A stretch of DNA of 54,395 nt from positions 1-54,395 of the forward strand of contig MFJU01000025.1 of the NCBI GenBank assembly GCA_001779315.1. The letters are read 5' to 3'. Each line of letters opens with the position of its first letter. Within the stretch, counting starts at the first letter, position 1. Of this stretch, positions 1 through 54,395 are shown in pieces. The stretch comes from Candidatus Gottesmanbacteria bacterium RIFCSPLOWO2_01_FULL_42_22. GTDB taxonomy: Bacteria > Patescibacteriota > Microgenomatia > 2-02-FULL-39-11. The translations under genes and the position numbers were made by a program. The notes under the pieces are model-generated. The model was not told the origin of the DNA and did no database searches. It was given only the letters and a program-made list of their open reading frames with translations.

Positions 1-569
1 CCACTCAAATTCTTAAACAATATCCGATTAAAGACAAAAAAAAATTAAAAATAGTTTTTCATCAAAAAAATTCCGGCAAGGGAGAAGCAGTCAAAACCGG
101 TTTCAAGACAGCCGGCGGAGACTATCTTCTGGTCCAGGATGCTGATTTGGAGTACAATCCGGATGAAATAAATAAACTGTTAAAGCCGCTGATGAAGAAA
201 AAAAATAATTCTTTTACGGCAGTTTACGGATCAAGATTTAAAGAGGTCGGAGCAGTTATTCCCAAAACATATTTATTCGGAAATAAGCTGCTGACATATT
301 TAACTAATATAATGTACAGGGTACGCTTGACTGATATGGAGACCGGTTATAAACTTTTGCCGGCCATGGTGGTAAAGAAATTATCGCTGAAAGCTTCTCA
401 TTTTGATTTTGAACCGGAGATAACCGCTAAATTGATCCGCCGTCAGGTAAAAATAATTGAAGTGCCGATAAGATACCAGGGCAGAAACCGTCTGGCCGGA
501 AAAAAGCTGACGGTCACCGATGCTTTTGAGGCCATCAAAGCTATTTTTTATTACCGTTTTTTCGATTAA
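1..569 (+). CDS. Family 2 glycosyltransferase, dolichyl/polyprenyl-phosphate mannosyltransferase-like (5' truncated)
   Basis: The frame is open from base 3, so the start lies before the window; 188 residues are visible. GKGEAVKTGF (about residues 25-34) followed by DYLLVQDADLEYNP (40-53) matches the acceptor loop and DxD-type metal site of DPM1-like GT2 enzymes, which transfer a sugar from a nucleotide sugar to a polyprenyl phosphate at the inner membrane face. TDMETGYK further on fits the same family. No C-terminal membrane helices are seen, so this is the short soluble or peripheral type. Inferred role: making the lipid-linked sugar donors used by the GT-C enzymes nearby. The exact sugar cannot be told. 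Confidence 0.85.
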   Translation, partial: TQILKQYPIKDKKKLKIVFHQKNSGKGEAVKTGFKTAGGDYLLVQDADLEYNPDEINKLLKPLMKKKNNSFTAVYGSRFKEVGAVIPKTYLFGNKLLTYLTNIMYRVRLTDMETGYKLLPAMVVKKLSLKASHFDFEPEITAKLIRRQVKIIEVPIRYQGRNRLAGKKLTVTDAFEAIKAIFYYRFFD

Positions 570-572
570 TTT

Positions 573-1232
573 ATGCTGGATGTCAAAAGGCTGTACGATA
601 CCCGCTTCACCTCATTTGAAAGAATCAGGAAAAATAAGCTGTGGAAAATTCTTTGCCAGGATTTCCTGCAGCATTACGTAAATAAGAGCGATGTTGTTTT
701 GGATATCGGAGCCGGCCACTGCGAATTTATCAATAATATCCAAAGCAGCAGGAAAATTGCCTTGGATGTTAACCGCGATTTGGCAAAAATAGCCGCCCCC
801 GATGTCGAAATCAAATTGGCTCCTGTCAAGAATTTGAAGAAGCTTTTTCCAGCAGACAGTCTTAACGTTATCTTCATGAGCAATTTTCTGGAACATTTGG
901 ATTCAAAGGAAGATGTCTTCAGGTTATTGCATGAGGCCTATCAGGTTTTAAAAAAAGGCGGGAGGCTCCTGATCATGCAGCCGGACATCAATCTCATCGG
1001 AGGAGAATACTGGGATTTTTTTGACCATAAAGTACCGTTGACTTTTCTGTCGCTGTCGGAAGTGCTGCATTCATTAGGTTATAAAATCAGCGATTACCGC
1101 TATCCTTTTTTGCCTTATACCACCAAAGCCAAATATCTGCCTCTTTGGCCGCCGCTTTTGACCTTCTATCTGAAACTTAAGTTCCTGCAGAAAATCTTCG
1201 GCAAGCAATTCTTCCTCTGCGCCGAAAAATAG
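573..1232 (+). CDS. Class I SAM-dependent methyltransferase
   Basis: 219 residues. Motif I is VVLDIGAGHCEF (about 40-51), the SAM-binding glycine loop. IFMSNFLEHL (about 100-109) and a following VLKKGGRLLIMQPD are motifs IV-VI of the Methyltransf_11/Methyltransf_23 group. It starts three bases after the preceding glycosyltransferase and is probably co-transcribed with it. The substrate is probably a sugar or lipid-linked glycan given the setting, but nothing in the sequence fixes it. The C-terminal third is rich in aromatic and basic residues and may sit on the membrane surface. Confidence 0.8.
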   Translation: MLDVKRLYDTRFTSFERIRKNKLWKILCQDFLQHYVNKSDVVLDIGAGHCEFINNIQSSRKIALDVNRDLAKIAAPDVEIKLAPVKNLKKLFPADSLNVIFMSNFLEHLDSKEDVFRLLHEAYQVLKKGGRLLIMQPDINLIGGEYWDFFDHKVPLTFLSLSEVLHSLGYKISDYRYPFLPYTTKAKYLPLWPPLLTFYLKLKFLQKIFGKQFFLCAEK

Positions 1233-1239
1233 GGGTAGG

Positions 1240-2787
1240 TTAGCGAAGATAAACTTCCATGGCGCCGAAGGTGCCCAGATGTTCGGAAGTTGAAATGACT
1301 TGCCGGCGGTAGGCTTCGTAACCGGCCGGATTTTCTCCGACAAGTTCCGGGGTTAAAATAATCAATTCCCGGTCTGTCTCTTTGTTTGGATCGGGAGTGT
1401 AGTATTCGGACAGATACTGGTCCATATAACTTCTGACCGGTTCGCGGCCGGCTCGGGTAAAGAGATAGCGGTAACCGCCGGAATACCAGCAGGTCTGAAA
1501 CGATTCCAGACTGAACGATAAAGTGTCTATGGCTGCCAGGGCTGTTTTGACTGCCTTTTTTTTTGCGTTTAAACCGTAGGGATTTTCCGCTGTCATAAGG
1601 GGTTGAATATTAATGTATGCGAAAAATATCAAAGAGAGCCAAAGTAGATATTTAGGCAACTTTATTAAAGTCTGCGACAGACTGATGAAGAAAAAAACAA
1701 AAACCGGCAACAGATAATATTCAGCCATTTCACCCTGAAAGAGATAAGTATAGAGGCTGATGGCGGTAAAATGCACCAGCATAAAAAGAGCTGATAAAAA
1801 GAGCAGTCTTTGGCCGTCGTCTTTTTTCTTCATTAACCGTAGTGAGCGGTACAGAAAATAAATTAAGAAAAGACTTATGCTAAAAATAAAATAATCCGGC
1901 AGGGATTGACGCTTAAATCCAAGATACTGCGGACAATTGGCATACTCAATTGCCAGATTGTTGCTGGCCGAGGGATAAAGGGTACGGGCTAATGTTGCCG
2001 GAATCAGCTGATGGGCTAAATAAATAGATCTGTCATCAGTCAGGGGTTTATTTTCGGCAATTCTGACATGATTGCCCCGCCGGAAATAATTTAAGAGGTA
2101 ACGGGAATTGAGAAAATTATGCCTTAAATCAAAAATCAGCAGGCCGCTGTTGGCAATAATAAAGAGAAAAAGGGAAATGAGCAGCAGTTTTTTATGCGGT
2201 TTTATCTGATAAGTTACGAATACTAAGAAAGAAAAGGGTATAAAGGTAAACAAACCCACTTCCAGCTGGGTCATCAGAATCAGAGATAAGGCTAACGGAA
2301 ATAAATAATTTACCGAACCTTTTATCAGCCTTAACAGGGAGTAAATAAAAACCAGTATAATTGCTGATTCAAAACTTAATTGCCAGCCCCGACGCTCGTA
2401 AATAACATTCAGGAATGAGACGCTATAGAGAAAAGAAGCAATCAAACCGGTCTTAGGACTTATTTTCGAGGCTATTTTATAAAGCAAGAGTATGGAAAAG
2501 ATGCTGGCAGCCACTGACAGATAACCGATTGACAAAGGATGGGGAGAGAAGAAACGATAAATAGGAGCAGTCAGATAATAAAATAAAGGCCCAAGCCTAA
2601 AGCCGATGGATGACGGATGACCGGCAGCGGGGAAATGTTTAAGATTGGCCAGGGAAGAGGTGATATAGGCGGCTTTTTCCTCGTCAATGGCATAGTAAAA
2701 TAGTTCTTCAAACCGCCAAAGCCTTAAAAAAAGTCCCAAGGCAATTATAAGTGTTATGATAAAAAGAAGTTTAGGCCTGAATCTCAT
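1240..2787 (-). CDS. GT-C-fold membrane glycosyltransferase (ArnT/PMT-like)
   Basis: 515 residues with about 11 hydrophobic segments. The first periplasmic loop carries DE (D35-E36, in YYAIDEEKAA), the usual place for the catalytic acid of GT-C enzymes, which move sugars from polyprenyl-phosphate donors on the outer membrane face. A soluble tail of roughly 100 residues follows the last helix. It is the only gene in the polysaccharide block on this strand: it converges on the methyltransferase (7-base gap) and diverges from the DUF2079 gene (12-base gap). A TATAAT on this strand at 2818-2813 lies inside the first codons of the divergent gene and may be its -10 box. Sugar and acceptor are unknown. 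Confidence 0.75.
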   Translation of the reverse strand: MRFRPKLLFIITLIIALGLFLRLWRFEELFYYAIDEEKAAYITSSLANLKHFPAAGHPSSIGFRLGPLFYYLTAPIYRFFSPHPLSIGYLSVAASIFSILLLYKIASKISPKTGLIASFLYSVSFLNVIYERRGWQLSFESAIILVFIYSLLRLIKGSVNYLFPLALSLILMTQLEVGLFTFIPFSFLVFVTYQIKPHKKLLLISLFLFIIANSGLLIFDLRHNFLNSRYLLNYFRRGNHVRIAENKPLTDDRSIYLAHQLIPATLARTLYPSASNNLAIEYANCPQYLGFKRQSLPDYFIFSISLFLIYFLYRSLRLMKKKDDGQRLLFLSALFMLVHFTAISLYTYLFQGEMAEYYLLPVFVFFFISLSQTLIKLPKYLLWLSLIFFAYINIQPLMTAENPYGLNAKKKAVKTALAAIDTLSFSLESFQTCWYSGGYRYLFTRAGREPVRSYMDQYLSEYYTPDPNKETDRELIILTPELVGENPAGYEAYRRQVISTSEHLGTFGAMEVYLR

Positions 2788-2799
2788 ATTGATTTTTCC

Positions 2800-4290
2800 G
2801 TGAACAGATTCAATTATAAAATATTGCCCCTGATCATTCTTCTTTTAGTTTTTTTTGCCTCTTATTCAGCGATTGCAATTGTCAATCACCAGCGTTTTCT
2901 GACATTCGGGCTTGATTTGGGATATTTTGATGAAACCGTCTGGAAAATCTCCCAAAATAAATTTCCTTATTCAGGTGTAGGCTGCATTTGGCTTCTGGAA
3001 GACCATTTCCAGCCGCTTCTTTATCTGATCGCGCCTCTCTATCATCTTTATAACAGCGCCGGTGTACTTCTGATCATCCAGGCGTTTATGATGACACTGA
3101 CCGGTTTGCCTCTTTATTTCATTTCCAGAAAAATGAGCGGAAGCGTCTTTTTCTCCTTAAGTATCGTCTTTGCCTACCTGATTTTTATCGGCACCCAATT
3201 TTCCATCCTTAACGAATTCCACCAGATTACTTTAGCGCCATTTTTTATTGCCCTTTTTTACTGGGGGATAGAAAGCCGAAAAAAGTTAGCGCTTTTCAGC
3301 GGATTGATCCCGCTGTTTTTTATTAAGGAAGATTTGGCCCTGACTATTGCCGCCATGGGCTTGGGTTTATTTTTCAGAAAAAAAATCCGTGTCTTCGGCA
3401 GCGGGCTTTTTGTCCTGGGGACGGCTTTCTTTTTTCTATTAATTTACTTAATTTTGCCCTCAATCTCCTTTAAAGGGATTTATTCGCATTTTGATTTCGG
3501 TACAATCGGACAAACGCCTCCCGAGATCATCGTTAATCTGGTCACTCACCCCTGGCAAATATTGCAGATATTTATTGATTCTCCGCTCAAATTGCGGACT
3601 GTTTTTATTTCAGTCTTTACTTTTGCCTTTCTGCCGTTTTTGGCGCCTGTTTATCTTTTAATACCCCTGATGGCTGATTTTGCCATGAGGTTTATCTATT
3701 ACGGCCCGCAAACAACCAAATGGGTACTGGTTAATCACCACGCTTCCGTCTCTGCTGTCTTTCTGGCATTGTCTTCTGTTGCCGGAGCTGTTCGTTTACG
3801 TACGATGCTAGGAAAATCTGCCAATTTATATATTGCTTTGGCTTCAGCATTAATTTTCACTTCTTTGACGGCAGACTTCATTCTCCGCGCGCCTCTGCAT
3901 TCTCTGGTCAAACCCCAATTTTACCAGCAGGAAAAGTGGATAGCGGATAACCGGAAAATTATCAGTAAAGTGCCTCCTCAAGCCTCTGTGGCAGCTCAGA
4001 ACAATCTCCTGCCGCATCTGACTCACCGGGACAGGGTTTACCGTTTGCCCTATGGTTTAAACAGCGAATACATCGTCATGGATCTTAATGACGGCCCTAA
4101 TAAATATGCTCCTCTTACCTTTGCCCAAATGCAAATACTTTTTAAGGAGCTGACGGGAAATGGCAGATATTCTGTGGCAGAACGGGCAGGGGAGAGTTAC
4201 CTCTTAAAAAGAAATTATAAAACTGATATTGCAACCGGTATATATTACGGTAACAGGAATTACTGTTACTATTCCTGGGAAGAGTTCTGA
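2800..4290 (+). CDS. DUF2079 polytopic membrane protein
   Basis: 496 residues with around ten hydrophobic stretches. The segment FGLDLGYFDETVWK (about 36-49) and EDHFQPLLYL (about 67-76) are the hallmark first-loop motifs of DUF2079, a family of probable GT-C-like transferases of unproven activity; the acidic residues resemble the catalytic loop of protein O-mannosyltransferases. The start is taken as GTG at 2800 because no ATG precedes it closely in frame. It diverges from the oppositely oriented GT-C gene with only 12 bases between, so each promoter must overlap the other gene's coding sequence. Biochemical function is not established for the family. Confidence 0.75.
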   Translation: MNRFNYKILPLIILLLVFFASYSAIAIVNHQRFLTFGLDLGYFDETVWKISQNKFPYSGVGCIWLLEDHFQPLLYLIAPLYHLYNSAGVLLIIQAFMMTLTGLPLYFISRKMSGSVFFSLSIVFAYLIFIGTQFSILNEFHQITLAPFFIALFYWGIESRKKLALFSGLIPLFFIKEDLALTIAAMGLGLFFRKKIRVFGSGLFVLGTAFFFLLIYLILPSISFKGIYSHFDFGTIGQTPPEIIVNLVTHPWQILQIFIDSPLKLRTVFISVFTFAFLPFLAPVYLLIPLMADFAMRFIYYGPQTTKWVLVNHHASVSAVFLALSSVAGAVRLRTMLGKSANLYIALASALIFTSLTADFILRAPLHSLVKPQFYQQEKWIADNRKIISKVPPQASVAAQNNLLPHLTHRDRVYRLPYGLNSEYIVMDLNDGPNKYAPLTFAQMQILFKELTGNGRYSVAERAGESYLLKRNYKTDIATGIYYGNRNYCYYSWEEF

Positions 4291-4314
4291 TTTTTATTTT
4301 TATATAACCTATAG

Positions 4315-4320
4315 TAAAAT
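4315..4320 (+). promoter_or_regulatory. Candidate -10 box (TAAAAT) for the GT2 gene at 4327
   Basis: TAAAAT lies in the 36-base gap after the DUF2079 gene, six bases before the ATG. This spacing would start the transcript at or next to the start codon. A GAAGG stretch sits directly before the ATG, too close for a normal ribosome-binding site. No good -35 is visible, so the call is tentative. Confidence 0.35.
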
Positions 4321-4326
4321 AGAAGG

Positions 4327-5172
4327 ATGATTTCAGTCATTATCCCAATCTACAACGGGGAATCAACCATTGAGGATTGTCTGGCATCACTTTGCCGGCA
4401 AACTTTTATGCCTTTGGAAATTATCGCGGTTGACGACGGTTCCACAGACGAAACAGGTAAAGTTATTAAAGAGTTTATCCGCAGCCATGTGAATTGTCGT
4501 GTCAGTTTGTTTCGTATAGTCCATACCGGGCCCGGTTTAGCCAGGAATTTTGGGGCTAAATATGCCCGCGGCCGGATTCTGGTTTTTGCCGACAGCGATA
4601 TGACTTTTGATCCTGATTTTTTGCATAAACTGACAAGGCCTATCTTTAAAGGAAAAACCAAAGGCACCTTCAGCCAGGAAGAAGAAGTGGCTAACTGGCA
4701 AAAACCTCTGGCTAGATGCTGGAATTATTTCAACGGTTTAAAAGGTAAAAGCCGAATTTCAAAACATTTTGAGCATACTTCGCCGGTTTTCCGGGCAATA
4801 TTGAAAAGTGAATTCAGAAAGATAGGCGGTTTTGACCCGATCGGTTACACGGATGACTGGACATTATCCAGAAAATTAGGTTTTGAGGCTTCCAAAGCCG
4901 ACGGAGCCAAATATTACCATATTAATCCGGAAACATTGCCGGAAGTTTTCCGCCAGGCCAGATGGATCGGCAAAAATGAGTTTATTTCAGGAACGGTTGG
5001 GCGGCGTATCTTTAATCTTTTCAGGTACAGCCCATTTTACCAGCTGCCCAGAGCTGTTTATCTTTACTTAAAGTTCAGGCAATGGCAAATTTTGCCTTTG
5101 GCAATTGTCTATTCATTGGCTGTCACTTTTTCCGTCATGGCAGCCTTTTTTTCAGAACAGAAATATAAATGA
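4327..5172 (+). CDS. Family 2 glycosyltransferase (GT-A fold)
   Basis: 281 residues. The N-terminus MISVIIPIYNGEST with AVDDGSTDET (about 35-44) is the nucleotide-binding start of GT2. FADSDMTFDPDF (about 91-102) holds the DxD-like metal-binding residues, and GGFDPIGYTDDWTLSRKLG contains the aspartate region expected for the catalytic base. A hydrophobic C-terminal segment (about 252-275) may anchor it to the membrane. It overlaps the next gene by four bases (ATGA). Likely adds a sugar to the growing surface glycan on the cytoplasmic side; specificity unknown. Confidence 0.85.
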   Translation: MISVIIPIYNGESTIEDCLASLCRQTFMPLEIIAVDDGSTDETGKVIKEFIRSHVNCRVSLFRIVHTGPGLARNFGAKYARGRILVFADSDMTFDPDFLHKLTRPIFKGKTKGTFSQEEEVANWQKPLARCWNYFNGLKGKSRISKHFEHTSPVFRAILKSEFRKIGGFDPIGYTDDWTLSRKLGFEASKADGAKYYHINPETLPEVFRQARWIGKNEFISGTVGRRIFNLFRYSPFYQLPRAVYLYLKFRQWQILPLAIVYSLAVTFSVMAAFFSEQKYK

Positions 5173-6521
5173 AAATATTCTTAATTCTTATAATCGGCTT
5201 AGTTTTAAGGCTGATAACTCTGAACCAGAGTTTTTGGCTGGATGAGGCAGCCCAAGTGATTGAATCATCAAGACCCTTTTTCCAGCAATTCGATTTAACG
5301 GCTGATTTCCATCCGCCCCTCTACCATCTGTTTCTCCATTTTTGGCTGAAAATGGGCAGGAGTGAAATTTGGGTCAGGCTCCTGTCGGTAATATTAGGTT
5401 TTAGCTGTTTGTGGTATGTTTATAAATTAGCGAAGTTAAAATTTAAAGAAGGTCCATCTTTGGCTGCGGCCCTGCTTCTGGCTGTTTCCGCTTATCATGT
5501 TTATTACTCCCAGGAAACCCGTCCTTATATATTATTCTCCCTATTATCTTTGGTTTCGACTTATTATCTGTTGAAAAAAAAATATGCCGTGTTTACTGCC
5601 GTCTTGATAGCCTCCTGGTATTCATCCTACTTTACTCCTTTACTTCTTTTCGGCCAGGGATTGGCGGTCTTTTTTCAGGAAAAAAAAGAGTTAAGGTTAT
5701 TTATCAGATCAGCGCTAATATCACTTTTCTTTTTTCTGCCCTGGCTGCCGGAACTTAAAAAGCAGTTGGCTGTCGGCTTTTCAGGCAGTTTTGAGGGGTG
5801 GCAGGAAATAGTTTCTTTCGGTCTGTTGAGAAATTTAGGTTTAACCTTTGCCCGTTTTTCTTTAGGCAGAGTCAGTTTGGATAATAATTATCTTTATTTT
5901 CTGCTGATTGTTCCCCTGCTGGCAGCATCATTCTGGTCTGGCTGGGTGGCGATAAAGAAAAGACGGAATCTGGAATTCAGTCTTTTATTTTGGGGGCCGT
6001 TTTTGCTGTCTTTGGTTCTGTCTTATTTTTTGCCGGTGGTTGCCCCGCAAAGACTGCTCTTTTTACTGCCGTTTCTTTATCTGTCAATCGTTTCCGAGCT
6101 TAATCTAAAACCCCTGTTTTATGCTATCCTTTTAGTCTCATTGGCCAGTTTAGGGGCCTATTATTATTTTCCCCGTTTCCAGAGGGAAAACTGGCGGGAA
6201 GCAGTGGCTTTTATCGAGAATGACAAAGGCGGAAATAAATTAGCCGTTTTTGCTTTTCCTGAACCTTTTGCCCCTTACCAATGGTACTTTCGTAAAGTGC
6301 CCGGAATAGGAGCAGCCGGGAATTTCCGGGTGACTGAAAAGGATATTGCCAGTCTTTTAATGAATTTAAACGGAAAAAATAAGATATATTATTTCGATTA
6401 TTTAGCCGAATTGACCGATCCCGGAAAAAGACTTCTTGGGACTTTGCGGAAAAGCAATTTTCGGGAAAGAGACATTAAAAATTTTGAGGGCGTAGGTTTT
6501 ATCCGGCTTTATGAAAATTAA
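5169..6521 (+). CDS. GT-C-fold membrane glycosyltransferase (PMT/ArnT-like)
   Basis: 450 residues, mostly hydrophobic. After the first helix comes FWLDEAAQ (D25-E26), the GT-C catalytic loop, then DFHPPLYHL, a motif frequently seen in PMT_2-type transferases. SQETRPYI (about 115-122) follows helix 4, as in the same group. The protein probably uses a polyprenyl-phosphate sugar at the outer membrane face. It is translationally coupled on both sides: ATGA overlap with the upstream GT2 and an 11-base overlap with the downstream methyltransferase. Substrate not deducible. Confidence 0.78.
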   Translation: MKIFLILIIGLVLRLITLNQSFWLDEAAQVIESSRPFFQQFDLTADFHPPLYHLFLHFWLKMGRSEIWVRLLSVILGFSCLWYVYKLAKLKFKEGPSLAAALLLAVSAYHVYYSQETRPYILFSLLSLVSTYYLLKKKYAVFTAVLIASWYSSYFTPLLLFGQGLAVFFQEKKELRLFIRSALISLFFFLPWLPELKKQLAVGFSGSFEGWQEIVSFGLLRNLGLTFARFSLGRVSLDNNYLYFLLIVPLLAASFWSGWVAIKKRRNLEFSLLFWGPFLLSLVLSYFLPVVAPQRLLFLLPFLYLSIVSELNLKPLFYAILLVSLASLGAYYYFPRFQRENWREAVAFIENDKGGNKLAVFAFPEPFAPYQWYFRKVPGIGAAGNFRVTEKDIASLLMNLNGKNKIYYFDYLAELTDPGKRLLGTLRKSNFRERDIKNFEGVGFIRLYEN

Positions 6522-7248
6522 TATAAAAGATAATTTCAAAGGGCTTTTTTTCTTCCGGGGCTGGCATCCGGAAGTGGCCTTGCGCTATTTACCGATAGTC
6601 TCAAAGATCCTGAAAATGGGCAGGAATATTTCAGTCCTGGATGTAGGCTCCGGAGGTTTGGGAATCGCTCCATATCTAAGACGTCCGGTCACGGGACTCG
6701 ATTTAAAATTCAAACCCCCCTATCACGAACGTTTAATGAAAATTAAGGCTTCAGTCCTGAAACTGCCTTTTGCCGACAGCACTTTTGATGCAGTCGTTTC
6801 CGTCGATATGCTGGAGCACCTGGAACAAAAAGACAGAAGCCGGGCTATCAGCGAAATGCTCAGGGTTTGCAAAAAGACGCTTTTTCTGGCTGTGCCATGC
6901 GGCAGGTTGTCATGGGAACAGGATGTCAGATTAAGCGGATTTTATAAAAAAAAATACGGCAAAGCCTATCATTTTTTTGAGGAGCAGATCGGTTTTGGCT
7001 TGCCTGAATGGCAAGATCTGGAAAACCAGATCCATATTTCAGCCCGCGCTTTAAATAAAAAAATCAGATTGGAAAGCCAGGATAATGAAAATCTGCGTTT
7101 AAGGGAATTTCTGATGAAGGGCTGGATGACGAAAAATACGCTGGTCGATATTTTTTTCCGGAAAGTGCTTCTTTTGGCGTTACCTATAATGAATAAGATG
7201 AAAGGTAAACCCGGTTACCGCAGAATTTTTACTGCTCATATAATATGA
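6511..7248 (+). CDS. Class I SAM-dependent methyltransferase
   Basis: 245 residues. ISVLDVGSGGLGIAPYL (about 40-56) is the SAM glycine loop; VTGLDLKF is motif II and VVSVDMLEHLEQ (about 95-106) motif IV, as in Methyltransf_11. No membrane helix. The gene starts 11 bases inside the upstream GT-C gene and ends in a four-base overlap with the following GT4, so it belongs to the same polycistronic unit. A glycan or glycolipid is the likely substrate by context only. Confidence 0.8.
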   Translation: MKINIKDNFKGLFFFRGWHPEVALRYLPIVSKILKMGRNISVLDVGSGGLGIAPYLRRPVTGLDLKFKPPYHERLMKIKASVLKLPFADSTFDAVVSVDMLEHLEQKDRSRAISEMLRVCKKTLFLAVPCGRLSWEQDVRLSGFYKKKYGKAYHFFEEQIGFGLPEWQDLENQIHISARALNKKIRLESQDNENLRLREFLMKGWMTKNTLVDIFFRKVLLLALPIMNKMKGKPGYRRIFTAHII

Positions 7249-8384
7249 AAATTGTCATTGATATATCACAAATAGCTTATCAGGGTAGCGGAGTAGCCAA
7301 CTATACAGCGGAATTGACTGCCAATCTGCTTTCCCTGGATAAAAAAAACAGCTACTGTTTATTCGGCTACGGCTTAAGATCACTGGAGACACTTCGGGCT
7401 TTCTGCCGGAATTTGCCGAAACATCCCCGTTTGGAAAAAATGCTCTTCCCCTTTCCCCAGTCATTGGTTTCTTTCTGGGGAAATACGCTTCACAAAATCA
7501 ATCTGGAGAACCTTTTAGGGAATTTTGACCTCTATCATTCATCCGATTGGATCCAGTTTCCCTCACAAGCCATCAAAGTAACTACCATTCATGATCTGGT
7601 GGTTTACCGTTATCCTGAAACATCAGCAGCCTCAATCATCCGCCAGCAAAAAAAACGGCTGGAACACGTAAAAAGGGAAGCTGATTTAATCCTGGCCGAT
7701 TCGCAAAGCACAAAACGCGATGTCGAAAATATATTGGGCTTGCCGAAGGAAAAAATAGTTATCGTCTACCCGGGGATTAAATCCGAATTCAGCCAAAAAA
7801 CGGATAATCAGGTAAAGCAGATACGGGATAAGTACGGCATAACCAGGAAGTATTTTATAACCGTGGGGACTCTGGAACCCAGGAAAAATCTGAAAACAAC
7901 CCTGGCCGCTTTCAGTTTATTCCGCCTCAAACATTGGCAAAAAGAGAATAGGGCAGATTTAGTGGTAATCGGCAAAAAAGGCTGGTCGGCTGATGCGGCG
8001 GCAGGTGAAGATGTTAAAGTTTTGGGGTTGATTTCTGATAAAGACCTGGCTGTTCTCTATTCGGGAGCAAAGGGTCTGATTTTCCCCTCACTTTATGAAG
8101 GTTTCGGCCTGACAGTCGCCGAAGCGATGGCATCGGGCTGTCCGGTAATCACCAGTTCCCGCGGCAGCTTAAAGGAAGTCGGAGGCGAAGCCGTTCTTTA
8201 CGCTGATCCTGAAAATCCAAAGAATATCTCTGAAAAAATTTACCGCCTGTTAAGCGAAGATAAACTCAGAAATAAATTAACGGAAAAAGGATTGCGGCAA
8301 GCTGAAAAATTCAGCTGGCGCAAAACTGCAGCAGAAATCCTTTTGAATTACGAAGAATTATATCGGAAGCGCCATAAATTATGA
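7245..8384 (+). CDS. Family 4 glycosyltransferase
   Basis: 379 residues of GT-B fold. The N-terminus has the acceptor-side glycine motif QGSGVANYTAEL; the C-terminal half has VGTLEPRKN (about 205-213) and [19 protein letters not shown] (about 284-302) with the E-x7-E donor-binding glutamates. This is the mannosyl/rhamnosyl/glucosyltransferase type of GT4, cytoplasmic and nucleotide-sugar dependent. It overlaps both neighbours by four bases and is followed by a paralogous GT4, suggesting two consecutive sugar additions. Sugar identity unknown. Confidence 0.87.
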   Translation: MKIVIDISQIAYQGSGVANYTAELTANLLSLDKKNSYCLFGYGLRSLETLRAFCRNLPKHPRLEKMLFPFPQSLVSFWGNTLHKINLENLLGNFDLYHSSDWIQFPSQAIKVTTIHDLVVYRYPETSAASIIRQQKKRLEHVKREADLILADSQSTKRDVENILGLPKEKIVIVYPGIKSEFSQKTDNQVKQIRDKYGITRKYFITVGTLEPRKNLKTTLAAFSLFRLKHWQKENRADLVVIGKKGWSADAAAGEDVKVLGLISDKDLAVLYSGAKGLIFPSLYEGFGLTVAEAMASGCPVITSSRGSLKEVGGEAVLYADPENPKNISEKIYRLLSEDKLRNKLTEKGLRQAEKFSWRKTAAEILLNYEELYRKRHKL

Positions 8385-9514
8385 TAATCGGAATAGATGC
8401 CAATGAAGCCAATAGTTCAAACAGGGTCGGTATCGGCCGTTTTGCCCTGGAATTGTTGCGCCAGTTTTATTTGTTAAGAAAGGAGAAGAGTTTTAGGAAT
8501 ATCAAGTTTTATCTCTATCTTAAAGAACAACCGGGGTCTGATCTGCCTGAAGCGTCAAACGGCTGGCAATATCTTGTTTTCGGACCGAAATTATTCTGGA
8601 CACAGCTTGCTTTACCATGGCAACTTTACAGCCAAAAGGTCCCTTTGGATGTTTTTTTCTCAACTTCACACTACGGTCCCAGATTTTCACCTGTGGCAAC
8701 AGTTGTCTCAGTAATGGATCTGTCATTCTTATATTTTCCGGAAACTTTTCTGAAAAGGGATTTGTGGCAGTTGAAAAATTGGACAAATTATTCCGTAAAA
8801 AAAGCGGCAAAAGTCATCACCATAAGCCAAGCTTCAAAAGCGGATATAATGAAAGCATACGGCATCAGGAACGAAAAAATCGAAGTTATCTATCCCGGCA
8901 TCGATGCGGATTTGTTTAATGACAGGCAGGAAACCGCTGAAAAAACCAGGTTGCGGCTAAAATACGGTCTCGATTCTGATTACCTGTTATATATAGGTAC
9001 TCTCCAACCCAGAAAAAATCTGAAGAAGCTGTTTAAAGCTTTGGAATTGACAGTCAAAACAAAAAAGGATCTGAAACTTGTCATTACCGGCAAGAAAGGC
9101 TGGCTCTATCAGGATTTATTTGAAAAGAGAGAGGCGAAAAAATTGAAAGGCAAGTTAATATTTACCGGATTCGTACCCGACAGCGATTTACCCTCCCTGT
9201 ACAGGCAGGCTAAAGCTCTGGTTTTACCGTCATTATATGAAGGTTTCGGCATCCCGGCAGTTGAGGCGATGGCCTGTGGTATTCCGGTGGCTGTCTCTGA
9301 TATATCTTCTTTGCCGGAAATAGTCGGGGGAGCGGCGCTTTTGTTTGATCCTTATGATGCAGCCCAAATCTCCCAGGCCATAAACTCAGCCTGCTATAAT
9401 GAAAAGGTAAGGCAAAGGCTGATTGCCTCGGGTAAAAAAAGAGCGGCTTTCTTTTCCTGGCAGAAGAGCGGCTGGAGGCTTTTAGATACATTAATAAAGA
9501 CAGCTTATGCTTAA
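8381..9514 (+). CDS. Family 4 glycosyltransferase
   Basis: 377 residues. Begins [19 protein letters not shown], the N-terminal GT4 signature; [13 protein letters not shown] (about 206-218) and [18 protein letters not shown] (about 285-302) carry the donor-binding motifs with the paired glutamates. It is similar in plan to the GT4 directly upstream and probably arose by duplication, though the two have clearly diverged. Four-base overlap upstream, eight-base overlap (ATGCTTAA) downstream. Likely a retaining transferase on the cytoplasmic side of the membrane. Confidence 0.87.
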
Positions 9515-10103
9515 AGATAAAATGGGCAGGCAATTAACGAAGGAAGAGTTTTACAAGAAAGCCCGGAACAGACTTTTTAATATTTTTTTGGATTTTGAAC
9601 TGATGCTCTTAAGATGGGCAGGTTGTCTGCCGTCCCATCTTTTAAGGAAATTCTTTTACCGGCTTTCAGGCATGTCCATCGGCTCAGGATCTGCTCTTCA
9701 CATGTGGTGCAATTTTTATTATCCTGCCGGCATTAAAATAGGCGAGGATACTATCATCGGCGACCGTGTTTTTCTCGACGGGAGAGCCCCGCTGACTATC
9801 GGCAATCACGTGGATATTGCTTCCCAGGTTTTGATTTATAATTCCGAACATGATGTCAACAGCCAAGATTTTCAGGCAACTTACGGTACGGTCAAAATTG
9901 AGGATTATGTTTTTATCGGCCCACGGGCAATTATTCTGCCGGGAGTCTCAATCGGCAGAGGGGCCGTAGTCGCTGCCGGTGCGGTGGTGACCCGGGACGT
10001 ACCCGCTTTTGCGGTGGTTGCAGGCGTACCCGCTGATAAAATCTCAGAAAGAAAAAATAAAAATCCCCATTACCGTCTCGGCCGTGCCAGGCTTTTTCAG
10101 TAA
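9507..10103 (+). CDS. Left-handed beta-helix (hexapeptide) acyltransferase
   Basis: 198 residues. A helical N-terminus of about 55 residues is followed by hexapeptide repeats ([17 protein letters not shown], then [20 protein letters not shown]) and the motif NSEHDVNS (about 113-120), whose histidine matches the catalytic His of maltose/galactoside O-acetyltransferases such as LacA and WcaF. The end [11 protein letters not shown] is typical of the family. Acetyl-CoA-dependent O-acetylation of a sugar in the glycan or its precursor is the likely reaction. ATG at 9507 gives the usual length; ATG at 9522 is an alternative. Confidence 0.85.
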
Positions 10104-10114
10104 GTAAAAAATAT

Positions 10115-11023
10115 ATGCCTATCACCCTTTCGGCGGTCATCGTCAATTACAATACTTCTGCTCTTCTTATAGAAACTCTGACCTTTCTTAAAAAAGCCTT
10201 AGCTGATAAGTCTTTTGCCGGGAGCGAAATTATCGTAGTGGATAACGGCTCAAGCGATAATTCCGTAATCGAAATAAAAAGGAATTTTGTGGAAGTAAAA
10301 TTGATCAGGAATAAAGTCAACCGCGGCTTTGCCGCAGGCAACAATCAGGGCATCAAAACGTCACGCGGACGCTTTATTTTACTTTTAAACAGTGATACCA
10401 GGCCGACGCAGGATTTTTTGAAAGGGCTCCTAACGGAGCTGGAAAATGATCCCGATACGGGAGTAGCCGGACCCAGATTATTGAATATTGACGGCAGCCT
10501 CCAGCCATCGGCCGGATTTTTACCCTCCCCTTTAAAAGTTTTTTCCTGGCTGTTTTTCCTGGATGACCTTCCATTTCTCTGGCCGGTTTTAAAACCTTAC
10601 CATTTAAACGACCCCGCATTCTACAAAAGGAGAAGGAAAGTCGGTTGGCTTAGCGGAGCCTGTCTCCTGGTTAAAAAGGAAGCGATAGAAAAGGGAGGAT
10701 ATCTCGATGAGCAGATTTTCATGTACGGAGAAGAAGTCGAGTGGTGCCTGAGGATAAAAAGGGCCGGCTTCCAGATTGTCTTTTGTCCGGAATCAGTCGT
10801 CTTCCATCATAAAGGCAGTTCGGGGGCGGGGAAGAACAGCGGCATAATTGAGGAGTTTAAATCCGTAATCTATCTGTACCGTAAATATTATCCCGGATTC
10901 CTTCCGGTTTTGAAGCTGATGTTGAAGAGCGGGGCTTTGTTGAGGCTCCTTCTTTTTGGTATAATCACTCGTGACGCGGCCAGATACAAACTTTATGTAC
11001 AAGCTTACCGGTTGGCTGGATGA
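10115..11023 (+). CDS. Family 2 glycosyltransferase, rhamnosyltransferase-like
   Basis: 302 residues. LSAVIVNYNTSALL, VVDNGSSDNS (about 43-52) and LLLNSDTRPT (about 90-99; the DxD equivalent is NSD) are those of the WbbL-type rhamnosyltransferase group. GYLDEQIFMYGEEVEWCLR (about 193-211) is the catalytic ExxE/DW region. A hydrophobic C-terminus may associate with the membrane. The last 53 bases overlap the next gene if that starts at GTG 10971, and a promoter-like sequence for the next gene lies inside its last codons. Confidence 0.85.
   Translation: MPITLSAVIVNYNTSALLIETLTFLKKALADKSFAGSEIIVVDNGSSDNSVIEIKRNFVEVKLIRNKVNRGFAAGNNQGIKTSRGRFILLLNSDTRPTQDFLKGLLTELENDPDTGVAGPRLLNIDGSLQPSAGFLPSPLKVFSWLFFLDDLPFLWPVLKPYHLNDPAFYKRRRKVGWLSGACLLVKKEAIEKGGYLDEQIFMYGEEVEWCLRIKRAGFQIVFCPESVVFHHKGSSGAGKNSGIIEEFKSVIYLYRKYYPGFLPVLKLMLKSGALLRLLLFGIITRDAARYKLYVQAYRLAG
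10937..10965 (+). promoter_or_regulatory. Internal promoter candidate (TTGTTG-N17-TATAAT with extended -10)
   Basis: Within the 3' end of the GT2 gene: TTGTTG at 10937-10942, a 17-base spacer, and TATAAT at 10960-10965 preceded by TGG, giving the extended form TGnTATAAT. Transcription would begin near 10972, at the GTG (10971) of the next gene or 23 bases before its ATG (10995). The complete -10 and ideal spacing support it; its position inside coding sequence is the main reason for caution. Confidence 0.5.
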
Positions 11024-14000
11024 GCACCTCTTGCCAATCTATACTCAGTTTCTGTTAATTTTTATCCCGCTTTATCCTAAATTACCGCTCTTTGATGTTT
11101 TGCCGGGCTATATTGTTCGGGTACGGCTGGAGGATTTTTTAATTGCCGGAGCGGTTTTAATCTGGCTATTTCAGCTTCTGCGGGGACGGGTAAAACTTTC
11201 CGCTAATCCGCTGGTCAAATGGATGGCTGTTTATCTTCTGGCCGGTATCATGTCGGTAATTTCCGCTTTATTTATCGCTAAAAGCGTGCCTCTGGAAAAT
11301 ATCCATATTGCTAAAGTTTTGTTTCATTTCGGCAGAAGGATAGAGTATTTTTCCCTGTTTTTCATTTTTTTTTCTTCAGTCAAAAGCATGCGGGAAGTAC
11401 TGCGCTATTTTTATATATTGGCAGCCGTTGTTTTGGCTGTTGCCCTTTACGGCTTCGGACAAAAATATCTCTACTGGCCGGCGTTTTCCACCATGAACAG
11501 GGAGTTTGCCAAAGGCTGGATGCTATATCTGACCGAACATGCCAGAGTACTATCTACCTTCGGCGGCCATTATGACCTGGCAGCTTTTGTCATGATGGCC
11601 CTGGTCCTTCTCTGGAGTCTGTTTTTTTCCGTAAAAAAACTGTTTTTCAAAGTGGCGGTTTTTCTGATTCTGTCTGCGGCATTCTGGACTTTAATACTGA
11701 CAGCTTCCAGAACTTCCTTTTTGGCATATTTAGCAGGACTTTTTTTAATGTTTGCCTTTTGGTCTTTCAGGAAGGGGATTACTTGGTCGTTAAAACGCTA
11801 CATGGCCGTGACAGTGCTGTCGATTGTTGTCATGCTTTCTTTCGGCGACCTGTCCGAGCGGTTTACCAAATTTCTCAAACTTGATCAACGCCTTTCGGGA
11901 ATTAAATCGCTCTTGATGTTGCCGATCGGCAAACCGCCTTCTGACAAGGCCTATTTTTTGGAAAACCGGGAGTCGGTTTTAAACAGAATCACCTCCAAAA
12001 GCGACCAACCCCCCTCCCTGGGTCGGCCCAGTGATGTAACCGAGGATATTCCCATATCTGTTAAAGGGAAAGATGGCAGATATACCCAAGTACCAAGGAC
12101 ATACTCCAAAACAGCTTTTGTCTATGATTTGTCAACCGCCATCCGTATTGATGCCCTGTGGCCGCGGGCCATCGCCGGTTTTAAAAAGAACCTCTTGTTC
12201 GGCAGCGGCTATTCCACTTTAAATAAAATCCAGATCAATGAGTTTACCGAGGCAGAATCAACGGACAATGATTACCTCAGGGCACTCGGGGAGACCGGCC
12301 TTTTCGGTTTTATAACTTTTTACGGGATGCTGTTATTTATGCTGTATTATGTTTGGCGCCATTTGGTTGTTATCCGTGAACCGCTTTTTTTTGCCGTCTC
12401 AGCAGGCTTTGTAGGTTTAATCTTCGGTCTGATGGTTAACGCGGTTTACATTGATGTTTTTGAGTCATCGAAAGTCGCCCAATCTTTTTGGGCATTAAGC
12501 GGTCTTGTCTTGGCAGGTGTCAGCCTTGCTAAGGGGAAAAATAGACACCTGCCGTGGCCTTCTATTCCTGATACCAGAATTTTTTTCTCCGGTATTAAAA
12601 TTAGGTTTTTCTCATTTTTAAGAAGCGATTTTTTTTACCTTTCCCTGATTGTCTTTTTGGCATTTTCATTGAGGGTTTATAAAATAGGCGAACCTCTGGC
12701 AGACTGGCATTCCTGGCGGCAGGCTGATACATCAGCAGTCACCCGCAATTTCGTCAAAAACGGTGTCAATCTACTCTTTCCCGTTTATGACGATCTGTCC
12801 AATATCGCTTCCGGACGCGATAATCCGAAAGGCTACCGCTTTGTGGAGTTTCCACTTTACAATTTTGCCGCCGTCGCGATCGATCGACTGGTTGTCGGTT
12901 ATCATCTGGAACTGAAGGAAAGGCTGACTTCCGTTTTTGCTTCCCTGGCAGCTCTGATTTTTATCTTTCTGACGGTCAGAAAATACAACGGACGCCGCAT
13001 TGCCTATTTTTCCGCTTTTTTCTTTGCCGTACTCCCTTATAATGTTTTTTTCAGCAGGACAGTACTGCCTGAACCGTTTTTGGTTTTTACCTCAACGGCT
13101 ATGCTTTATTTTCTGGACAAGGCTTTTGAATTCAGGTCTTTTAAAAGGATCTTATTACTGGCAATTTCCCTTTTATTTGCCGCCGCGGCCGTCCTGGTAA
13201 AGCCTTTTGCGGTTTTTTTGTTTCTGCCGTTGACTTATCTCTGGTTTAAAAATCTGAAAATAAAATGGTCTTCGATTGTTCTTTTTTTGCTTTTTCTGGC
13301 AATTGCCATATCTCCCTATCTTGCCTGGAGGGTCTGGTCGAGTAATTTTCCCGAAGGCATTCCCGCCAATTCCTGGTTATTAAACGGCGACGGTATCAGG
13401 TTTAAAGGAGCTTTTTTCCAATGGCTGTTTGCCGAACGTCTGGGAAAACTGATTCTGGGTTTTTACGGATTGCCTTTATTGATTCTGGGTATTCTGGCAA
13501 AACGGTCCGGTGAAGGTTTCTTCTATTATCTTTGGGGACTGGCTATACTTTTATATGTAACTGTTTTTGCCACCGGTAATGTCAGACACGATTATTACCA
13601 AATATTAACCGTGCCCATAATAGCTATTTTTCTTGCTAAAGGAAGCGACTATTTACTGCAATTGGGCAGACAAACAGGCAGGCTAAAAGCAGCTGGGTTA
13701 TTATCGGTATTAATTTTATTTATGCTGATGTTTTCCTGGTATCATATCCGGGATTTTTACAATATTAACCATCCGGAAATTGTCGAAGCCGGCAGGAAGG
13801 TCGATACACTTACTCCTCCCAATTCTCTGGTGATTGCCCCCTATAACGGCGATACGGCATTTCTTTACCAGACCCATCGCGCCGGTTGGCCGGTCATGCA
13901 AAAAACGCTTCCGGAGATGATTAAAATGGGAGCCCATTATTATGTCAGCGTTAATTATGATCAATTGACCAACGAACTGATTCAGGATGCTCTCCAAAAA

Positions 14001-14090
14001 GATGAAAGTAAAAGGAATTATAAACTGGTCGCCAGGACGGATAAGTACGCCATAATCCAACTTGTTGCCGATAATAAACTTCCCAAATAA
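10971..14090 (+). CDS. Fusion: O-antigen ligase/polymerase-like domain + GT-C glycosyltransferase domain
   Basis: 1039 residues, highly hydrophobic, two modules. Residues about 10-525 look like a Wzy/WaaL-type O-antigen ligase: many helices, SRTSFLAYLAGL near 246, a long hydrophilic loop (about 315-400), and NDYLRALGETGLFGF near 430, as in Wzy_C proteins. Residues about 553-1039 begin a new GT-C protein with EPLADWHSWRQADTSAV (D578 in the first loop), which is PMT_2/ArnT-like. One module would polymerise or ligate glycan and the other transfer a sugar from a polyprenyl donor, both outside the membrane. Starts at GTG 10971 or, perhaps better, ATG 10995; neither has a clear ribosome-binding site. 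Confidence 0.8.
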   Translation: MTRPDTNFMYKLTGWLDEHLLPIYTQFLLIFIPLYPKLPLFDVLPGYIVRVRLEDFLIAGAVLIWLFQLLRGRVKLSANPLVKWMAVYLLAGIMSVISALFIAKSVPLENIHIAKVLFHFGRRIEYFSLFFIFFSSVKSMREVLRYFYILAAVVLAVALYGFGQKYLYWPAFSTMNREFAKGWMLYLTEHARVLSTFGGHYDLAAFVMMALVLLWSLFFSVKKLFFKVAVFLILSAAFWTLILTASRTSFLAYLAGLFLMFAFWSFRKGITWSLKRYMAVTVLSIVVMLSFGDLSERFTKFLKLDQRLSGIKSLLMLPIGKPPSDKAYFLENRESVLNRITSKSDQPPSLGRPSDVTEDIPISVKGKDGRYTQVPRTYSKTAFVYDLSTAIRIDALWPRAIAGFKKNLLFGSGYSTLNKIQINEFTEAESTDNDYLRALGETGLFGFITFYGMLLFMLYYVWRHLVVIREPLFFAVSAGFVGLIFGLMVNAVYIDVFESSKVAQSFWALSGLVLAGVSLAKGKNRHLPWPSIPDTRIFFSGIKIRFFSFLRSDFFYLSLIVFLAFSLRVYKIGEPLADWHSWRQADTSAVTRNFVKNGVNLLFPVYDDLSNIASGRDNPKGYRFVEFPLYNFAAVAIDRLVVGYHLELKERLTSVFASLAALIFIFLTVRKYNGRRIAYFSAFFFAVLPYNVFFSRTVLPEPFLVFTSTAMLYFLDKAFEFRSFKRILLLAISLLFAAAAVLVKPFAVFLFLPLTYLWFKNLKIKWSSIVLFLLFLAIAISPYLAWRVWSSNFPEGIPANSWLLNGDGIRFKGAFFQWLFAERLGKLILGFYGLPLLILGILAKRSGEGFFYYLWGLAILLYVTVFATGNVRHDYYQILTVPIIAIFLAKGSDYLLQLGRQTGRLKAAGLLSVLILFMLMFSWYHIRDFYNINHPEIVEAGRKVDTLTPPNSLVIAPYNGDTAFLYQTHRAGWPVMQKTLPEMIKMGAHYYVSVNYDQLTNELIQDALQKDESKRNYKLVARTDKYAIIQLVADNKLPK

Positions 14091-14099
14091 ACATCAAAG

Positions 14100-15290
14100 A
14101 TGAACATTCTCATGCTGACTCCTTACCTCCCCTTTCCTTTATGGTCAGGAGGACAGATAAGGACGTTTAACCTTTTGAAGCATTTAAGCAAAAAGCATGA
14201 TATCACTCTTTATTCTTTTATCCGGGAAGAGAGGGAAAAAGATTACGTAGCTATCCTGAACAAATTCTGTTCCGAAGTCCGGGTGTTTATTAAACGTCCG
14301 CCGTGGTCGGCAACCAGCCTGGCCTTGGCGGGGATTACTTATTATCCTTTGGTCGTCTGCATGTATTTAAACCGTGAAGTTAAAAACTCCATCACTGAAG
14401 CGATCAGCAGAAAAAAATTTGACCTTATTCACGCGGAAACTTTTTATATCATGCCGAATATTCCCCAAAACAATATTCCCATTATTCTGGCTGAACAGAC
14501 TATTGAATACTTGGTTTACCGGCACCATACCAAAAAAGTTAATTTTCTACCGATGAAACTTCTCATGGAACTGGATGTGGCCAAGATTAATTTTTGGGAA
14601 AAAAGGTTCTGGAAAAGGGCCAAAAGAGTCATTGCCATGTCCGATAGCGATATGGATACAATGCAGAGAAGAGATTCCGATCTTAAAGTCGATTTGGTGC
14701 CAAACGGTGTGGATACGGAATTTTTTTCCCTTAAACTCCCTCGGAAAAAACAACCGGGCAGAGTCAAAACAATTCTTTTTGTGGGAAATTTCAAATGGCT
14801 GCAGAACCGGGAGGCGGTAAACTATCTGGTAAGGCAAGTTTGGCCAAAAATTAAAGCGGAACTTCCCGGTTCGGTCAGATTACTGATTGTCGGCCGGCAC
14901 CCTCCTGCCGAAATAAACAGGCTGAAATCAGAGGATATTACAATTGACAGTGAGGTGGAAGATATCCGGACGGCTTATCGGATATCAGATGTATTACTGG
15001 CCCCTATTTACGGACCGGGAGGGACCCGTTATAAAATTCTTGAATCCATGGCCACCGGTCTTCCGGTGGTGACTACCGCGACCGGAATTGAAGGCTTGTC
15101 AGCGCAAAATAACCGCGATGCCCTGATTGCTGATAGTCCCCATCATTTGGCGCAAGCGACCATAAAACTTCTGACGGATGAAAAACTATACCGGAAATTA
15201 ACTGAAAACGGCAGGAAGCTGGTCGAAAATAATTTCAGCTGGCAGGAAATCTCCGCCAGACTGGACAGGATTTATAAGCTCGCAGTTTAA
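14100..15290 (+). CDS. Family 4 glycosyltransferase
   Basis: 396 residues. MNILMLTPYLPFPLWSGGQ then RTFNLLKHLSKKHDI is the N-terminal acceptor domain typical of GT4; FVGNFKWLQNREAVNYL (about 226-242) and YGPGGTRYKILESMATGLPV (about 303-322) are the donor-domain motifs, here with K-x-L-E-x-M-A-T-G instead of the commoner EGFG version. This subtype is common in exopolysaccharide operons. It starts nine bases after the fusion gene and ends two bases before the next GT2. Confidence 0.85.
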   Translation: MNILMLTPYLPFPLWSGGQIRTFNLLKHLSKKHDITLYSFIREEREKDYVAILNKFCSEVRVFIKRPPWSATSLALAGITYYPLVVCMYLNREVKNSITEAISRKKFDLIHAETFYIMPNIPQNNIPIILAEQTIEYLVYRHHTKKVNFLPMKLLMELDVAKINFWEKRFWKRAKRVIAMSDSDMDTMQRRDSDLKVDLVPNGVDTEFFSLKLPRKKQPGRVKTILFVGNFKWLQNREAVNYLVRQVWPKIKAELPGSVRLLIVGRHPPAEINRLKSEDITIDSEVEDIRTAYRISDVLLAPIYGPGGTRYKILESMATGLPVVTTATGIEGLSAQNNRDALIADSPHHLAQATIKLLTDEKLYRKLTENGRKLVENNFSWQEISARLDRIYKLAV

Positions 15291-15292
15291 AA

Positions 15293-16195
15293 ATGATTCT
15301 AAAGCTTTCAATTATCATCGTCAATTTCAATAGCGAAAAGTTTTTGCTTGAATGTTTAAAATCAATAGAAAAAAGCAGTCTGCCTATGGATAATTTTGAG
15401 GTCATTGTCATCGATAATGCCTCAAACGATAATTCCATGATTTCCGTCCCTCAAAAATTCCCCGCAGTTAAATTCATAAAACTGGAACATAACATTGGTT
15501 TTGCCCGAGCCAATAATCTGGCTATAAAAAAAGCGCGGGGAGAATATATTCTGATACTCAATCCCGACACGGTCATACCATCCGCAACTTTCAAAACCAT
15601 ACTCAAATTTTTGGATAAAAATCCCCAAACGGCTGTGGTGACCGCCCGTTTAAATCTGGCTGACGGCACTCTTGATGATGCCTGCCACCGTGGTTTTCCC
15701 ACCCCCTGGAATGCTTTTTGTTACTTTTCAGGTTTTGCCTCGCTTTTCCCCAATTCCAGGATTTTCAACGGCTACCATTTAGGTTTTACCGATCTTAATA
15801 AAGTACATGAGATTGACAGTTGTGTGGGCGCTTTCATGATGGTCAGGAAATCAGCAGGGACTGCCTGCGGCTGGTTTGACGAGTCGTATTTCTGGTACGG
15901 TGAGGATCTGGATTTCTGCTACCGGGTAAAAAAAATGGGCTGGCAGATAATTTACCTTCCCCAAGCATCAATCACCCATTACAAAGGCGTTTCTTCGGGT
16001 TTGAAAAAACACAGCCTCCATCTGTCTTCTGCCGACCTTGAAACAAAAATAAGAGCTACCCGGGCACGTTTCGAAGTCATGAGAATTTTTTATCATAAAC
16101 ACTACCAAAAGGGTTTTTATAAACTTTTAACACCTTTGATTTTCAGCGGAATCAAGATTAAAGAATGGTTATCAGAAAGAGAGTATAGGGATTAA
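15293..16195 (+). CDS. Family 2 glycosyltransferase, rhamnosyltransferase-like
   Basis: 300 residues. LSIIIVNFNSEKFLLECL, VIDNASNDNS (about 42-51) and LILNPDTVIP (about 86-95, NPD as DxD equivalent) define GT2; WFDESYFWYGEDLDFCYR (about 199-216) is the catalytic region. Similar in layout to the GT2 at 10115, so the two may be paralogues adding the same kind of sugar at different places. The gene is closely spaced with a GT4 on each side. Confidence 0.85.
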   Translation: MILKLSIIIVNFNSEKFLLECLKSIEKSSLPMDNFEVIVIDNASNDNSMISVPQKFPAVKFIKLEHNIGFARANNLAIKKARGEYILILNPDTVIPSATFKTILKFLDKNPQTAVVTARLNLADGTLDDACHRGFPTPWNAFCYFSGFASLFPNSRIFNGYHLGFTDLNKVHEIDSCVGAFMMVRKSAGTACGWFDESYFWYGEDLDFCYRVKKMGWQIIYLPQASITHYKGVSSGLKKHSLHLSSADLETKIRATRARFEVMRIFYHKHYQKGFYKLLTPLIFSGIKIKEWLSEREYRD

Positions 16196-16198
16196 TCT

Positions 16199-17317
16199 AT
16201 GCGTATCGGCATTGATGCCAGGCTTTTAAGCCAAACCGGTGTCGGCAGGTATATCAGGAATCTCTTGTCTTCCCTGGCTGAAATTGACCGGCAGGACGAA
16301 TTTTATATATTCCTGAGAAAAAGGGATGCCGCTAATCTTCCGGAACTGCCTGCCTCTTTCAAAACAGTTTATACGGAAATTCCCTGGCATACTTTTGAGG
16401 AACAGCTGCGGCTTCCCGTCATTCTTTTCCGCTACCGCCTGGATGCGGTTCATTTTCCTTATTTCAGCATACCCGTTTTCTATCCTGGCCGATTTATTAT
16501 GACTGTTCACGATCTGATTGTCGACCATTTTGATACCGGTAAGGCCAGCCGCTGGCCGCTTCCCCTTTACCGCCTTAAAAGATGGGGATATCATCTTTTA
16601 ATGAAAGTTGCGGTTGCCCGGGCAAAAAAGATTTTAGCTATTTCAGAAAGTACTGCCAGGGAAATAAACCAGCATTATCCGAATTCGCAGGGTAAAACCG
16701 TTATTACCTATGACGCCTTGGATTTAAATTTTCAAAGAAAGGCAAAAATGGGTGGAATCCGACGACCCAAAGAATTTACCGATTTAAAATACCTGCTTTA
16801 TGTCGGCAATGCCTATCCCCATAAAAATTTAGACAGCCTCATCAGTATCTATTCTGAAATTTACCGCAGGGATCGGGTTAAACTGGTTCTGGTGGGGGAT
16901 GATGATTATTTCTATCCTCAACTGAAAAGTAAAGTGCGCAACCTGAATTTGCAAAACTGTATTCTGTTTTACGGACAAGCCAAAGATAAAGAATTGGCCG
17001 GTCTTTACCGCTTCTCAGAAGGTTTGATCAATCCGTCTTTAATGGAAGGTTTCGGATTGCCCCTTTTGGAAGCGGTCAGTGCGGGCTGTCTGCCTGTTGT
17101 TTCCGATATTGCCTCCTTCCGGGAAATTTGGGGAGATTCCTTGATCTATTTTGACCCGGAAAACCGGCAATCCATACAGGAAGCCATTATCAGGCTGCTC
17201 ACCTTATCGGCGGCGGAAAAAACAAAAAGGCTTAAAGTAGCCCAAAACCACGCCGGAAAGTATTCCTGGAAAAAGACAGCGCAAACCACTCTCTGGCAAT
17301 ACCGCCATATAAAATGA
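16199..17317 (+). CDS. Family 4 glycosyltransferase
   Basis: 372 residues. MRIGIDARLLSQTGVGRYIR is a classic GT4 start; YVGNAYPHKNLDSLI (about 201-215) and NPSLMEGFGLPLLEAVSAG (about 278-296) carry the donor-binding region with the glutamate pair. It closes the first long run of glycosyltransferases: a 40-base gap with a possible promoter separates it from the next trio. Mannosyltransferase-like, specificity unproven. Confidence 0.86.
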   Translation: MRIGIDARLLSQTGVGRYIRNLLSSLAEIDRQDEFYIFLRKRDAANLPELPASFKTVYTEIPWHTFEEQLRLPVILFRYRLDAVHFPYFSIPVFYPGRFIMTVHDLIVDHFDTGKASRWPLPLYRLKRWGYHLLMKVAVARAKKILAISESTAREINQHYPNSQGKTVITYDALDLNFQRKAKMGGIRRPKEFTDLKYLLYVGNAYPHKNLDSLISIYSEIYRRDRVKLVLVGDDDYFYPQLKSKVRNLNLQNCILFYGQAKDKELAGLYRFSEGLINPSLMEGFGLPLLEAVSAGCLPVVSDIASFREIWGDSLIYFDPENRQSIQEAIIRLLTLSAAEKTKRLKVAQNHAGKYSWKKTAQTTLWQYRHIK

Positions 17318-17323
17318 TAAAAT
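17315..17323 (+). promoter_or_regulatory. Candidate extended -10 box (TGATAAAAT) upstream of the DPGTGS trio
   Basis: TGATAAAAT spans the end of the preceding GT4 gene, 34 bases before the ATG at 17358. The following leader contains AGGGGA at 17335-17340, a possible ribosome-binding sequence although 17 bases from the start codon. No convincing -35. It would give the three-gene unit its own transcript. Confidence 0.3.
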
Positions 17324-17357
17324 AGGTAATCTTTAGGGGATAAATTCAATTTTAATC

Positions 17358-17561
17358 ATGGTTTTATTTTATTTCATCATTATCATTTTTCTTTTTCCGC
17401 AACAGGCGCATGCATATATAGATCCGGGAACCGGCAGTTATATTTTTCAAACCATAATAGCGGTTTTTCTGGGACTGTCGCTTTCATTTAAATTTATATT
17501 GAAATTCGCCAAAAATATCCTCCACCGTCTTGTTTCTTCCGTAAGTCACAAGAAAAAATGA
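17358..17561 (+). CDS. Small membrane protein with YIDPGTGS motif
   Basis: 67 residues. A signal-like N-terminal helix ends at about residue 17 (HAY), followed directly by YIDPGTGSYIFQ (about 18-29), a second hydrophobic helix (about 30-50) and a short basic cytosolic tail ending in KKK. I recognise the AYIDPGTGS pattern from small uncharacterised membrane proteins that sit beside sulfatase-like and methyltransferase genes, but know of no assigned function. The stop overlaps the next start (ATGA), pointing to stoichiometric expression with the NoeA-like methyltransferase. It may be an accessory or anchoring subunit (inference). Confidence 0.75.
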   Translation: MVLFYFIIIIFLFPQQAHAYIDPGTGSYIFQTIIAVFLGLSLSFKFILKFAKNILHRLVSSVSHKKK

Positions 17562-18940
17562 ATAATTTGCAGGTAATCCCTTCATCCTTCCGGGATATAA
17601 GCGGGCAGGTTTTCCAATATGAAGGCCAAATCGTCAGAACCGTTGATGTCATTTACAGGCAGGATTATGATCTCCTAATGTCATCAGGCCTCTACCGGGA
17701 ATTGGCAAGCCAAGGCTATTTAGTCGAACATCAGGAAAACGATCAACTGAGAAAGAATTTTCCCTCCGCTAATATCTATAAAGTTCTCAAACCTAAAGTA
17801 ATTTCATATATAAGCTATCCTTATGAGTGGTGTTTTTCCGCTCTTAAAGAAGCTGCCCTTTTGACTTTGGACATCCAAAAGACGGCTATAAGATACGGGA
17901 TGACGCTTAAGGATGCCAGCGCTTATAATATCCAATTTTCTGGAGTAGCGCCTGTTTTTATCGATACTTTATCTTTCCGGCGACTTGGCAAAAATCAGCC
18001 GTGGGTGGCTTACCGGCAGTTCTGCCAGCATTTTTTGCTGCCGCTGTCTCTTATGGCTTACCGTGATTTGCGCCTGAATTTTCTACTCAAAAACCATCTT
18101 GACGGTATTCCCCTGGATCTGGGGGTCAAGTTACTGCCTCTTAAAGCAACTTTTAATTTCCATTTATTTATCAATCTTCACCTACAGCGGTTTTTCGGGA
18201 AAATGGTGCGATCTGAAGTAAACGGAAAAGAAAAAGCTGCTGTTGGCAAAGCAGGACTCGAAGGCATTATTGACAGCCTGATTAATGCCGTTTCTTCCTT
18301 AAAGTTGTCTGAAAATAAAAGCACTTGGAGCAATTATTATGAAATGAAAGAGATGAACGATTACAGTCTGGAAAAAGGAGAGCTGGTCAATCAATGGCTG
18401 GCATTGATTAAACCTCAAGCAGTGATTGATTTAGGAGGCAATGTCGGAACATATTCCAGATTGGCCGCTAAAAGAGCCAAGTCAGTCGTCTCAACTGATT
18501 TTGATTGTCTATCTGTTGAGAGAAACTATCAAATCTGCCGTAAAGAGAGAATTTTTAATATTCTGCCTCTGATTATTGATCTGGTTAATCCCAGTCCGGG
18601 CATTGGCTGGAGAAATCAGGAACGTCTGCCTTTTGAAAGCAGGTTTCGGGGGGATACTCTCATGGCTCTAGCTTTGATACATCATTTATATTTTTCCAAT
18701 AATTTGCCATTTGATTATCTGGCTGATTTTTTTGCTTCATCCGCGAAATACCTCCTTATAGAATTTATTGACAGGGATGATGAACAGGTTAAATTGCTCA
18801 TGCAAAGAAGAGATGATGATCATTCAGCCTATACAAAGAAAAATTTTGAAAAAGCCTTCTTACCTAAATTCCGCCTGATAAAATCCCGGAATTTAAAGTC
18901 AAAGAACCGCAGTCTCTATTTATGGGAGAGAATTAAATGA
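17558..18940 (+). CDS. NoeA-like protein: uncharacterised N-terminal domain + SAM methyltransferase
   Basis: 460 residues. The C-terminal half contains VIDLGGNVGTYSRLAAKRA (about 289-307), a SAM-binding loop, then VSTDFDCLSVERNY and MALALIHHLYFSN. The N-terminal half (about 1-230) matches nothing I can name with certainty; it has MTLKDASAYNIQFSGVAPVF followed by IDTLSF (about 110-135), whose D-x4-N and F-x-D spacing loosely recalls the catalytic loop of protein-kinase-like phosphotransferases. The whole resembles the host-specificity protein NoeA type of methyltransferase. Four-base overlaps on both sides tie it to the DPGTGS protein and the sulfatase-like protein. Confidence 0.7.
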   Translation: MNNLQVIPSSFRDISGQVFQYEGQIVRTVDVIYRQDYDLLMSSGLYRELASQGYLVEHQENDQLRKNFPSANIYKVLKPKVISYISYPYEWCFSALKEAALLTLDIQKTAIRYGMTLKDASAYNIQFSGVAPVFIDTLSFRRLGKNQPWVAYRQFCQHFLLPLSLMAYRDLRLNFLLKNHLDGIPLDLGVKLLPLKATFNFHLFINLHLQRFFGKMVRSEVNGKEKAAVGKAGLEGIIDSLINAVSSLKLSENKSTWSNYYEMKEMNDYSLEKGELVNQWLALIKPQAVIDLGGNVGTYSRLAAKRAKSVVSTDFDCLSVERNYQICRKERIFNILPLIIDLVNPSPGIGWRNQERLPFESRFRGDTLMALALIHHLYFSNNLPFDYLADFFASSAKYLLIEFIDRDDEQVKLLMQRRDDDHSAYTKKNFEKAFLPKFRLIKSRNLKSKNRSLYLWERIK

Positions 18941-20439
18941 AGTTACTCCGCTTTCCGTTGATCCATCCTCTTTTAATGTCTGTCTATCCGGTCGTCGCCC
19001 TGTACTCCTCCAATCTTTACCAGGTTTTGTTTAGCGAAACATATTTGCCTTTTTTCTTCTCCTTTGTATTGGGATTGATTATCTTCCTCACCGTTTTGAT
19101 AATCTCAAGAAACCTTGCCAAAGCCGCTTTGTTTACGACTGTAATCCATTATCTTTTTTTTACTTTTGGACATTTGGAAAAAATAATCCCGATACCCTTA
19201 CTTATTTATGTGTTTTACTTGGGTTTACTCATAATTTTGGGAAGACAAATAAAACGTCTTAAAGATTTTGGACAAACTACTGTGGCAGCTAACCTGATTA
19301 CTTTACTTTTAATTAGCATACCGCTTTTCAATATTCTCAATTACCAGCTGAGGGTCAAAGACAGCGTAACTTTTGGGACTCAACAGCAAAAAATTAAATC
19401 GGTTGAAACTTCAGTCATCCCTTTACCGGATATATATTTTATTATTTTTGACCGGTATGCTTCCTCAAGCGTTCTTAAAAAAAATTTCGCTTTCGACAAC
19501 AGTGGATTTATTGACAAACTTAAGGAAAAAAACTTTTATATAGCGGAAAAAGCCTGGGCGAATTATTCATCGTCAGCACATTCACTTTCAGCCACCCTCA
19601 ATATGACCCATCTTGATTTTTTAAAAGACTTGCATAAAACTGACGACAAAGATTGGTTACCCGTATATGACCTTTTAGAAAATAACCGCGTAGTTCGGGA
19701 ATTTAAAAATTTAGGTTACCAATATTACCATTTCGGTGACTGGTGGTGGCCAACCAGTAAAAACAGACTGGCAGACCAGAATATAAATTTAAATGTTCTT
19801 TCTGAATTTTCCTCAATATTGGTGGACAATTCCATTCTAAAGATGGCAGCGCAAAAATATAAGCTGCCTATTTTGGATTACCGTTTTACGCAATGGAGAA
19901 GAATCCGCTATAAATTTCAAAAATTAAAGGAAATGCCAAAAGTTTCCAAGCCAACCTTTGTTTTTGCCCATATGCTTGTTCCTCATGAGCCCTTTGTCTT
20001 CAAGGCTGACGGCAGTTTCCTCACAATTGAGGAAGACTCTCAAAGAAGCAATGAGGAAAAATATCTCGACCAGATAAAATATCTAAACGGGGAAATCATC
20101 AGCCTGACGGAAAAACTATTAGAAAACAGCAAAAATCCTCCGATTATATTTTTTCAGGCGGATGAAGGGCCTTATCCGCCAAGTTATGAAAATAATAAAA
20201 ACGAGTATGACTGGTCAAAGGCAAAACGGGAAGAAATTTCGAAAAAGATGTCCATATTCAGCGCCGTTTATCTGCCGGATAAGGATTATAGTCATTTAAA
20301 GGAAGATTTTTCCCCGGTCAACAATTTCCGGCTGGTATTAGGTATTTTGAGGGGTGAGGAACCTGATTATTTGCCTGACCGGTACCTATTGACTAATATG
20401 GGTAAACCATATGATTTTTATGAATATGCCCGGAAATAA
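18937..20439 (+). CDS. Membrane-anchored sulfatase-like (alkaline phosphatase superfamily) hydrolase/transferase
   Basis: 500 residues. Four to five helices (about 10-135) are followed by an extracytoplasmic domain starting with PDIYFIIFDRYASSSVL (about 165-181), the metal-binding aspartate of the superfamily; YSSSAHSLSATLNM (about 211-224) should hold the Ser/Thr nucleophile, and FAHMLVPHEPFVF (about 345-357) a histidine metal site. At the last metal site the usual DHG reads ADEGPYP, with Glu replacing His. Such proteins cleave or transfer phosphoesters (phosphoethanolamine, phosphoglycerol) or sulfate. Overlaps the next glycosyltransferase by 29 bases. Likely decorates the glycan outside the cell. 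Confidence 0.72.
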   Translation: MKLLRFPLIHPLLMSVYPVVALYSSNLYQVLFSETYLPFFFSFVLGLIIFLTVLIISRNLAKAALFTTVIHYLFFTFGHLEKIIPIPLLIYVFYLGLLIILGRQIKRLKDFGQTTVAANLITLLLISIPLFNILNYQLRVKDSVTFGTQQQKIKSVETSVIPLPDIYFIIFDRYASSSVLKKNFAFDNSGFIDKLKEKNFYIAEKAWANYSSSAHSLSATLNMTHLDFLKDLHKTDDKDWLPVYDLLENNRVVREFKNLGYQYYHFGDWWWPTSKNRLADQNINLNVLSEFSSILVDNSILKMAAQKYKLPILDYRFTQWRRIRYKFQKLKEMPKVSKPTFVFAHMLVPHEPFVFKADGSFLTIEEDSQRSNEEKYLDQIKYLNGEIISLTEKLLENSKNPPIIFFQADEGPYPPSYENNKNEYDWSKAKREEISKKMSIFSAVYLPDKDYSHLKEDFSPVNNFRLVLGILRGEEPDYLPDRYLLTNMGKPYDFYEYARK

Positions 20440-21568
20440 AAATAAAGGACGGCCTAAAATTGCCCTGGTTTATGACCGGGTAGTTAAATTCGGAGGGGCA
20501 GAGAGAATCCTTTTGGCTTTAAACCGCCTCTGGCCGGATGCGCCTCTCTATACGGCGGTTTATAATAACCGCAAAGTTCCCTGGGCAAAAAAAATTGAGG
20601 TAAAGACTTCTTTCCTGAAATATTTGCCGATTGCCGACCGTTATCAGGAAATTCTGCCCTTTTTAACTCCCTATGTTTTTGAAAATTTCAATTTTGACGA
20701 TTTTGATATTGTTATTTCGGTAACTTCCTCTGATGCCAAAAGCATAGTGACCAAACCGGGAACTTTGCATATCTGCTATTGCCTGACTCCCACCAGATAT
20801 CTTTGGAGCGGATATGAAGAATATCTGAAGGAACCCGGAGTGGGTTTATTTAATCCTTTAGCCAGATTGATTCTCAAAACATTTCTGCCACACTTAAGAC
20901 ACTGGGATTATCTCTCTTCGGCAAGAGTGGATCAGTATCTCAGTATTTCCCAGACGGTGCAAAAGAGAATTTGGCATTATTACAAAAGAAAAGCGCAAAT
21001 TATCTATCCGCCTGCCGCAACCCATTTTTTTCGATTGTCAAAGAATAAACCCACCCTCGATTATTACCTTATCGTTTCCAGGCTGGTGCCTTATAAAAGC
21101 CTTGATTATGCCATAAAAGCCATTAACCGTTTAAAGACAAATCTTATCATTATCGGCAGCGGAATTGACCGAGGGCGTTTGCGATCCCTGGCCGGACCGA
21201 CTGTCAAATTTATAGAGGGCAATTTGACAGACAGGAAATTGTGTTGGTATTATCAAAATTGCCGTAGCTTAATTTTTCCCGGTGAAGAAGATTTCGGCTT
21301 GACGGCTGTCGAAGCTCAAGCCTGCGGCCGTCCGGTTATCGCTTTAAACAAAGGCGGGGCAGCCGAAAGCATCCGCCCCGGACTAACAGGTTTATTGTAT
21401 GAACACAAATCCGAAGAATCTCTGATTGACACTATTAATAAATTTGAAAAGATGAATTTTGAACCCCACGACTGCCGGGAAAATTCTTTGAAGTTTGCTG
21501 AAGGTATTTTTGAAAAGAGAATGAAGGAGACAATTTTAAATTTTTGGAAAGAAGGAAATTGGGCATGA
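20411..21568 (+). CDS. Family 4 glycosyltransferase, WbaZ-like
   Basis: 385 residues. KIALVYDRVVKFGGAERILL (about 16-35), CYCLTPTRYLWSGYEEYL (about 116-133) and FPGEEDFGLTAVEAQACGRP (about 290-309) are strongly typical of the WbaZ/mannosyltransferase branch of GT4. The first possible start is ATG 20411; ATG 20420 and ATG 20426 are in frame and equally plausible, since the conserved domain begins only at about residue 16. Overlaps the upstream hydrolase gene and precedes manC, which would provide GDP-mannose, consistent with a mannosyltransferase. Confidence 0.85.
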   Translation: MIFMNMPGNKNKGRPKIALVYDRVVKFGGAERILLALNRLWPDAPLYTAVYNNRKVPWAKKIEVKTSFLKYLPIADRYQEILPFLTPYVFENFNFDDFDIVISVTSSDAKSIVTKPGTLHICYCLTPTRYLWSGYEEYLKEPGVGLFNPLARLILKTFLPHLRHWDYLSSARVDQYLSISQTVQKRIWHYYKRKAQIIYPPAATHFFRLSKNKPTLDYYLIVSRLVPYKSLDYAIKAINRLKTNLIIIGSGIDRGRLRSLAGPTVKFIEGNLTDRKLCWYYQNCRSLIFPGEEDFGLTAVEAQACGRPVIALNKGGAAESIRPGLTGLLYEHKSEESLIDTINKFEKMNFEPHDCRENSLKFAEGIFEKRMKETILNFWKEGNWA

Positions 21569-22647
21569 AAGCCATTATATTTGCCGGCGGAGTCGGAACC
21601 AGATTATGGCCTTTATCCAGGAAGAGTTCTCCGAAACAATTTGAAAAAGTTATAGGCAATAAGTCTACTTTAGAGCTGTCCATAGAGAGATTAGTGCCTG
21701 ATTTTGCCTGGGAGGATATTTATATTTCCACTAATGAACAATACGTGGACCAGCTAAATAAACAGCTGCCGAAACTTCCCCTTTCGAATATTATTGGTGA
21801 ACCGGAAACCCGGGATGTCGGTCCGGCGGTAGCTTTGATCACGGCTATTCTTCACAAAAGCCATCCCCGGACGCCAATAGTCATACTTTGGAGTGATCAT
21901 CTGATTAAAAAACAGGATCTGTTCAAAAAAATCCTTTCGATGAGCCGCAAGCAAATCGAACACAATAAACACCATATTATTTTTATTACCCAAAAACCCA
22001 GATTCGCCAGCCAGAATTTAGGTTGGATAAAATACGGAACTGAATGGGGAGTTGAAGACGGAATTGCCTTCCGGCAATTTACGGGTTTCAAGTACAGGCC
22101 CAGTCTATCGGAAGCAGCTGAATTTTTCAAAAGCGGCCATTACGGTTGGAATACGGGTTATTTCGTGACAACACCCTCATACCTGAAAAAACAATTCCGC
22201 CAATTTCAGCCGGAAATAACGGATTATCTGGACAGATTGGAAAAAGCTTACGGCAGTAAAAACTTTAAAAGTGAATTAAATAAGATTTATCCGCTTTTAC
22301 CGAAAATATCTTTTGACAACGCCATTCTGGAAAAAATTTCGAAAGAAGATGGTTTGGTGGTTTCCGAGGATTTGGGCTGGAGTGATGTGGGAGCCTGGGA
22401 AGCGCTCAAGGAAGCTTTGCAGACAGGAGCTTCAAAAAATGTGGTCAAAGGTAAAGTGGTAGTAACGGATTGCGAGGACTCTCTCATTTATAATTATACT
22501 GATCAGCTATTGGTCACCATCGATCTCAACGGTCATCTGGTTATCAATACACCGGATGTAGTTTTGGTCTGCCATAAGAATTCCGTTCCCAAAATAAAAA
22601 AATTGGTGGAAAGCCTGTCCAACTCGGAAAACGAGCATCTGGTTTGA
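21565..22647 (+). CDS. manC: Mannose-1-phosphate guanylyltransferase
   Basis: 360 residues from ATG 21565, which follows an AAGGAA sequence and begins MKAIIFAGGVGTRLWPLSRK, the signature of the family; an ATG at 21544 would add only seven unconserved residues inside the previous gene. SPKQFEKV (about 23-30) and the later SDHLI (about 105-109) are the nucleotide- and sugar-phosphate-binding motifs; ISFDNAILEK and DLGWSDVGAWEAL (about 272-284) confirm the type. It makes GDP-mannose from mannose-1-P and GTP. The C-terminal phosphomannose isomerase domain of bifunctional ManC/AlgA is absent, so this is the single-domain form. Confidence 0.92.
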   Translation: MKAIIFAGGVGTRLWPLSRKSSPKQFEKVIGNKSTLELSIERLVPDFAWEDIYISTNEQYVDQLNKQLPKLPLSNIIGEPETRDVGPAVALITAILHKSHPRTPIVILWSDHLIKKQDLFKKILSMSRKQIEHNKHHIIFITQKPRFASQNLGWIKYGTEWGVEDGIAFRQFTGFKYRPSLSEAAEFFKSGHYGWNTGYFVTTPSYLKKQFRQFQPEITDYLDRLEKAYGSKNFKSELNKIYPLLPKISFDNAILEKISKEDGLVVSEDLGWSDVGAWEALKEALQTGASKNVVKGKVVVTDCEDSLIYNYTDQLLVTIDLNGHLVINTPDVVLVCHKNSVPKIKKLVESLSNSENEHLV

Positions 22648-23327
22648 TAAAAAATCGGTCAAATAATATGCCTATTTTTAAGGGTGTAAATTACGATTCG
22701 TATCTAAAAAGATTAATGGATATATTGTTATCTGTGGTCCTGGGACTCTTTTTTTTGCCCTTAGGGGTCATTTTAGCCGTCCTCATCAAATTGGATTCAG
22801 CAGGTCCCGTCTTTGCCGATACCCCTGAAAGAGTCGGTAAAAACGGGCGTCTATTTAAAATGTTCAAATTCCGCTCCATGGTAGCCAATGCCCATATGAT
22901 GCTGAGACATGATCCGAAATTGAAAACCCTATATGCCAAATACAAGAAAAACAGCTATAAATTGGCAGAAGATCCCCGTGTCACCAACTTGGGTAAAATT
23001 TTAAGGAAACACTCCCTGGATGAAATTCCTCAATTGGTCAACGTTATTATCGGCCATATGAGTTTGGTCGGTCCCAGAGCTTATTATCCTGATGAGCTTT
23101 CCAACCAGCAGAAGAAATATCCAGAGACTAAAAAGCTCGTTTCCAAAGTCCTATCCATCAAGCCGGGTATAACCGGTTTCTGGCAGGTTTCAGGCAGAAG
23201 CGCCGTCAATTTTGATAAAAGAATTGCCATGGATGCGGATTATGTCGAGCACAGATCCTTATGTTATGATATAAAAATTCTTCTGGTAACCCCTTGGGCT
23301 ATGATCAGCGGAAAAGGGGCAGTTTAA
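22644..23327 (+). CDS. Polyprenyl-phosphate sugar-1-phosphate transferase (bacterial sugar transferase family)
   Basis: Up to 227 residues. One hydrophobic hairpin (about 18-42) is followed by KMFKFRSM (about 71-78), SLDEIPQLVNVIIGHMSLVG (about 119-138) with PRAYY, and KPGITGFWQVSGRS (about 174-187): all hallmarks of the monotopic phosphoglycosyl transferases such as WcaJ, WbaP (C-terminal part) and PglC. It starts a glycan by moving sugar-1-phosphate to undecaprenyl phosphate. The longest frame starts at TTG 22644, overlapping the manC stop; ATG 22668 (219 residues) is at least as likely. It is probably the initiating enzyme of the whole locus. Confidence 0.9.
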   Translation: MIKNRSNNMPIFKGVNYDSYLKRLMDILLSVVLGLFFLPLGVILAVLIKLDSAGPVFADTPERVGKNGRLFKMFKFRSMVANAHMMLRHDPKLKTLYAKYKKNSYKLAEDPRVTNLGKILRKHSLDEIPQLVNVIIGHMSLVGPRAYYPDELSNQQKKYPETKKLVSKVLSIKPGITGFWQVSGRSAVNFDKRIAMDADYVEHRSLCYDIKILLVTPWAMISGKGAV

Positions 23328-25247
23328 ATGGAGACATTCGGATACAATAAAATCTCTTTTGATGAAGGTAAAAAACCCGATCAGGTTACAACCGTCAAGA
23401 AATTTAAAGGTAGAAGAATAAGTAAGAGGATTTTCCTCACAAGCCTCATTTTACCCCTTCTAATAATTATCATTGGTCTTATTCTCTATTTTCCGCTTAA
23501 GGATTTGAAAATGGCCGTTTCCGAAAGTGTAAGGATAGCCGGAGCAGTATACCAGGCCGGTAAAAAGCAGGATATCGAAAAAGTGCAGCCTAAGCTTGGC
23601 GAACTTAAAAAAAGCCTGGAAAAAGTCGATTCAAAAATAAAGATTTTGTCATGGCTTTCACCTTTACCCGTAATCGGCAATTATCAGAAAGACGCTGCCA
23701 GTTTAGTAAAGGGAAGCATTTACGGTGTCGAGGCAGCGCAGATCACCGTCGATACCATAGTCCCTTACGCGGACTTACTCGGTTTAAAAGGCAAATCCAC
23801 TTTTGTTTCCGGTTCAGCTGATGACAGGATTAAAACCGCGGTTGAAACCATGGATAAAATCGTGCCGTCAATTGACAAGATCGCCGCTAAAATTGAGTTG
23901 GCTGAAAAAGAATTGGATAGGGTTGACCCCGCCCGCTATCCGGAAAAAATCGGCAAGACAGTCGTACGCGCCAGAATGGCGGGAGGGAAAAAACTTTTTT
24001 CCGAAACAGCCTCACTTTTTGTGGAAGCACAGCCGTTTTTAAGAAATCTGCCGCAGCTTCTGGGCAATCAAAAAGAAAAGCGTTATCTGGTTATCTTTCA
24101 GAATGATGCAGAACTTAGAGCCACCGGAGGCTTCATGACCGCTTTTGCCATATTTAAAGTGGATAAGGGCAAGCTGACCGTTGAGCGTTCGGATGATATC
24201 TATAAACTGGATGAAGCCAAAAAAAGGAGTTTTCCGGCTCCTGACAAGATTGCTTTATACCATAAGGATGTGCCTAATTTCCAATTGAGGGACAGCAATT
24301 TATCGCCTGATTTCAGGGAATCAATGACGGCTTTTGAAAAACTGCTTTCCGATTCATCAGTCGATTTGGGGGAGTATCAGGGAATTGTTGCTTTGGATAC
24401 CCATGTTCTGGTTTCAACAGTGAAAATTCTGGGAGATTTCACAATTGCAGGCCGGATTTTTTCAGCTGAGAACGATAAACGCTGCGATTGTCCGAAAATC
24501 ATTTATGAAATGGAAGATTATGCCACCAGGCCGGTCGCTTTTATCAGAGAAGACCGCAAGGGTATAATCGGCACTTTGCTTTACCAGATTATGCAAAGGG
24601 CCCTGGGAGTTTCCCCTTCACAATACTGGGGTAAACTCTCCCAGATGTTTCTGGAGGAGGCCAGTCAAAAACATTTGCTGTTCTATTTTAAGGATGAGGA
24701 ACCGCAAAAAGGCATCGAGGCTCTTAATTTCGGCGGCAGAATGCAAAAATTTGAGGGCGATTATCTTCACATCAACAATGTTAATTTTGCCGGAGCCAAA
24801 TCCAATCTTTTTGTGCGGAATTTTGTCAGGAAAGAAGGAAAAACAGGGGATGAAGCTGTCCATAAATTAGTTTTAACTTATAAAAATCCCGAGCCGGCCT
24901 CCAACTGTAATTTGGAAGCCGGCCAGCTTTGTCTTAACGGAATCTTAAGAAACTGGTTAAGAGTCTATGTGCCTAAAGGTTCAGAGCTTATCGAATTTAA
25001 GGGCAGTGAAAAAAAGACATTAACATATGAGGAATTCAATAGATCTGTTTTTGAAGGTTTTTTCACGGTTAAACCTCAGGGGTCAGCCACGGTCGAAATC
25101 CGTTATAAAATACCGTCAAGCGTGGACGCTAAAAAGCTGTATATCCAGAAACAACCGGGCACACAGGATCATGAATATACGGTCAGTTTAAACGGCCACG
25201 AACAGAAAGTCATATTGAATTCCGATGCGGAATTGTCATTTAATTGA
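23328..25247 (+). CDS. DUF4012 membrane-anchored extracytoplasmic protein
   Basis: 639 residues. A basic N-terminus and one transmembrane helix (about 35-58) precede a helical stalk (about 60-235) and then KRYLVIFQNDAELRATGGFM (about 248-267), the signature of DUF4012, a domain related to the LytR-CpsA-Psr surroundings but without proven activity. The remaining 350 residues are predicted outside the cell. It directly follows the sugar-1-phosphate transferase (no gap), suggesting a role in placing or organising the glycan on the surface. Function unassigned. Confidence 0.8.
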   Translation: METFGYNKISFDEGKKPDQVTTVKKFKGRRISKRIFLTSLILPLLIIIIGLILYFPLKDLKMAVSESVRIAGAVYQAGKKQDIEKVQPKLGELKKSLEKVDSKIKILSWLSPLPVIGNYQKDAASLVKGSIYGVEAAQITVDTIVPYADLLGLKGKSTFVSGSADDRIKTAVETMDKIVPSIDKIAAKIELAEKELDRVDPARYPEKIGKTVVRARMAGGKKLFSETASLFVEAQPFLRNLPQLLGNQKEKRYLVIFQNDAELRATGGFMTAFAIFKVDKGKLTVERSDDIYKLDEAKKRSFPAPDKIALYHKDVPNFQLRDSNLSPDFRESMTAFEKLLSDSSVDLGEYQGIVALDTHVLVSTVKILGDFTIAGRIFSAENDKRCDCPKIIYEMEDYATRPVAFIREDRKGIIGTLLYQIMQRALGVSPSQYWGKLSQMFLEEASQKHLLFYFKDEEPQKGIEALNFGGRMQKFEGDYLHINNVNFAGAKSNLFVRNFVRKEGKTGDEAVHKLVLTYKNPEPASNCNLEAGQLCLNGILRNWLRVYVPKGSELIEFKGSEKKTLTYEEFNRSVFEGFFTVKPQGSATVEIRYKIPSSVDAKKLYIQKQPGTQDHEYTVSLNGHEQKVILNSDAELSFN

Positions 25248-25259
25248 CTTACTTCCCTC

Positions 25260-25820
25260 ATGCGAAAATTTTACACGGCAGATTCCATCGTTATCAGAAA
25301 AATGAAGTTAGGGGAAGCTGATGTCCGCCTGACTGTCCTAACATTAGAATACGGCCGGATAATTGTCAAAGCTCCGGGTTTAAGAAAAATTACCAGCCGG
25401 AGATCTCCTTACCTTGACCTGTTTAATTACGTCAAACTGTTTATAACAGAGGGCAGAGCATTCCAGATTATTAGCGATATCGAACCTTTTGAAAGTTTCA
25501 ATTATCTGAGACAAAAATTACAGCGCATCGGAATGGCCTATAAACTTTCCGAAGTTTGCGACAGATTGCTTCCCGAGAACGAACCGTATCCGGAAATATT
25601 CAATCGGCTTTTATTTTCTTTGAGATTGCTGAATAAGCCCGAATCAGATCCTGAAAAGACCGCTGATATTTTTTGTCTGGATCTTTTAAAGAGATTAGGT
25701 TTCCTGCCTCGCGAGACGCATCTTGAAGGAAACAAGCTGAATATGATGCTTGAGGAAGTAATGGAGAAGCAAATCAAGAGTTTGACTCTCTTGACAAAAA
25801 TCGGCCGCAGTTTAAGATGA
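25260..25820 (+). CDS. recO: DNA repair protein RecO (short form)
   Basis: 186 residues. The N-terminal OB fold is clear: YTADSIVIRKMKLGEADVRL (about 5-24) with LTLEYGRI and KAPGLRKITSR. The C-terminal half is helical and ends KQIKSLTLLTKIGRSLR, similar to the normal end of RecO. At about 50 residues shorter than usual it lacks the central CxxC zinc-binding segment of many homologues. RecO anneals SSB-coated single strands and loads RecA together with RecR. Overlaps glyS by four bases (ATGA). Confidence 0.82.
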   Translation: MRKFYTADSIVIRKMKLGEADVRLTVLTLEYGRIIVKAPGLRKITSRRSPYLDLFNYVKLFITEGRAFQIISDIEPFESFNYLRQKLQRIGMAYKLSEVCDRLLPENEPYPEIFNRLLFSLRLLNKPESDPEKTADIFCLDLLKRLGFLPRETHLEGNKLNMMLEEVMEKQIKSLTLLTKIGRSLR

Positions 25821-27106
25821 TAAACATGGATAAGATTGTCAGTTTGGCCAAAAGACGGGGATTTGTTTTTCCTTCCAGTGAAATTTACGGTGGCTTCGGC
25901 GGATTCTGGGATTACGGACCGTGGGGGGTGGAACTGAAGAACAATATAAAAAATTTCTGGTGGCATGAATTTGTGCATTCGCGGGATGACATTTTCGGTT
26001 TGGATTCCTCGATAATAATGAATCCGAAGATCTGGGAAGCCTCGGGCCATACCGGACCCGGATTTGCTGATCCTTTAAGGGAATGTTTAAGCTGTCATAA
26101 GAGATTCCGCGGTGATGAACTTTCAGAAGATAAATGCCCGGTTTGCCAGGGGAAGCTCTCCAAGGAAAAAAAATTCAATATTCTGGTGAAAACTTTTATC
26201 GGACCTATCGAAGATGAGACTGCTGTGGCTTATCTTCGCGGGGAGACAGCCCAGGCAATATTCGTCAATTTTGACAATATTTTAAATACCTTCCATCCCC
26301 GATTGCCGTTTGGAATAGCTCAAATCGGTAAAGCTTTCAGAAATGAAATCACTCCCGGAAAATTTATCTTCAGAAGCCGTGAATTTGAGCAGATGGAACT
26401 GGAATATTTCATTTATCCTGAATCGGACAAGGAGCAGTTTATTTACTGGAAAGAATTCTGCCTGGCCCATTTAAAAAAACTGGGATTAAAAAGCGAAAAT
26501 TTGAGGTTTTATGACCATCCGAAAGAAAAACTGTCGCATTATTCCAAAGGCACAACTGACATCGAATACAAATTTCCTTTCGGCTGGGCGGAAATTTGGG
26601 GAATTGCCAGAAGGAGTGATTTTGATTTAAAACAGCACAGCCGATTTTCCGGCAAAGACTTAAGTTTCAAAGAGAGCGATAGCGGAGAGAAGCTCCTGCC
26701 TTATGTAATAGAACCTTCCTTAGGTGTCGACAGGCTGATGTTTGCCCTTCTCTCGGATGCTTATTGTGAAGAGGGTAAAAGAGTTATTTTGAAGCTTATA
26801 CCTCAGATGGCGCCTGTCAAAGCAGCTGTTTTCCCTCTGGTATCCAACAAGGAAGTACTGGTTAAAAAAGCCAGGGAAATTTACTCAGATATAAAACAGT
26901 CTCTGCCCGCTGTTTTTGATGGGCGCGGTAATATCGGAAAGAGATATTATGCCCAGGATGAGATCGGCACGCCTTGGTGCGTTACTATCGACTATGATAC
27001 ACTCAAAGATGATACGGTTACCGTCAGAAACCGTGATACAGCCAAGCAGGAACGAGTTGACAGCCATAAATTAACCGGGTTTCTGAAGAAGCAGTTAAAT
27101 TCATGA
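25817..27106 (+). CDS. glyS: Glycyl-tRNA synthetase, alpha2 type
   Basis: 429 residues, class II. YGGFGGFWDYGPWGVELK (about 24-41), a zinc-binding insert with two CxxC pairs (CLSCHKRF and CPVCQGKL, about 90-116), YLRGETAQAIFVNF (about 136-149), motif 2 FRNEITPGKFIFRSREFEQM (about 174-193) and motif 3 EPSLGVDRLMFALL (about 301-314) give a confident assignment. The C-terminal anticodon domain follows. This is the homodimeric GlyQS-like enzyme, not the alpha2beta2 form. It sits between recO and a secreted protein gene. Confidence 0.95.
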   Translation: MINMDKIVSLAKRRGFVFPSSEIYGGFGGFWDYGPWGVELKNNIKNFWWHEFVHSRDDIFGLDSSIIMNPKIWEASGHTGPGFADPLRECLSCHKRFRGDELSEDKCPVCQGKLSKEKKFNILVKTFIGPIEDETAVAYLRGETAQAIFVNFDNILNTFHPRLPFGIAQIGKAFRNEITPGKFIFRSREFEQMELEYFIYPESDKEQFIYWKEFCLAHLKKLGLKSENLRFYDHPKEKLSHYSKGTTDIEYKFPFGWAEIWGIARRSDFDLKQHSRFSGKDLSFKESDSGEKLLPYVIEPSLGVDRLMFALLSDAYCEEGKRVILKLIPQMAPVKAAVFPLVSNKEVLVKKAREIYSDIKQSLPAVFDGRGNIGKRYYAQDEIGTPWCVTIDYDTLKDDTVTVRNRDTAKQERVDSHKLTGFLKKQLNS

Positions 27107-27552
27107 AAAGGATAATCATTACTGCTGTTCTTTTAATAACGGTATTGGCAGGAGGTATTACCCTTCTTTCGCAAAGCAGCAAAACTGCGCCGGAGGAGGA
27201 TTTAGTGCCGACACCGACCGTAATACTTCCCACAGTCACTGAAGATGTGGTGGTGGAGGTTATCCCGGAAAACGGCAATAAAGCAATTACCCTCAAAATT
27301 TCCGGCATTCCGGATAAGACACAATCGATAGAGTATGAATTGACTTACGTTACGGGAGACGGTTTGCCCAGGGGAGTGTTAGGAGAAATAAAACTTGATG
27401 AAAATGAAAAGGAAATAATCAGGGACAATATTGTTTTGGGGACCTGTTCCAGCGGCAAATGCGTCTATGACTTGGGGGTTGAGAAAATAGACTTATCTTT
27501 GAAATTTAACGGTGACACTGTTTCGGTCTTTCAAAAATCTTATAATCTGTGA
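27103..27552 (+). CDS. Small secreted or membrane-anchored protein of unknown function
   Basis: 149 residues. One N-terminal helix (about 4-22) is followed by a Pro/Thr linker (VPTPTVILPTV, about 36-46) and a domain of about 90 residues predicted to be mostly beta strands, with cysteines in GTCSSGKC (about 113-120) that could form a disulfide outside the cell. No lipobox cysteine is present, so it is an anchored or cleaved protein rather than a lipoprotein. It overlaps glyS by four bases and is followed after 26 bases by the PilM-like/LytR_C protein, which has a similar PT-rich linker. Confidence 0.6.
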   Translation: MKRIIITAVLLITVLAGGITLLSQSSKTAPEEDLVPTPTVILPTVTEDVVVEVIPENGNKAITLKISGIPDKTQSIEYELTYVTGDGLPRGVLGEIKLDENEKEIIRDNIVLGTCSSGKCVYDLGVEKIDLSLKFNGDTVSVFQKSYNL

Positions 27553-27578
27553 TACACTTTTTTTAGAGAAATTAAAAT

Positions 27579-29198
27579 ATGCTTTATTTAAGCCTGACAG
27601 ATAATTCGTTAGAGCTTCTGGAAACCAAAAAAGGACTGATTGGCGATGAAAAATTCGTTTCAGTTTCCCGCAAATTACTGAAGGAAAAAGTAGTAGAATT
27701 GGGCCTGATTACAGATAGCGAAGGGTTATTGTCGGCCTTCCGGGAAGCCCTGACAACAGCCTATCCAAAAGAAATAAAGGAAAAACAAATTTCTCTGGTT
27801 CTGCCGGGAGACCAGGTAGTCATCAAGAGATTTGCAGTCCCTTTGGAAGTTAAAGTCACTCCTGACTGGATTATTAAGGAAGCCGGAAAGTATTTACCCC
27901 AGGATATCAGCCATTATGAAAGCTATTTTAAAGAAATCAGCGGTAAAAACGGCAAAATCATCCTCTTTACCGCTTTGCCTTTATCTTTAATATTGTCATA
28001 CCATCATCTGTTTTCCAGGGACAAAATCAAAATAAATTTTCTGTCCGTTGCCCCATTTTCAGTTTATGCCTTTTTGAGGCAAAAGATTGCCGAAGGGGAA
28101 ACTTGTCTTTACGCTGATTTGGATAAGCATGAAAGATATTATTTACTCGATTATGAAGGACCGGTGACGGTTTTCCATAAAAAATCAACCGGTAAACTCA
28201 TTACCGATCTGAAATCCGCTCTTAAAAAATTGGATGACGAAAAACTTAAACCTTCCAGAATCTACCTGGCCGGTGAAAAATCGCTGGAGGCAAAAATTGA
28301 GGAATTGAGCGAAACCTTAAGTTTGCCTGTAGAAAAAATGAGCCAGCTAATTTCTGATAACCGGATGCAAATTCTGCCCGGGCAAACGATGGATAAAATT
28401 GATACAGGCGGTGTGCCCTTGTTTTATTTTGATAAAACATTTGGACTTATCAACCTGGCCAAGCTTTCAGATGTACCCAATTTCGCCTCAGATCTGAAGC
28501 TTATCGAGGAAAGATACCAAAAAACTGCCTCTGCCGTCATCCCTGCTGATGAAGTAAAAATACCTGTACAGCCAGCTCCGGAGACAAAACCGATGATGGA
28601 AACTGTCGAAGTAACTAGCAAAGAAGAAACAGTAGTTGCTGAGGAAAAAAGCGTCATAGAGAAGGAAACCGAGAAAATTAAGGAAGAACCTTTAATCAGC
28701 GAAAATATTGTTGAATACAAGAGATCCCAGCCGGGCATGTTTTTAAATAAATTTGTCTGGTTCGTCATCGCTTTGGCTCTAGGACTTTTGACAGTTGGAG
28801 GATTCCTGGTAGTAAGACAAAAAGGTTCAATCAGTCTGCCTTTCCTTGCCTCACCCACGGTAACTGCGACACCGACAGCCGTACCCACGGTAACGCCAAC
28901 ACCGACAATCGATGCTGCTCTTAAAAGAAAAGACCTGACAGTTTCCGTACTTAACGGTACCGATAAAAGTGGTTTTGCCAGGACAACCGCTGATAAACTG
29001 GAAAAAGACGGTTATACACTCGGAACAGTCGGTAATGCCGAAGAAGATAGTAAAGAGACTATTGTCAGAATTAAAGAGAGCAAGAAGAACTTCCTGCCGC
29101 TTCTCTTTTCCGATCTTAAAGAAGAATTCCCGACAGTCAAAACCGAAACTCTGCCCTCCGACGATAAAGCCGACGCCGTCCTCATCCTCGGCCAATAA
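27579..29198 (+). CDS. Membrane protein with PilM/GspL-like N-terminus and LytR_C-type C-terminus
   Basis: 539 residues. Residues 1-280 resemble the actin-like fold of PilM/GspL: SLVLPGDQVVIKRFAVP (about 67-83) and EAGKYLPQDISHYESYF (about 100-116) match the family's sheet and helix pattern, without a clear ATP site. A charged linker (about 325-385) leads to one helix (FVWFVIALALGLLTVGGFLV, about 389-408), a PT-rich spacer, then LTVSVLNGTDKSGFARTTAD (about 449-468), the LytR C-terminal domain. The cytosolic half may bind assembly partners and the outer domain cell-wall glycan. Last gene before the mraZ promoter region. Confidence 0.65.
   Translation: MLYLSLTDNSLELLETKKGLIGDEKFVSVSRKLLKEKVVELGLITDSEGLLSAFREALTTAYPKEIKEKQISLVLPGDQVVIKRFAVPLEVKVTPDWIIKEAGKYLPQDISHYESYFKEISGKNGKIILFTALPLSLILSYHHLFSRDKIKINFLSVAPFSVYAFLRQKIAEGETCLYADLDKHERYYLLDYEGPVTVFHKKSTGKLITDLKSALKKLDDEKLKPSRIYLAGEKSLEAKIEELSETLSLPVEKMSQLISDNRMQILPGQTMDKIDTGGVPLFYFDKTFGLINLAKLSDVPNFASDLKLIEERYQKTASAVIPADEVKIPVQPAPETKPMMETVEVTSKEETVVAEEKSVIEKETEKIKEEPLISENIVEYKRSQPGMFLNKFVWFVIALALGLLTVGGFLVVRQKGSISLPFLASPTVTATPTAVPTVTPTPTIDAALKRKDLTVSVLNGTDKSGFARTTADKLEKDGYTLGTVGNAEEDSKETIVRIKESKKNFLPLLFSDLKEEFPTVKTETLPSDDKADAVLILGQ
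28853..28912 (+). repeat. Two 30-bp imperfect tandem repeats coding for the PT-rich linker
   Basis: Both units start ACCCACGGTAAC (28853 and 28883); 24 of 30 positions agree by eye. They code for the Val/Thr/Pro spacer that separates the transmembrane helix from the LytR_C domain. Length changes of such spacers between strains would be expected. Confidence 0.6.
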
Positions 29199-29244
29199 TC
29201 CTTTAGTATTTTAGAGTTCTCCCGAATGTCATTTCTGATCCCTC

Positions 29245-29250
29245 TTGACA
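29245..29250 (+). promoter_or_regulatory. Candidate -35 element (TTGACA) for the mraZ operon
   Basis: A perfect TTGACA stands in the 125-base gap before mraZ, the largest gap until the end of ftsZ. At a 17-base distance lies CAATAT, a poor -10, and TATGGT follows at 20 bases, so the -10 is unclear. The site is 33 bases upstream of the MraZ repeats, so bound MraZ would block polymerase or its clearance. Confidence 0.4.
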
Positions 29251-29282
29251 AGTGTTTTTTTATGTAGCAATATGGTTTTGCT

Positions 29283-29317
29283 GGGTGAAAAGTGTAGAAA
29301 AATGGTGAAAAATGTAG
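29283..29317 (+). promoter_or_regulatory. MraZ operator: four direct repeats at 10-bp spacing
   Basis: Units GGGTG (29283), TGTAG (29293), TGGTG (29303) and TGTAG (29313) are each followed by five A-rich bases, an exact 10-bp period ending seven bases before the mraZ ATG. Known MraZ operators are TGGGN-type repeats with five-base spacers just upstream of mraZ, bound on one face by the ring-shaped MraZ. This is therefore very likely the autoregulatory site for the dcw cluster. The last unit also holds the only plausible ribosome-binding sequence (TAGGA), so binding may affect the start region directly. Confidence 0.75.
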
Positions 29318-29323
29318 GAAATT

Positions 29324-29722
29324 ATGTTTCTTGGTACTTTTGAGCCGAATCTGATGGATAAGGGCAGGCTGGCCCTGCCGAAAAAGATCCGGGAAGAACT
29401 GGGAAGTAAAAGACTGGTTTTGACGATCGGGTTTGAGAAATGCATTTTTGGCTTTACGGAAAAAACTTGGGAACAGGTAGCTGAACCGGAATTGCAAAGG
29501 CCTTTATTTTCCGATAAAGAGGGTCGAGATTTGAGAAGAAAAATGTTTTCCGACGCGTCACATGTGGAATTGGACGGTCAGGGCAGGTGCATCCTGCCGG
29601 AACGGATGGTGGAATTTGCCGGCATCAAAGAAAGGGTATTGGTCATGGGAGCCGGCGATCACTTTGAAATATGGAGTAAACAAGTCTGGGAGGAGTACCG
29701 GACAAATCTTGTCCGGGAATAA
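29324..29722 (+). CDS. mraZ: Transcriptional regulator MraZ
   Basis: 132 residues with two SpoVT-AbrB repeats: MFLGTFEPNLMDKGRLALPK (1-20) with KIREEL, and HVELDGQGRCILPERMVEFA (about 79-98). The DxKGR/LP and DxQGR/LP pairs are the DNA-contacting motifs. MraZ binds repeats upstream of its own gene and represses the dcw operon in model bacteria. The four-unit repeat array directly upstream supports the same here. rsmH starts 14 bases downstream. Confidence 0.95.
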   Translation: MFLGTFEPNLMDKGRLALPKKIREELGSKRLVLTIGFEKCIFGFTEKTWEQVAEPELQRPLFSDKEGRDLRRKMFSDASHVELDGQGRCILPERMVEFAGIKERVLVMGAGDHFEIWSKQVWEEYRTNLVRE

Positions 29723-29735
29723 AATCATACTGCCT

Positions 29736-30635
29736 ATGATTTTATCTAACTATCATCGGCCGGTACTCCTTCCGGACGTAATAGAACTTTTAAATATTAA
29801 AAAAGACAGGCAGTATGTTGATGCGACTTTAGGTGGAGGAGGTTACTCTTTAGCCATCGTAAATAGGGGAGGTAAGGTCTTAGGTCTCGATATTGATCCT
29901 GAAGCAATTGATTTTGCCAGACAAAAAGCCGGACAGGAAAAGATCGGGCAGGAAAAATGGCAGATTAGGCAGGAGAGTTTTGCCGATATCAGGCTAATCG
30001 CCGGTAAAAACGGCTTTTCCCAAGTCTGGGGGATTATTTTTGATTTGGGTGTTTCTTCGCATCAACTGGATTTTTCCGGCAGAGGTTTTTCTTTCCGAAA
30101 AGGTGAAGAAAAACTGGATATGAGGTTTTCAGGAAAGAATCCACTGACTGCCGAAGAAGTAATTAATCAGTACTCAAAAGAGAGGCTCTATGAAATTTTT
30201 ACAAAATATGCTGAAGAACTCAGTGCTGGGGCAATTACTGGCGCTGTTGTTCGCGCCCGTACCCTGAAAAAAAGGATCGGTTCGGTTGCCGATCTGAACA
30301 GAATTATTATTGAGGCGGTTCCGGGAGAGGCAAGAGAACAGCAGAAAGTCTTAGCCAGAATATACCAGGCATTGAGGATAGAAGTCAACAGCGAGCTGTC
30401 AACAATTGAAGAGGGGTTAAGGGAGGCCAGCGGTCTTTTGACAAAGGGAGGCAGAATTCTGGTATTAAGTTACCATTCATTGGAAGACAGGTTGGTAAAA
30501 GGATTTTTCAGGGAGAAAGCACGGTCGGGGGAATTGAAAATTCTGACAAAAAGTCCAGTAAGACCTGGATTTGAAGAGATAAGGCATAATCCGAGAGCGA
30601 GATCAGCTAAACTCAGGGCCGCGGAAAAAATATGA
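29736..30635 (+). CDS. rsmH: 16S rRNA (cytosine-1402-N4)-methyltransferase RsmH
   Basis: 299 residues from ATG 29736, which gives the normal start NYHRPVLLPDVIELL; an earlier in-frame ATG inside mraZ is not needed. VDATLGGGGYS (about 30-40) is the SAM loop, GIIFDLGVSSHQLD (about 99-112) and SYHSLEDRLVK (about 247-257) are family signatures, and NPRARSAKLRAAEK ends it. It N4-methylates C1402 in the decoding centre of 16S rRNA. Second gene of the dcw operon, overlapping ftsL by four bases (ATGA). Confidence 0.96.
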   Translation: MILSNYHRPVLLPDVIELLNIKKDRQYVDATLGGGGYSLAIVNRGGKVLGLDIDPEAIDFARQKAGQEKIGQEKWQIRQESFADIRLIAGKNGFSQVWGIIFDLGVSSHQLDFSGRGFSFRKGEEKLDMRFSGKNPLTAEEVINQYSKERLYEIFTKYAEELSAGAITGAVVRARTLKKRIGSVADLNRIIIEAVPGEAREQQKVLARIYQALRIEVNSELSTIEEGLREASGLLTKGGRILVLSYHSLEDRLVKGFFREKARSGELKILTKSPVRPGFEEIRHNPRARSAKLRAAEKI

Positions 30636-30931
30636 GTCATAAATCGGAAAAAATCATTAAAGTCGCCGCTTTAACAGTTTCCTTTTTGTCTGTGACCGCC
30701 CAGGTAGTTCTTTTTAATTACGATTCAACCTACGGCAGAAAATACCGCGAAATTACTGTAAAAGTCGACAGTCTGCAAACCGGAAATCTGATCTTAAGCC
30801 AGAAAATTGCCTCTTATTCGGCCATGGCCACTATTGCCCAAAAAGCCGAAATATTGGGTTTGAAACCTGTATCAGAGGTGGTATCATTAGCCCGCCCTCA
30901 GCCGGTGGCTGATATCGGTAAGACTCTTTGA
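30632..30931 (+). CDS. ftsL: FtsL-like cell division protein
   Basis: 99 residues: a short cytosolic start, one helix (about 10-30), then a heptad-like segment (REITVKVDSLQTGNLILSQK, about 39-58) predicted to form a coiled coil outside the membrane. Sequence alone is weak, but size, topology and its place between rsmH and ftsI match FtsL, which together with a DivIC/FtsB partner activates FtsW-FtsI. The stop is one base before the ftsI ATG. Confidence 0.75.
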   Translation: MSHKSEKIIKVAALTVSFLSVTAQVVLFNYDSTYGRKYREITVKVDSLQTGNLILSQKIASYSAMATIAQKAEILGLKPVSEVVSLARPQPVADIGKTL

Positions 30932-30932
30932 G

Positions 30933-32603
30933 ATGGAAAAAAGGTTATTCCTGGTTTTTTGCTTATTTCTGATTTTATTTCTGTCCATAACTCTCAGGCT
31001 TTTTTATTGGCAGGTAGCCTCTTTTGAATCCCTGAAGTTAATAGCTCTCCAACAGACAAATATTTCATCCGTGATAAAGGCAGGCAGAGGCAGTATATTT
31101 TCCGCTGATAATTCTCCTTTGGTTATCAACCAGCCCGCCTATCTGGTTTTTGCCGAACCCAAAAATATAAAAGATAAACAATCAACCATCGGAAAGCTGG
31201 CTGAAATTTTGTCTTTGGATGCGGCTTCTGTTTCCGCTAAATTCACCACGGATAAATTAAGCTGGATTCCTATTGCTGAAAAAGTCGAAGCGGAAACGGC
31301 GGAAAAACTTAACACGGCCAAGCTTGCCGGTATAGGTTTAGCCCAGGATGATAAAAGATTTTATCCGGAAGCTTCAATGGCAGCTCACCTTTTGGGTTTT
31401 GTCGGCAAGAACCAAAACGGTGAGGATCAGGGTTATTTCGGTTTGGAAGGCTATTATGATGATCAGCTCAAAGGCCGGAACGGTTATTTAAAAGAAGATA
31501 GGGATATTTCGGGAAACCCCATTATTGCCGGTGAACGCACGTTTGTTGAAGCTGAAAAAGGCCGGGACCTGATTTTGTCGCTGGACCGGACAGTTCAATA
31601 TATCATCGAAGATAAATTGAAAAAGGGATTGGAAAAATACGGGGCGATAGGTGGCAGTGTTATTGTCATGGATCCGTATAAAGGATCAATTCTCGGTATG
31701 GCATCAATGCCCGGTTACGATCCTAGCAAAAGGTTGGAATTTGACTTATCCCTCTATAAGAATCCGGCAATTTCATCTTCCTTCGAACCGGGATCGACTT
31801 TTAAAGTACTGGTCATGGCCGCGGCCGTCAATGAAAATAAAGTTGAGGCGGATACGGAATTTGATGAGAAAGGGCCTGTGGAAATCGGCAAATACCAGAT
31901 AAAGACCTGGAATCAGGAATATCACGGCAGGATAAAAGTACCGGAAATAATCCAATACTCCTCAAATGTGGGTATGGTGTTTATCGGAGAAAAACTAGGC
32001 AGCGAAAACTTGCTTAAATATATCAGGGATTTGGGTTTCGGGCAGTTGACCGATATAGATCTTCAGGATGAAGGGACACCGAGCTTAAGACCAATTGATA
32101 AATGGTATGCTATTGATTTTGCCACGACCTCTTTCGGCCAGGGCATTGCGGCTACTCCTTTGCAGATGATTAGAGCGGTGGCTGCTATTGCCAACGGAGG
32201 CGAGCTGGTCAAGCCGTCAGTAGTTTCTAAAATCAGGGATAATAACGGTAAAATAATCTCTCTGGATCATAAAATTGAAAGAAGGATTTATAATACCGAG
32301 TCAGCTTCTCTGGTTAAGGAAATGATGGTTCAGGCAGTTGAAAAAGGTGAAACAAAATTCCTTAAACCCATCGGCATCCGGGTAGCCGGCAAAACCGGCA
32401 CCGCCCAGATCCCCATAGCCGGGCATTACGATACAGAAAAAACTATTGCTTCATTTGTCGGTTTCCTGCCGGCTGACAAACCCAAATTCATCATGCTGGT
32501 GACTCTTCGCGAACCTACCTCCTCCCCCTGGGGCTCGGAAACCGCCGCCCCCCTCTTTTTCACCATCGCCCGCGACCTGATTGCCTACTTCAAAATCCAG
32601 TAA
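30933..32603 (+). CDS. ftsI: Class B penicillin-binding protein (FtsI, septal transpeptidase)
   Basis: 556 residues. One N-terminal helix (about 4-24), a PBP dimerisation domain (about 50-200), then the transpeptidase domain with all three motifs: S288-T-F-K291 in EPGSTFKV, S343-S-N345 in YSSNVGM, and K487-T-G489 in AGKTGTAQ. No PASTA domains. It cross-links septal peptidoglycan with FtsW. The last 80 bases of coding sequence are C-rich compared with the surroundings. The operon continues after a 63-base gap holding a promoter-like sequence. Confidence 0.94.
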   Translation: MEKRLFLVFCLFLILFLSITLRLFYWQVASFESLKLIALQQTNISSVIKAGRGSIFSADNSPLVINQPAYLVFAEPKNIKDKQSTIGKLAEILSLDAASVSAKFTTDKLSWIPIAEKVEAETAEKLNTAKLAGIGLAQDDKRFYPEASMAAHLLGFVGKNQNGEDQGYFGLEGYYDDQLKGRNGYLKEDRDISGNPIIAGERTFVEAEKGRDLILSLDRTVQYIIEDKLKKGLEKYGAIGGSVIVMDPYKGSILGMASMPGYDPSKRLEFDLSLYKNPAISSSFEPGSTFKVLVMAAAVNENKVEADTEFDEKGPVEIGKYQIKTWNQEYHGRIKVPEIIQYSSNVGMVFIGEKLGSENLLKYIRDLGFGQLTDIDLQDEGTPSLRPIDKWYAIDFATTSFGQGIAATPLQMIRAVAAIANGGELVKPSVVSKIRDNNGKIISLDHKIERRIYNTESASLVKEMMVQAVEKGETKFLKPIGIRVAGKTGTAQIPIAGHYDTEKTIASFVGFLPADKPKFIMLVTLREPTSSPWGSETAAPLFFTIARDLIAYFKIQ

Positions 32604-32645
32604 ATAGACTGTTTTTACTTTAGTTAGCTATAGAACAGGGGTTTT

Positions 32646-32654
32646 TGCTATAAT
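32646..32654 (+). promoter_or_regulatory. Extended -10 promoter (TGCTATAAT) for murE onward
   Basis: In the 63-base gap between ftsI and murE: TGC directly followed by TATAAT (32649-32654), the TGnTATAAT extended -10 that can work without a good -35. The murE ATG is 12 bases further, leaving a leader of only about five bases and no Shine-Dalgarno sequence. It implies a second transcript start inside the dcw cluster. Confidence 0.6.
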
Positions 32655-32666
32655 TAGAAGCCTAAG

Positions 32667-33887
32667 ATGGTGCGCCGGATAAAAAATATAGGCCATTGGC
32701 TGTTAGCGGTTTTTGCCACACTCATCTATGGCTTTCCGGCCGGAAAATTAACGGTCATCGGTATCACCGGCACTGACGGTAAAACTTCCACGACATATCT
32801 TCTTTATCACCTTTTAAAGAAAGCTAAATTGCCGGTTTCCATGATCTCAACCGTCAAGGCGGTCATCGGCAGCCAAATTTATGACACCGGTTTTCATGTC
32901 ACCACACCTTCAGCGTTTTTCTTGCAGAAACTTCTTAAGAAAGCCAAGTCTGAAGGCAGCCGTTTTCTGGTATTGGAGACAACTTCCCATGCATTGGATC
33001 AATTCCGGACACTCGGTACTTCAATTGATATTGCCGTCATCACAAACATTTCTCATGAACATCTGGATTATCACGGCAATTTGGAAAAATATCTTGAGGC
33101 CAAAGCCAAAATATTGAAAGGTGTCAAAACTGCCATTCTCAACAGGGATGATGCCAGTTTCAATACTCTGAAAAAAAAAGTCAAAGGAAAAACAATCACA
33201 TTTTCTTTAGACAAAACAGCTGATTATACCCCAAGATCAGTAGATCTTCCGGAATCTGAACCCGCATTCCAGAAAGCGAATATGCTGGCAGCGGTGGCTG
33301 CAGCCAGGGAAGCCGGAGTAGATTTGAAGACAGCAGAAAAAGCCCTCAGGACATTTAGCGGTGTTCCGGGCAGGATGGAAAGAGTCAAAAACGGACACGG
33401 CATAAACGTTATCATTGATTTTGCCCATAAGATTAACGCTTTAAAGGAAGCCCTGGCTTTTGCCAGGACCCAAACCAGAAATAAACTGATTGTTGTTTTC
33501 GGCACAGCGGGTTTGAGAGACAGATTGAAAAGGCCCATTATGGGAGAACTCGCGGCCAAAGCAGCTGATTTTGCGGTCCTGACGGCCGAAGATCCCAGGA
33601 CAGAGGATGTCAGGAATATTATTGCCCAAATCGCCAAAGGCTGCCTGAATGCCGGTATGCAGGAAAAGAATAAAAATTTCGGTGGTAATAACCTCCAGAG
33701 GAAAAATAAATATTTTTTCCGCATACCTGACAGGCAGGAAGCCATTAATTTTGCTATCCGCAAATTGGCTAAGAAGGGAGATACAGTTATAGTCTGCGGC
33801 AAAGGCCATGAAAAATCCATGTGTTACGGTAAAATCGAATATCCCTGGGATGAAAAACAGGCTGTTTTGAAAGCTCTCGATTTTTAA
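32667..33887 (+). CDS. murE: UDP-MurNAc-tripeptide synthetase-type Mur ligase (MurE), lacking the N-terminal domain
   Basis: 406 residues. GITGTDGKTSTT (about 33-44, Lys39 in the P-loop), LETTSHALDQFR (about 106-117) and NISHEHLDYHGN (about 128-139) are MurE signatures; EAKAKIL holds the probable carbamylated lysine. The usual UDP-binding N-terminal domain of about 90 residues is replaced by a short hydrophobic stretch (WLLAVFATLIYGFPA). Where DAP-type enzymes have DNPR this one has EDPR, so the arginine for a meso-DAP-like third residue is kept; the true amino acid is uncertain. Acts between MurD and MurF. Confidence 0.88.
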   Translation: MVRRIKNIGHWLLAVFATLIYGFPAGKLTVIGITGTDGKTSTTYLLYHLLKKAKLPVSMISTVKAVIGSQIYDTGFHVTTPSAFFLQKLLKKAKSEGSRFLVLETTSHALDQFRTLGTSIDIAVITNISHEHLDYHGNLEKYLEAKAKILKGVKTAILNRDDASFNTLKKKVKGKTITFSLDKTADYTPRSVDLPESEPAFQKANMLAAVAAAREAGVDLKTAEKALRTFSGVPGRMERVKNGHGINVIIDFAHKINALKEALAFARTQTRNKLIVVFGTAGLRDRLKRPIMGELAAKAADFAVLTAEDPRTEDVRNIIAQIAKGCLNAGMQEKNKNFGGNNLQRKNKYFFRIPDRQEAINFAIRKLAKKGDTVIVCGKGHEKSMCYGKIEYPWDEKQAVLKALDF

Positions 33888-33890
33888 TTT

Positions 33891-34538
33891 ATGATCCAGG
33901 CTAAATCCTTATTGAAATTTAGAGGGATTAAACATTTTTTCCTGAACAGTGAAGAATCAGTTTCAGAAGAATTTGACGAGGTAATCAATTCTGCATTTAT
34001 CTCTGAACAGGTTCACGGTTCGCGGATACAAAAAACTGACAGCCGGACATTTTATAAAGACTGTGACGGCTTGCTGTGCGAAAATAAAAGTACACTTCTG
34101 GTAAAAACCGCTGATTGCCTGCCGGTTTTTTTTTATTCAGCGCATAAAAAAACTGTCGCCGCTGTTCATGCCGGATGGCGGGGATTATCAAAAGGCATAA
34201 TGACAGAAACTATAGAAATATTTCGCCAAATGGGAATTGAAGCAGCTTCTTTAATTGCAGTTATCGGTCCGCATATCGGATCGTGCTGTTATCAGGTCAG
34301 CGCCGATTTAGTTAATAAATTCGGAAAAATTATTGCGGATACGGACTTTTACCAAAAAAAAGACTCTGATTATTATCTGGATTTATCAGCCATAGCCCGA
34401 TATCAACTGCAAATGGCGGGAGTTAAAGCGGCTAACATTGAAGATATGCAGGTTTGCACTTGTCATAATCTTGAGTATGCTTCTTATCGAAGGACAAACA
34501 GCCGGGAACGAAATATTTCCCTGATCAGTCTTTTATGA
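33891..34538 (+). CDS. pgeF: Peptidoglycan editing factor PgeF (YfiH, laccase-domain family)
   Basis: 215 residues. FISEQVHGSRI (about 37-47), VKTADCLPVFF (about 72-82), VHAGWRGLSKGI (about 91-102) and IGPHIGSCCYQV (about 124-135) supply the conserved His/Cys zinc site of the family, and CTCHNLEYASYRR closes it. In E. coli the protein removes wrongly added L-Ser from the MurC product. Its position immediately before murC (four-base overlap) fits this quality-control role well. Confidence 0.88.
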   Translation: MIQAKSLLKFRGIKHFFLNSEESVSEEFDEVINSAFISEQVHGSRIQKTDSRTFYKDCDGLLCENKSTLLVKTADCLPVFFYSAHKKTVAAVHAGWRGLSKGIMTETIEIFRQMGIEAASLIAVIGPHIGSCCYQVSADLVNKFGKIIADTDFYQKKDSDYYLDLSAIARYQLQMAGVKAANIEDMQVCTCHNLEYASYRRTNSRERNISLISLL

Positions 34539-35947
34539 AAAAAAGAGCTTATCTTGTCGGTATCAAGGGTGTGGCGATGACAGCTTTGGCGGTTTACCTT
34601 AAAGAATCCGGATGGGAGGTGGCCGGTTCAGACGTAATGGAAGTTTTTTTTACCGACCAAATTCTCACTGCCAGGAGAATCCCGATTAAAACAGGTTTCC
34701 GCAGGGAAAATATCACAGCCAAATATGATTTGGTAGTTGTAACCGGCGCTCATGGAGGAATGACCAATATGGAAGCCATCAGGGCAAAAGAATTGGACAT
34801 ACCTGTTTTTATGCACGGGGAATACCTGGGGCTAATAATGGATAAATTACAGGGGATTTCAGTAGCCGGCTGTCATGGCAAAACCACTACTTCATCCATG
34901 ATAGCCTGTATGTTGGCTAATGCTAAACTGGATCCTTCATACGCTATCGGCACCGCTTATATTAACGGTTTGGGAGCAGCCGGACATTACGGCCGGGGAA
35001 AATATTTGGTGGCTGAGGCTGATGAATATGTGACTTGCCCCAAAACAGACACTACTCCCAGATTTTTATGGCAGAATCCAAAAGCAGCAGTCATTACCAA
35101 TATTGAATTCGACCATCCGGACGTTTACGGAAACCTTGATGACGTGGTTGAGGCATATTTGCAGTTTGTGGGGAATTTGAGGAAATCCGGTGGATTTTTG
35201 GTTGCCTGCCTGGATGATGCGGAAGTTTCCAACCTGCTTCCCCGCATAAAAGATATTAAAACAGTTAGCTACGGTTTTTCAAAAGAAGCCGATTATCAAA
35301 TTGCCAGTTTCAAGATCCATAAAGGCCTATCCAGAATGAATATTAAAGTTGAAGGTAAAACAGTGGGAAAATTTACGGTTTCTGTGCCCGGAAAACATAA
35401 CCTCTTAAACGCGGCAGCCTCGATAGCTGTGTGCCGCCAGTTTTGCCGCTTGTCATGGAAAGAAATCCGTAATGGTTTGAAGACATATACCGGCAACAAC
35501 CGCAGACTGGAAAAAATTTTCGAAAAAGATAGGTTAAGCCTTTATGATGATTATGCCCACCACCCCTCAGAAATTTCGGCAACCGTAAATTCCGTCAGGG
35601 AATGGTTTCCTAAAAAGCGGATTCTGGTTATCTTTCAGCCGCATACTTTTTCCCGGACAAAAAGACTGCTTAACCGATTTGCCAAAGCTTTAAGTTTGGC
35701 AGATTGGGTTATGGTAGCGCCAATATTCCCTTCTGCCCGCGAATCATTCGATCCGACTATAACTTCCGGCATTTTGACAGAGAGAATCCTTAAGGAAAAA
35801 GGCCAGGCGACTTCCGTTAAAAATAAGGATGAGGCCATAAAACTTTTGCAGAAGACTGTCAAAGCCGATGATTTGATTATTACCATGGGAGCCGGCAATT
35901 TGTATCAGTGGCATGAGAGTATCTGTCATTTGCTGGAGTCTATATGA
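34535..35947 (+). CDS. murC: UDP-N-acetylmuramate--L-alanine ligase MurC
   Basis: 470 residues, with the full three-domain layout unlike MurE and MurF here. N-terminal YLVGIKGVAMTALA (about 5-18) binds the UDP-sugar; VAGCHGKTTTSSM (about 109-121, Lys116) is the ATP loop; VAEADEY, NIEFDHPDVY and YDDYAHHPSEI (about 335-345) are MurC-specific. It adds the first stem-peptide residue. Four-base overlaps with pgeF upstream and murB downstream. Confidence 0.94.
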   Translation: MKKRAYLVGIKGVAMTALAVYLKESGWEVAGSDVMEVFFTDQILTARRIPIKTGFRRENITAKYDLVVVTGAHGGMTNMEAIRAKELDIPVFMHGEYLGLIMDKLQGISVAGCHGKTTTSSMIACMLANAKLDPSYAIGTAYINGLGAAGHYGRGKYLVAEADEYVTCPKTDTTPRFLWQNPKAAVITNIEFDHPDVYGNLDDVVEAYLQFVGNLRKSGGFLVACLDDAEVSNLLPRIKDIKTVSYGFSKEADYQIASFKIHKGLSRMNIKVEGKTVGKFTVSVPGKHNLLNAAASIAVCRQFCRLSWKEIRNGLKTYTGNNRRLEKIFEKDRLSLYDDYAHHPSEISATVNSVREWFPKKRILVIFQPHTFSRTKRLLNRFAKALSLADWVMVAPIFPSARESFDPTITSGILTERILKEKGQATSVKNKDEAIKLLQKTVKADDLIITMGAGNLYQWHESICHLLESI

Positions 35948-36933
35948 AAGATTTTACCACAGTCCTTAGCGATTTCTTTCCCGGAGGACGTCTGCTTTTG
36001 AAAGAGCCTTTAGCAAAATATACCAGTCTAAGGCTGGGGGGACCGGCGGATTATTTTTTGAAAGTTCGAGGGGGAGATGAACTGCAAAAAGCAGTTTCCC
36101 AGGCCCATCTTTATAAAATCCCTCTTTTTATTTTAGGAGGCGGGACAAATGTCCTTTTTAATGATGAAGGATTCCCCGGGTTGGTCATAAAAAATGAAAT
36201 GTCGGATATCAAATTGATCGGTCTTAAAGGAGAAAGCCTTAAGGACGGAAAAACAGGCACAGCTATTAATACTGTCTATCTGGAAGTGGATAGCGGTGTA
36301 GGAGTCAACAGACTGGTCAGATACAGTTTGGATCAGGGGTTGTCCGGCTTGGAATATTTTTTGGGACAGCCGGGCACTGTCGGCGGAGCGGTCTGGATAA
36401 ATGCTCATAACATGGACAAAAAACGCTTTTTTGGAGAAATAGTCGTGGCGGCCACTCTCTTTAATATTGAGAAAGGGATAAACAAAGTAGCTCAAGATTA
36501 TTTTAGGTTTGGCTATGACAAATCAAACCTTCAAAAAACCGGAGAAATTGTTCTGTCGGCAGTATGTAGTTTCAGGCGGGGAAATAAGGAAAAATTGTGG
36601 AAAATTGCCAGGGAGACGCTTGAATACAGATCCAGAACACAGCCTTCAGGCTATTTTTCCGCCGGCTGTATCTTCCGTAACATTAAAAAAAGTGAAGCAA
36701 TGAGATTGGCAACTCCCCAATTTACTCTTTCCGCCGGTTTCCTGATTGAATCAGTCGGTTTGAAGGGAAAAACAATCGGCGGAGCCTCTTTTTCCCCGAC
36801 CCATGCCAATTTCATTGTTCATAAAGGACAGGCAAAATCTTTGGATGTGTTAAAATTGATAGACCTGGCCAGAGAAAAAGTTTTTGCCAAATATCATCTC
36901 CGTTTGGAAACTGAAATCAGAATTGTCAATTGA
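35944..36933 (+). CDS. murB: UDP-N-acetylenolpyruvoylglucosamine reductase MurB
   Basis: 329 residues. SLRLGGPADYFLKV (about 29-42) and FILGGGTNVLFND (about 61-73) are the FAD-binding motifs; GLEYFLGQPGTVGGAVW (about 133-149) fits too. Near the C-terminus SAGCIFRN (S239-C242) places a cysteine where E. coli MurB has the catalytic serine, a substitution also found in other MurB proteins and chemically able to donate the proton. It reduces the MurA product to UDP-MurNAc using NADPH. Confidence 0.94.
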   Translation: MKDFTTVLSDFFPGGRLLLKEPLAKYTSLRLGGPADYFLKVRGGDELQKAVSQAHLYKIPLFILGGGTNVLFNDEGFPGLVIKNEMSDIKLIGLKGESLKDGKTGTAINTVYLEVDSGVGVNRLVRYSLDQGLSGLEYFLGQPGTVGGAVWINAHNMDKKRFFGEIVVAATLFNIEKGINKVAQDYFRFGYDKSNLQKTGEIVLSAVCSFRRGNKEKLWKIARETLEYRSRTQPSGYFSAGCIFRNIKKSEAMRLATPQFTLSAGFLIESVGLKGKTIGGASFSPTHANFIVHKGQAKSLDVLKLIDLAREKVFAKYHLRLETEIRIVN

Positions 36934-36948
36934 AGATTTATTTCACTT

Positions 36949-38283
36949 ATGGAATTTTTTAAGATAAACGGCGGCCGCCAACTAAAAGGGGAAATTAAAG
37001 TATCAGGAGCCAAAAACGTGGCCATGAAAGTAGTATTAAGCGGTTTGTTGACTAATGAAGCGGTTGAAATCAGTAATATTCCCCTGATTACTTCTGTTGA
37101 GGGAACTGCTGAATTGGTGAGATGTCTAGGTGTTAAAGTCGTTAGTCGCCCGAATAACACTTTGACGATTAACGGCAGCGGTTTGAAATCGCATACCGTG
37201 CCTTTAGAAATGGGAGGGTTACTACGGACCGCCACGATGGTAATGGGGCCTCTTTTAGCTAGATTTGGCAAGGCGGTGGTACCTAACCCCGGAGGCTGCC
37301 GGCTGGGAAAGCGTCCGGTCGATTGGCATATTGAAGGGTTAACCAAAATGGGAGCGCGTATTAAATACGACGAAGGTTATTTTTATGCGCAAGCGGATAA
37401 ATTAAGAGGTACCAGATTCCGCTTTCAAAAAAACAGCCACACCGGTACCGAAACCATGATGTTGGCCGCTGTTCTGGCTGAAGGAGAAACGGTGATTGAA
37501 AATGCAGCCATGGAACCGGAAGTTGATGATCTGATAATACTTTTACAGGGGATGGGAGCCAGGATTAAGAGAGGTAACGGTAAAACAATTATCATTGAGG
37601 GAGTTAAAAAACTTTATGGAACTGATTTTACTGTTATGCCCGACAGAAATGAAGCGGTCACTTTTGCCATAGGCGCAGTAGCCACGGGCGGTGATTTGGT
37701 TATTCATGGAGCAAGGAAGCGGGATTTAACTGCTTTCCTTGAAAATTTGGAAAAAGTCGGGGTCGGTTTTAAAGTATTGGATGAGGAAACGGTCAGATTT
37801 TACTCTAGCGGTAATAAAATCAGACCCTCAAAAATCGTCACCGGTGGGCACCCGGGCTTTATGACGGATTGGCAGGCGCCCTGGACTCTTTTGATGACAG
37901 AGGCAAACGGAATCTCGACCGTCCATGAAACAGTTTTTGAAGACCGTTTCAGCTTTGTCAACGAATTAGTCAAGATGGGTGCGGATATCGAGGGTTTTAC
38001 ACCCGAAGTCAAAAATCCGGAAAAGGTTTATAATTTTAATTGGTCGGACCGCAGAGACGGAAATTATCAGGCAATCAGAATTAAAGGCGGAAATCCTCTT
38101 CATGAAGCTTTTTTGGAAATGACTGATTTAAGGGCCGGAGCTACTCTTATCCTGGCCGCGCTTTGCGCTTCCGGTGAGAGTATAATTCATGGTATAGAGC
38201 ATGTGGACCGCGGTTATGAAAAGATTGATAACCGTTTAAGAAAAATCGGGGCATCAATTACCAGAATGGAGGAATTAATCTGA
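36949..38283 (+). CDS. murA: UDP-N-acetylglucosamine 1-carboxyvinyltransferase MurA
   Basis: 444 residues. KVSGAKNVAMKVVL (about 18-31) is the substrate-binding start. NPGGCRLGKRPVDWHIEGL (about 113-131) contains Cys117, the equivalent of the fosfomycin-reactive Cys115 of E. coli, so the enzyme should be fosfomycin-sensitive. PDRNEAVTFAIGA and the TDLRAGATLILAAL end match EPT-type enolpyruvyl transferases. It catalyses the first committed step of peptidoglycan synthesis. Its stop codon overlaps the probable CTG start of the next gene. Confidence 0.95.
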   Translation: MEFFKINGGRQLKGEIKVSGAKNVAMKVVLSGLLTNEAVEISNIPLITSVEGTAELVRCLGVKVVSRPNNTLTINGSGLKSHTVPLEMGGLLRTATMVMGPLLARFGKAVVPNPGGCRLGKRPVDWHIEGLTKMGARIKYDEGYFYAQADKLRGTRFRFQKNSHTGTETMMLAAVLAEGETVIENAAMEPEVDDLIILLQGMGARIKRGNGKTIIIEGVKKLYGTDFTVMPDRNEAVTFAIGAVATGGDLVIHGARKRDLTAFLENLEKVGVGFKVLDEETVRFYSSGNKIRPSKIVTGGHPGFMTDWQAPWTLLMTEANGISTVHETVFEDRFSFVNELVKMGADIEGFTPEVKNPEKVYNFNWSDRRDGNYQAIRIKGGNPLHEAFLEMTDLRAGATLILAALCASGESIIHGIEHVDRGYEKIDNRLRKIGASITRMEELI

Positions 38284-39596
38284 AAGACATATTCGCTTTG
38301 CTTTTAGCCGGCGGGGATTCGACAAGGATTTGGCCCATACAGTACAAACTGCTCGTAACTTTTTTCGGGCAACCGATAATTTTGCATTCGTTAAACCAGC
38401 TTTACCGCAAAGGCATCAGAAATTTTATCATCGTCTCGTCAAGGGAAAATAAAAATGTTTACCAAGGTTTGAATTTTCCCAAAGAGGCAAAAGTCAAAAT
38501 AGTGGTGCAGAAAGACCAGACCGGTATGGCAGGCGCTATTTTATCGGCGGCAGCTGAAATTGCCGGTAAAAAAATCCTGGTGGTCGGTCCCGGCGATATC
38601 GTTGAAGATTACCTCATTGAAGAGTTTGGGCAGCTTTATAAGAGAGATCCTGAAGCGGCCATGGTCGGTAAACATTTGGAAGAGTATTTTCCCGGAGGGT
38701 ATCTCAAGGAAGAAAACGGCATCATTACCGGGATTATCGAAAAACCGAAGCCTGAGGATAGGATCGGCAATTTGGTCAATATCGTCATGGATTACTGGCG
38801 CAGTTCCTCTGCATTATTAGAAGCTTTAAATGAAGTAGAGCCTTTTGGGGATGACCGCTATGAAAGAGCTAAAGAAATTTTAATAAAAAAAGGCACGGTT
38901 ATTAAATTATTGCCATATAACGGATACTGGGGCTTCCTTAAATACCCCTGGCATTTATTGTCCATAAATGATTATTTCCTGGCGGGTATTAAAAAGAATT
39001 ACGGTAAAGTGAAAATTTCTGAAAGCGCCTGCCTTTCAGGCGAGATTATTCTTGAGGACGGCGTGACCATCCTTGAAAATGCCAAAATTGTCGGACCGGC
39101 CTATATCGGGCGTAACAGCCTGATTGGCCAAAATACCCTGATTCGCAATTCACATATAGGGGAAGGAGCAATTGTGGGCTTTGCCACGGAAATTGTCAGA
39201 AGTTATGTTTCAGCCAACTGCTGGTTCCATCATAATTTTATCGGCGATTCCGTCATTATGGACAATACTTCATTAGGTGCCGGCGCGATATTGGCTAACT
39301 ACCGTCTTGATGGAGGGGTAATCAAATCAAAGGTAAATAAGCAGTCAGTTTCAACCGGCAAAACCAAATTGGGCGCGGTCATCGGCCGTAATTGCCGCAT
39401 CGGCGTCAACAGTTCCCTCATGCCCGGAGTGAAAGTGGGCAGTGACTGTTTTATCGGCTCAGGCATTACTTTGGATTCCGATCTTGCCGACGGACAATTT
39501 GCCTCATTTAAAAAAGGCAGTTACACGGTGGAAAAAAATAAAATTAAACTCCCGAACAATGCCATGCAAAAAAATTTACGGGCTTTGAAATATTAG
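38280..39596 (+). CDS. GlmU-like sugar-1-phosphate nucleotidylyltransferase with hexapeptide domain; probable CTG start
   Basis: 438 residues if started at CTG 38280. GGAGGA (38268-38273) is a strong ribosome-binding site exactly six bases before this CTG, which overlaps the murA stop as CTGA in the way ATGA does elsewhere; it yields KDIFALLLAGGDSTR, a complete first strand. TTG 38298 would start inside that strand and has no such site. The pyrophosphorylase loop reads GGDSTRIWP instead of GGxGTRLxP. The C-terminal 200 residues are hexapeptide repeats (for example YIGRNSLIGQNTLIRNSHIG). Lying between murA and glmS it probably makes UDP-GlcNAc, like archaeal-type bifunctional enzymes. Confidence 0.78.
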   Translation: MKDIFALLLAGGDSTRIWPIQYKLLVTFFGQPIILHSLNQLYRKGIRNFIIVSSRENKNVYQGLNFPKEAKVKIVVQKDQTGMAGAILSAAAEIAGKKILVVGPGDIVEDYLIEEFGQLYKRDPEAAMVGKHLEEYFPGGYLKEENGIITGIIEKPKPEDRIGNLVNIVMDYWRSSSALLEALNEVEPFGDDRYERAKEILIKKGTVIKLLPYNGYWGFLKYPWHLLSINDYFLAGIKKNYGKVKISESACLSGEIILEDGVTILENAKIVGPAYIGRNSLIGQNTLIRNSHIGEGAIVGFATEIVRSYVSANCWFHHNFIGDSVIMDNTSLGAGAILANYRLDGGVIKSKVNKQSVSTGKTKLGAVIGRNCRIGVNSSLMPGVKVGSDCFIGSGITLDSDLADGQFASFKKGSYTVEKNKIKLPNNAMQKNLRALKY

Positions 39597-39598
39597 AT

Positions 39599-41407
39599 AT
39601 GTGCGGAATATTCGGATATATCGGAAAAGGAAAGAATGTCCCCCAACTGGTTTTAGCAGGACTAAAAAGCCTGGAATACCGCGGTTATGACTCCTGGGGT
39701 ATAGCTTCACTGGATAAACAAGGCAGGATAAGGATAAAGAAAAAAACCGGCAAAATCGGAGAAAATAATGTGGAAACTTTGCCCGACAATGGTATGGCTT
39801 TGGGACATACACGCTGGGCTACCCACGGCGGAGTCACCGTTGCCAATGCCCATCCCCATCTGGATTGCAGCGGTAAAATCACAGTAATTCATAATGGCAT
39901 AATTGAAAATTATCTGGAGCTGAAAAAACCCCTGATTAAAAAAGGCCATATATTCCGTTCAGAGACTGATACAGAGGTCGCTGTCCATTTGATAGAAGAT
40001 ATACTGGCTGATCATAAAAAGAATTCCGTTAAGACGGTAAAAGAAGACTTTGCTGAAAGTGTCAGATTGGCTTTTAAGAAAATGAGCGGACTGAATGCCA
40101 TAATTGTTATGGAAGCCGGTAGTCAAGTCTTTGTCGCAGCTAAAAACGGCAGTCCGTTAACAATCGGCCGGGGAACAGTTCAAAACGAAGAAAATTTACT
40201 GGCTTCAGATGCACATGCGATTCTCCCCTTTACCCGAGATCTCTATTTTATGGAGGATGATGAAGTGGTTACTGTCGGCCGGAAAGAAATTACTGTCCGG
40301 AAATTAGCAGACGGTACAAAGAAGCAAATAAAATTCCAGCAGGTCAATTGGCAGATTCGGGAGGAAGTAAAGGGTAAATTTACTCATTTCATGCTGAAGG
40401 AAATTTATGACCAGATAAAAGTATTGCAATCGGTGGCAAGTGCCGATAAGGTTGAACTTTCAAAATTGGCGGCCCTTATTGCCAAATCTTACGGTACTTA
40501 TATGATCGGCTGCGGTACGGCAGCTTATGCCTGTTTGGCCGGTACTTATATTTTTTCCAAAATAGCCAAAAAACACGTCAATTTCTCCATAGCCAGCGAA
40601 TTCGGATATTTGCTTGATTTTTTGACAAAGCAAAGCCTGGTTATCGGTTTATCGCAATCCGGTGAAACTATTGATCTTTTGGACAGTTTAAAAAAAGCCA
40701 AGGAAAAAGGAGCAACCATCGTCGCCCTGGTTAACGTGCTGGGTTCCAGCCTCTATCGTCTGTCAGATCATAAATTACTTCTCCAAGCCGGATCGGAAAA
40801 AGCGGTCGTATCAACTAAAGCTTTTACCGCTAAATTAGCTTATCTTATGATGCTGGCTTATATCTTGGCCGGTAAGGCAGAATTAGGAAAGAATTATTTA
40901 CTGAAGGCAGTACAGGCAGTCGAGGCCATTTTAAAGTCAGACTTCCAACAAAAAATAATTAACTTAGCCCAAAAATTAGCTTCCCGTCAGCATATTTATC
41001 TTATTGGCCGGGGTATTTCCTATCCGATAGCTTTGGAATCTGCCCTTAAAATTAAGGAAGCATCCTATATCCATGCTGAAGGATTTGCCGGAGGGGAATT
41101 AAAGCACGGAGTAATCGCTCTGATTGAAAAAAACACCCCCTGCATCGGTTTTTTGCCTAATGATGAATCATATAATGATACCCTGTCGGGACTGATGGAA
41201 ATGAAATCCCGGGGAGGCATGATAATCGGAGTAAGTTTCCGCCATCACGAAATATTCGATGAATATCTGCCGGTTTCTGACTGCGGCATAGCTTCAGCCA
41301 TACCCAATGCCGTTGCCGGTCAACTTTTAGGTTACTATTTGACTGTCCAAAAAGGTGTCGATCCTGACAAACCGCGCAACCTGGCCAAATCAGTGACCGT
41401 CAAGTAA
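39599..41407 (+). CDS. glmS: Glutamine--fructose-6-phosphate aminotransferase (isomerising)
   Basis: 602 residues. CGIFGYIGKG at the N-terminus leaves Cys2 as the catalytic residue of the glutaminase domain after Met removal; LEYRGYDSWGIA, HTRWATHGG (about 72-80) and AHPHLD are typical. Two SIS domains follow (QSGETIDLLDSLKKAK, about 355-370; GRGISYPIALESALKIKEAS, about 474-493) and the end DKPRNLAKSVTVK is diagnostic. It makes glucosamine-6-phosphate, feeding the GlmU-like enzyme and MurA encoded just upstream. Confidence 0.96.
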   Translation: MCGIFGYIGKGKNVPQLVLAGLKSLEYRGYDSWGIASLDKQGRIRIKKKTGKIGENNVETLPDNGMALGHTRWATHGGVTVANAHPHLDCSGKITVIHNGIIENYLELKKPLIKKGHIFRSETDTEVAVHLIEDILADHKKNSVKTVKEDFAESVRLAFKKMSGLNAIIVMEAGSQVFVAAKNGSPLTIGRGTVQNEENLLASDAHAILPFTRDLYFMEDDEVVTVGRKEITVRKLADGTKKQIKFQQVNWQIREEVKGKFTHFMLKEIYDQIKVLQSVASADKVELSKLAALIAKSYGTYMIGCGTAAYACLAGTYIFSKIAKKHVNFSIASEFGYLLDFLTKQSLVIGLSQSGETIDLLDSLKKAKEKGATIVALVNVLGSSLYRLSDHKLLLQAGSEKAVVSTKAFTAKLAYLMMLAYILAGKAELGKNYLLKAVQAVEAILKSDFQQKIINLAQKLASRQHIYLIGRGISYPIALESALKIKEASYIHAEGFAGGELKHGVIALIEKNTPCIGFLPNDESYNDTLSGLMEMKSRGGMIIGVSFRHHEIFDEYLPVSDCGIASAIPNAVAGQLLGYYLTVQKGVDPDKPRNLAKSVTVK

Positions 41408-41414
41408 TATCTTT

Positions 41415-42143
41415 ATGAGCATGAAACGCCCTCTGGTCATTCTTCACGGTTGGAATTTGTCAGCAGCAAAATTTATTCCACTTTCCCGTGAATTAAAAAA
41501 GTTAGGCTACCGCATTTATGTGCCGGACCTGCCGGGTTTTGGTAAAAATCAAAAAGTGGAAAAACCCCTGAATCTATCTGATTATGCCATTTTTGTCGAA
41601 GCATATCTCAAAAAGCATAAAATTTCAAAAGCCGTCATTATAGGCCACTCATTCGGCGGTCGGATTGCCTTAAAAATGGCTGCCGCAAAGAACGGCAATC
41701 TGGTTGCCCTGGTTTTAACAGGCACTCCCGGTTTTTTACCGCTGCCGAAAATAAAAGTGTTATTTTTCATGCTATTAGCGAAAATTGGGGGTTTGTTTTT
41801 CTCATTGCCCATTATTAACCGCTTGGATCGTATAATGAGAAAAATTCTATATAGAACTGCCGGAGCCTCTGATTTTTACCATACCAAAGAGAATATGCGG
41901 CAGACATTTAAAAATATCGTCAGGGAGGAGCTCTCTCCCTATCTTAAAAAGATCAATACCCCGACACTTTTGCTTTGGGGAAGAGATGACGGGATAGTCC
42001 CGCTTTCGGTCGCTTTCAGGATGTCAAAAACCATCTCCCGGGTCCAATTGCAGATTATCAATGAGGCAAAGCATGGCGTCCCATGGACACATCCTGAAGA
42101 ATTCAGCCGTCACCTCGACCGCTTTCTTAAAAAGTATGCATAA
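41415..42143 (+). CDS. Alpha/beta-hydrolase
   Basis: 242 residues. LVILHGWNLSAAKF (about 6-19) is the oxyanion-hole region, IIGHSFGGRIAL (about 75-86) the nucleophile elbow with Ser, LLWGRDDGIVPL (about 190-201) holds the Asp and AKHGVPWTHPEEF (about 217-229) the His, so the triad is complete. No signal peptide, so it acts in the cytosol, possibly at the membrane. Substrate unknown. Embedded between glmS and the MurF gene (8-base overlap), which suggests a cell-wall or lipid-carrier role, but this is inference from position. Confidence 0.8.
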   Translation: MSMKRPLVILHGWNLSAAKFIPLSRELKKLGYRIYVPDLPGFGKNQKVEKPLNLSDYAIFVEAYLKKHKISKAVIIGHSFGGRIALKMAAAKNGNLVALVLTGTPGFLPLPKIKVLFFMLLAKIGGLFFSLPIINRLDRIMRKILYRTAGASDFYHTKENMRQTFKNIVREELSPYLKKINTPTLLLWGRDDGIVPLSVAFRMSKTISRVQLQIINEAKHGVPWTHPEEFSRHLDRFLKKYA

Positions 42144-43710
42144 AGTAATCGCTTTTGCCGTAATTTTAGCTTACCTGGTTAAAACATTAAGATATTCAGC
42201 ATATCTGGTTTTTCTCTGGCAAAAGCGCGAATACCGTCTCGACCGCATGCGATCCCATCTTAAAACTCCTCTGGGTCAGAAGCTGGTTATCGGATTTTTA
42301 CCGATTTTTAAATGGACGCTGTTTCTGATATTTCTGATTGTACGTCAAAGCGAAGTCACGATAAGCATTTTTTGGCTTTTCTGGCTGTTGTGGATATTTG
42401 AAGCTGTTTTATGCATCAGGGAATTTTTAAAAGGAGGTTGGCGCTGGCCGGAATTTACAGTTAAAGCATTATTGATTTTATCGGTTGCCTTAAGCATACA
42501 ATTTTTTCCCATATTATCTGAAGGTTGGTTAACACCGCTCTTTTGGGCTCCTTTTCTTGACCGCTTGACCGGGCCATTGATCGTTGCTTTAGTAATTATG
42601 TCTAATTTGCCATCAAATTTTATAAAGGAATTTATCATTCTCCGGGCGCGCCATAAAATCAGTAAACTTTCGCTGCTTAAAACAATTGCCATTACCGGAA
42701 GCACGGGAAAAACTTCAACCAAAGAATTTTTGAAGCAGATTCTTTCAAAAAAATTTAATACTGCGGCAACAGGCGGCAGTACCAATACGGAAATCGGTAT
42801 AGCTAAAATTATCAATGATGATTTAACTAATGAAACTGATGTTTTTATTGCCGAAACCGGGGCCTACTGTGAAGGAGAACTTGCCAAAATAGGCAGACTG
42901 ATAAAGCCGCAAATTGCCGTTATTACAACAATCAGTAACCAGCATCTAGATCTGTTCGGGACAATAGACAAAACAAGCAGGGCAAAATTTGAGCTTATTG
43001 AAAGTCTGCCTGAAAACGGTCTGGCTGTTTTTAACGGTGCCAATAAATATGCGTTAAAGATGGCTGAAAAATCCGGAAAACTCGGCTTGTCCGTTATTAA
43101 AGTCAGAGTTGAAGATGAGTTTAAGAAAATAAAGGCATCTGAAGATAATTTGGAATTTACCTTAAAAGAATCCGGATTCAGCCTTAAAATAAATATTTTA
43201 GGAGAACATAACCTGATGAATTTGGCTTTAGCAGTCTGTGTAGCCCGGCAACTGGGCTTATCTGGCACGGATATTGCTGCCGGCTTAAGGGAAATCAAAT
43301 CTGTCGAAAAAACCCTTAAAAAAGTATTTAAGTCCCGCCAGCTTTCCGTAATTGATGATACTTTTAATGTTAGCGAAGAAGGTTTATTGGCCGCCGGCCA
43401 ATACGCGCAAAAATATAACGGACATAAATATCTTGTATTAACGCCTTTGATTGAATTAGGAAATGAGGCAAGCAGTGTTCACCGGAAGCTGGGTCAGATA
43501 TTAGGTGATACTTTTAATAAAATACTTATAACGAACCGGAACTATCTGGCAGATCTGAAATCGGGCAGTGATACGCCCGAAAATATTAAATTAGTCACAC
43601 TTCAGGATCTGGACATTATAAAGCAGAAAACACCGGCTGATTCCGTCATTATTTTCGAAGGCAAGGAAGCGGAAAAATGGCTTAAACTTTTATCAAAGTC
43701 CTTTATATGA
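42136..43710 (+). CDS. murF: MurF-type Mur ligase with N-terminal membrane helices
   Basis: 524 residues from ATG 42136 (overlapping the hydrolase stop as ATGCATAA); an ATG 75 bases upstream would lie deep in the hydrolase gene. ITGSTGKTSTKEF (about 184-196, Lys192) is the ATP loop, GAYCEGELAKIGRLIKPQIA (about 243-262) the central domain and DDTFNVSEEGLLAA (about 412-425) matches the DDxYNANP motif of MurF. In place of the UDP-binding N-domain there are three or four helices (about 1-165). MurF adds the terminal D-Ala-D-Ala dipeptide; here it would be held at the membrane, next to MraY. Confidence 0.78.
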   Translation: MHKVIAFAVILAYLVKTLRYSAYLVFLWQKREYRLDRMRSHLKTPLGQKLVIGFLPIFKWTLFLIFLIVRQSEVTISIFWLFWLLWIFEAVLCIREFLKGGWRWPEFTVKALLILSVALSIQFFPILSEGWLTPLFWAPFLDRLTGPLIVALVIMSNLPSNFIKEFIILRARHKISKLSLLKTIAITGSTGKTSTKEFLKQILSKKFNTAATGGSTNTEIGIAKIINDDLTNETDVFIAETGAYCEGELAKIGRLIKPQIAVITTISNQHLDLFGTIDKTSRAKFELIESLPENGLAVFNGANKYALKMAEKSGKLGLSVIKVRVEDEFKKIKASEDNLEFTLKESGFSLKINILGEHNLMNLALAVCVARQLGLSGTDIAAGLREIKSVEKTLKKVFKSRQLSVIDDTFNVSEEGLLAAGQYAQKYNGHKYLVLTPLIELGNEASSVHRKLGQILGDTFNKILITNRNYLADLKSGSDTPENIKLVTLQDLDIIKQKTPADSVIIFEGKEAEKWLKLLSKSFI

Positions 43711-44966
43711 AGCTGTTTGACAGACCATTAACAATTTCTTTATCGCCGAATCTTGAAAAGGATGACATTCTTCTGGCTTTATCCGTACTTTTAAATTTAA
43801 GGCATTGGCAGCATGGCAATCATATCAAACAAGCAGAAAACTGGTTTAAGGAATATTTTAAGACAAAGGAAGTTTTTTCCTTTAATTCAGGCAGAAGCGC
43901 CCTTTATTTTATTTTAAAGGCTTTCGGCATTGAAAAAGATGATGAGGTTATCATCCAGGCTTTTACCTGTGTGGCAGTGCCCGAGCCGCTTATTTGGCTG
44001 GGAGCAAAACCAATCTACGCCGATATTGACCAATCTTTAAATATTGATCCCGGGCTTTTGGAAAAGCTTATCACTCCAAAAACGAGGGTAATTATTGTTC
44101 AGCATACTTTTGGAGTGCCGGCAAATATAAACGCGATCAAAAAAATTACCCGGAAATATAATTTGAGATTGATAGAAGACTGTTGTCATGCTTTAGGAGC
44201 TGAATATGAAAATAAAAAAACCGGTACTTTTGGCGATGCGGCTTTTTTTTCCTTCGGCCGCGATAAAGTGGTTTCATCGGTTTTTGGAGGAATGGCTATT
44301 TTTCCCAAAAAATATAAAAAAATATATTCTTATGCTCCGAGGGAGCTATACGGGCAAATAAGGATGCCGGTCAGGAAATGGATTTTAAAGCAGCTTTTGC
44401 ACCCGCTAATATTCTCATTGGTTTTGCCGTTATACAACCTTGGTTTAGGAAAATTAATTTTAGCTCTCGCTTTGAAAATGGGAATTATTGTCAAACCGCT
44501 TGAGGAAGCGGAATTATCAGGCGGACATCCTGCGCATTTTCCGGCTCTTTTACCTAATGCTTTGGCTGTTATGATTGTTAACCAGCTTAAAAAATTGGAG
44601 AGATTCAACCGCCACCGGCAAACTTTAGCCACTGTTTATGCCCATAAATTGAAAGACTCAGTCAAAATAAAACTGCCTGCGGCAAATAGCGGAGCCATTT
44701 ATCTGCGCTATAATATATTTCATCCGCAGGCAAATAATCTTTTGAAATTGTTCAAGGAGAAAGAGAAGATTATCCTGGGAAATTGGTATAAAAGCATCAT
44801 TGATCCTGAAGGCGTAAATAAGGGGAAAGTGGGATACACTCCTCATTTATGCAAAAATGCGGAAGAAGCCGCGGAATTAAGCTTAAATTTACCTACCTGT
44901 CCTACCCTTAAAAAAGAGCAGGCGGAAAAAATAGCTGACCTTTTATTGAAATATGAAAATCATTGA
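43707..44966 (+). CDS. DegT/DnrJ/EryC1/StrS-family PLP aminotransferase
   Basis: 419 residues. FSFNSGRSALYFIL (about 52-65), VIIQAFTCVAVPEPLIWLG (about 77-95) and LIEDCCHALGAEY (about 155-167, with the PLP-stacking Asp) fit the fold; AFFSFGRDKVVSS (about 179-191) has the Schiff-base Lys. The GRDK version differs from the usual SFHATK/N motif. The family aminates keto-sugars, but may have another substrate in this setting. It overlaps murF (ATGA) and the FemAB-like gene (14 bases), so it is embedded in the wall operon rather than in the glycan locus. Confidence 0.8.
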   Translation: MKLFDRPLTISLSPNLEKDDILLALSVLLNLRHWQHGNHIKQAENWFKEYFKTKEVFSFNSGRSALYFILKAFGIEKDDEVIIQAFTCVAVPEPLIWLGAKPIYADIDQSLNIDPGLLEKLITPKTRVIIVQHTFGVPANINAIKKITRKYNLRLIEDCCHALGAEYENKKTGTFGDAAFFSFGRDKVVSSVFGGMAIFPKKYKKIYSYAPRELYGQIRMPVRKWILKQLLHPLIFSLVLPLYNLGLGKLILALALKMGIIVKPLEEAELSGGHPAHFPALLPNALAVMIVNQLKKLERFNRHRQTLATVYAHKLKDSVKIKLPAANSGAIYLRYNIFHPQANNLLKLFKEKEKIILGNWYKSIIDPEGVNKGKVGYTPHLCKNAEEAAELSLNLPTCPTLKKEQAEKIADLLLKYENH

Positions 44967-45969
44967 AATTAAAAAGAAGGAAGATTGGGAAAATTTCATA
45001 AGAAATAATTCTCCCCAAGCTCTGTTTTCATCCTGGAGTTGGGGTAAGGTTTCAAAGTATACCTATTCGCGGCATGAAGCTGATTTTATCAGGTTGGGTT
45101 TAATCGACAAGGAATTAAACGGGATTTGCCAAATCCAAAAAATCAGCGCCAGGCGCGCAGCTTTCCTTCATTTAAGACATGGGCCAATCCTGTCAAAGTG
45201 GACGGAGGAGCGCTTTAAATTTCTATTGGAAAATGTTGTTGATTATGCCCGGAAGCTGAAGGTTTCTTTTATCAGAATCAGTCCTTTGATTGATGATAAC
45301 CAAACCAACCGAAATTTTTTCCGTTTATTCGGTTTCCGCCCCAGTCCCATCCACCGTATGGACGGGGAGGTCTGCTGGGTTTTAGATTTGAATCTGCCAG
45401 AAAACCAGCTTTTATTGAATATGCGTAAAACTACCAGATATCTGATCAGGACTGCCGGAAAATGCGCGGTCAGCATAGTTAAAACGACCAATGAAGAGCG
45501 CCTGAAAAATTTCCTGAAACTTTATTCCCTTACCGCCAGGCGGCAAAAATTTATCGGACATGAAGGAATAAGGGAAGAATTCAGGCAGTTTGTCAAAGAT
45601 AATCAAATTATGATTTTCGAAGGTTACTATCAAAAACAGCTTTTATCATCAGCCCTGATAATCTTTTATAACCGCCAGGCAATTTACCATCACAGCGCCT
45701 CCATACCCAGCAAGATTCCGGTAAATTATCTGTTGCAATGGGAAGTCATTCTGGAGGCAAAAAGAAGAGGCATGTCCGTATATAATTTCTGGGGTATTGC
45801 TCCTGAGGGCAAGCCAAGACATCCCTGGAGGAATTTGTCCCTGTTTAAAAAAGGCTTTGGAGGGAGAGAGGTAAATTATCTCCATTCGCAGGATTTACCA
45901 GTAAATAATTTCAAATACCGTATAAATTATTTAATTGAAAGTTACCGAAAAATAAGCAAGGGTTATTAA
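44953..45969 (+). CDS. FemAB/FemX-like peptidyltransferase (GNAT fold)
   Basis: 338 residues. FSSWSWGKVSKYT (about 25-37), LRHGPILSKWTEE (about 75-87) and a second GNAT half with GYYQKQLLSSALIIFYN (about 221-237), YHHSASIP and YNFWGIAPEGKPRHPW (about 276-291) are typical of the peptidoglycan-bridge-forming family. FemX-type enzymes transfer an amino acid from aminoacyl-tRNA to the stem peptide of a lipid or nucleotide precursor. Placed after murF and an aminotransferase, it suggests a modified stem or cross-bridge. The amino acid cannot be predicted. Confidence 0.82.
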   Translation: MKIIEIKKKEDWENFIRNNSPQALFSSWSWGKVSKYTYSRHEADFIRLGLIDKELNGICQIQKISARRAAFLHLRHGPILSKWTEERFKFLLENVVDYARKLKVSFIRISPLIDDNQTNRNFFRLFGFRPSPIHRMDGEVCWVLDLNLPENQLLLNMRKTTRYLIRTAGKCAVSIVKTTNEERLKNFLKLYSLTARRQKFIGHEGIREEFRQFVKDNQIMIFEGYYQKQLLSSALIIFYNRQAIYHHSASIPSKIPVNYLLQWEVILEAKRRGMSVYNFWGIAPEGKPRHPWRNLSLFKKGFGGREVNYLHSQDLPVNNFKYRINYLIESYRKISKGY

Positions 45970-45986
45970 ATCTGCCGTAATTTAGC

Positions 45987-45992
45987 TATAAT
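45987..45992 (+). promoter_or_regulatory. -10 box (TATAAT) giving a leaderless dgkA transcript
   Basis: Perfect TATAAT in the 30-base gap after the FemAB-like gene, exactly seven bases before the ATG at 46000. Transcription normally begins about seven bases after the -10, so the mRNA should begin at the A of the start codon. There is no Shine-Dalgarno sequence. The -35 region is weak (TTATTA at 45963). Confidence 0.55.
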
Positions 45993-45999
45993 AGGACAT

Positions 46000-46368
46000 A
46001 TGAAGAAATTAAGGGAGCATCATATCTCCTTTAAAAATGCCCTCAACGGCCTCAGGTGGTCATTTTCCAGCCAGCCTAATTTCGCGGTCCATTTTATATT
46101 ATCAGCCTTTGTACTTTTCCTAGCCTGGTTTTTACGGATAGAGACGCTGGAAATTCTGGTTATTATTATGGTGATTGTTTTCGGATTAGGGGCGGAAATG
46201 GTCAATACCGCCATTGAAGCCATGACGGACATGATTACCAGGGAGTGGAGGCAGGAAGCTAAAATCGCCAAAGACGTGGCAGCCGGCATGATGCTCTTGT
46301 ACGCCATCGGAGCCTTTATTGTCGGAGCATTTATCTTCCTACCTCGCCTGGCCGGCCTGATTTTATAG
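46000..46368 (+). CDS. dgkA: Diacylglycerol/undecaprenol kinase family protein
   Basis: 122 residues with three helices. FKNALNGLRWSF (about 11-22), GAEMVNTAIEAMTDMI (about 64-79) and AKDVAAGMMLLYAIGAF (about 90-106) are the conserved motifs, including the E-x4-AIE-x3-D catalytic signature. In Gram-positive bacteria this family phosphorylates undecaprenol, supplying the carrier lipid; directly before mraY that is the likely job here. An apparent leaderless promoter precedes it. Confidence 0.88.
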   Translation: MKKLREHHISFKNALNGLRWSFSSQPNFAVHFILSAFVLFLAWFLRIETLEILVIIMVIVFGLGAEMVNTAIEAMTDMITREWRQEAKIAKDVAAGMMLLYAIGAFIVGAFIFLPRLAGLIL

Positions 46369-46381
46369 GAAAACAGATCTT

Positions 46382-47419
46382 ATGGGTTTTATTCTCGGCG
46401 TTCTTATTTTATCTTTTTTAGTCAATGCGGTCACTATAGTGCCGTTTATCAACCTGTTATATAAAATTAAATTTAAGCGCCAGAAGCAGGAAACCCGCGA
46501 TGCCCTCAACAAGCCGACTCCTATTTTCGATATGTACAACCGCAAGAAAGCCGGTACTCCAATAGGCGGAGGATTTCTTTTAATTATCAATACAACCCTG
46601 ATTTACATTCTGAGTTTTCCCTATATGTATTATTTCTGGCTGCCTGTTTATTCCGTCTATCCCAATATAACTTCCGAAATTAAAATATTGCTTTTCGGGT
46701 TTATATCATTCGGACTGATCGGACTTTACGATGACATTAAAAAGATATTTTTCGGCCGCCAAGAAAATTTTTTTGGTCTAAGATTAAGACACAAGCTTTT
46801 TTTGGAAATCATCCTGTCGCTTTTGATCGCCTGGTGGCTGTATGCGGAATTAAAAATATCCATCATTAATTTTCCCTTTCACGGAATGATTGATCTGGGT
46901 GTTTTTTATATTTTATTTGCGGCTTTTGTGGTTGTGGCTTTTGCCAATGCCTACAATATTACGGACGGTCTGGACGGTTTGGCAACAGGCATCCTGCTGA
47001 TAGCTCTTTTGGCTTTTTGGGTGATATCAGGTTCTATTTTGGATACTCCGATGACTCTTTTTATTGCCAGCTGGCTGGGCAGTATTTTGGCATTCCTCTA
47101 TTTTAACGTTTATCCTGCCAGGATTTTCCTGGGAGATGTAGGCGCATTATCCTTCGGAGCCACCTTTGCCGTAGTCGGATTAATGCTGGGCAAGACTTTC
47201 TCACTTATTATCATCGGCGGTATTTTTGTCCTGGAAATATTTACTTCCTTAATTCAACTCTTAAGCAAAAAATACCTGGGAAAAAAAGTCATGAAAGTTG
47301 CTCCGTTCCACCTCTGGCTTCAATCGCGCGGCTGGCATGAATCTACTATCGTTTTGAGGGCGTGGCTGGCAACCATTGTCATGGCCATCGTCGGTTTATG
47401 GTTGGCTTTTATCACCTGA
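46382..47419 (+). CDS. mraY: Phospho-N-acetylmuramoyl-pentapeptide transferase MraY
   Basis: 345 residues with about ten helices. TPIFDMYNRKKAGTPIGGG (about 43-61), LIGLYDDIKKIF (about 112-123, paired Asp), NAYNITDGLDGLATG (about 189-203) and FLGDVGALSFGA (about 245-256) are the cytosolic catalytic loops. APFHLWLQSRGWHESTIVLR (about 308-327) is the MraY-specific loop, here with FHLWL instead of the triple-His form. It links the MurNAc-peptide to undecaprenyl phosphate, producing lipid I. Confidence 0.9.
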   Translation: MGFILGVLILSFLVNAVTIVPFINLLYKIKFKRQKQETRDALNKPTPIFDMYNRKKAGTPIGGGFLLIINTTLIYILSFPYMYYFWLPVYSVYPNITSEIKILLFGFISFGLIGLYDDIKKIFFGRQENFFGLRLRHKLFLEIILSLLIAWWLYAELKISIINFPFHGMIDLGVFYILFAAFVVVAFANAYNITDGLDGLATGILLIALLAFWVISGSILDTPMTLFIASWLGSILAFLYFNVYPARIFLGDVGALSFGATFAVVGLMLGKTFSLIIIGGIFVLEIFTSLIQLLSKKYLGKKVMKVAPFHLWLQSRGWHESTIVLRAWLATIVMAIVGLWLAFIT

Positions 47420-47438
47420 AGCGGAGGCTTTATTTAAG

Positions 47439-48551
47439 ATGTATCTTCCTGGAAATGTCAAATTTTTCCGGCAGGAAAAAAAAATAGATTTTCTGCTGTT
47501 GGCTCTGGCGGTACTTTTTACCGCTTTTGGCTTGCTGATGGTCTATGAAGCTTCAAATATTCCCGCTTTTGAAACTTTCGGCAATAAATACCATTATGTC
47601 TCGGATCAATTTACTTCAAGCCTGATAGGCATAGGTGTTCTGGCGGCGGTTTACTTTTTTCCCCATAAAAAATATCTTCAGTTATCAGTGCCTCTTCTTT
47701 TGATTACCATTTTAAGTTTGGCAGCCGTTTTAATACCGGGTTTGGGTCTGAAGATTCTGGGAGCCAGGCGCTGGCTTAATTTGGGATTTATCAGCTTTCA
47801 GCCCTCGGAACTGGCAAAATTAACTTTGATTATTTATCTGGCATCGTGGTTGACCTCAAAGGAAAAAGGCAGGCTATTTTCTTTTGTTATCCTCCTGTCA
47901 ATCATTGTGGGTTTGGTGATGCTGCAACCCGATCTGGGCACGGCTATTATTTTAACAGCTATTTTCCTGACGGTTTATTTCGTCTCTGCCGCGCCCTGGT
48001 GGCAATTTGTTCTGCTTTTACCCGGAGCCCTTATAGCTGTTTTGATTATGAGTATAATCTCCCCCTACCGCTATCAGCGCCTGATGACTTTTTTTAATCC
48101 CAATATTGATCCTTTAGGCTCTTCCTATCATATCCGTCAAATATTAATTTCGTTAGGGTCGGGAGGACTGAGCGGATTGGGTTTGGGCGCTTCGCGCCAA
48201 AAATACCAATATCTGCCGGAAGCGACAACCGATTCCATTTTCGCGATTATCGGTGAAGAACTCGGCTTTCTCGGTACTGCCTTTTTGATTTTTCTCTATT
48301 TAGTTTTTCTTTACCATATTTTCCGGATTGTCAGAAATGCCCCTGATAAAATGTCATTCCTTTTGGGAAGCGGCATCCTGGCTTTTTTCGGGTTCCAGAT
48401 TATTGTCAATTTGGGCTCAATGGTTGCTCTCCTGCCTTTAACCGGTGTCCCTTTGCCTTTTATTTCATACGGCGGCTCCAGTCTGGTTGTTTCCTTGGCT
48501 TGTGTCGGTATTATATTAAATATCTCTAGGCAGATAGTCAGAAAAAAATAG
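47439..48551 (+). CDS. ftsW: Septal peptidoglycan glycosyltransferase FtsW (SEDS family)
   Basis: 370 residues from ATG 47439, which has GGAGG 11 bases upstream; earlier in-frame starts would lie in the end of mraY. Ten helices; GARRWLNLGFISFQPSELAK (about 109-128) holds the SEDS signature, and PEATTDSIFAIIGEELGF (about 258-275) and GVPLPFISYGGSSL (about 335-348) are also conserved. FtsW polymerises lipid II at the septum with FtsI, encoded 15 kb upstream in this cluster. Confidence 0.93.
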   Translation: MYLPGNVKFFRQEKKIDFLLLALAVLFTAFGLLMVYEASNIPAFETFGNKYHYVSDQFTSSLIGIGVLAAVYFFPHKKYLQLSVPLLLITILSLAAVLIPGLGLKILGARRWLNLGFISFQPSELAKLTLIIYLASWLTSKEKGRLFSFVILLSIIVGLVMLQPDLGTAIILTAIFLTVYFVSAAPWWQFVLLLPGALIAVLIMSIISPYRYQRLMTFFNPNIDPLGSSYHIRQILISLGSGGLSGLGLGASRQKYQYLPEATTDSIFAIIGEELGFLGTAFLIFLYLVFLYHIFRIVRNAPDKMSFLLGSGILAFFGFQIIVNLGSMVALLPLTGVPLPFISYGGSSLVVSLACVGIILNISRQIVRKK

Positions 48552-48553
48552 TT

Positions 48554-49663
48554 ATGAGACCTTTTAAAGCAGTTATTTCAGGCGGACATCTGACTCCGGC
48601 AATTGCCCTGATTGAGAATTTAGAAAAGCGCGGTTTTTCTCTTTTTTATTTCGGCCGCAAGTTTGCCATGGAAGGCAGCCAATCTGCTTCATTTGAAAGG
48701 AACTATGCCCGGAAATACAGGCTTCAGTTTATTGAAATAGACAGCGGAAAATTTCCCCGTTATTTTACCTGGTATTATTTTTTATCATTGTTTAAAATTT
48801 TCTCCGGTTTCTGCCGCTGTTTCCTTTATTTGCTGAAAATCCGGCCGGATATTATCGTTTCCTTCGGCGGTTTTTTGAGTTTTCCTTTGTCTTTAGCCGG
48901 AAAAATTCTAGGTATTCCGGTAGTAATTCATGAACAGACAAGAGTTTTCGGGTTATCAAACAGAACTATAGGAAAAATTGCCGATAAAATCTGTTTGTCA
49001 TATAATCCGACTTTAAAAGTTCCCAGTCATTTAAAAACCACGGTTACAGGTATACCTTTGCGCCGGTCCATTTTAACTCCGGTAAAATATTTTGTTCCGG
49101 GTAATAAGGAGAAACCGCTGATTTATATAACCGGTGGCAGCCAGGGATCGCAATCGATAAACCTTTTTTTACTTAAAGTTATTCCGCTGTTTTTAAAAAA
49201 ATACAGGATTATTCATGCGGTCGGTCAAAGCCAGTCGGAGTCAGTTTTCCAAAAAATCAAATCCTTTAAAAATACTTTGCCTTTAAATATAAAGGAGGAT
49301 TATACTATAGAAAAATCAGTTGAACCGGATAAGGTGGGCAGTATTTTAAGACAGGCTGATCTGGTTATCAGCCGTTCAGGGGCCAATACCGTTGCCGAAT
49401 TATGTTTTTTCCGCAAAAAAACCATACTTATTCCCTTGCCGTGGTCGGCTGAATCAGAACAGAGAGAAAACGGACTCTTTCTGGTAAAAACGGGTCTAGC
49501 TAAGATTCTTGATCAAAACAAACTGACTCTGTCTTTATTAAAAGAAGCAATTGAAGAAATGATGATTTTACCTTATGAGCCTAAGAAGAGTGATGTAAAA
49601 TTAATATTTGACCCCCGGGCAGAAAATCTGGTTTCTGAAATCGAAACTTATTTAATTAGGTGA
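48554..49663 (+). CDS. murG: UDP-GlcNAc--lipid I N-acetylglucosaminyltransferase MurG
   Basis: 369 residues, GT28. The N-terminal glycine loop reads ISGGHLTPAIALIENL (about 8-23), shorter than the usual GGTGGH. VSFGGFLSFPLSLAGKILGI (about 105-124) and HEQTRVFGLSNR (about 128-139) fit the acceptor domain; ITGGSQGSQSIN (about 195-206) and SRSGANTVAELCFF (about 274-287) bind UDP-GlcNAc; EQRENG keeps the donor-site glutamine. Completes lipid II. Directly between ftsW and ftsQ. Confidence 0.92.
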   Translation: MRPFKAVISGGHLTPAIALIENLEKRGFSLFYFGRKFAMEGSQSASFERNYARKYRLQFIEIDSGKFPRYFTWYYFLSLFKIFSGFCRCFLYLLKIRPDIIVSFGGFLSFPLSLAGKILGIPVVIHEQTRVFGLSNRTIGKIADKICLSYNPTLKVPSHLKTTVTGIPLRRSILTPVKYFVPGNKEKPLIYITGGSQGSQSINLFLLKVIPLFLKKYRIIHAVGQSQSESVFQKIKSFKNTLPLNIKEDYTIEKSVEPDKVGSILRQADLVISRSGANTVAELCFFRKKTILIPLPWSAESEQRENGLFLVKTGLAKILDQNKLTLSLLKEAIEEMMILPYEPKKSDVKLIFDPRAENLVSEIETYLIR

Positions 49664-50343
49664 AAAGACGTATTCGAGTTTTATGGGCACTTCCGATTTT
49701 GCTGACGGTATTTATTTCCGGAATATTGTTTTTATCTGATTTTTTCCGGATAAAAAAAGTTATCGTTATTTCCAACTATACAGAAATCCGGGGTTTAAGC
49801 CAGTTATTTTCGGAAAACTACCTTTCCCTAAACGAGGAAGTTACGGCTCAAAAATTATTAACCGTTAATCCCTTAATAAAAAATATTAAAATCAGCAAAA
49901 CATTTCCTCAAACTTTGACTTTAAATGTATTCTGGCGCAAGCCGCAGGCAAAAATCTTATTAGACGATAAAATTATTCTTATCGATGAAGAAGGCAAAGC
50001 GTCAGTGGGATATCCGGACGGATTAACGGAAATAGCGGGCACGAAAATTACTCTTCCTGCTTCAGGCGGTACAGATTGGCGGATACTCAAGTCGGTAAAT
50101 TATATTACTGTTTTGTCAAAATCCAGCATAAGGGTAAATAATATCTACATTTTTGATGAGGAGTCTATTTTTATTTTGGAGCTGGCTGATGGTGAAGAAG
50201 TGAAGATTCCTTTTCAGACCGACCCGGATCAAGTTTCGGCCTCTTTACAAGTAATAATCTCTAGGTTTAGAATAGAGGGGAAATTCATTTCCAGTATCGA
50301 TTTCCGTTTTGACAAGCCCTTGGTAGTTTTAAAGAATGAATAA
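49660..50343 (+). CDS. ftsQ: FtsQ/DivIB-like cell division protein
   Basis: 227 residues. GTG start at 49660 overlapping the murG stop (GTGA). Basic start, one helix (about 8-27), then a POTRA-like segment (FFRIKKVIVISNYTEIRGLS, about 28-47; NPLIKNIKISKTFPQTLTLN, about 69-88) and a beta domain. Sequence similarity is weak, as usual for the family, but topology and the position before ftsA and ftsZ make FtsQ very likely. It links early and late divisome proteins. Confidence 0.8.
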   Translation: MKRRIRVLWALPILLTVFISGILFLSDFFRIKKVIVISNYTEIRGLSQLFSENYLSLNEEVTAQKLLTVNPLIKNIKISKTFPQTLTLNVFWRKPQAKILLDDKIILIDEEGKASVGYPDGLTEIAGTKITLPASGGTDWRILKSVNYITVLSKSSIRVNNIYIFDEESIFILELADGEEVKIPFQTDPDQVSASLQVIISRFRIEGKFISSIDFRFDKPLVVLKNE

Positions 50344-50371
50344 AAAAATTTAACGGCAGACTTTTTTTAAA

Positions 50372-51697
50372 ATGAATAAAAAAATAATCGCCGGAATCGA
50401 TATCGGCAGCTCCAAAATAACCACCCTGATAGCCTCTGTCCCGGAAATCGGATTAGTAAATATTATGGGTGTATCCACTAATCAGAGCCGGGGAATCCGC
50501 AAGGGTCAGATTGTTGACATCGAAGAAGCCACGAGCGGAGTCGTCCAAAGTTTGGAAGCAGCTGAAAGGATGGCCGGTTATTCCATATCCTCTGCTTTTT
50601 TCTCAATCGGCGGAGCGCATATTGCATCACAGAATTCCCATGGTGTGGTAGCGGTGGCTGAACCGAACAAAGAAATTACTCCGGATGATGTGCGCCGGGC
50701 AGTTGAGGCTGCCAGGGCAGTTTCTCTGTCTTCAACCAGAGAGATCCTCCATGTAATTCCGCGGGAATTTATCGTGGACAGCCAGGAAGGTATCAAAGAT
50801 CCGGCCGGCATGACCGGGGTGAGGCTGGAAGTAAACACGCATTTAATCACAGCCGGTTCGACCAGTTTGAGGAATCTGGAGAAATGCGCTTCACTAGTTG
50901 GGGTCGATGTAGACGGTTTTGTTTTTAACGGACTGGCGGCAGCGACTTCGGTTTTGACGGAAACAGAAAAAGAATTAGGAGTGGTCTTGGTGGATTTAGG
51001 AGCCGGTACTATGGATATCTGCATATTTATCGACGGAGCACTGGCCTATTCCTCGGTCTTACCGATTGGTGCCAGGAATATTACCAATGATTTGGCTATA
51101 GGCTTAAGAATTTCTTTGGAAAGCGCTGAAAAGATCAAAATCTTATTAAACCAAAAAGTCAATCAGCCGGCATCCCCGGAAAACCTCCATTTCTCATCTG
51201 AGCCCCAGGCACCTCCCAAACGTGAAAAATACCGGGAGGAGGCAGATGATATTGATTTAACCTCTCTGAATTTGACGGAAGGGGTCAATAAAGTCTCCAA
51301 AAAAACGCTGATAGACGGTATTATCAAACCGCGCTTGAATGAAATTTTTACTATGGTGGGCTTGGAAATTAAAAAAAGCGGCTTCGGCGGATTAACTCCC
51401 GCAGGGTTGGTTGTTTGCGGCGGCGGAGCCGATACAATGGGCATCATTGAAGCAGCCAGGCGCAACCTGGCTATGCAGGTCAGGATCGGTACTCCCAATA
51501 ATATTACCGGACTGATTGATGAAATCATCCATCCTTCATATGCGGTAGCATCAGGTTTGATACTTTACGGTGCTAAATCAGGCATTGTCAGTAAAGAAAA
51601 GTTTAATTTGGGAAAACTGTCAAAATATGTGGATGCTGTGCCTGTACAGGGGGTTGTCAAGAAAGTCGTTGATTTGGTAAAATCTTTTCTCCCGTAG
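50372..51697 (+). CDS. ftsA: Cell division actin-like protein FtsA
   Basis: 441 residues. IIAGIDIGSSKITTLIA (about 5-21) is the phosphate-1 loop; the 1C subdomain follows; VVLVDLGAGTMDICIF (about 208-223) is phosphate 2 and GLVVCGGGADTMGI (about 346-359) the adenosine motif. The last 20 residues (VVKKVVDLVKSFLP) form an amphipathic helix for membrane binding, as in other FtsA proteins. A hydrophilic insert (about 270-300) is rich in Pro and Glu. Tethers FtsZ to the membrane. Confidence 0.95.
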   Translation: MNKKIIAGIDIGSSKITTLIASVPEIGLVNIMGVSTNQSRGIRKGQIVDIEEATSGVVQSLEAAERMAGYSISSAFFSIGGAHIASQNSHGVVAVAEPNKEITPDDVRRAVEAARAVSLSSTREILHVIPREFIVDSQEGIKDPAGMTGVRLEVNTHLITAGSTSLRNLEKCASLVGVDVDGFVFNGLAAATSVLTETEKELGVVLVDLGAGTMDICIFIDGALAYSSVLPIGARNITNDLAIGLRISLESAEKIKILLNQKVNQPASPENLHFSSEPQAPPKREKYREEADDIDLTSLNLTEGVNKVSKKTLIDGIIKPRLNEIFTMVGLEIKKSGFGGLTPAGLVVCGGGADTMGIIEAARRNLAMQVRIGTPNNITGLIDEIIHPSYAVASGLILYGAKSGIVSKEKFNLGKLSKYVDAVPVQGVVKKVVDLVKSFLP

Positions 51698-51701
51698 GGA
51701 A

Positions 51702-51707
51702 TATAAT
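51702..51707 (+). promoter_or_regulatory. Candidate -10 box (TATAAT) for ftsZ
   Basis: TATAAT in the 24-base gap between ftsA and ftsZ, 14 bases before the ATG. The leader would be about seven bases of A/T without a Shine-Dalgarno sequence. No convincing -35 at the right distance (TTGGTA is 22 bases upstream). Extra ftsZ transcription from a local promoter is common in bacteria. Confidence 0.4.
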
Positions 51708-51721
51708 AAAAATAAAAACTT

Positions 51722-52825
51722 ATGCTCATTAAACCGGATATTGCCAGATTCGCCAAAATAAAAGTAGTCGGTATCGGCGGAGGAGGCTGTAATGCGGTCA
51801 GCTCCATGATTTCCTCAACCCAAATTACGGGAGTTGATTTCATCGGCGTTAACACAGATGCCCAGGCTCTCTTAACCTGCCAGGCTCCGGTCAAAATCCA
51901 AATCGGTGATGATTTGACCAAAGGTTTAGGAGCAGGTGGAGATCCGGAGATCGGCCGGCAGGCGGCTGAAGAATCAAAGGAAAAAATCAGGGAAGCTTTG
52001 GTTGATTCGGATATGGTTTTTTTAACCTGCGGAGAAGGCGGGGGAACCGGTACCGGAGCCACACCCATCATTGCCGAAATTGCCCACGAAGCCAATACTT
52101 TAACTGTCGCGGTAGTCACCAAACCCTTTTCCTTTGAAGGCACAAGAAGAATGCTGGCAGCTGAAGAAGGGATTTTAAACCTCAAGGATAAAGTCGATAC
52201 CCTGATTGTCATTCCCAATCAGAGAATTCTGGATGTAGTTGATAAAAAAATGACTTTGGTTGACGCTTTTAAAATAGTTGATTCGGTTTTAGGCCAGGGA
52301 GTGACCGGCATTTCAGACCTGATCACAATGCCTGGGCTGATCAATGTCGATTTTGCCGATGTCAGGACGATCATGAAGAGCGCCGGATCAGCACTCATGG
52401 GTATCGGGACCGGAGTCGGCGAGAACCGTGCCGCCTCGGCTGCACGAATGGCTATATCCTCGCCTCTTCTGGAAATTTCCATTGACGGAGCCAAGGGTGT
52501 TCTCTTTAATATCACCGGCGGGTCAGACCTGACTATGACCGAAGTGGATGAAGCCGCCAAACTGATTGCGGCAGCTGTTGATAATGATGCCAATATCATC
52601 TTCGGCGCCACCATCGATGAGCAGATGGTTGATCAGGTGAAAATTACGGTGGTCGCGACAGGCTTTGATGAAACTAAAAGAAGACTTCAGGAACTGTCAC
52701 TTAAAAGCGAACCGATCGTGGAAGGAACCGATTCATCAGAAAGCGCTTCAACCCCTGCTCCCTCCAATAACGGTGAAGAGGATGAATGGGACATCCCCGC
52801 ATTCCTGAGACAGGGGAAACACTAG
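51722..52825 (+). CDS. ftsZ: Cell division tubulin-like GTPase FtsZ
   Basis: 367 residues. [16 protein letters not shown] (about 14-29), the tubulin signature GGGTGTG (106-112) and the T7-loop region [11 protein letters not shown] are all present. A short linker of Ser/Pro/Glu residues (about 325-352) leads to the conserved C-terminal peptide [14 protein letters not shown] (354-367), which binds FtsA and other partners. The nucleotides for this last peptide are duplicated, with synonymous changes only, 1,309 bp downstream, so the present 3' end may have been supplied by an inserted element. Confidence 0.96.
52781..52825 (+). repeat. Left copy of the ftsZ 3'-end repeat (putative att site)
   Basis: The last 14 codons and stop of ftsZ. 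Its first 20 bases (52781-52800) are identical to 54090-54109; the remaining 25 differ at eight positions from the right copy, every change being synonymous (including TAG/TAA). GACG follows both stop codons. Confidence 0.85.
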
Positions 52826-52873
52826 GACGGCATACTGGAGATATTCTTTCATCCTGTTATTTCTAAAATGAAA

Positions 52874-53917
52874 TCAAACTCTCTGTTTATTTATTTTCTT
52901 GATGTATGATTGAAGCTGACAACCAACCAGAAAATCTTGACCTGCTATACCTAACTCTGTTGTTTTCGCTTGTGAACCGAAATAAGTGTGATTTGTTGTG
53001 CCAACAAACCACCAAAACTGTCCCGCATTCTCCATCAATATAAATTTAGCATGAAATTGGTTACCTGTTGGTTGATAGATATTATAATCAATTCCATTCG
53101 TATCCCTCTGAAAACGATATTTGGAGGCAATTTTTGTTAGACTATGAGGAATTTTTTTGAGACTTTCAATTTCATACGGTCTATTTATCAGCATATTAAC
53201 TTCGCATCCATTCATCGATGCTTCACGTATTGAATTCACCAATTCATCAGGATGCCAAGATGATACTATCCACAATGTTGTTTCAGGTTGTATTCTTTTT
53301 ATTATTTCTTCTTCTGCATATTTTGAAAGATATCCTTCAGTTGTATTTCCAGAATCAAATACTAAATCAAGCCCATTAACAGCCTGTTTCCATTTGTTTG
53401 GACCATTTTCAAAATCCCAAAATGCTATGATTTTCATCATTTGCACAATTTCTGGTTGTGTTATTTTGATAAACATTTCCTCTCTGTTAAAAGATGGTTC
53501 CGCAAAATCGAAACAAGATAGATAGGCTTCTTCTCCCAATAAAATTATCCTTACATGATTTCTGCCAATAAAAGAACCTGCAAAAGGAAAATCTGTATAC
53601 CGCTCATGAGTATATCTGACTTGACTAATATTATCGTGATCTCCAAAATCTCTAAAATATTTATTAAAATCATTTCTCGCACTTGAATCTACATTTATTA
53701 TTATTCTAGAGGTATTCGAATTTAACAGTCTTTCAAATAAATTATTACATCTTTCTCCAGGGACAAACTGTCTTGACTGGAGAATTAAGTGAGGATAAGC
53801 TGTGTTCGTTCGTAATTTGCTGCTTATTTCTTGTGTTACCTCGTTAAGTGACAATAGACTTATACCGCAATCTTGAAATATTGCTTTAGGTTCCTCTAAT
53901 CTGAATTGTTCAAACAT
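52874..53917 (-). CDS. Phospholipase D superfamily protein, possible nuclease (cassette cargo)
   Basis: 347 residues from ATG 53917 (a TTG at 53938 overlaps the -10 box and is unlikely). The C-terminal half has the motif H289-A-K291-FILM-E followed by GTTNHTYFGS, i.e. HxKx4(D/E) and GxxN of the PLD catalytic site. The first half has a degenerate counterpart (NHVRIILL, with Arg for Lys). WIVSSWHPDELVNSIREA with GCEVNMLI is the usual alpha/beta segment before the second HKD motif. No signal peptide or helices, so it is cytosolic. Such proteins are nucleases, phosphodiesterases or lipid synthases; isolated in an AT-rich insert, a defence or toxin nuclease is my guess only. Confidence 0.65.
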   Translation of the reverse strand: MFEQFRLEEPKAIFQDCGISLLSLNEVTQEISSKLRTNTAYPHLILQSRQFVPGERCNNLFERLLNSNTSRIIINVDSSARNDFNKYFRDFGDHDNISQVRYTHERYTDFPFAGSFIGRNHVRIILLGEEAYLSCFDFAEPSFNREEMFIKITQPEIVQMMKIIAFWDFENGPNKWKQAVNGLDLVFDSGNTTEGYLSKYAEEEIIKRIQPETTLWIVSSWHPDELVNSIREASMNGCEVNMLINRPYEIESLKKIPHSLTKIASKYRFQRDTNGIDYNIYQPTGNQFHAKFILMENAGQFWWFVGTTNHTYFGSQAKTTELGIAGQDFLVGCQLQSYIKKINKQRV

Positions 53918-53929
53918 ATGCTGGGTGGA

Positions 53930-53957
53930 ATTATACAATTTTTTCTTATTTTATCAA
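53930..53957 (-). promoter_or_regulatory. Promoter of the PLD-family gene (TTGATA-N16-TATAAT)
   Basis: Read on the minus strand: TTGATA (53957-53952), a 16-base spacer and a perfect TATAAT (53935-53930), then 12 bases to the ATG at 53917. This is one of the best promoters in the window and gives a leader of about five bases. The -35 lies inside one of two direct repeats. Confidence 0.65.
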
Positions 53958-53973
53958 CCTAAATATCAACCTA
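53952..53973 (-). repeat. Two direct repeats TAGGTTGATA overlapping the -35 region
   Basis: On the minus strand the 10-mer TAGGTTGATA occurs at 53973-53964 and 53961-53952, separated by two bases (12-bp period, about one helical turn). The downstream copy ends in the -35 TTGATA. A regulator binding site or tandem -35 elements are possible. Confidence 0.5.
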
Positions 53974-54083
53974 ATTTTTTTCTTAAATATTTTTATAAAA
54001 CCTGATATCTTTTTAATCGTCCTGTTAAGACATAGATATGAGTTTTTTGTTAGTAGATTTTCAGAAAGATATTGAAATTATAA

Positions 54084-54133
54084 GCTGACGATGAATGGGA
54101 CATCCCCGCCTTCCTGCGCCAAGGCAAGCATTA
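54084..54133 (+). pseudogene. Displaced ftsZ 3' fragment (right copy of the repeat)
   Basis: Sixteen codons and a stop, reading [16 protein letters not shown], preceded directly by an in-frame TAA and with no start. Fourteen residues are identical to the real FtsZ tail. The first 20 bases of the shared block match ftsZ perfectly; the rest differ only at synonymous positions. It is best explained as the original or donor ftsZ end split off by an insertion. Confidence 0.8.
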
Positions 54134-54353
54134 AGACGTCCAAATACACTATCCCTCTCAAATCCACACCGGTGATTGTACGACTAATTTTTATTTTTGA
54201 ATATATTTAGTAAAAAAATGAAATCACTATTTATCTGAGAGTATTGTTATATAAACCAAAAAGGTGAAAAAATTGATTAAGAATTTTAAATTTGCTATAT
54301 AAGTGCCCAGGTCCAAACACATCCCGTAGACTTCATTAACTATGAACGGCAGG

Positions 54354-54359
54354 TATAAT
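54354..54359 (+). promoter_or_regulatory. -10 box (TATAAT) of the gene starting at 54369
   Basis: Perfect TATAAT nine bases before the ATG at 54369, again giving a leaderless or nearly leaderless transcript. The upstream TTCATT at 54332 with a 16-base spacer is a weak -35. Confidence 0.45.
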
Positions 54360-54368
54360 GGTGCCTCT

Positions 54369-54395
54369 ATGAAAGCTCATTTCATTCTTCCGGGA
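54369..54395 (+). CDS. Start of an unknown gene cut by the window edge
   Basis: Only nine codons are visible (MKAHFILPG). The ATG and frame are supported by the TATAAT just upstream and by the return to a base composition like the dcw genes. Too little sequence to name a product. Confidence 0.4.

Follow-up and report, generated by a model that had tools for sequence, protein, structure and literature searches.

A probable CTG start codon in a GlmU-like gene that overlaps murA in a Candidatus Gottesmanbacteria genome

The gene for a GlmU-like protein that follows murA in Candidatus Gottesmanbacteria bacterium RIFCSPLOWO2_01_FULL_42_22 is probably translated from a CTG codon at position 38280, at which an ancestral ATG would have been mutated and a strong Shine-Dalgarno sequence, together with coupling to murA, would help ribosomes to begin. 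The window, by which we mean the whole stretch of 54,395 nucleotides that was analysed, is one contig of a 1.42 Mb draft genome that is 93% complete, and the features discussed here are collected in Table 1. The junction between the two genes, read directly, is CCAGAATGGAGGAATTAATCTGAAAGACATATTCGCTTTGCTTTTAGCC, and in it the murA stop and the CTG share the four bases CTGA (38280-38283). A preliminary description of this DNA had pointed to the overlap, to the six-base spacer between GGAGGA and the CTG, and to ATGA junctions elsewhere in the same operon; each of these is present in the sequence, the ATGA junctions at 34535-34538 and 35944-35947.

Table 1. Coordinates of the features at the junction of murA and the GlmU-like gene, and of the next gene of the operon
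Feature	Position	Strand	Remarks
murA (UDP-N-acetylglucosamine 1-carboxyvinyltransferase)	36949..38283	+	stop TGA 38281-38283; TIGR01072, 465 bits, above the cut-off of 392.7
Shine-Dalgarno GGAGGA	38268..38273	+	within the last murA codons; six-base spacer to CTG 38280
CTG, inferred start codon of the GlmU-like gene	38280..38282	+	CTGA with the murA TGA; the ATG of homologues aligns here
GlmU-like bifunctional sugar-1-phosphate nucleotidylyltransferase/acetyltransferase, 438 aa	38280..39596	+	PF00483 and hexapeptide repeats
TTG, first in-frame standard start codon, judged an internal Leu	38298..38300	+	without a Shine-Dalgarno sequence; zero residues before LLAGG
glmS (glutamine-fructose-6-phosphate transaminase), next operon gene	39599..41407	+	TIGR01135, 592 bits, above the cut-off of 418.05

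The GlmU-like protein joins a nucleotidyltransferase to a left-handed beta-helix. Its best family match is TIGR03992, the archaeal-type GlmU (residues 6-396), at a score of 231.2 bits that falls below the curated cut-off for membership (292.1). The closest solved relatives are PDB 5z09 and 2ggo (E about 1e-42), dual sugar-1-phosphate nucleotidylyltransferases which we take to be ST0452 of Sulfolobus tokodaii, an archaeal-type GlmU. That two-domain protein is alike over nearly its whole length and has the shorter N-terminus, with residue 6 of our query aligned to residue 3 of the chain. The GlmU of this murA-glmS operon is closest to these archaeal-type enzymes and not to classical bacterial GlmU. 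Homologues are common in the class, with matches at E <= 1e-60 in 104 of 374 genomes in a class-wide search, and a comparison with plasmid records gave zero matches. Several homologues (L014 of G013, and those of G101, G201, G229, G231, G273 and G337) carry one or two in-frame stops, and may be pseudogenes or assembly errors.

Comparison with homologues makes it almost certain that the start position of the gene is CTG 38280. According to the listing of open reading frames, the frame is open from 38232 to 39596, and upstream of the CTG it holds no ATG, GTG or TTG. In all 22 homologues whose N-terminus could be read (one of them, L023, by eye) the gene begins with ATG. Among the 21 that were measured, this ATG precedes the LAGG/LAAG motif by six residues in 13, seven in 4, three in 3 and five in 1, and CTG 38280 sits exactly six residues before LLAGG, in the commonest register. 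The junction shows what is expected of a CUG-initiated gene, namely a CTG at the homologous start position where a credible standard start is absent and a GGAGGA at proper spacing, as well as the NTGA form of a four-base-overlap gene pair.

Translation could alternatively begin at TTG 38298, leaving the codons just after the CTG as an untranslated relic. This TTG is the first in-frame standard start and would be the choice of gene callers limited to ATG, GTG and TTG, which would shorten the protein by six residues. We nevertheless consider such a start very improbable: no Shine-Dalgarno sequence was found upstream of it, it would leave zero residues before the motif as against 3 to 7 in the 21 measured homologues, its counterpart in the same-genus relative G001 is internal to the gene, and, judged by the alignment with 5z09/2ggo, it would cost the protein part of its first strand. 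The start position is strongly supported by the homologues, the Shine-Dalgarno sequence and the register, and by how poor a start this TTG would make, all of which bears out the preliminary description both in its proposal of CTG 38280 as the probable start, giving KDIFALLLAGG, and in its objections to the TTG as lacking a ribosome-binding site and cutting the first strand. The two starts predict different N-terminal peptides, (f)MKDIFALLLAGGDSTR or KDIFALLLAGGDSTR from the CTG and MLLAGGDSTR from the TTG. An ATT at 38274 was rejected as a start because it touches the Shine-Dalgarno sequence and leaves no spacer. Fusion of MurA to the GlmU-like protein by frameshifting was also rejected, given that each relative's gene has its own ATG, and no slippery heptamer was seen by eye.

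The single same-genus genome compared was G001, a Gottesmanbacteria MAG whose GlmU-like protein is 66% identical to that of the window, and whose match has the same position and identity as that of Candidatus Gottesmanbacteria MAG GW2011_GWA2_43_14. G001 has GGAGGACAATACATG in the register of CTG 38280, and the junctions align as GGAGGACAATACATGAAA in G001 versus GGAGGAATTAATCTGAAA in the window. The check that the preliminary description had suggested, whether related genomes carry ATGA or CTGA here, thus finds ATG in each relative, as part of an ATGA in the nearest one. The alignment with G001 stays in frame over codons 38283-38297, which show synonymous third-base changes (ATA/ATT, GCT/GCA), as would be expected if these codons were translated. 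At the place of TTG 38298 G001 also carries a TTG. In G001 (L008, on G001:C1) the murA TGA lies 27 bases before the ATG of the GlmU-like gene, whereas murA of the window reads on to the CTGA; the spacing is otherwise identical. GGAGGA is kept in G001 though it lies outside the murA frame there, so that coding constraint does not account for it in that genome, which argues for a role as a ribosome-binding site. Strong Shine-Dalgarno sequences also precede the ATG in several other homologues, for example L013, L014, L020, L026 and L027. The Shine-Dalgarno sequence before the GlmU-like gene is ancestral and not a compensating change, a point against translation from the CTG.

To place the junction in its genomic setting, we compared, in stretches, about 958 kb of this genome (around two thirds) with about 1.49 Mb of G001 (72 kb of it N). 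The survey of starts and the count of split genes used reciprocal best ORF pairs that did not overlap one another, which kept out the noise of antisense ORFs; there were 663 such pairs, and 649 could be used. In 441 pairs the two genomes clearly share a standard start, which in this genome is ATG in 390, GTG in 26 and TTG in 25. CTG 38280 is unique among the 649 in combining a near-cognate codon facing ATG, a strong Shine-Dalgarno sequence and no standard start nearby. Habitual use of CTG starts across the genome was rejected on the basis of this single case in two thirds of the genome.

Shine-Dalgarno sequences of five or more bases precede only about 7% of the 441 clear starts, and GGAGGA belongs to one of the strongest classes in this genome. 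Such sequences are scarce altogether: 368 of the 441 starts have no four-base core within the tested spacing, which implies that most genes start by another mode. Where GGAGG does occur before starts in this genome its spacing is 3-14 bases, mostly 5-10. At internal CTG codons GGAGG lies 4-10 bases upstream in 34 of 3632 cases (0.9%), which we take as the chance background; strong sequences of five bases or more mark about 7% of confirmed starts, so that the arrangement at 38280 is more than chance would give. Four-base overlaps are common, numbering 52 among the clear starts (48 ATGA and 4 GTGA), and the CTGA is thus the usual junction with one base altered.

The most serious alternative is that the organism has ATGA and an ordinary ATG start, the C at 38280 having come from a mistake in consensus or assembly or from a variant carried by a minority of the metagenome; the preliminary description too had named a single-base error, or else a strain-specific mutation, as the alternative. 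The relatives all have ATG, and the change is an isolated one-base difference and the sole case in 649 pairs. With an assumed rate of consensus errors between 1e-5 and 1e-4 per base, one expects some 0.04 to 0.4 altered start codons in a genome. Against this, the frequency of CTG among annotated starts given in PMC11497404, 0.024%, which agrees with the preliminary description's remark that CUG initiation is rare in bacteria, would correspond to about 0.3 true CTG starts per genome of this size, comparable with the rate of error. The assembly also looks clean, with split genes at 5 of the 663 ortholog references versus 7 in G001, a count that gauges indels and stops rather than substitutions and in which at least two of the 5 adjoin masked runs of N. 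On G000:C10 (minus strand, reverse-complement offsets 966-2312) two overlapping ORFs correspond to a single ORF of the relative (84-86% identity), a pattern that suggests an error of the frameshift or indel type. What favours a real base is the strong Shine-Dalgarno sequence: errors striking at random would hit a gene with such a sequence only about 7% of the time, and a tolerated CUG needs such a context. We therefore regard an error as unlikely, though by some way the leading rival, and on the evidence of sequence context are fairly confident that the C is real.

On the preferred reading, that of translation from CTG 38280, the ancestral ATG would have become CTG by one A-to-C substitution within this species or strain, and the initiator fMet-tRNA would read the new codon. 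The strong GGAGGA would aid initiation at a poor codon, and ribosomes that come to the end of murA, at the TGA within the overlap, may aid it further by termination-reinitiation. IF3 is present in this genome. It is by inference that we take the base to be real, the CUG to serve as a start in the cell and coupling to make its use more frequent. Counting against translation from the CTG are its occurrence in one assembly only, its being a single case in the two thirds of the genome compared, and the weakness of the codon: as PMC11497404 reports, citing earlier measurements, CUG is the weakest NUG start, with about 0.86% of AUG efficiency in E. coli, a level of expression that would be low for a wall-synthesis enzyme. 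Output of the GlmU-like protein may accordingly be reduced relative to MurA.

The same weakness, and the fact that the change is lineage-specific, could instead suggest a real allele that has lost its start, so that the gene is largely silenced and a beginning pseudogene. We give this very little credence, as the remaining frame is intact over 438 codons at the identity to G001 given above, the Shine-Dalgarno sequence and the overlap are intact, and the gene has murA before it and glmS after it in an operon for wall synthesis.

CTG 38280, read as a start, is unusual but has precedents. The rep gene of FIB replicons (F, pO157 and P307 plasmids) has a CTG start proven by N-terminal sequencing and mutation, and databases mistakenly place its start at a standard codon further downstream (PMC11983097). 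Like the gene in the window, it combines a CTG start with a good ribosome-binding site (PMC11983097). The rep CTG, however, is kept across FIB replicons and is thought to hold the initiator protein low, whereas the putative CTG start described here stands by itself, in a chromosomal gene for an enzyme. In Listeria monocytogenes, changes of the rsbW start from ATG to ATA or ATT lowered translation and did not abolish it (PMC13068326). There too a one-base change from ATG to a near-cognate codon struck the downstream gene of an overlapping pair, rsbV-rsbW, which overlap by 17 bp (PMC13068326). Those changes were selected under acid stress and measured with reporters, and both codon and overlap differ from ours. 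Termination-reinitiation at four-base overlaps is discussed in PMC10666635; the geometry of such ATGA overlaps is the same as at this junction, which has CTG in place of ATG or GTG.

The CTG start is probably real, though a small matter, a single base peculiar to this genome. More tentatively, and with the balance somewhat against it, the CUG start could have become fixed in this one lineage of Patescibacteria, in a gene for wall synthesis, where the strong Shine-Dalgarno sequence and the overlap would make it tolerable, and it may lower the enzyme relative to MurA. Should the C prove to be an error, the result would be merely a correction to one assembly. If it is real, a phylum whose translation has hardly been studied experimentally gains a natural CUG start that is well defined, and the strong Shine-Dalgarno sequence with the CTGA overlap would offer a context for testing whether termination-reinitiation relaxes the choice of start codon.
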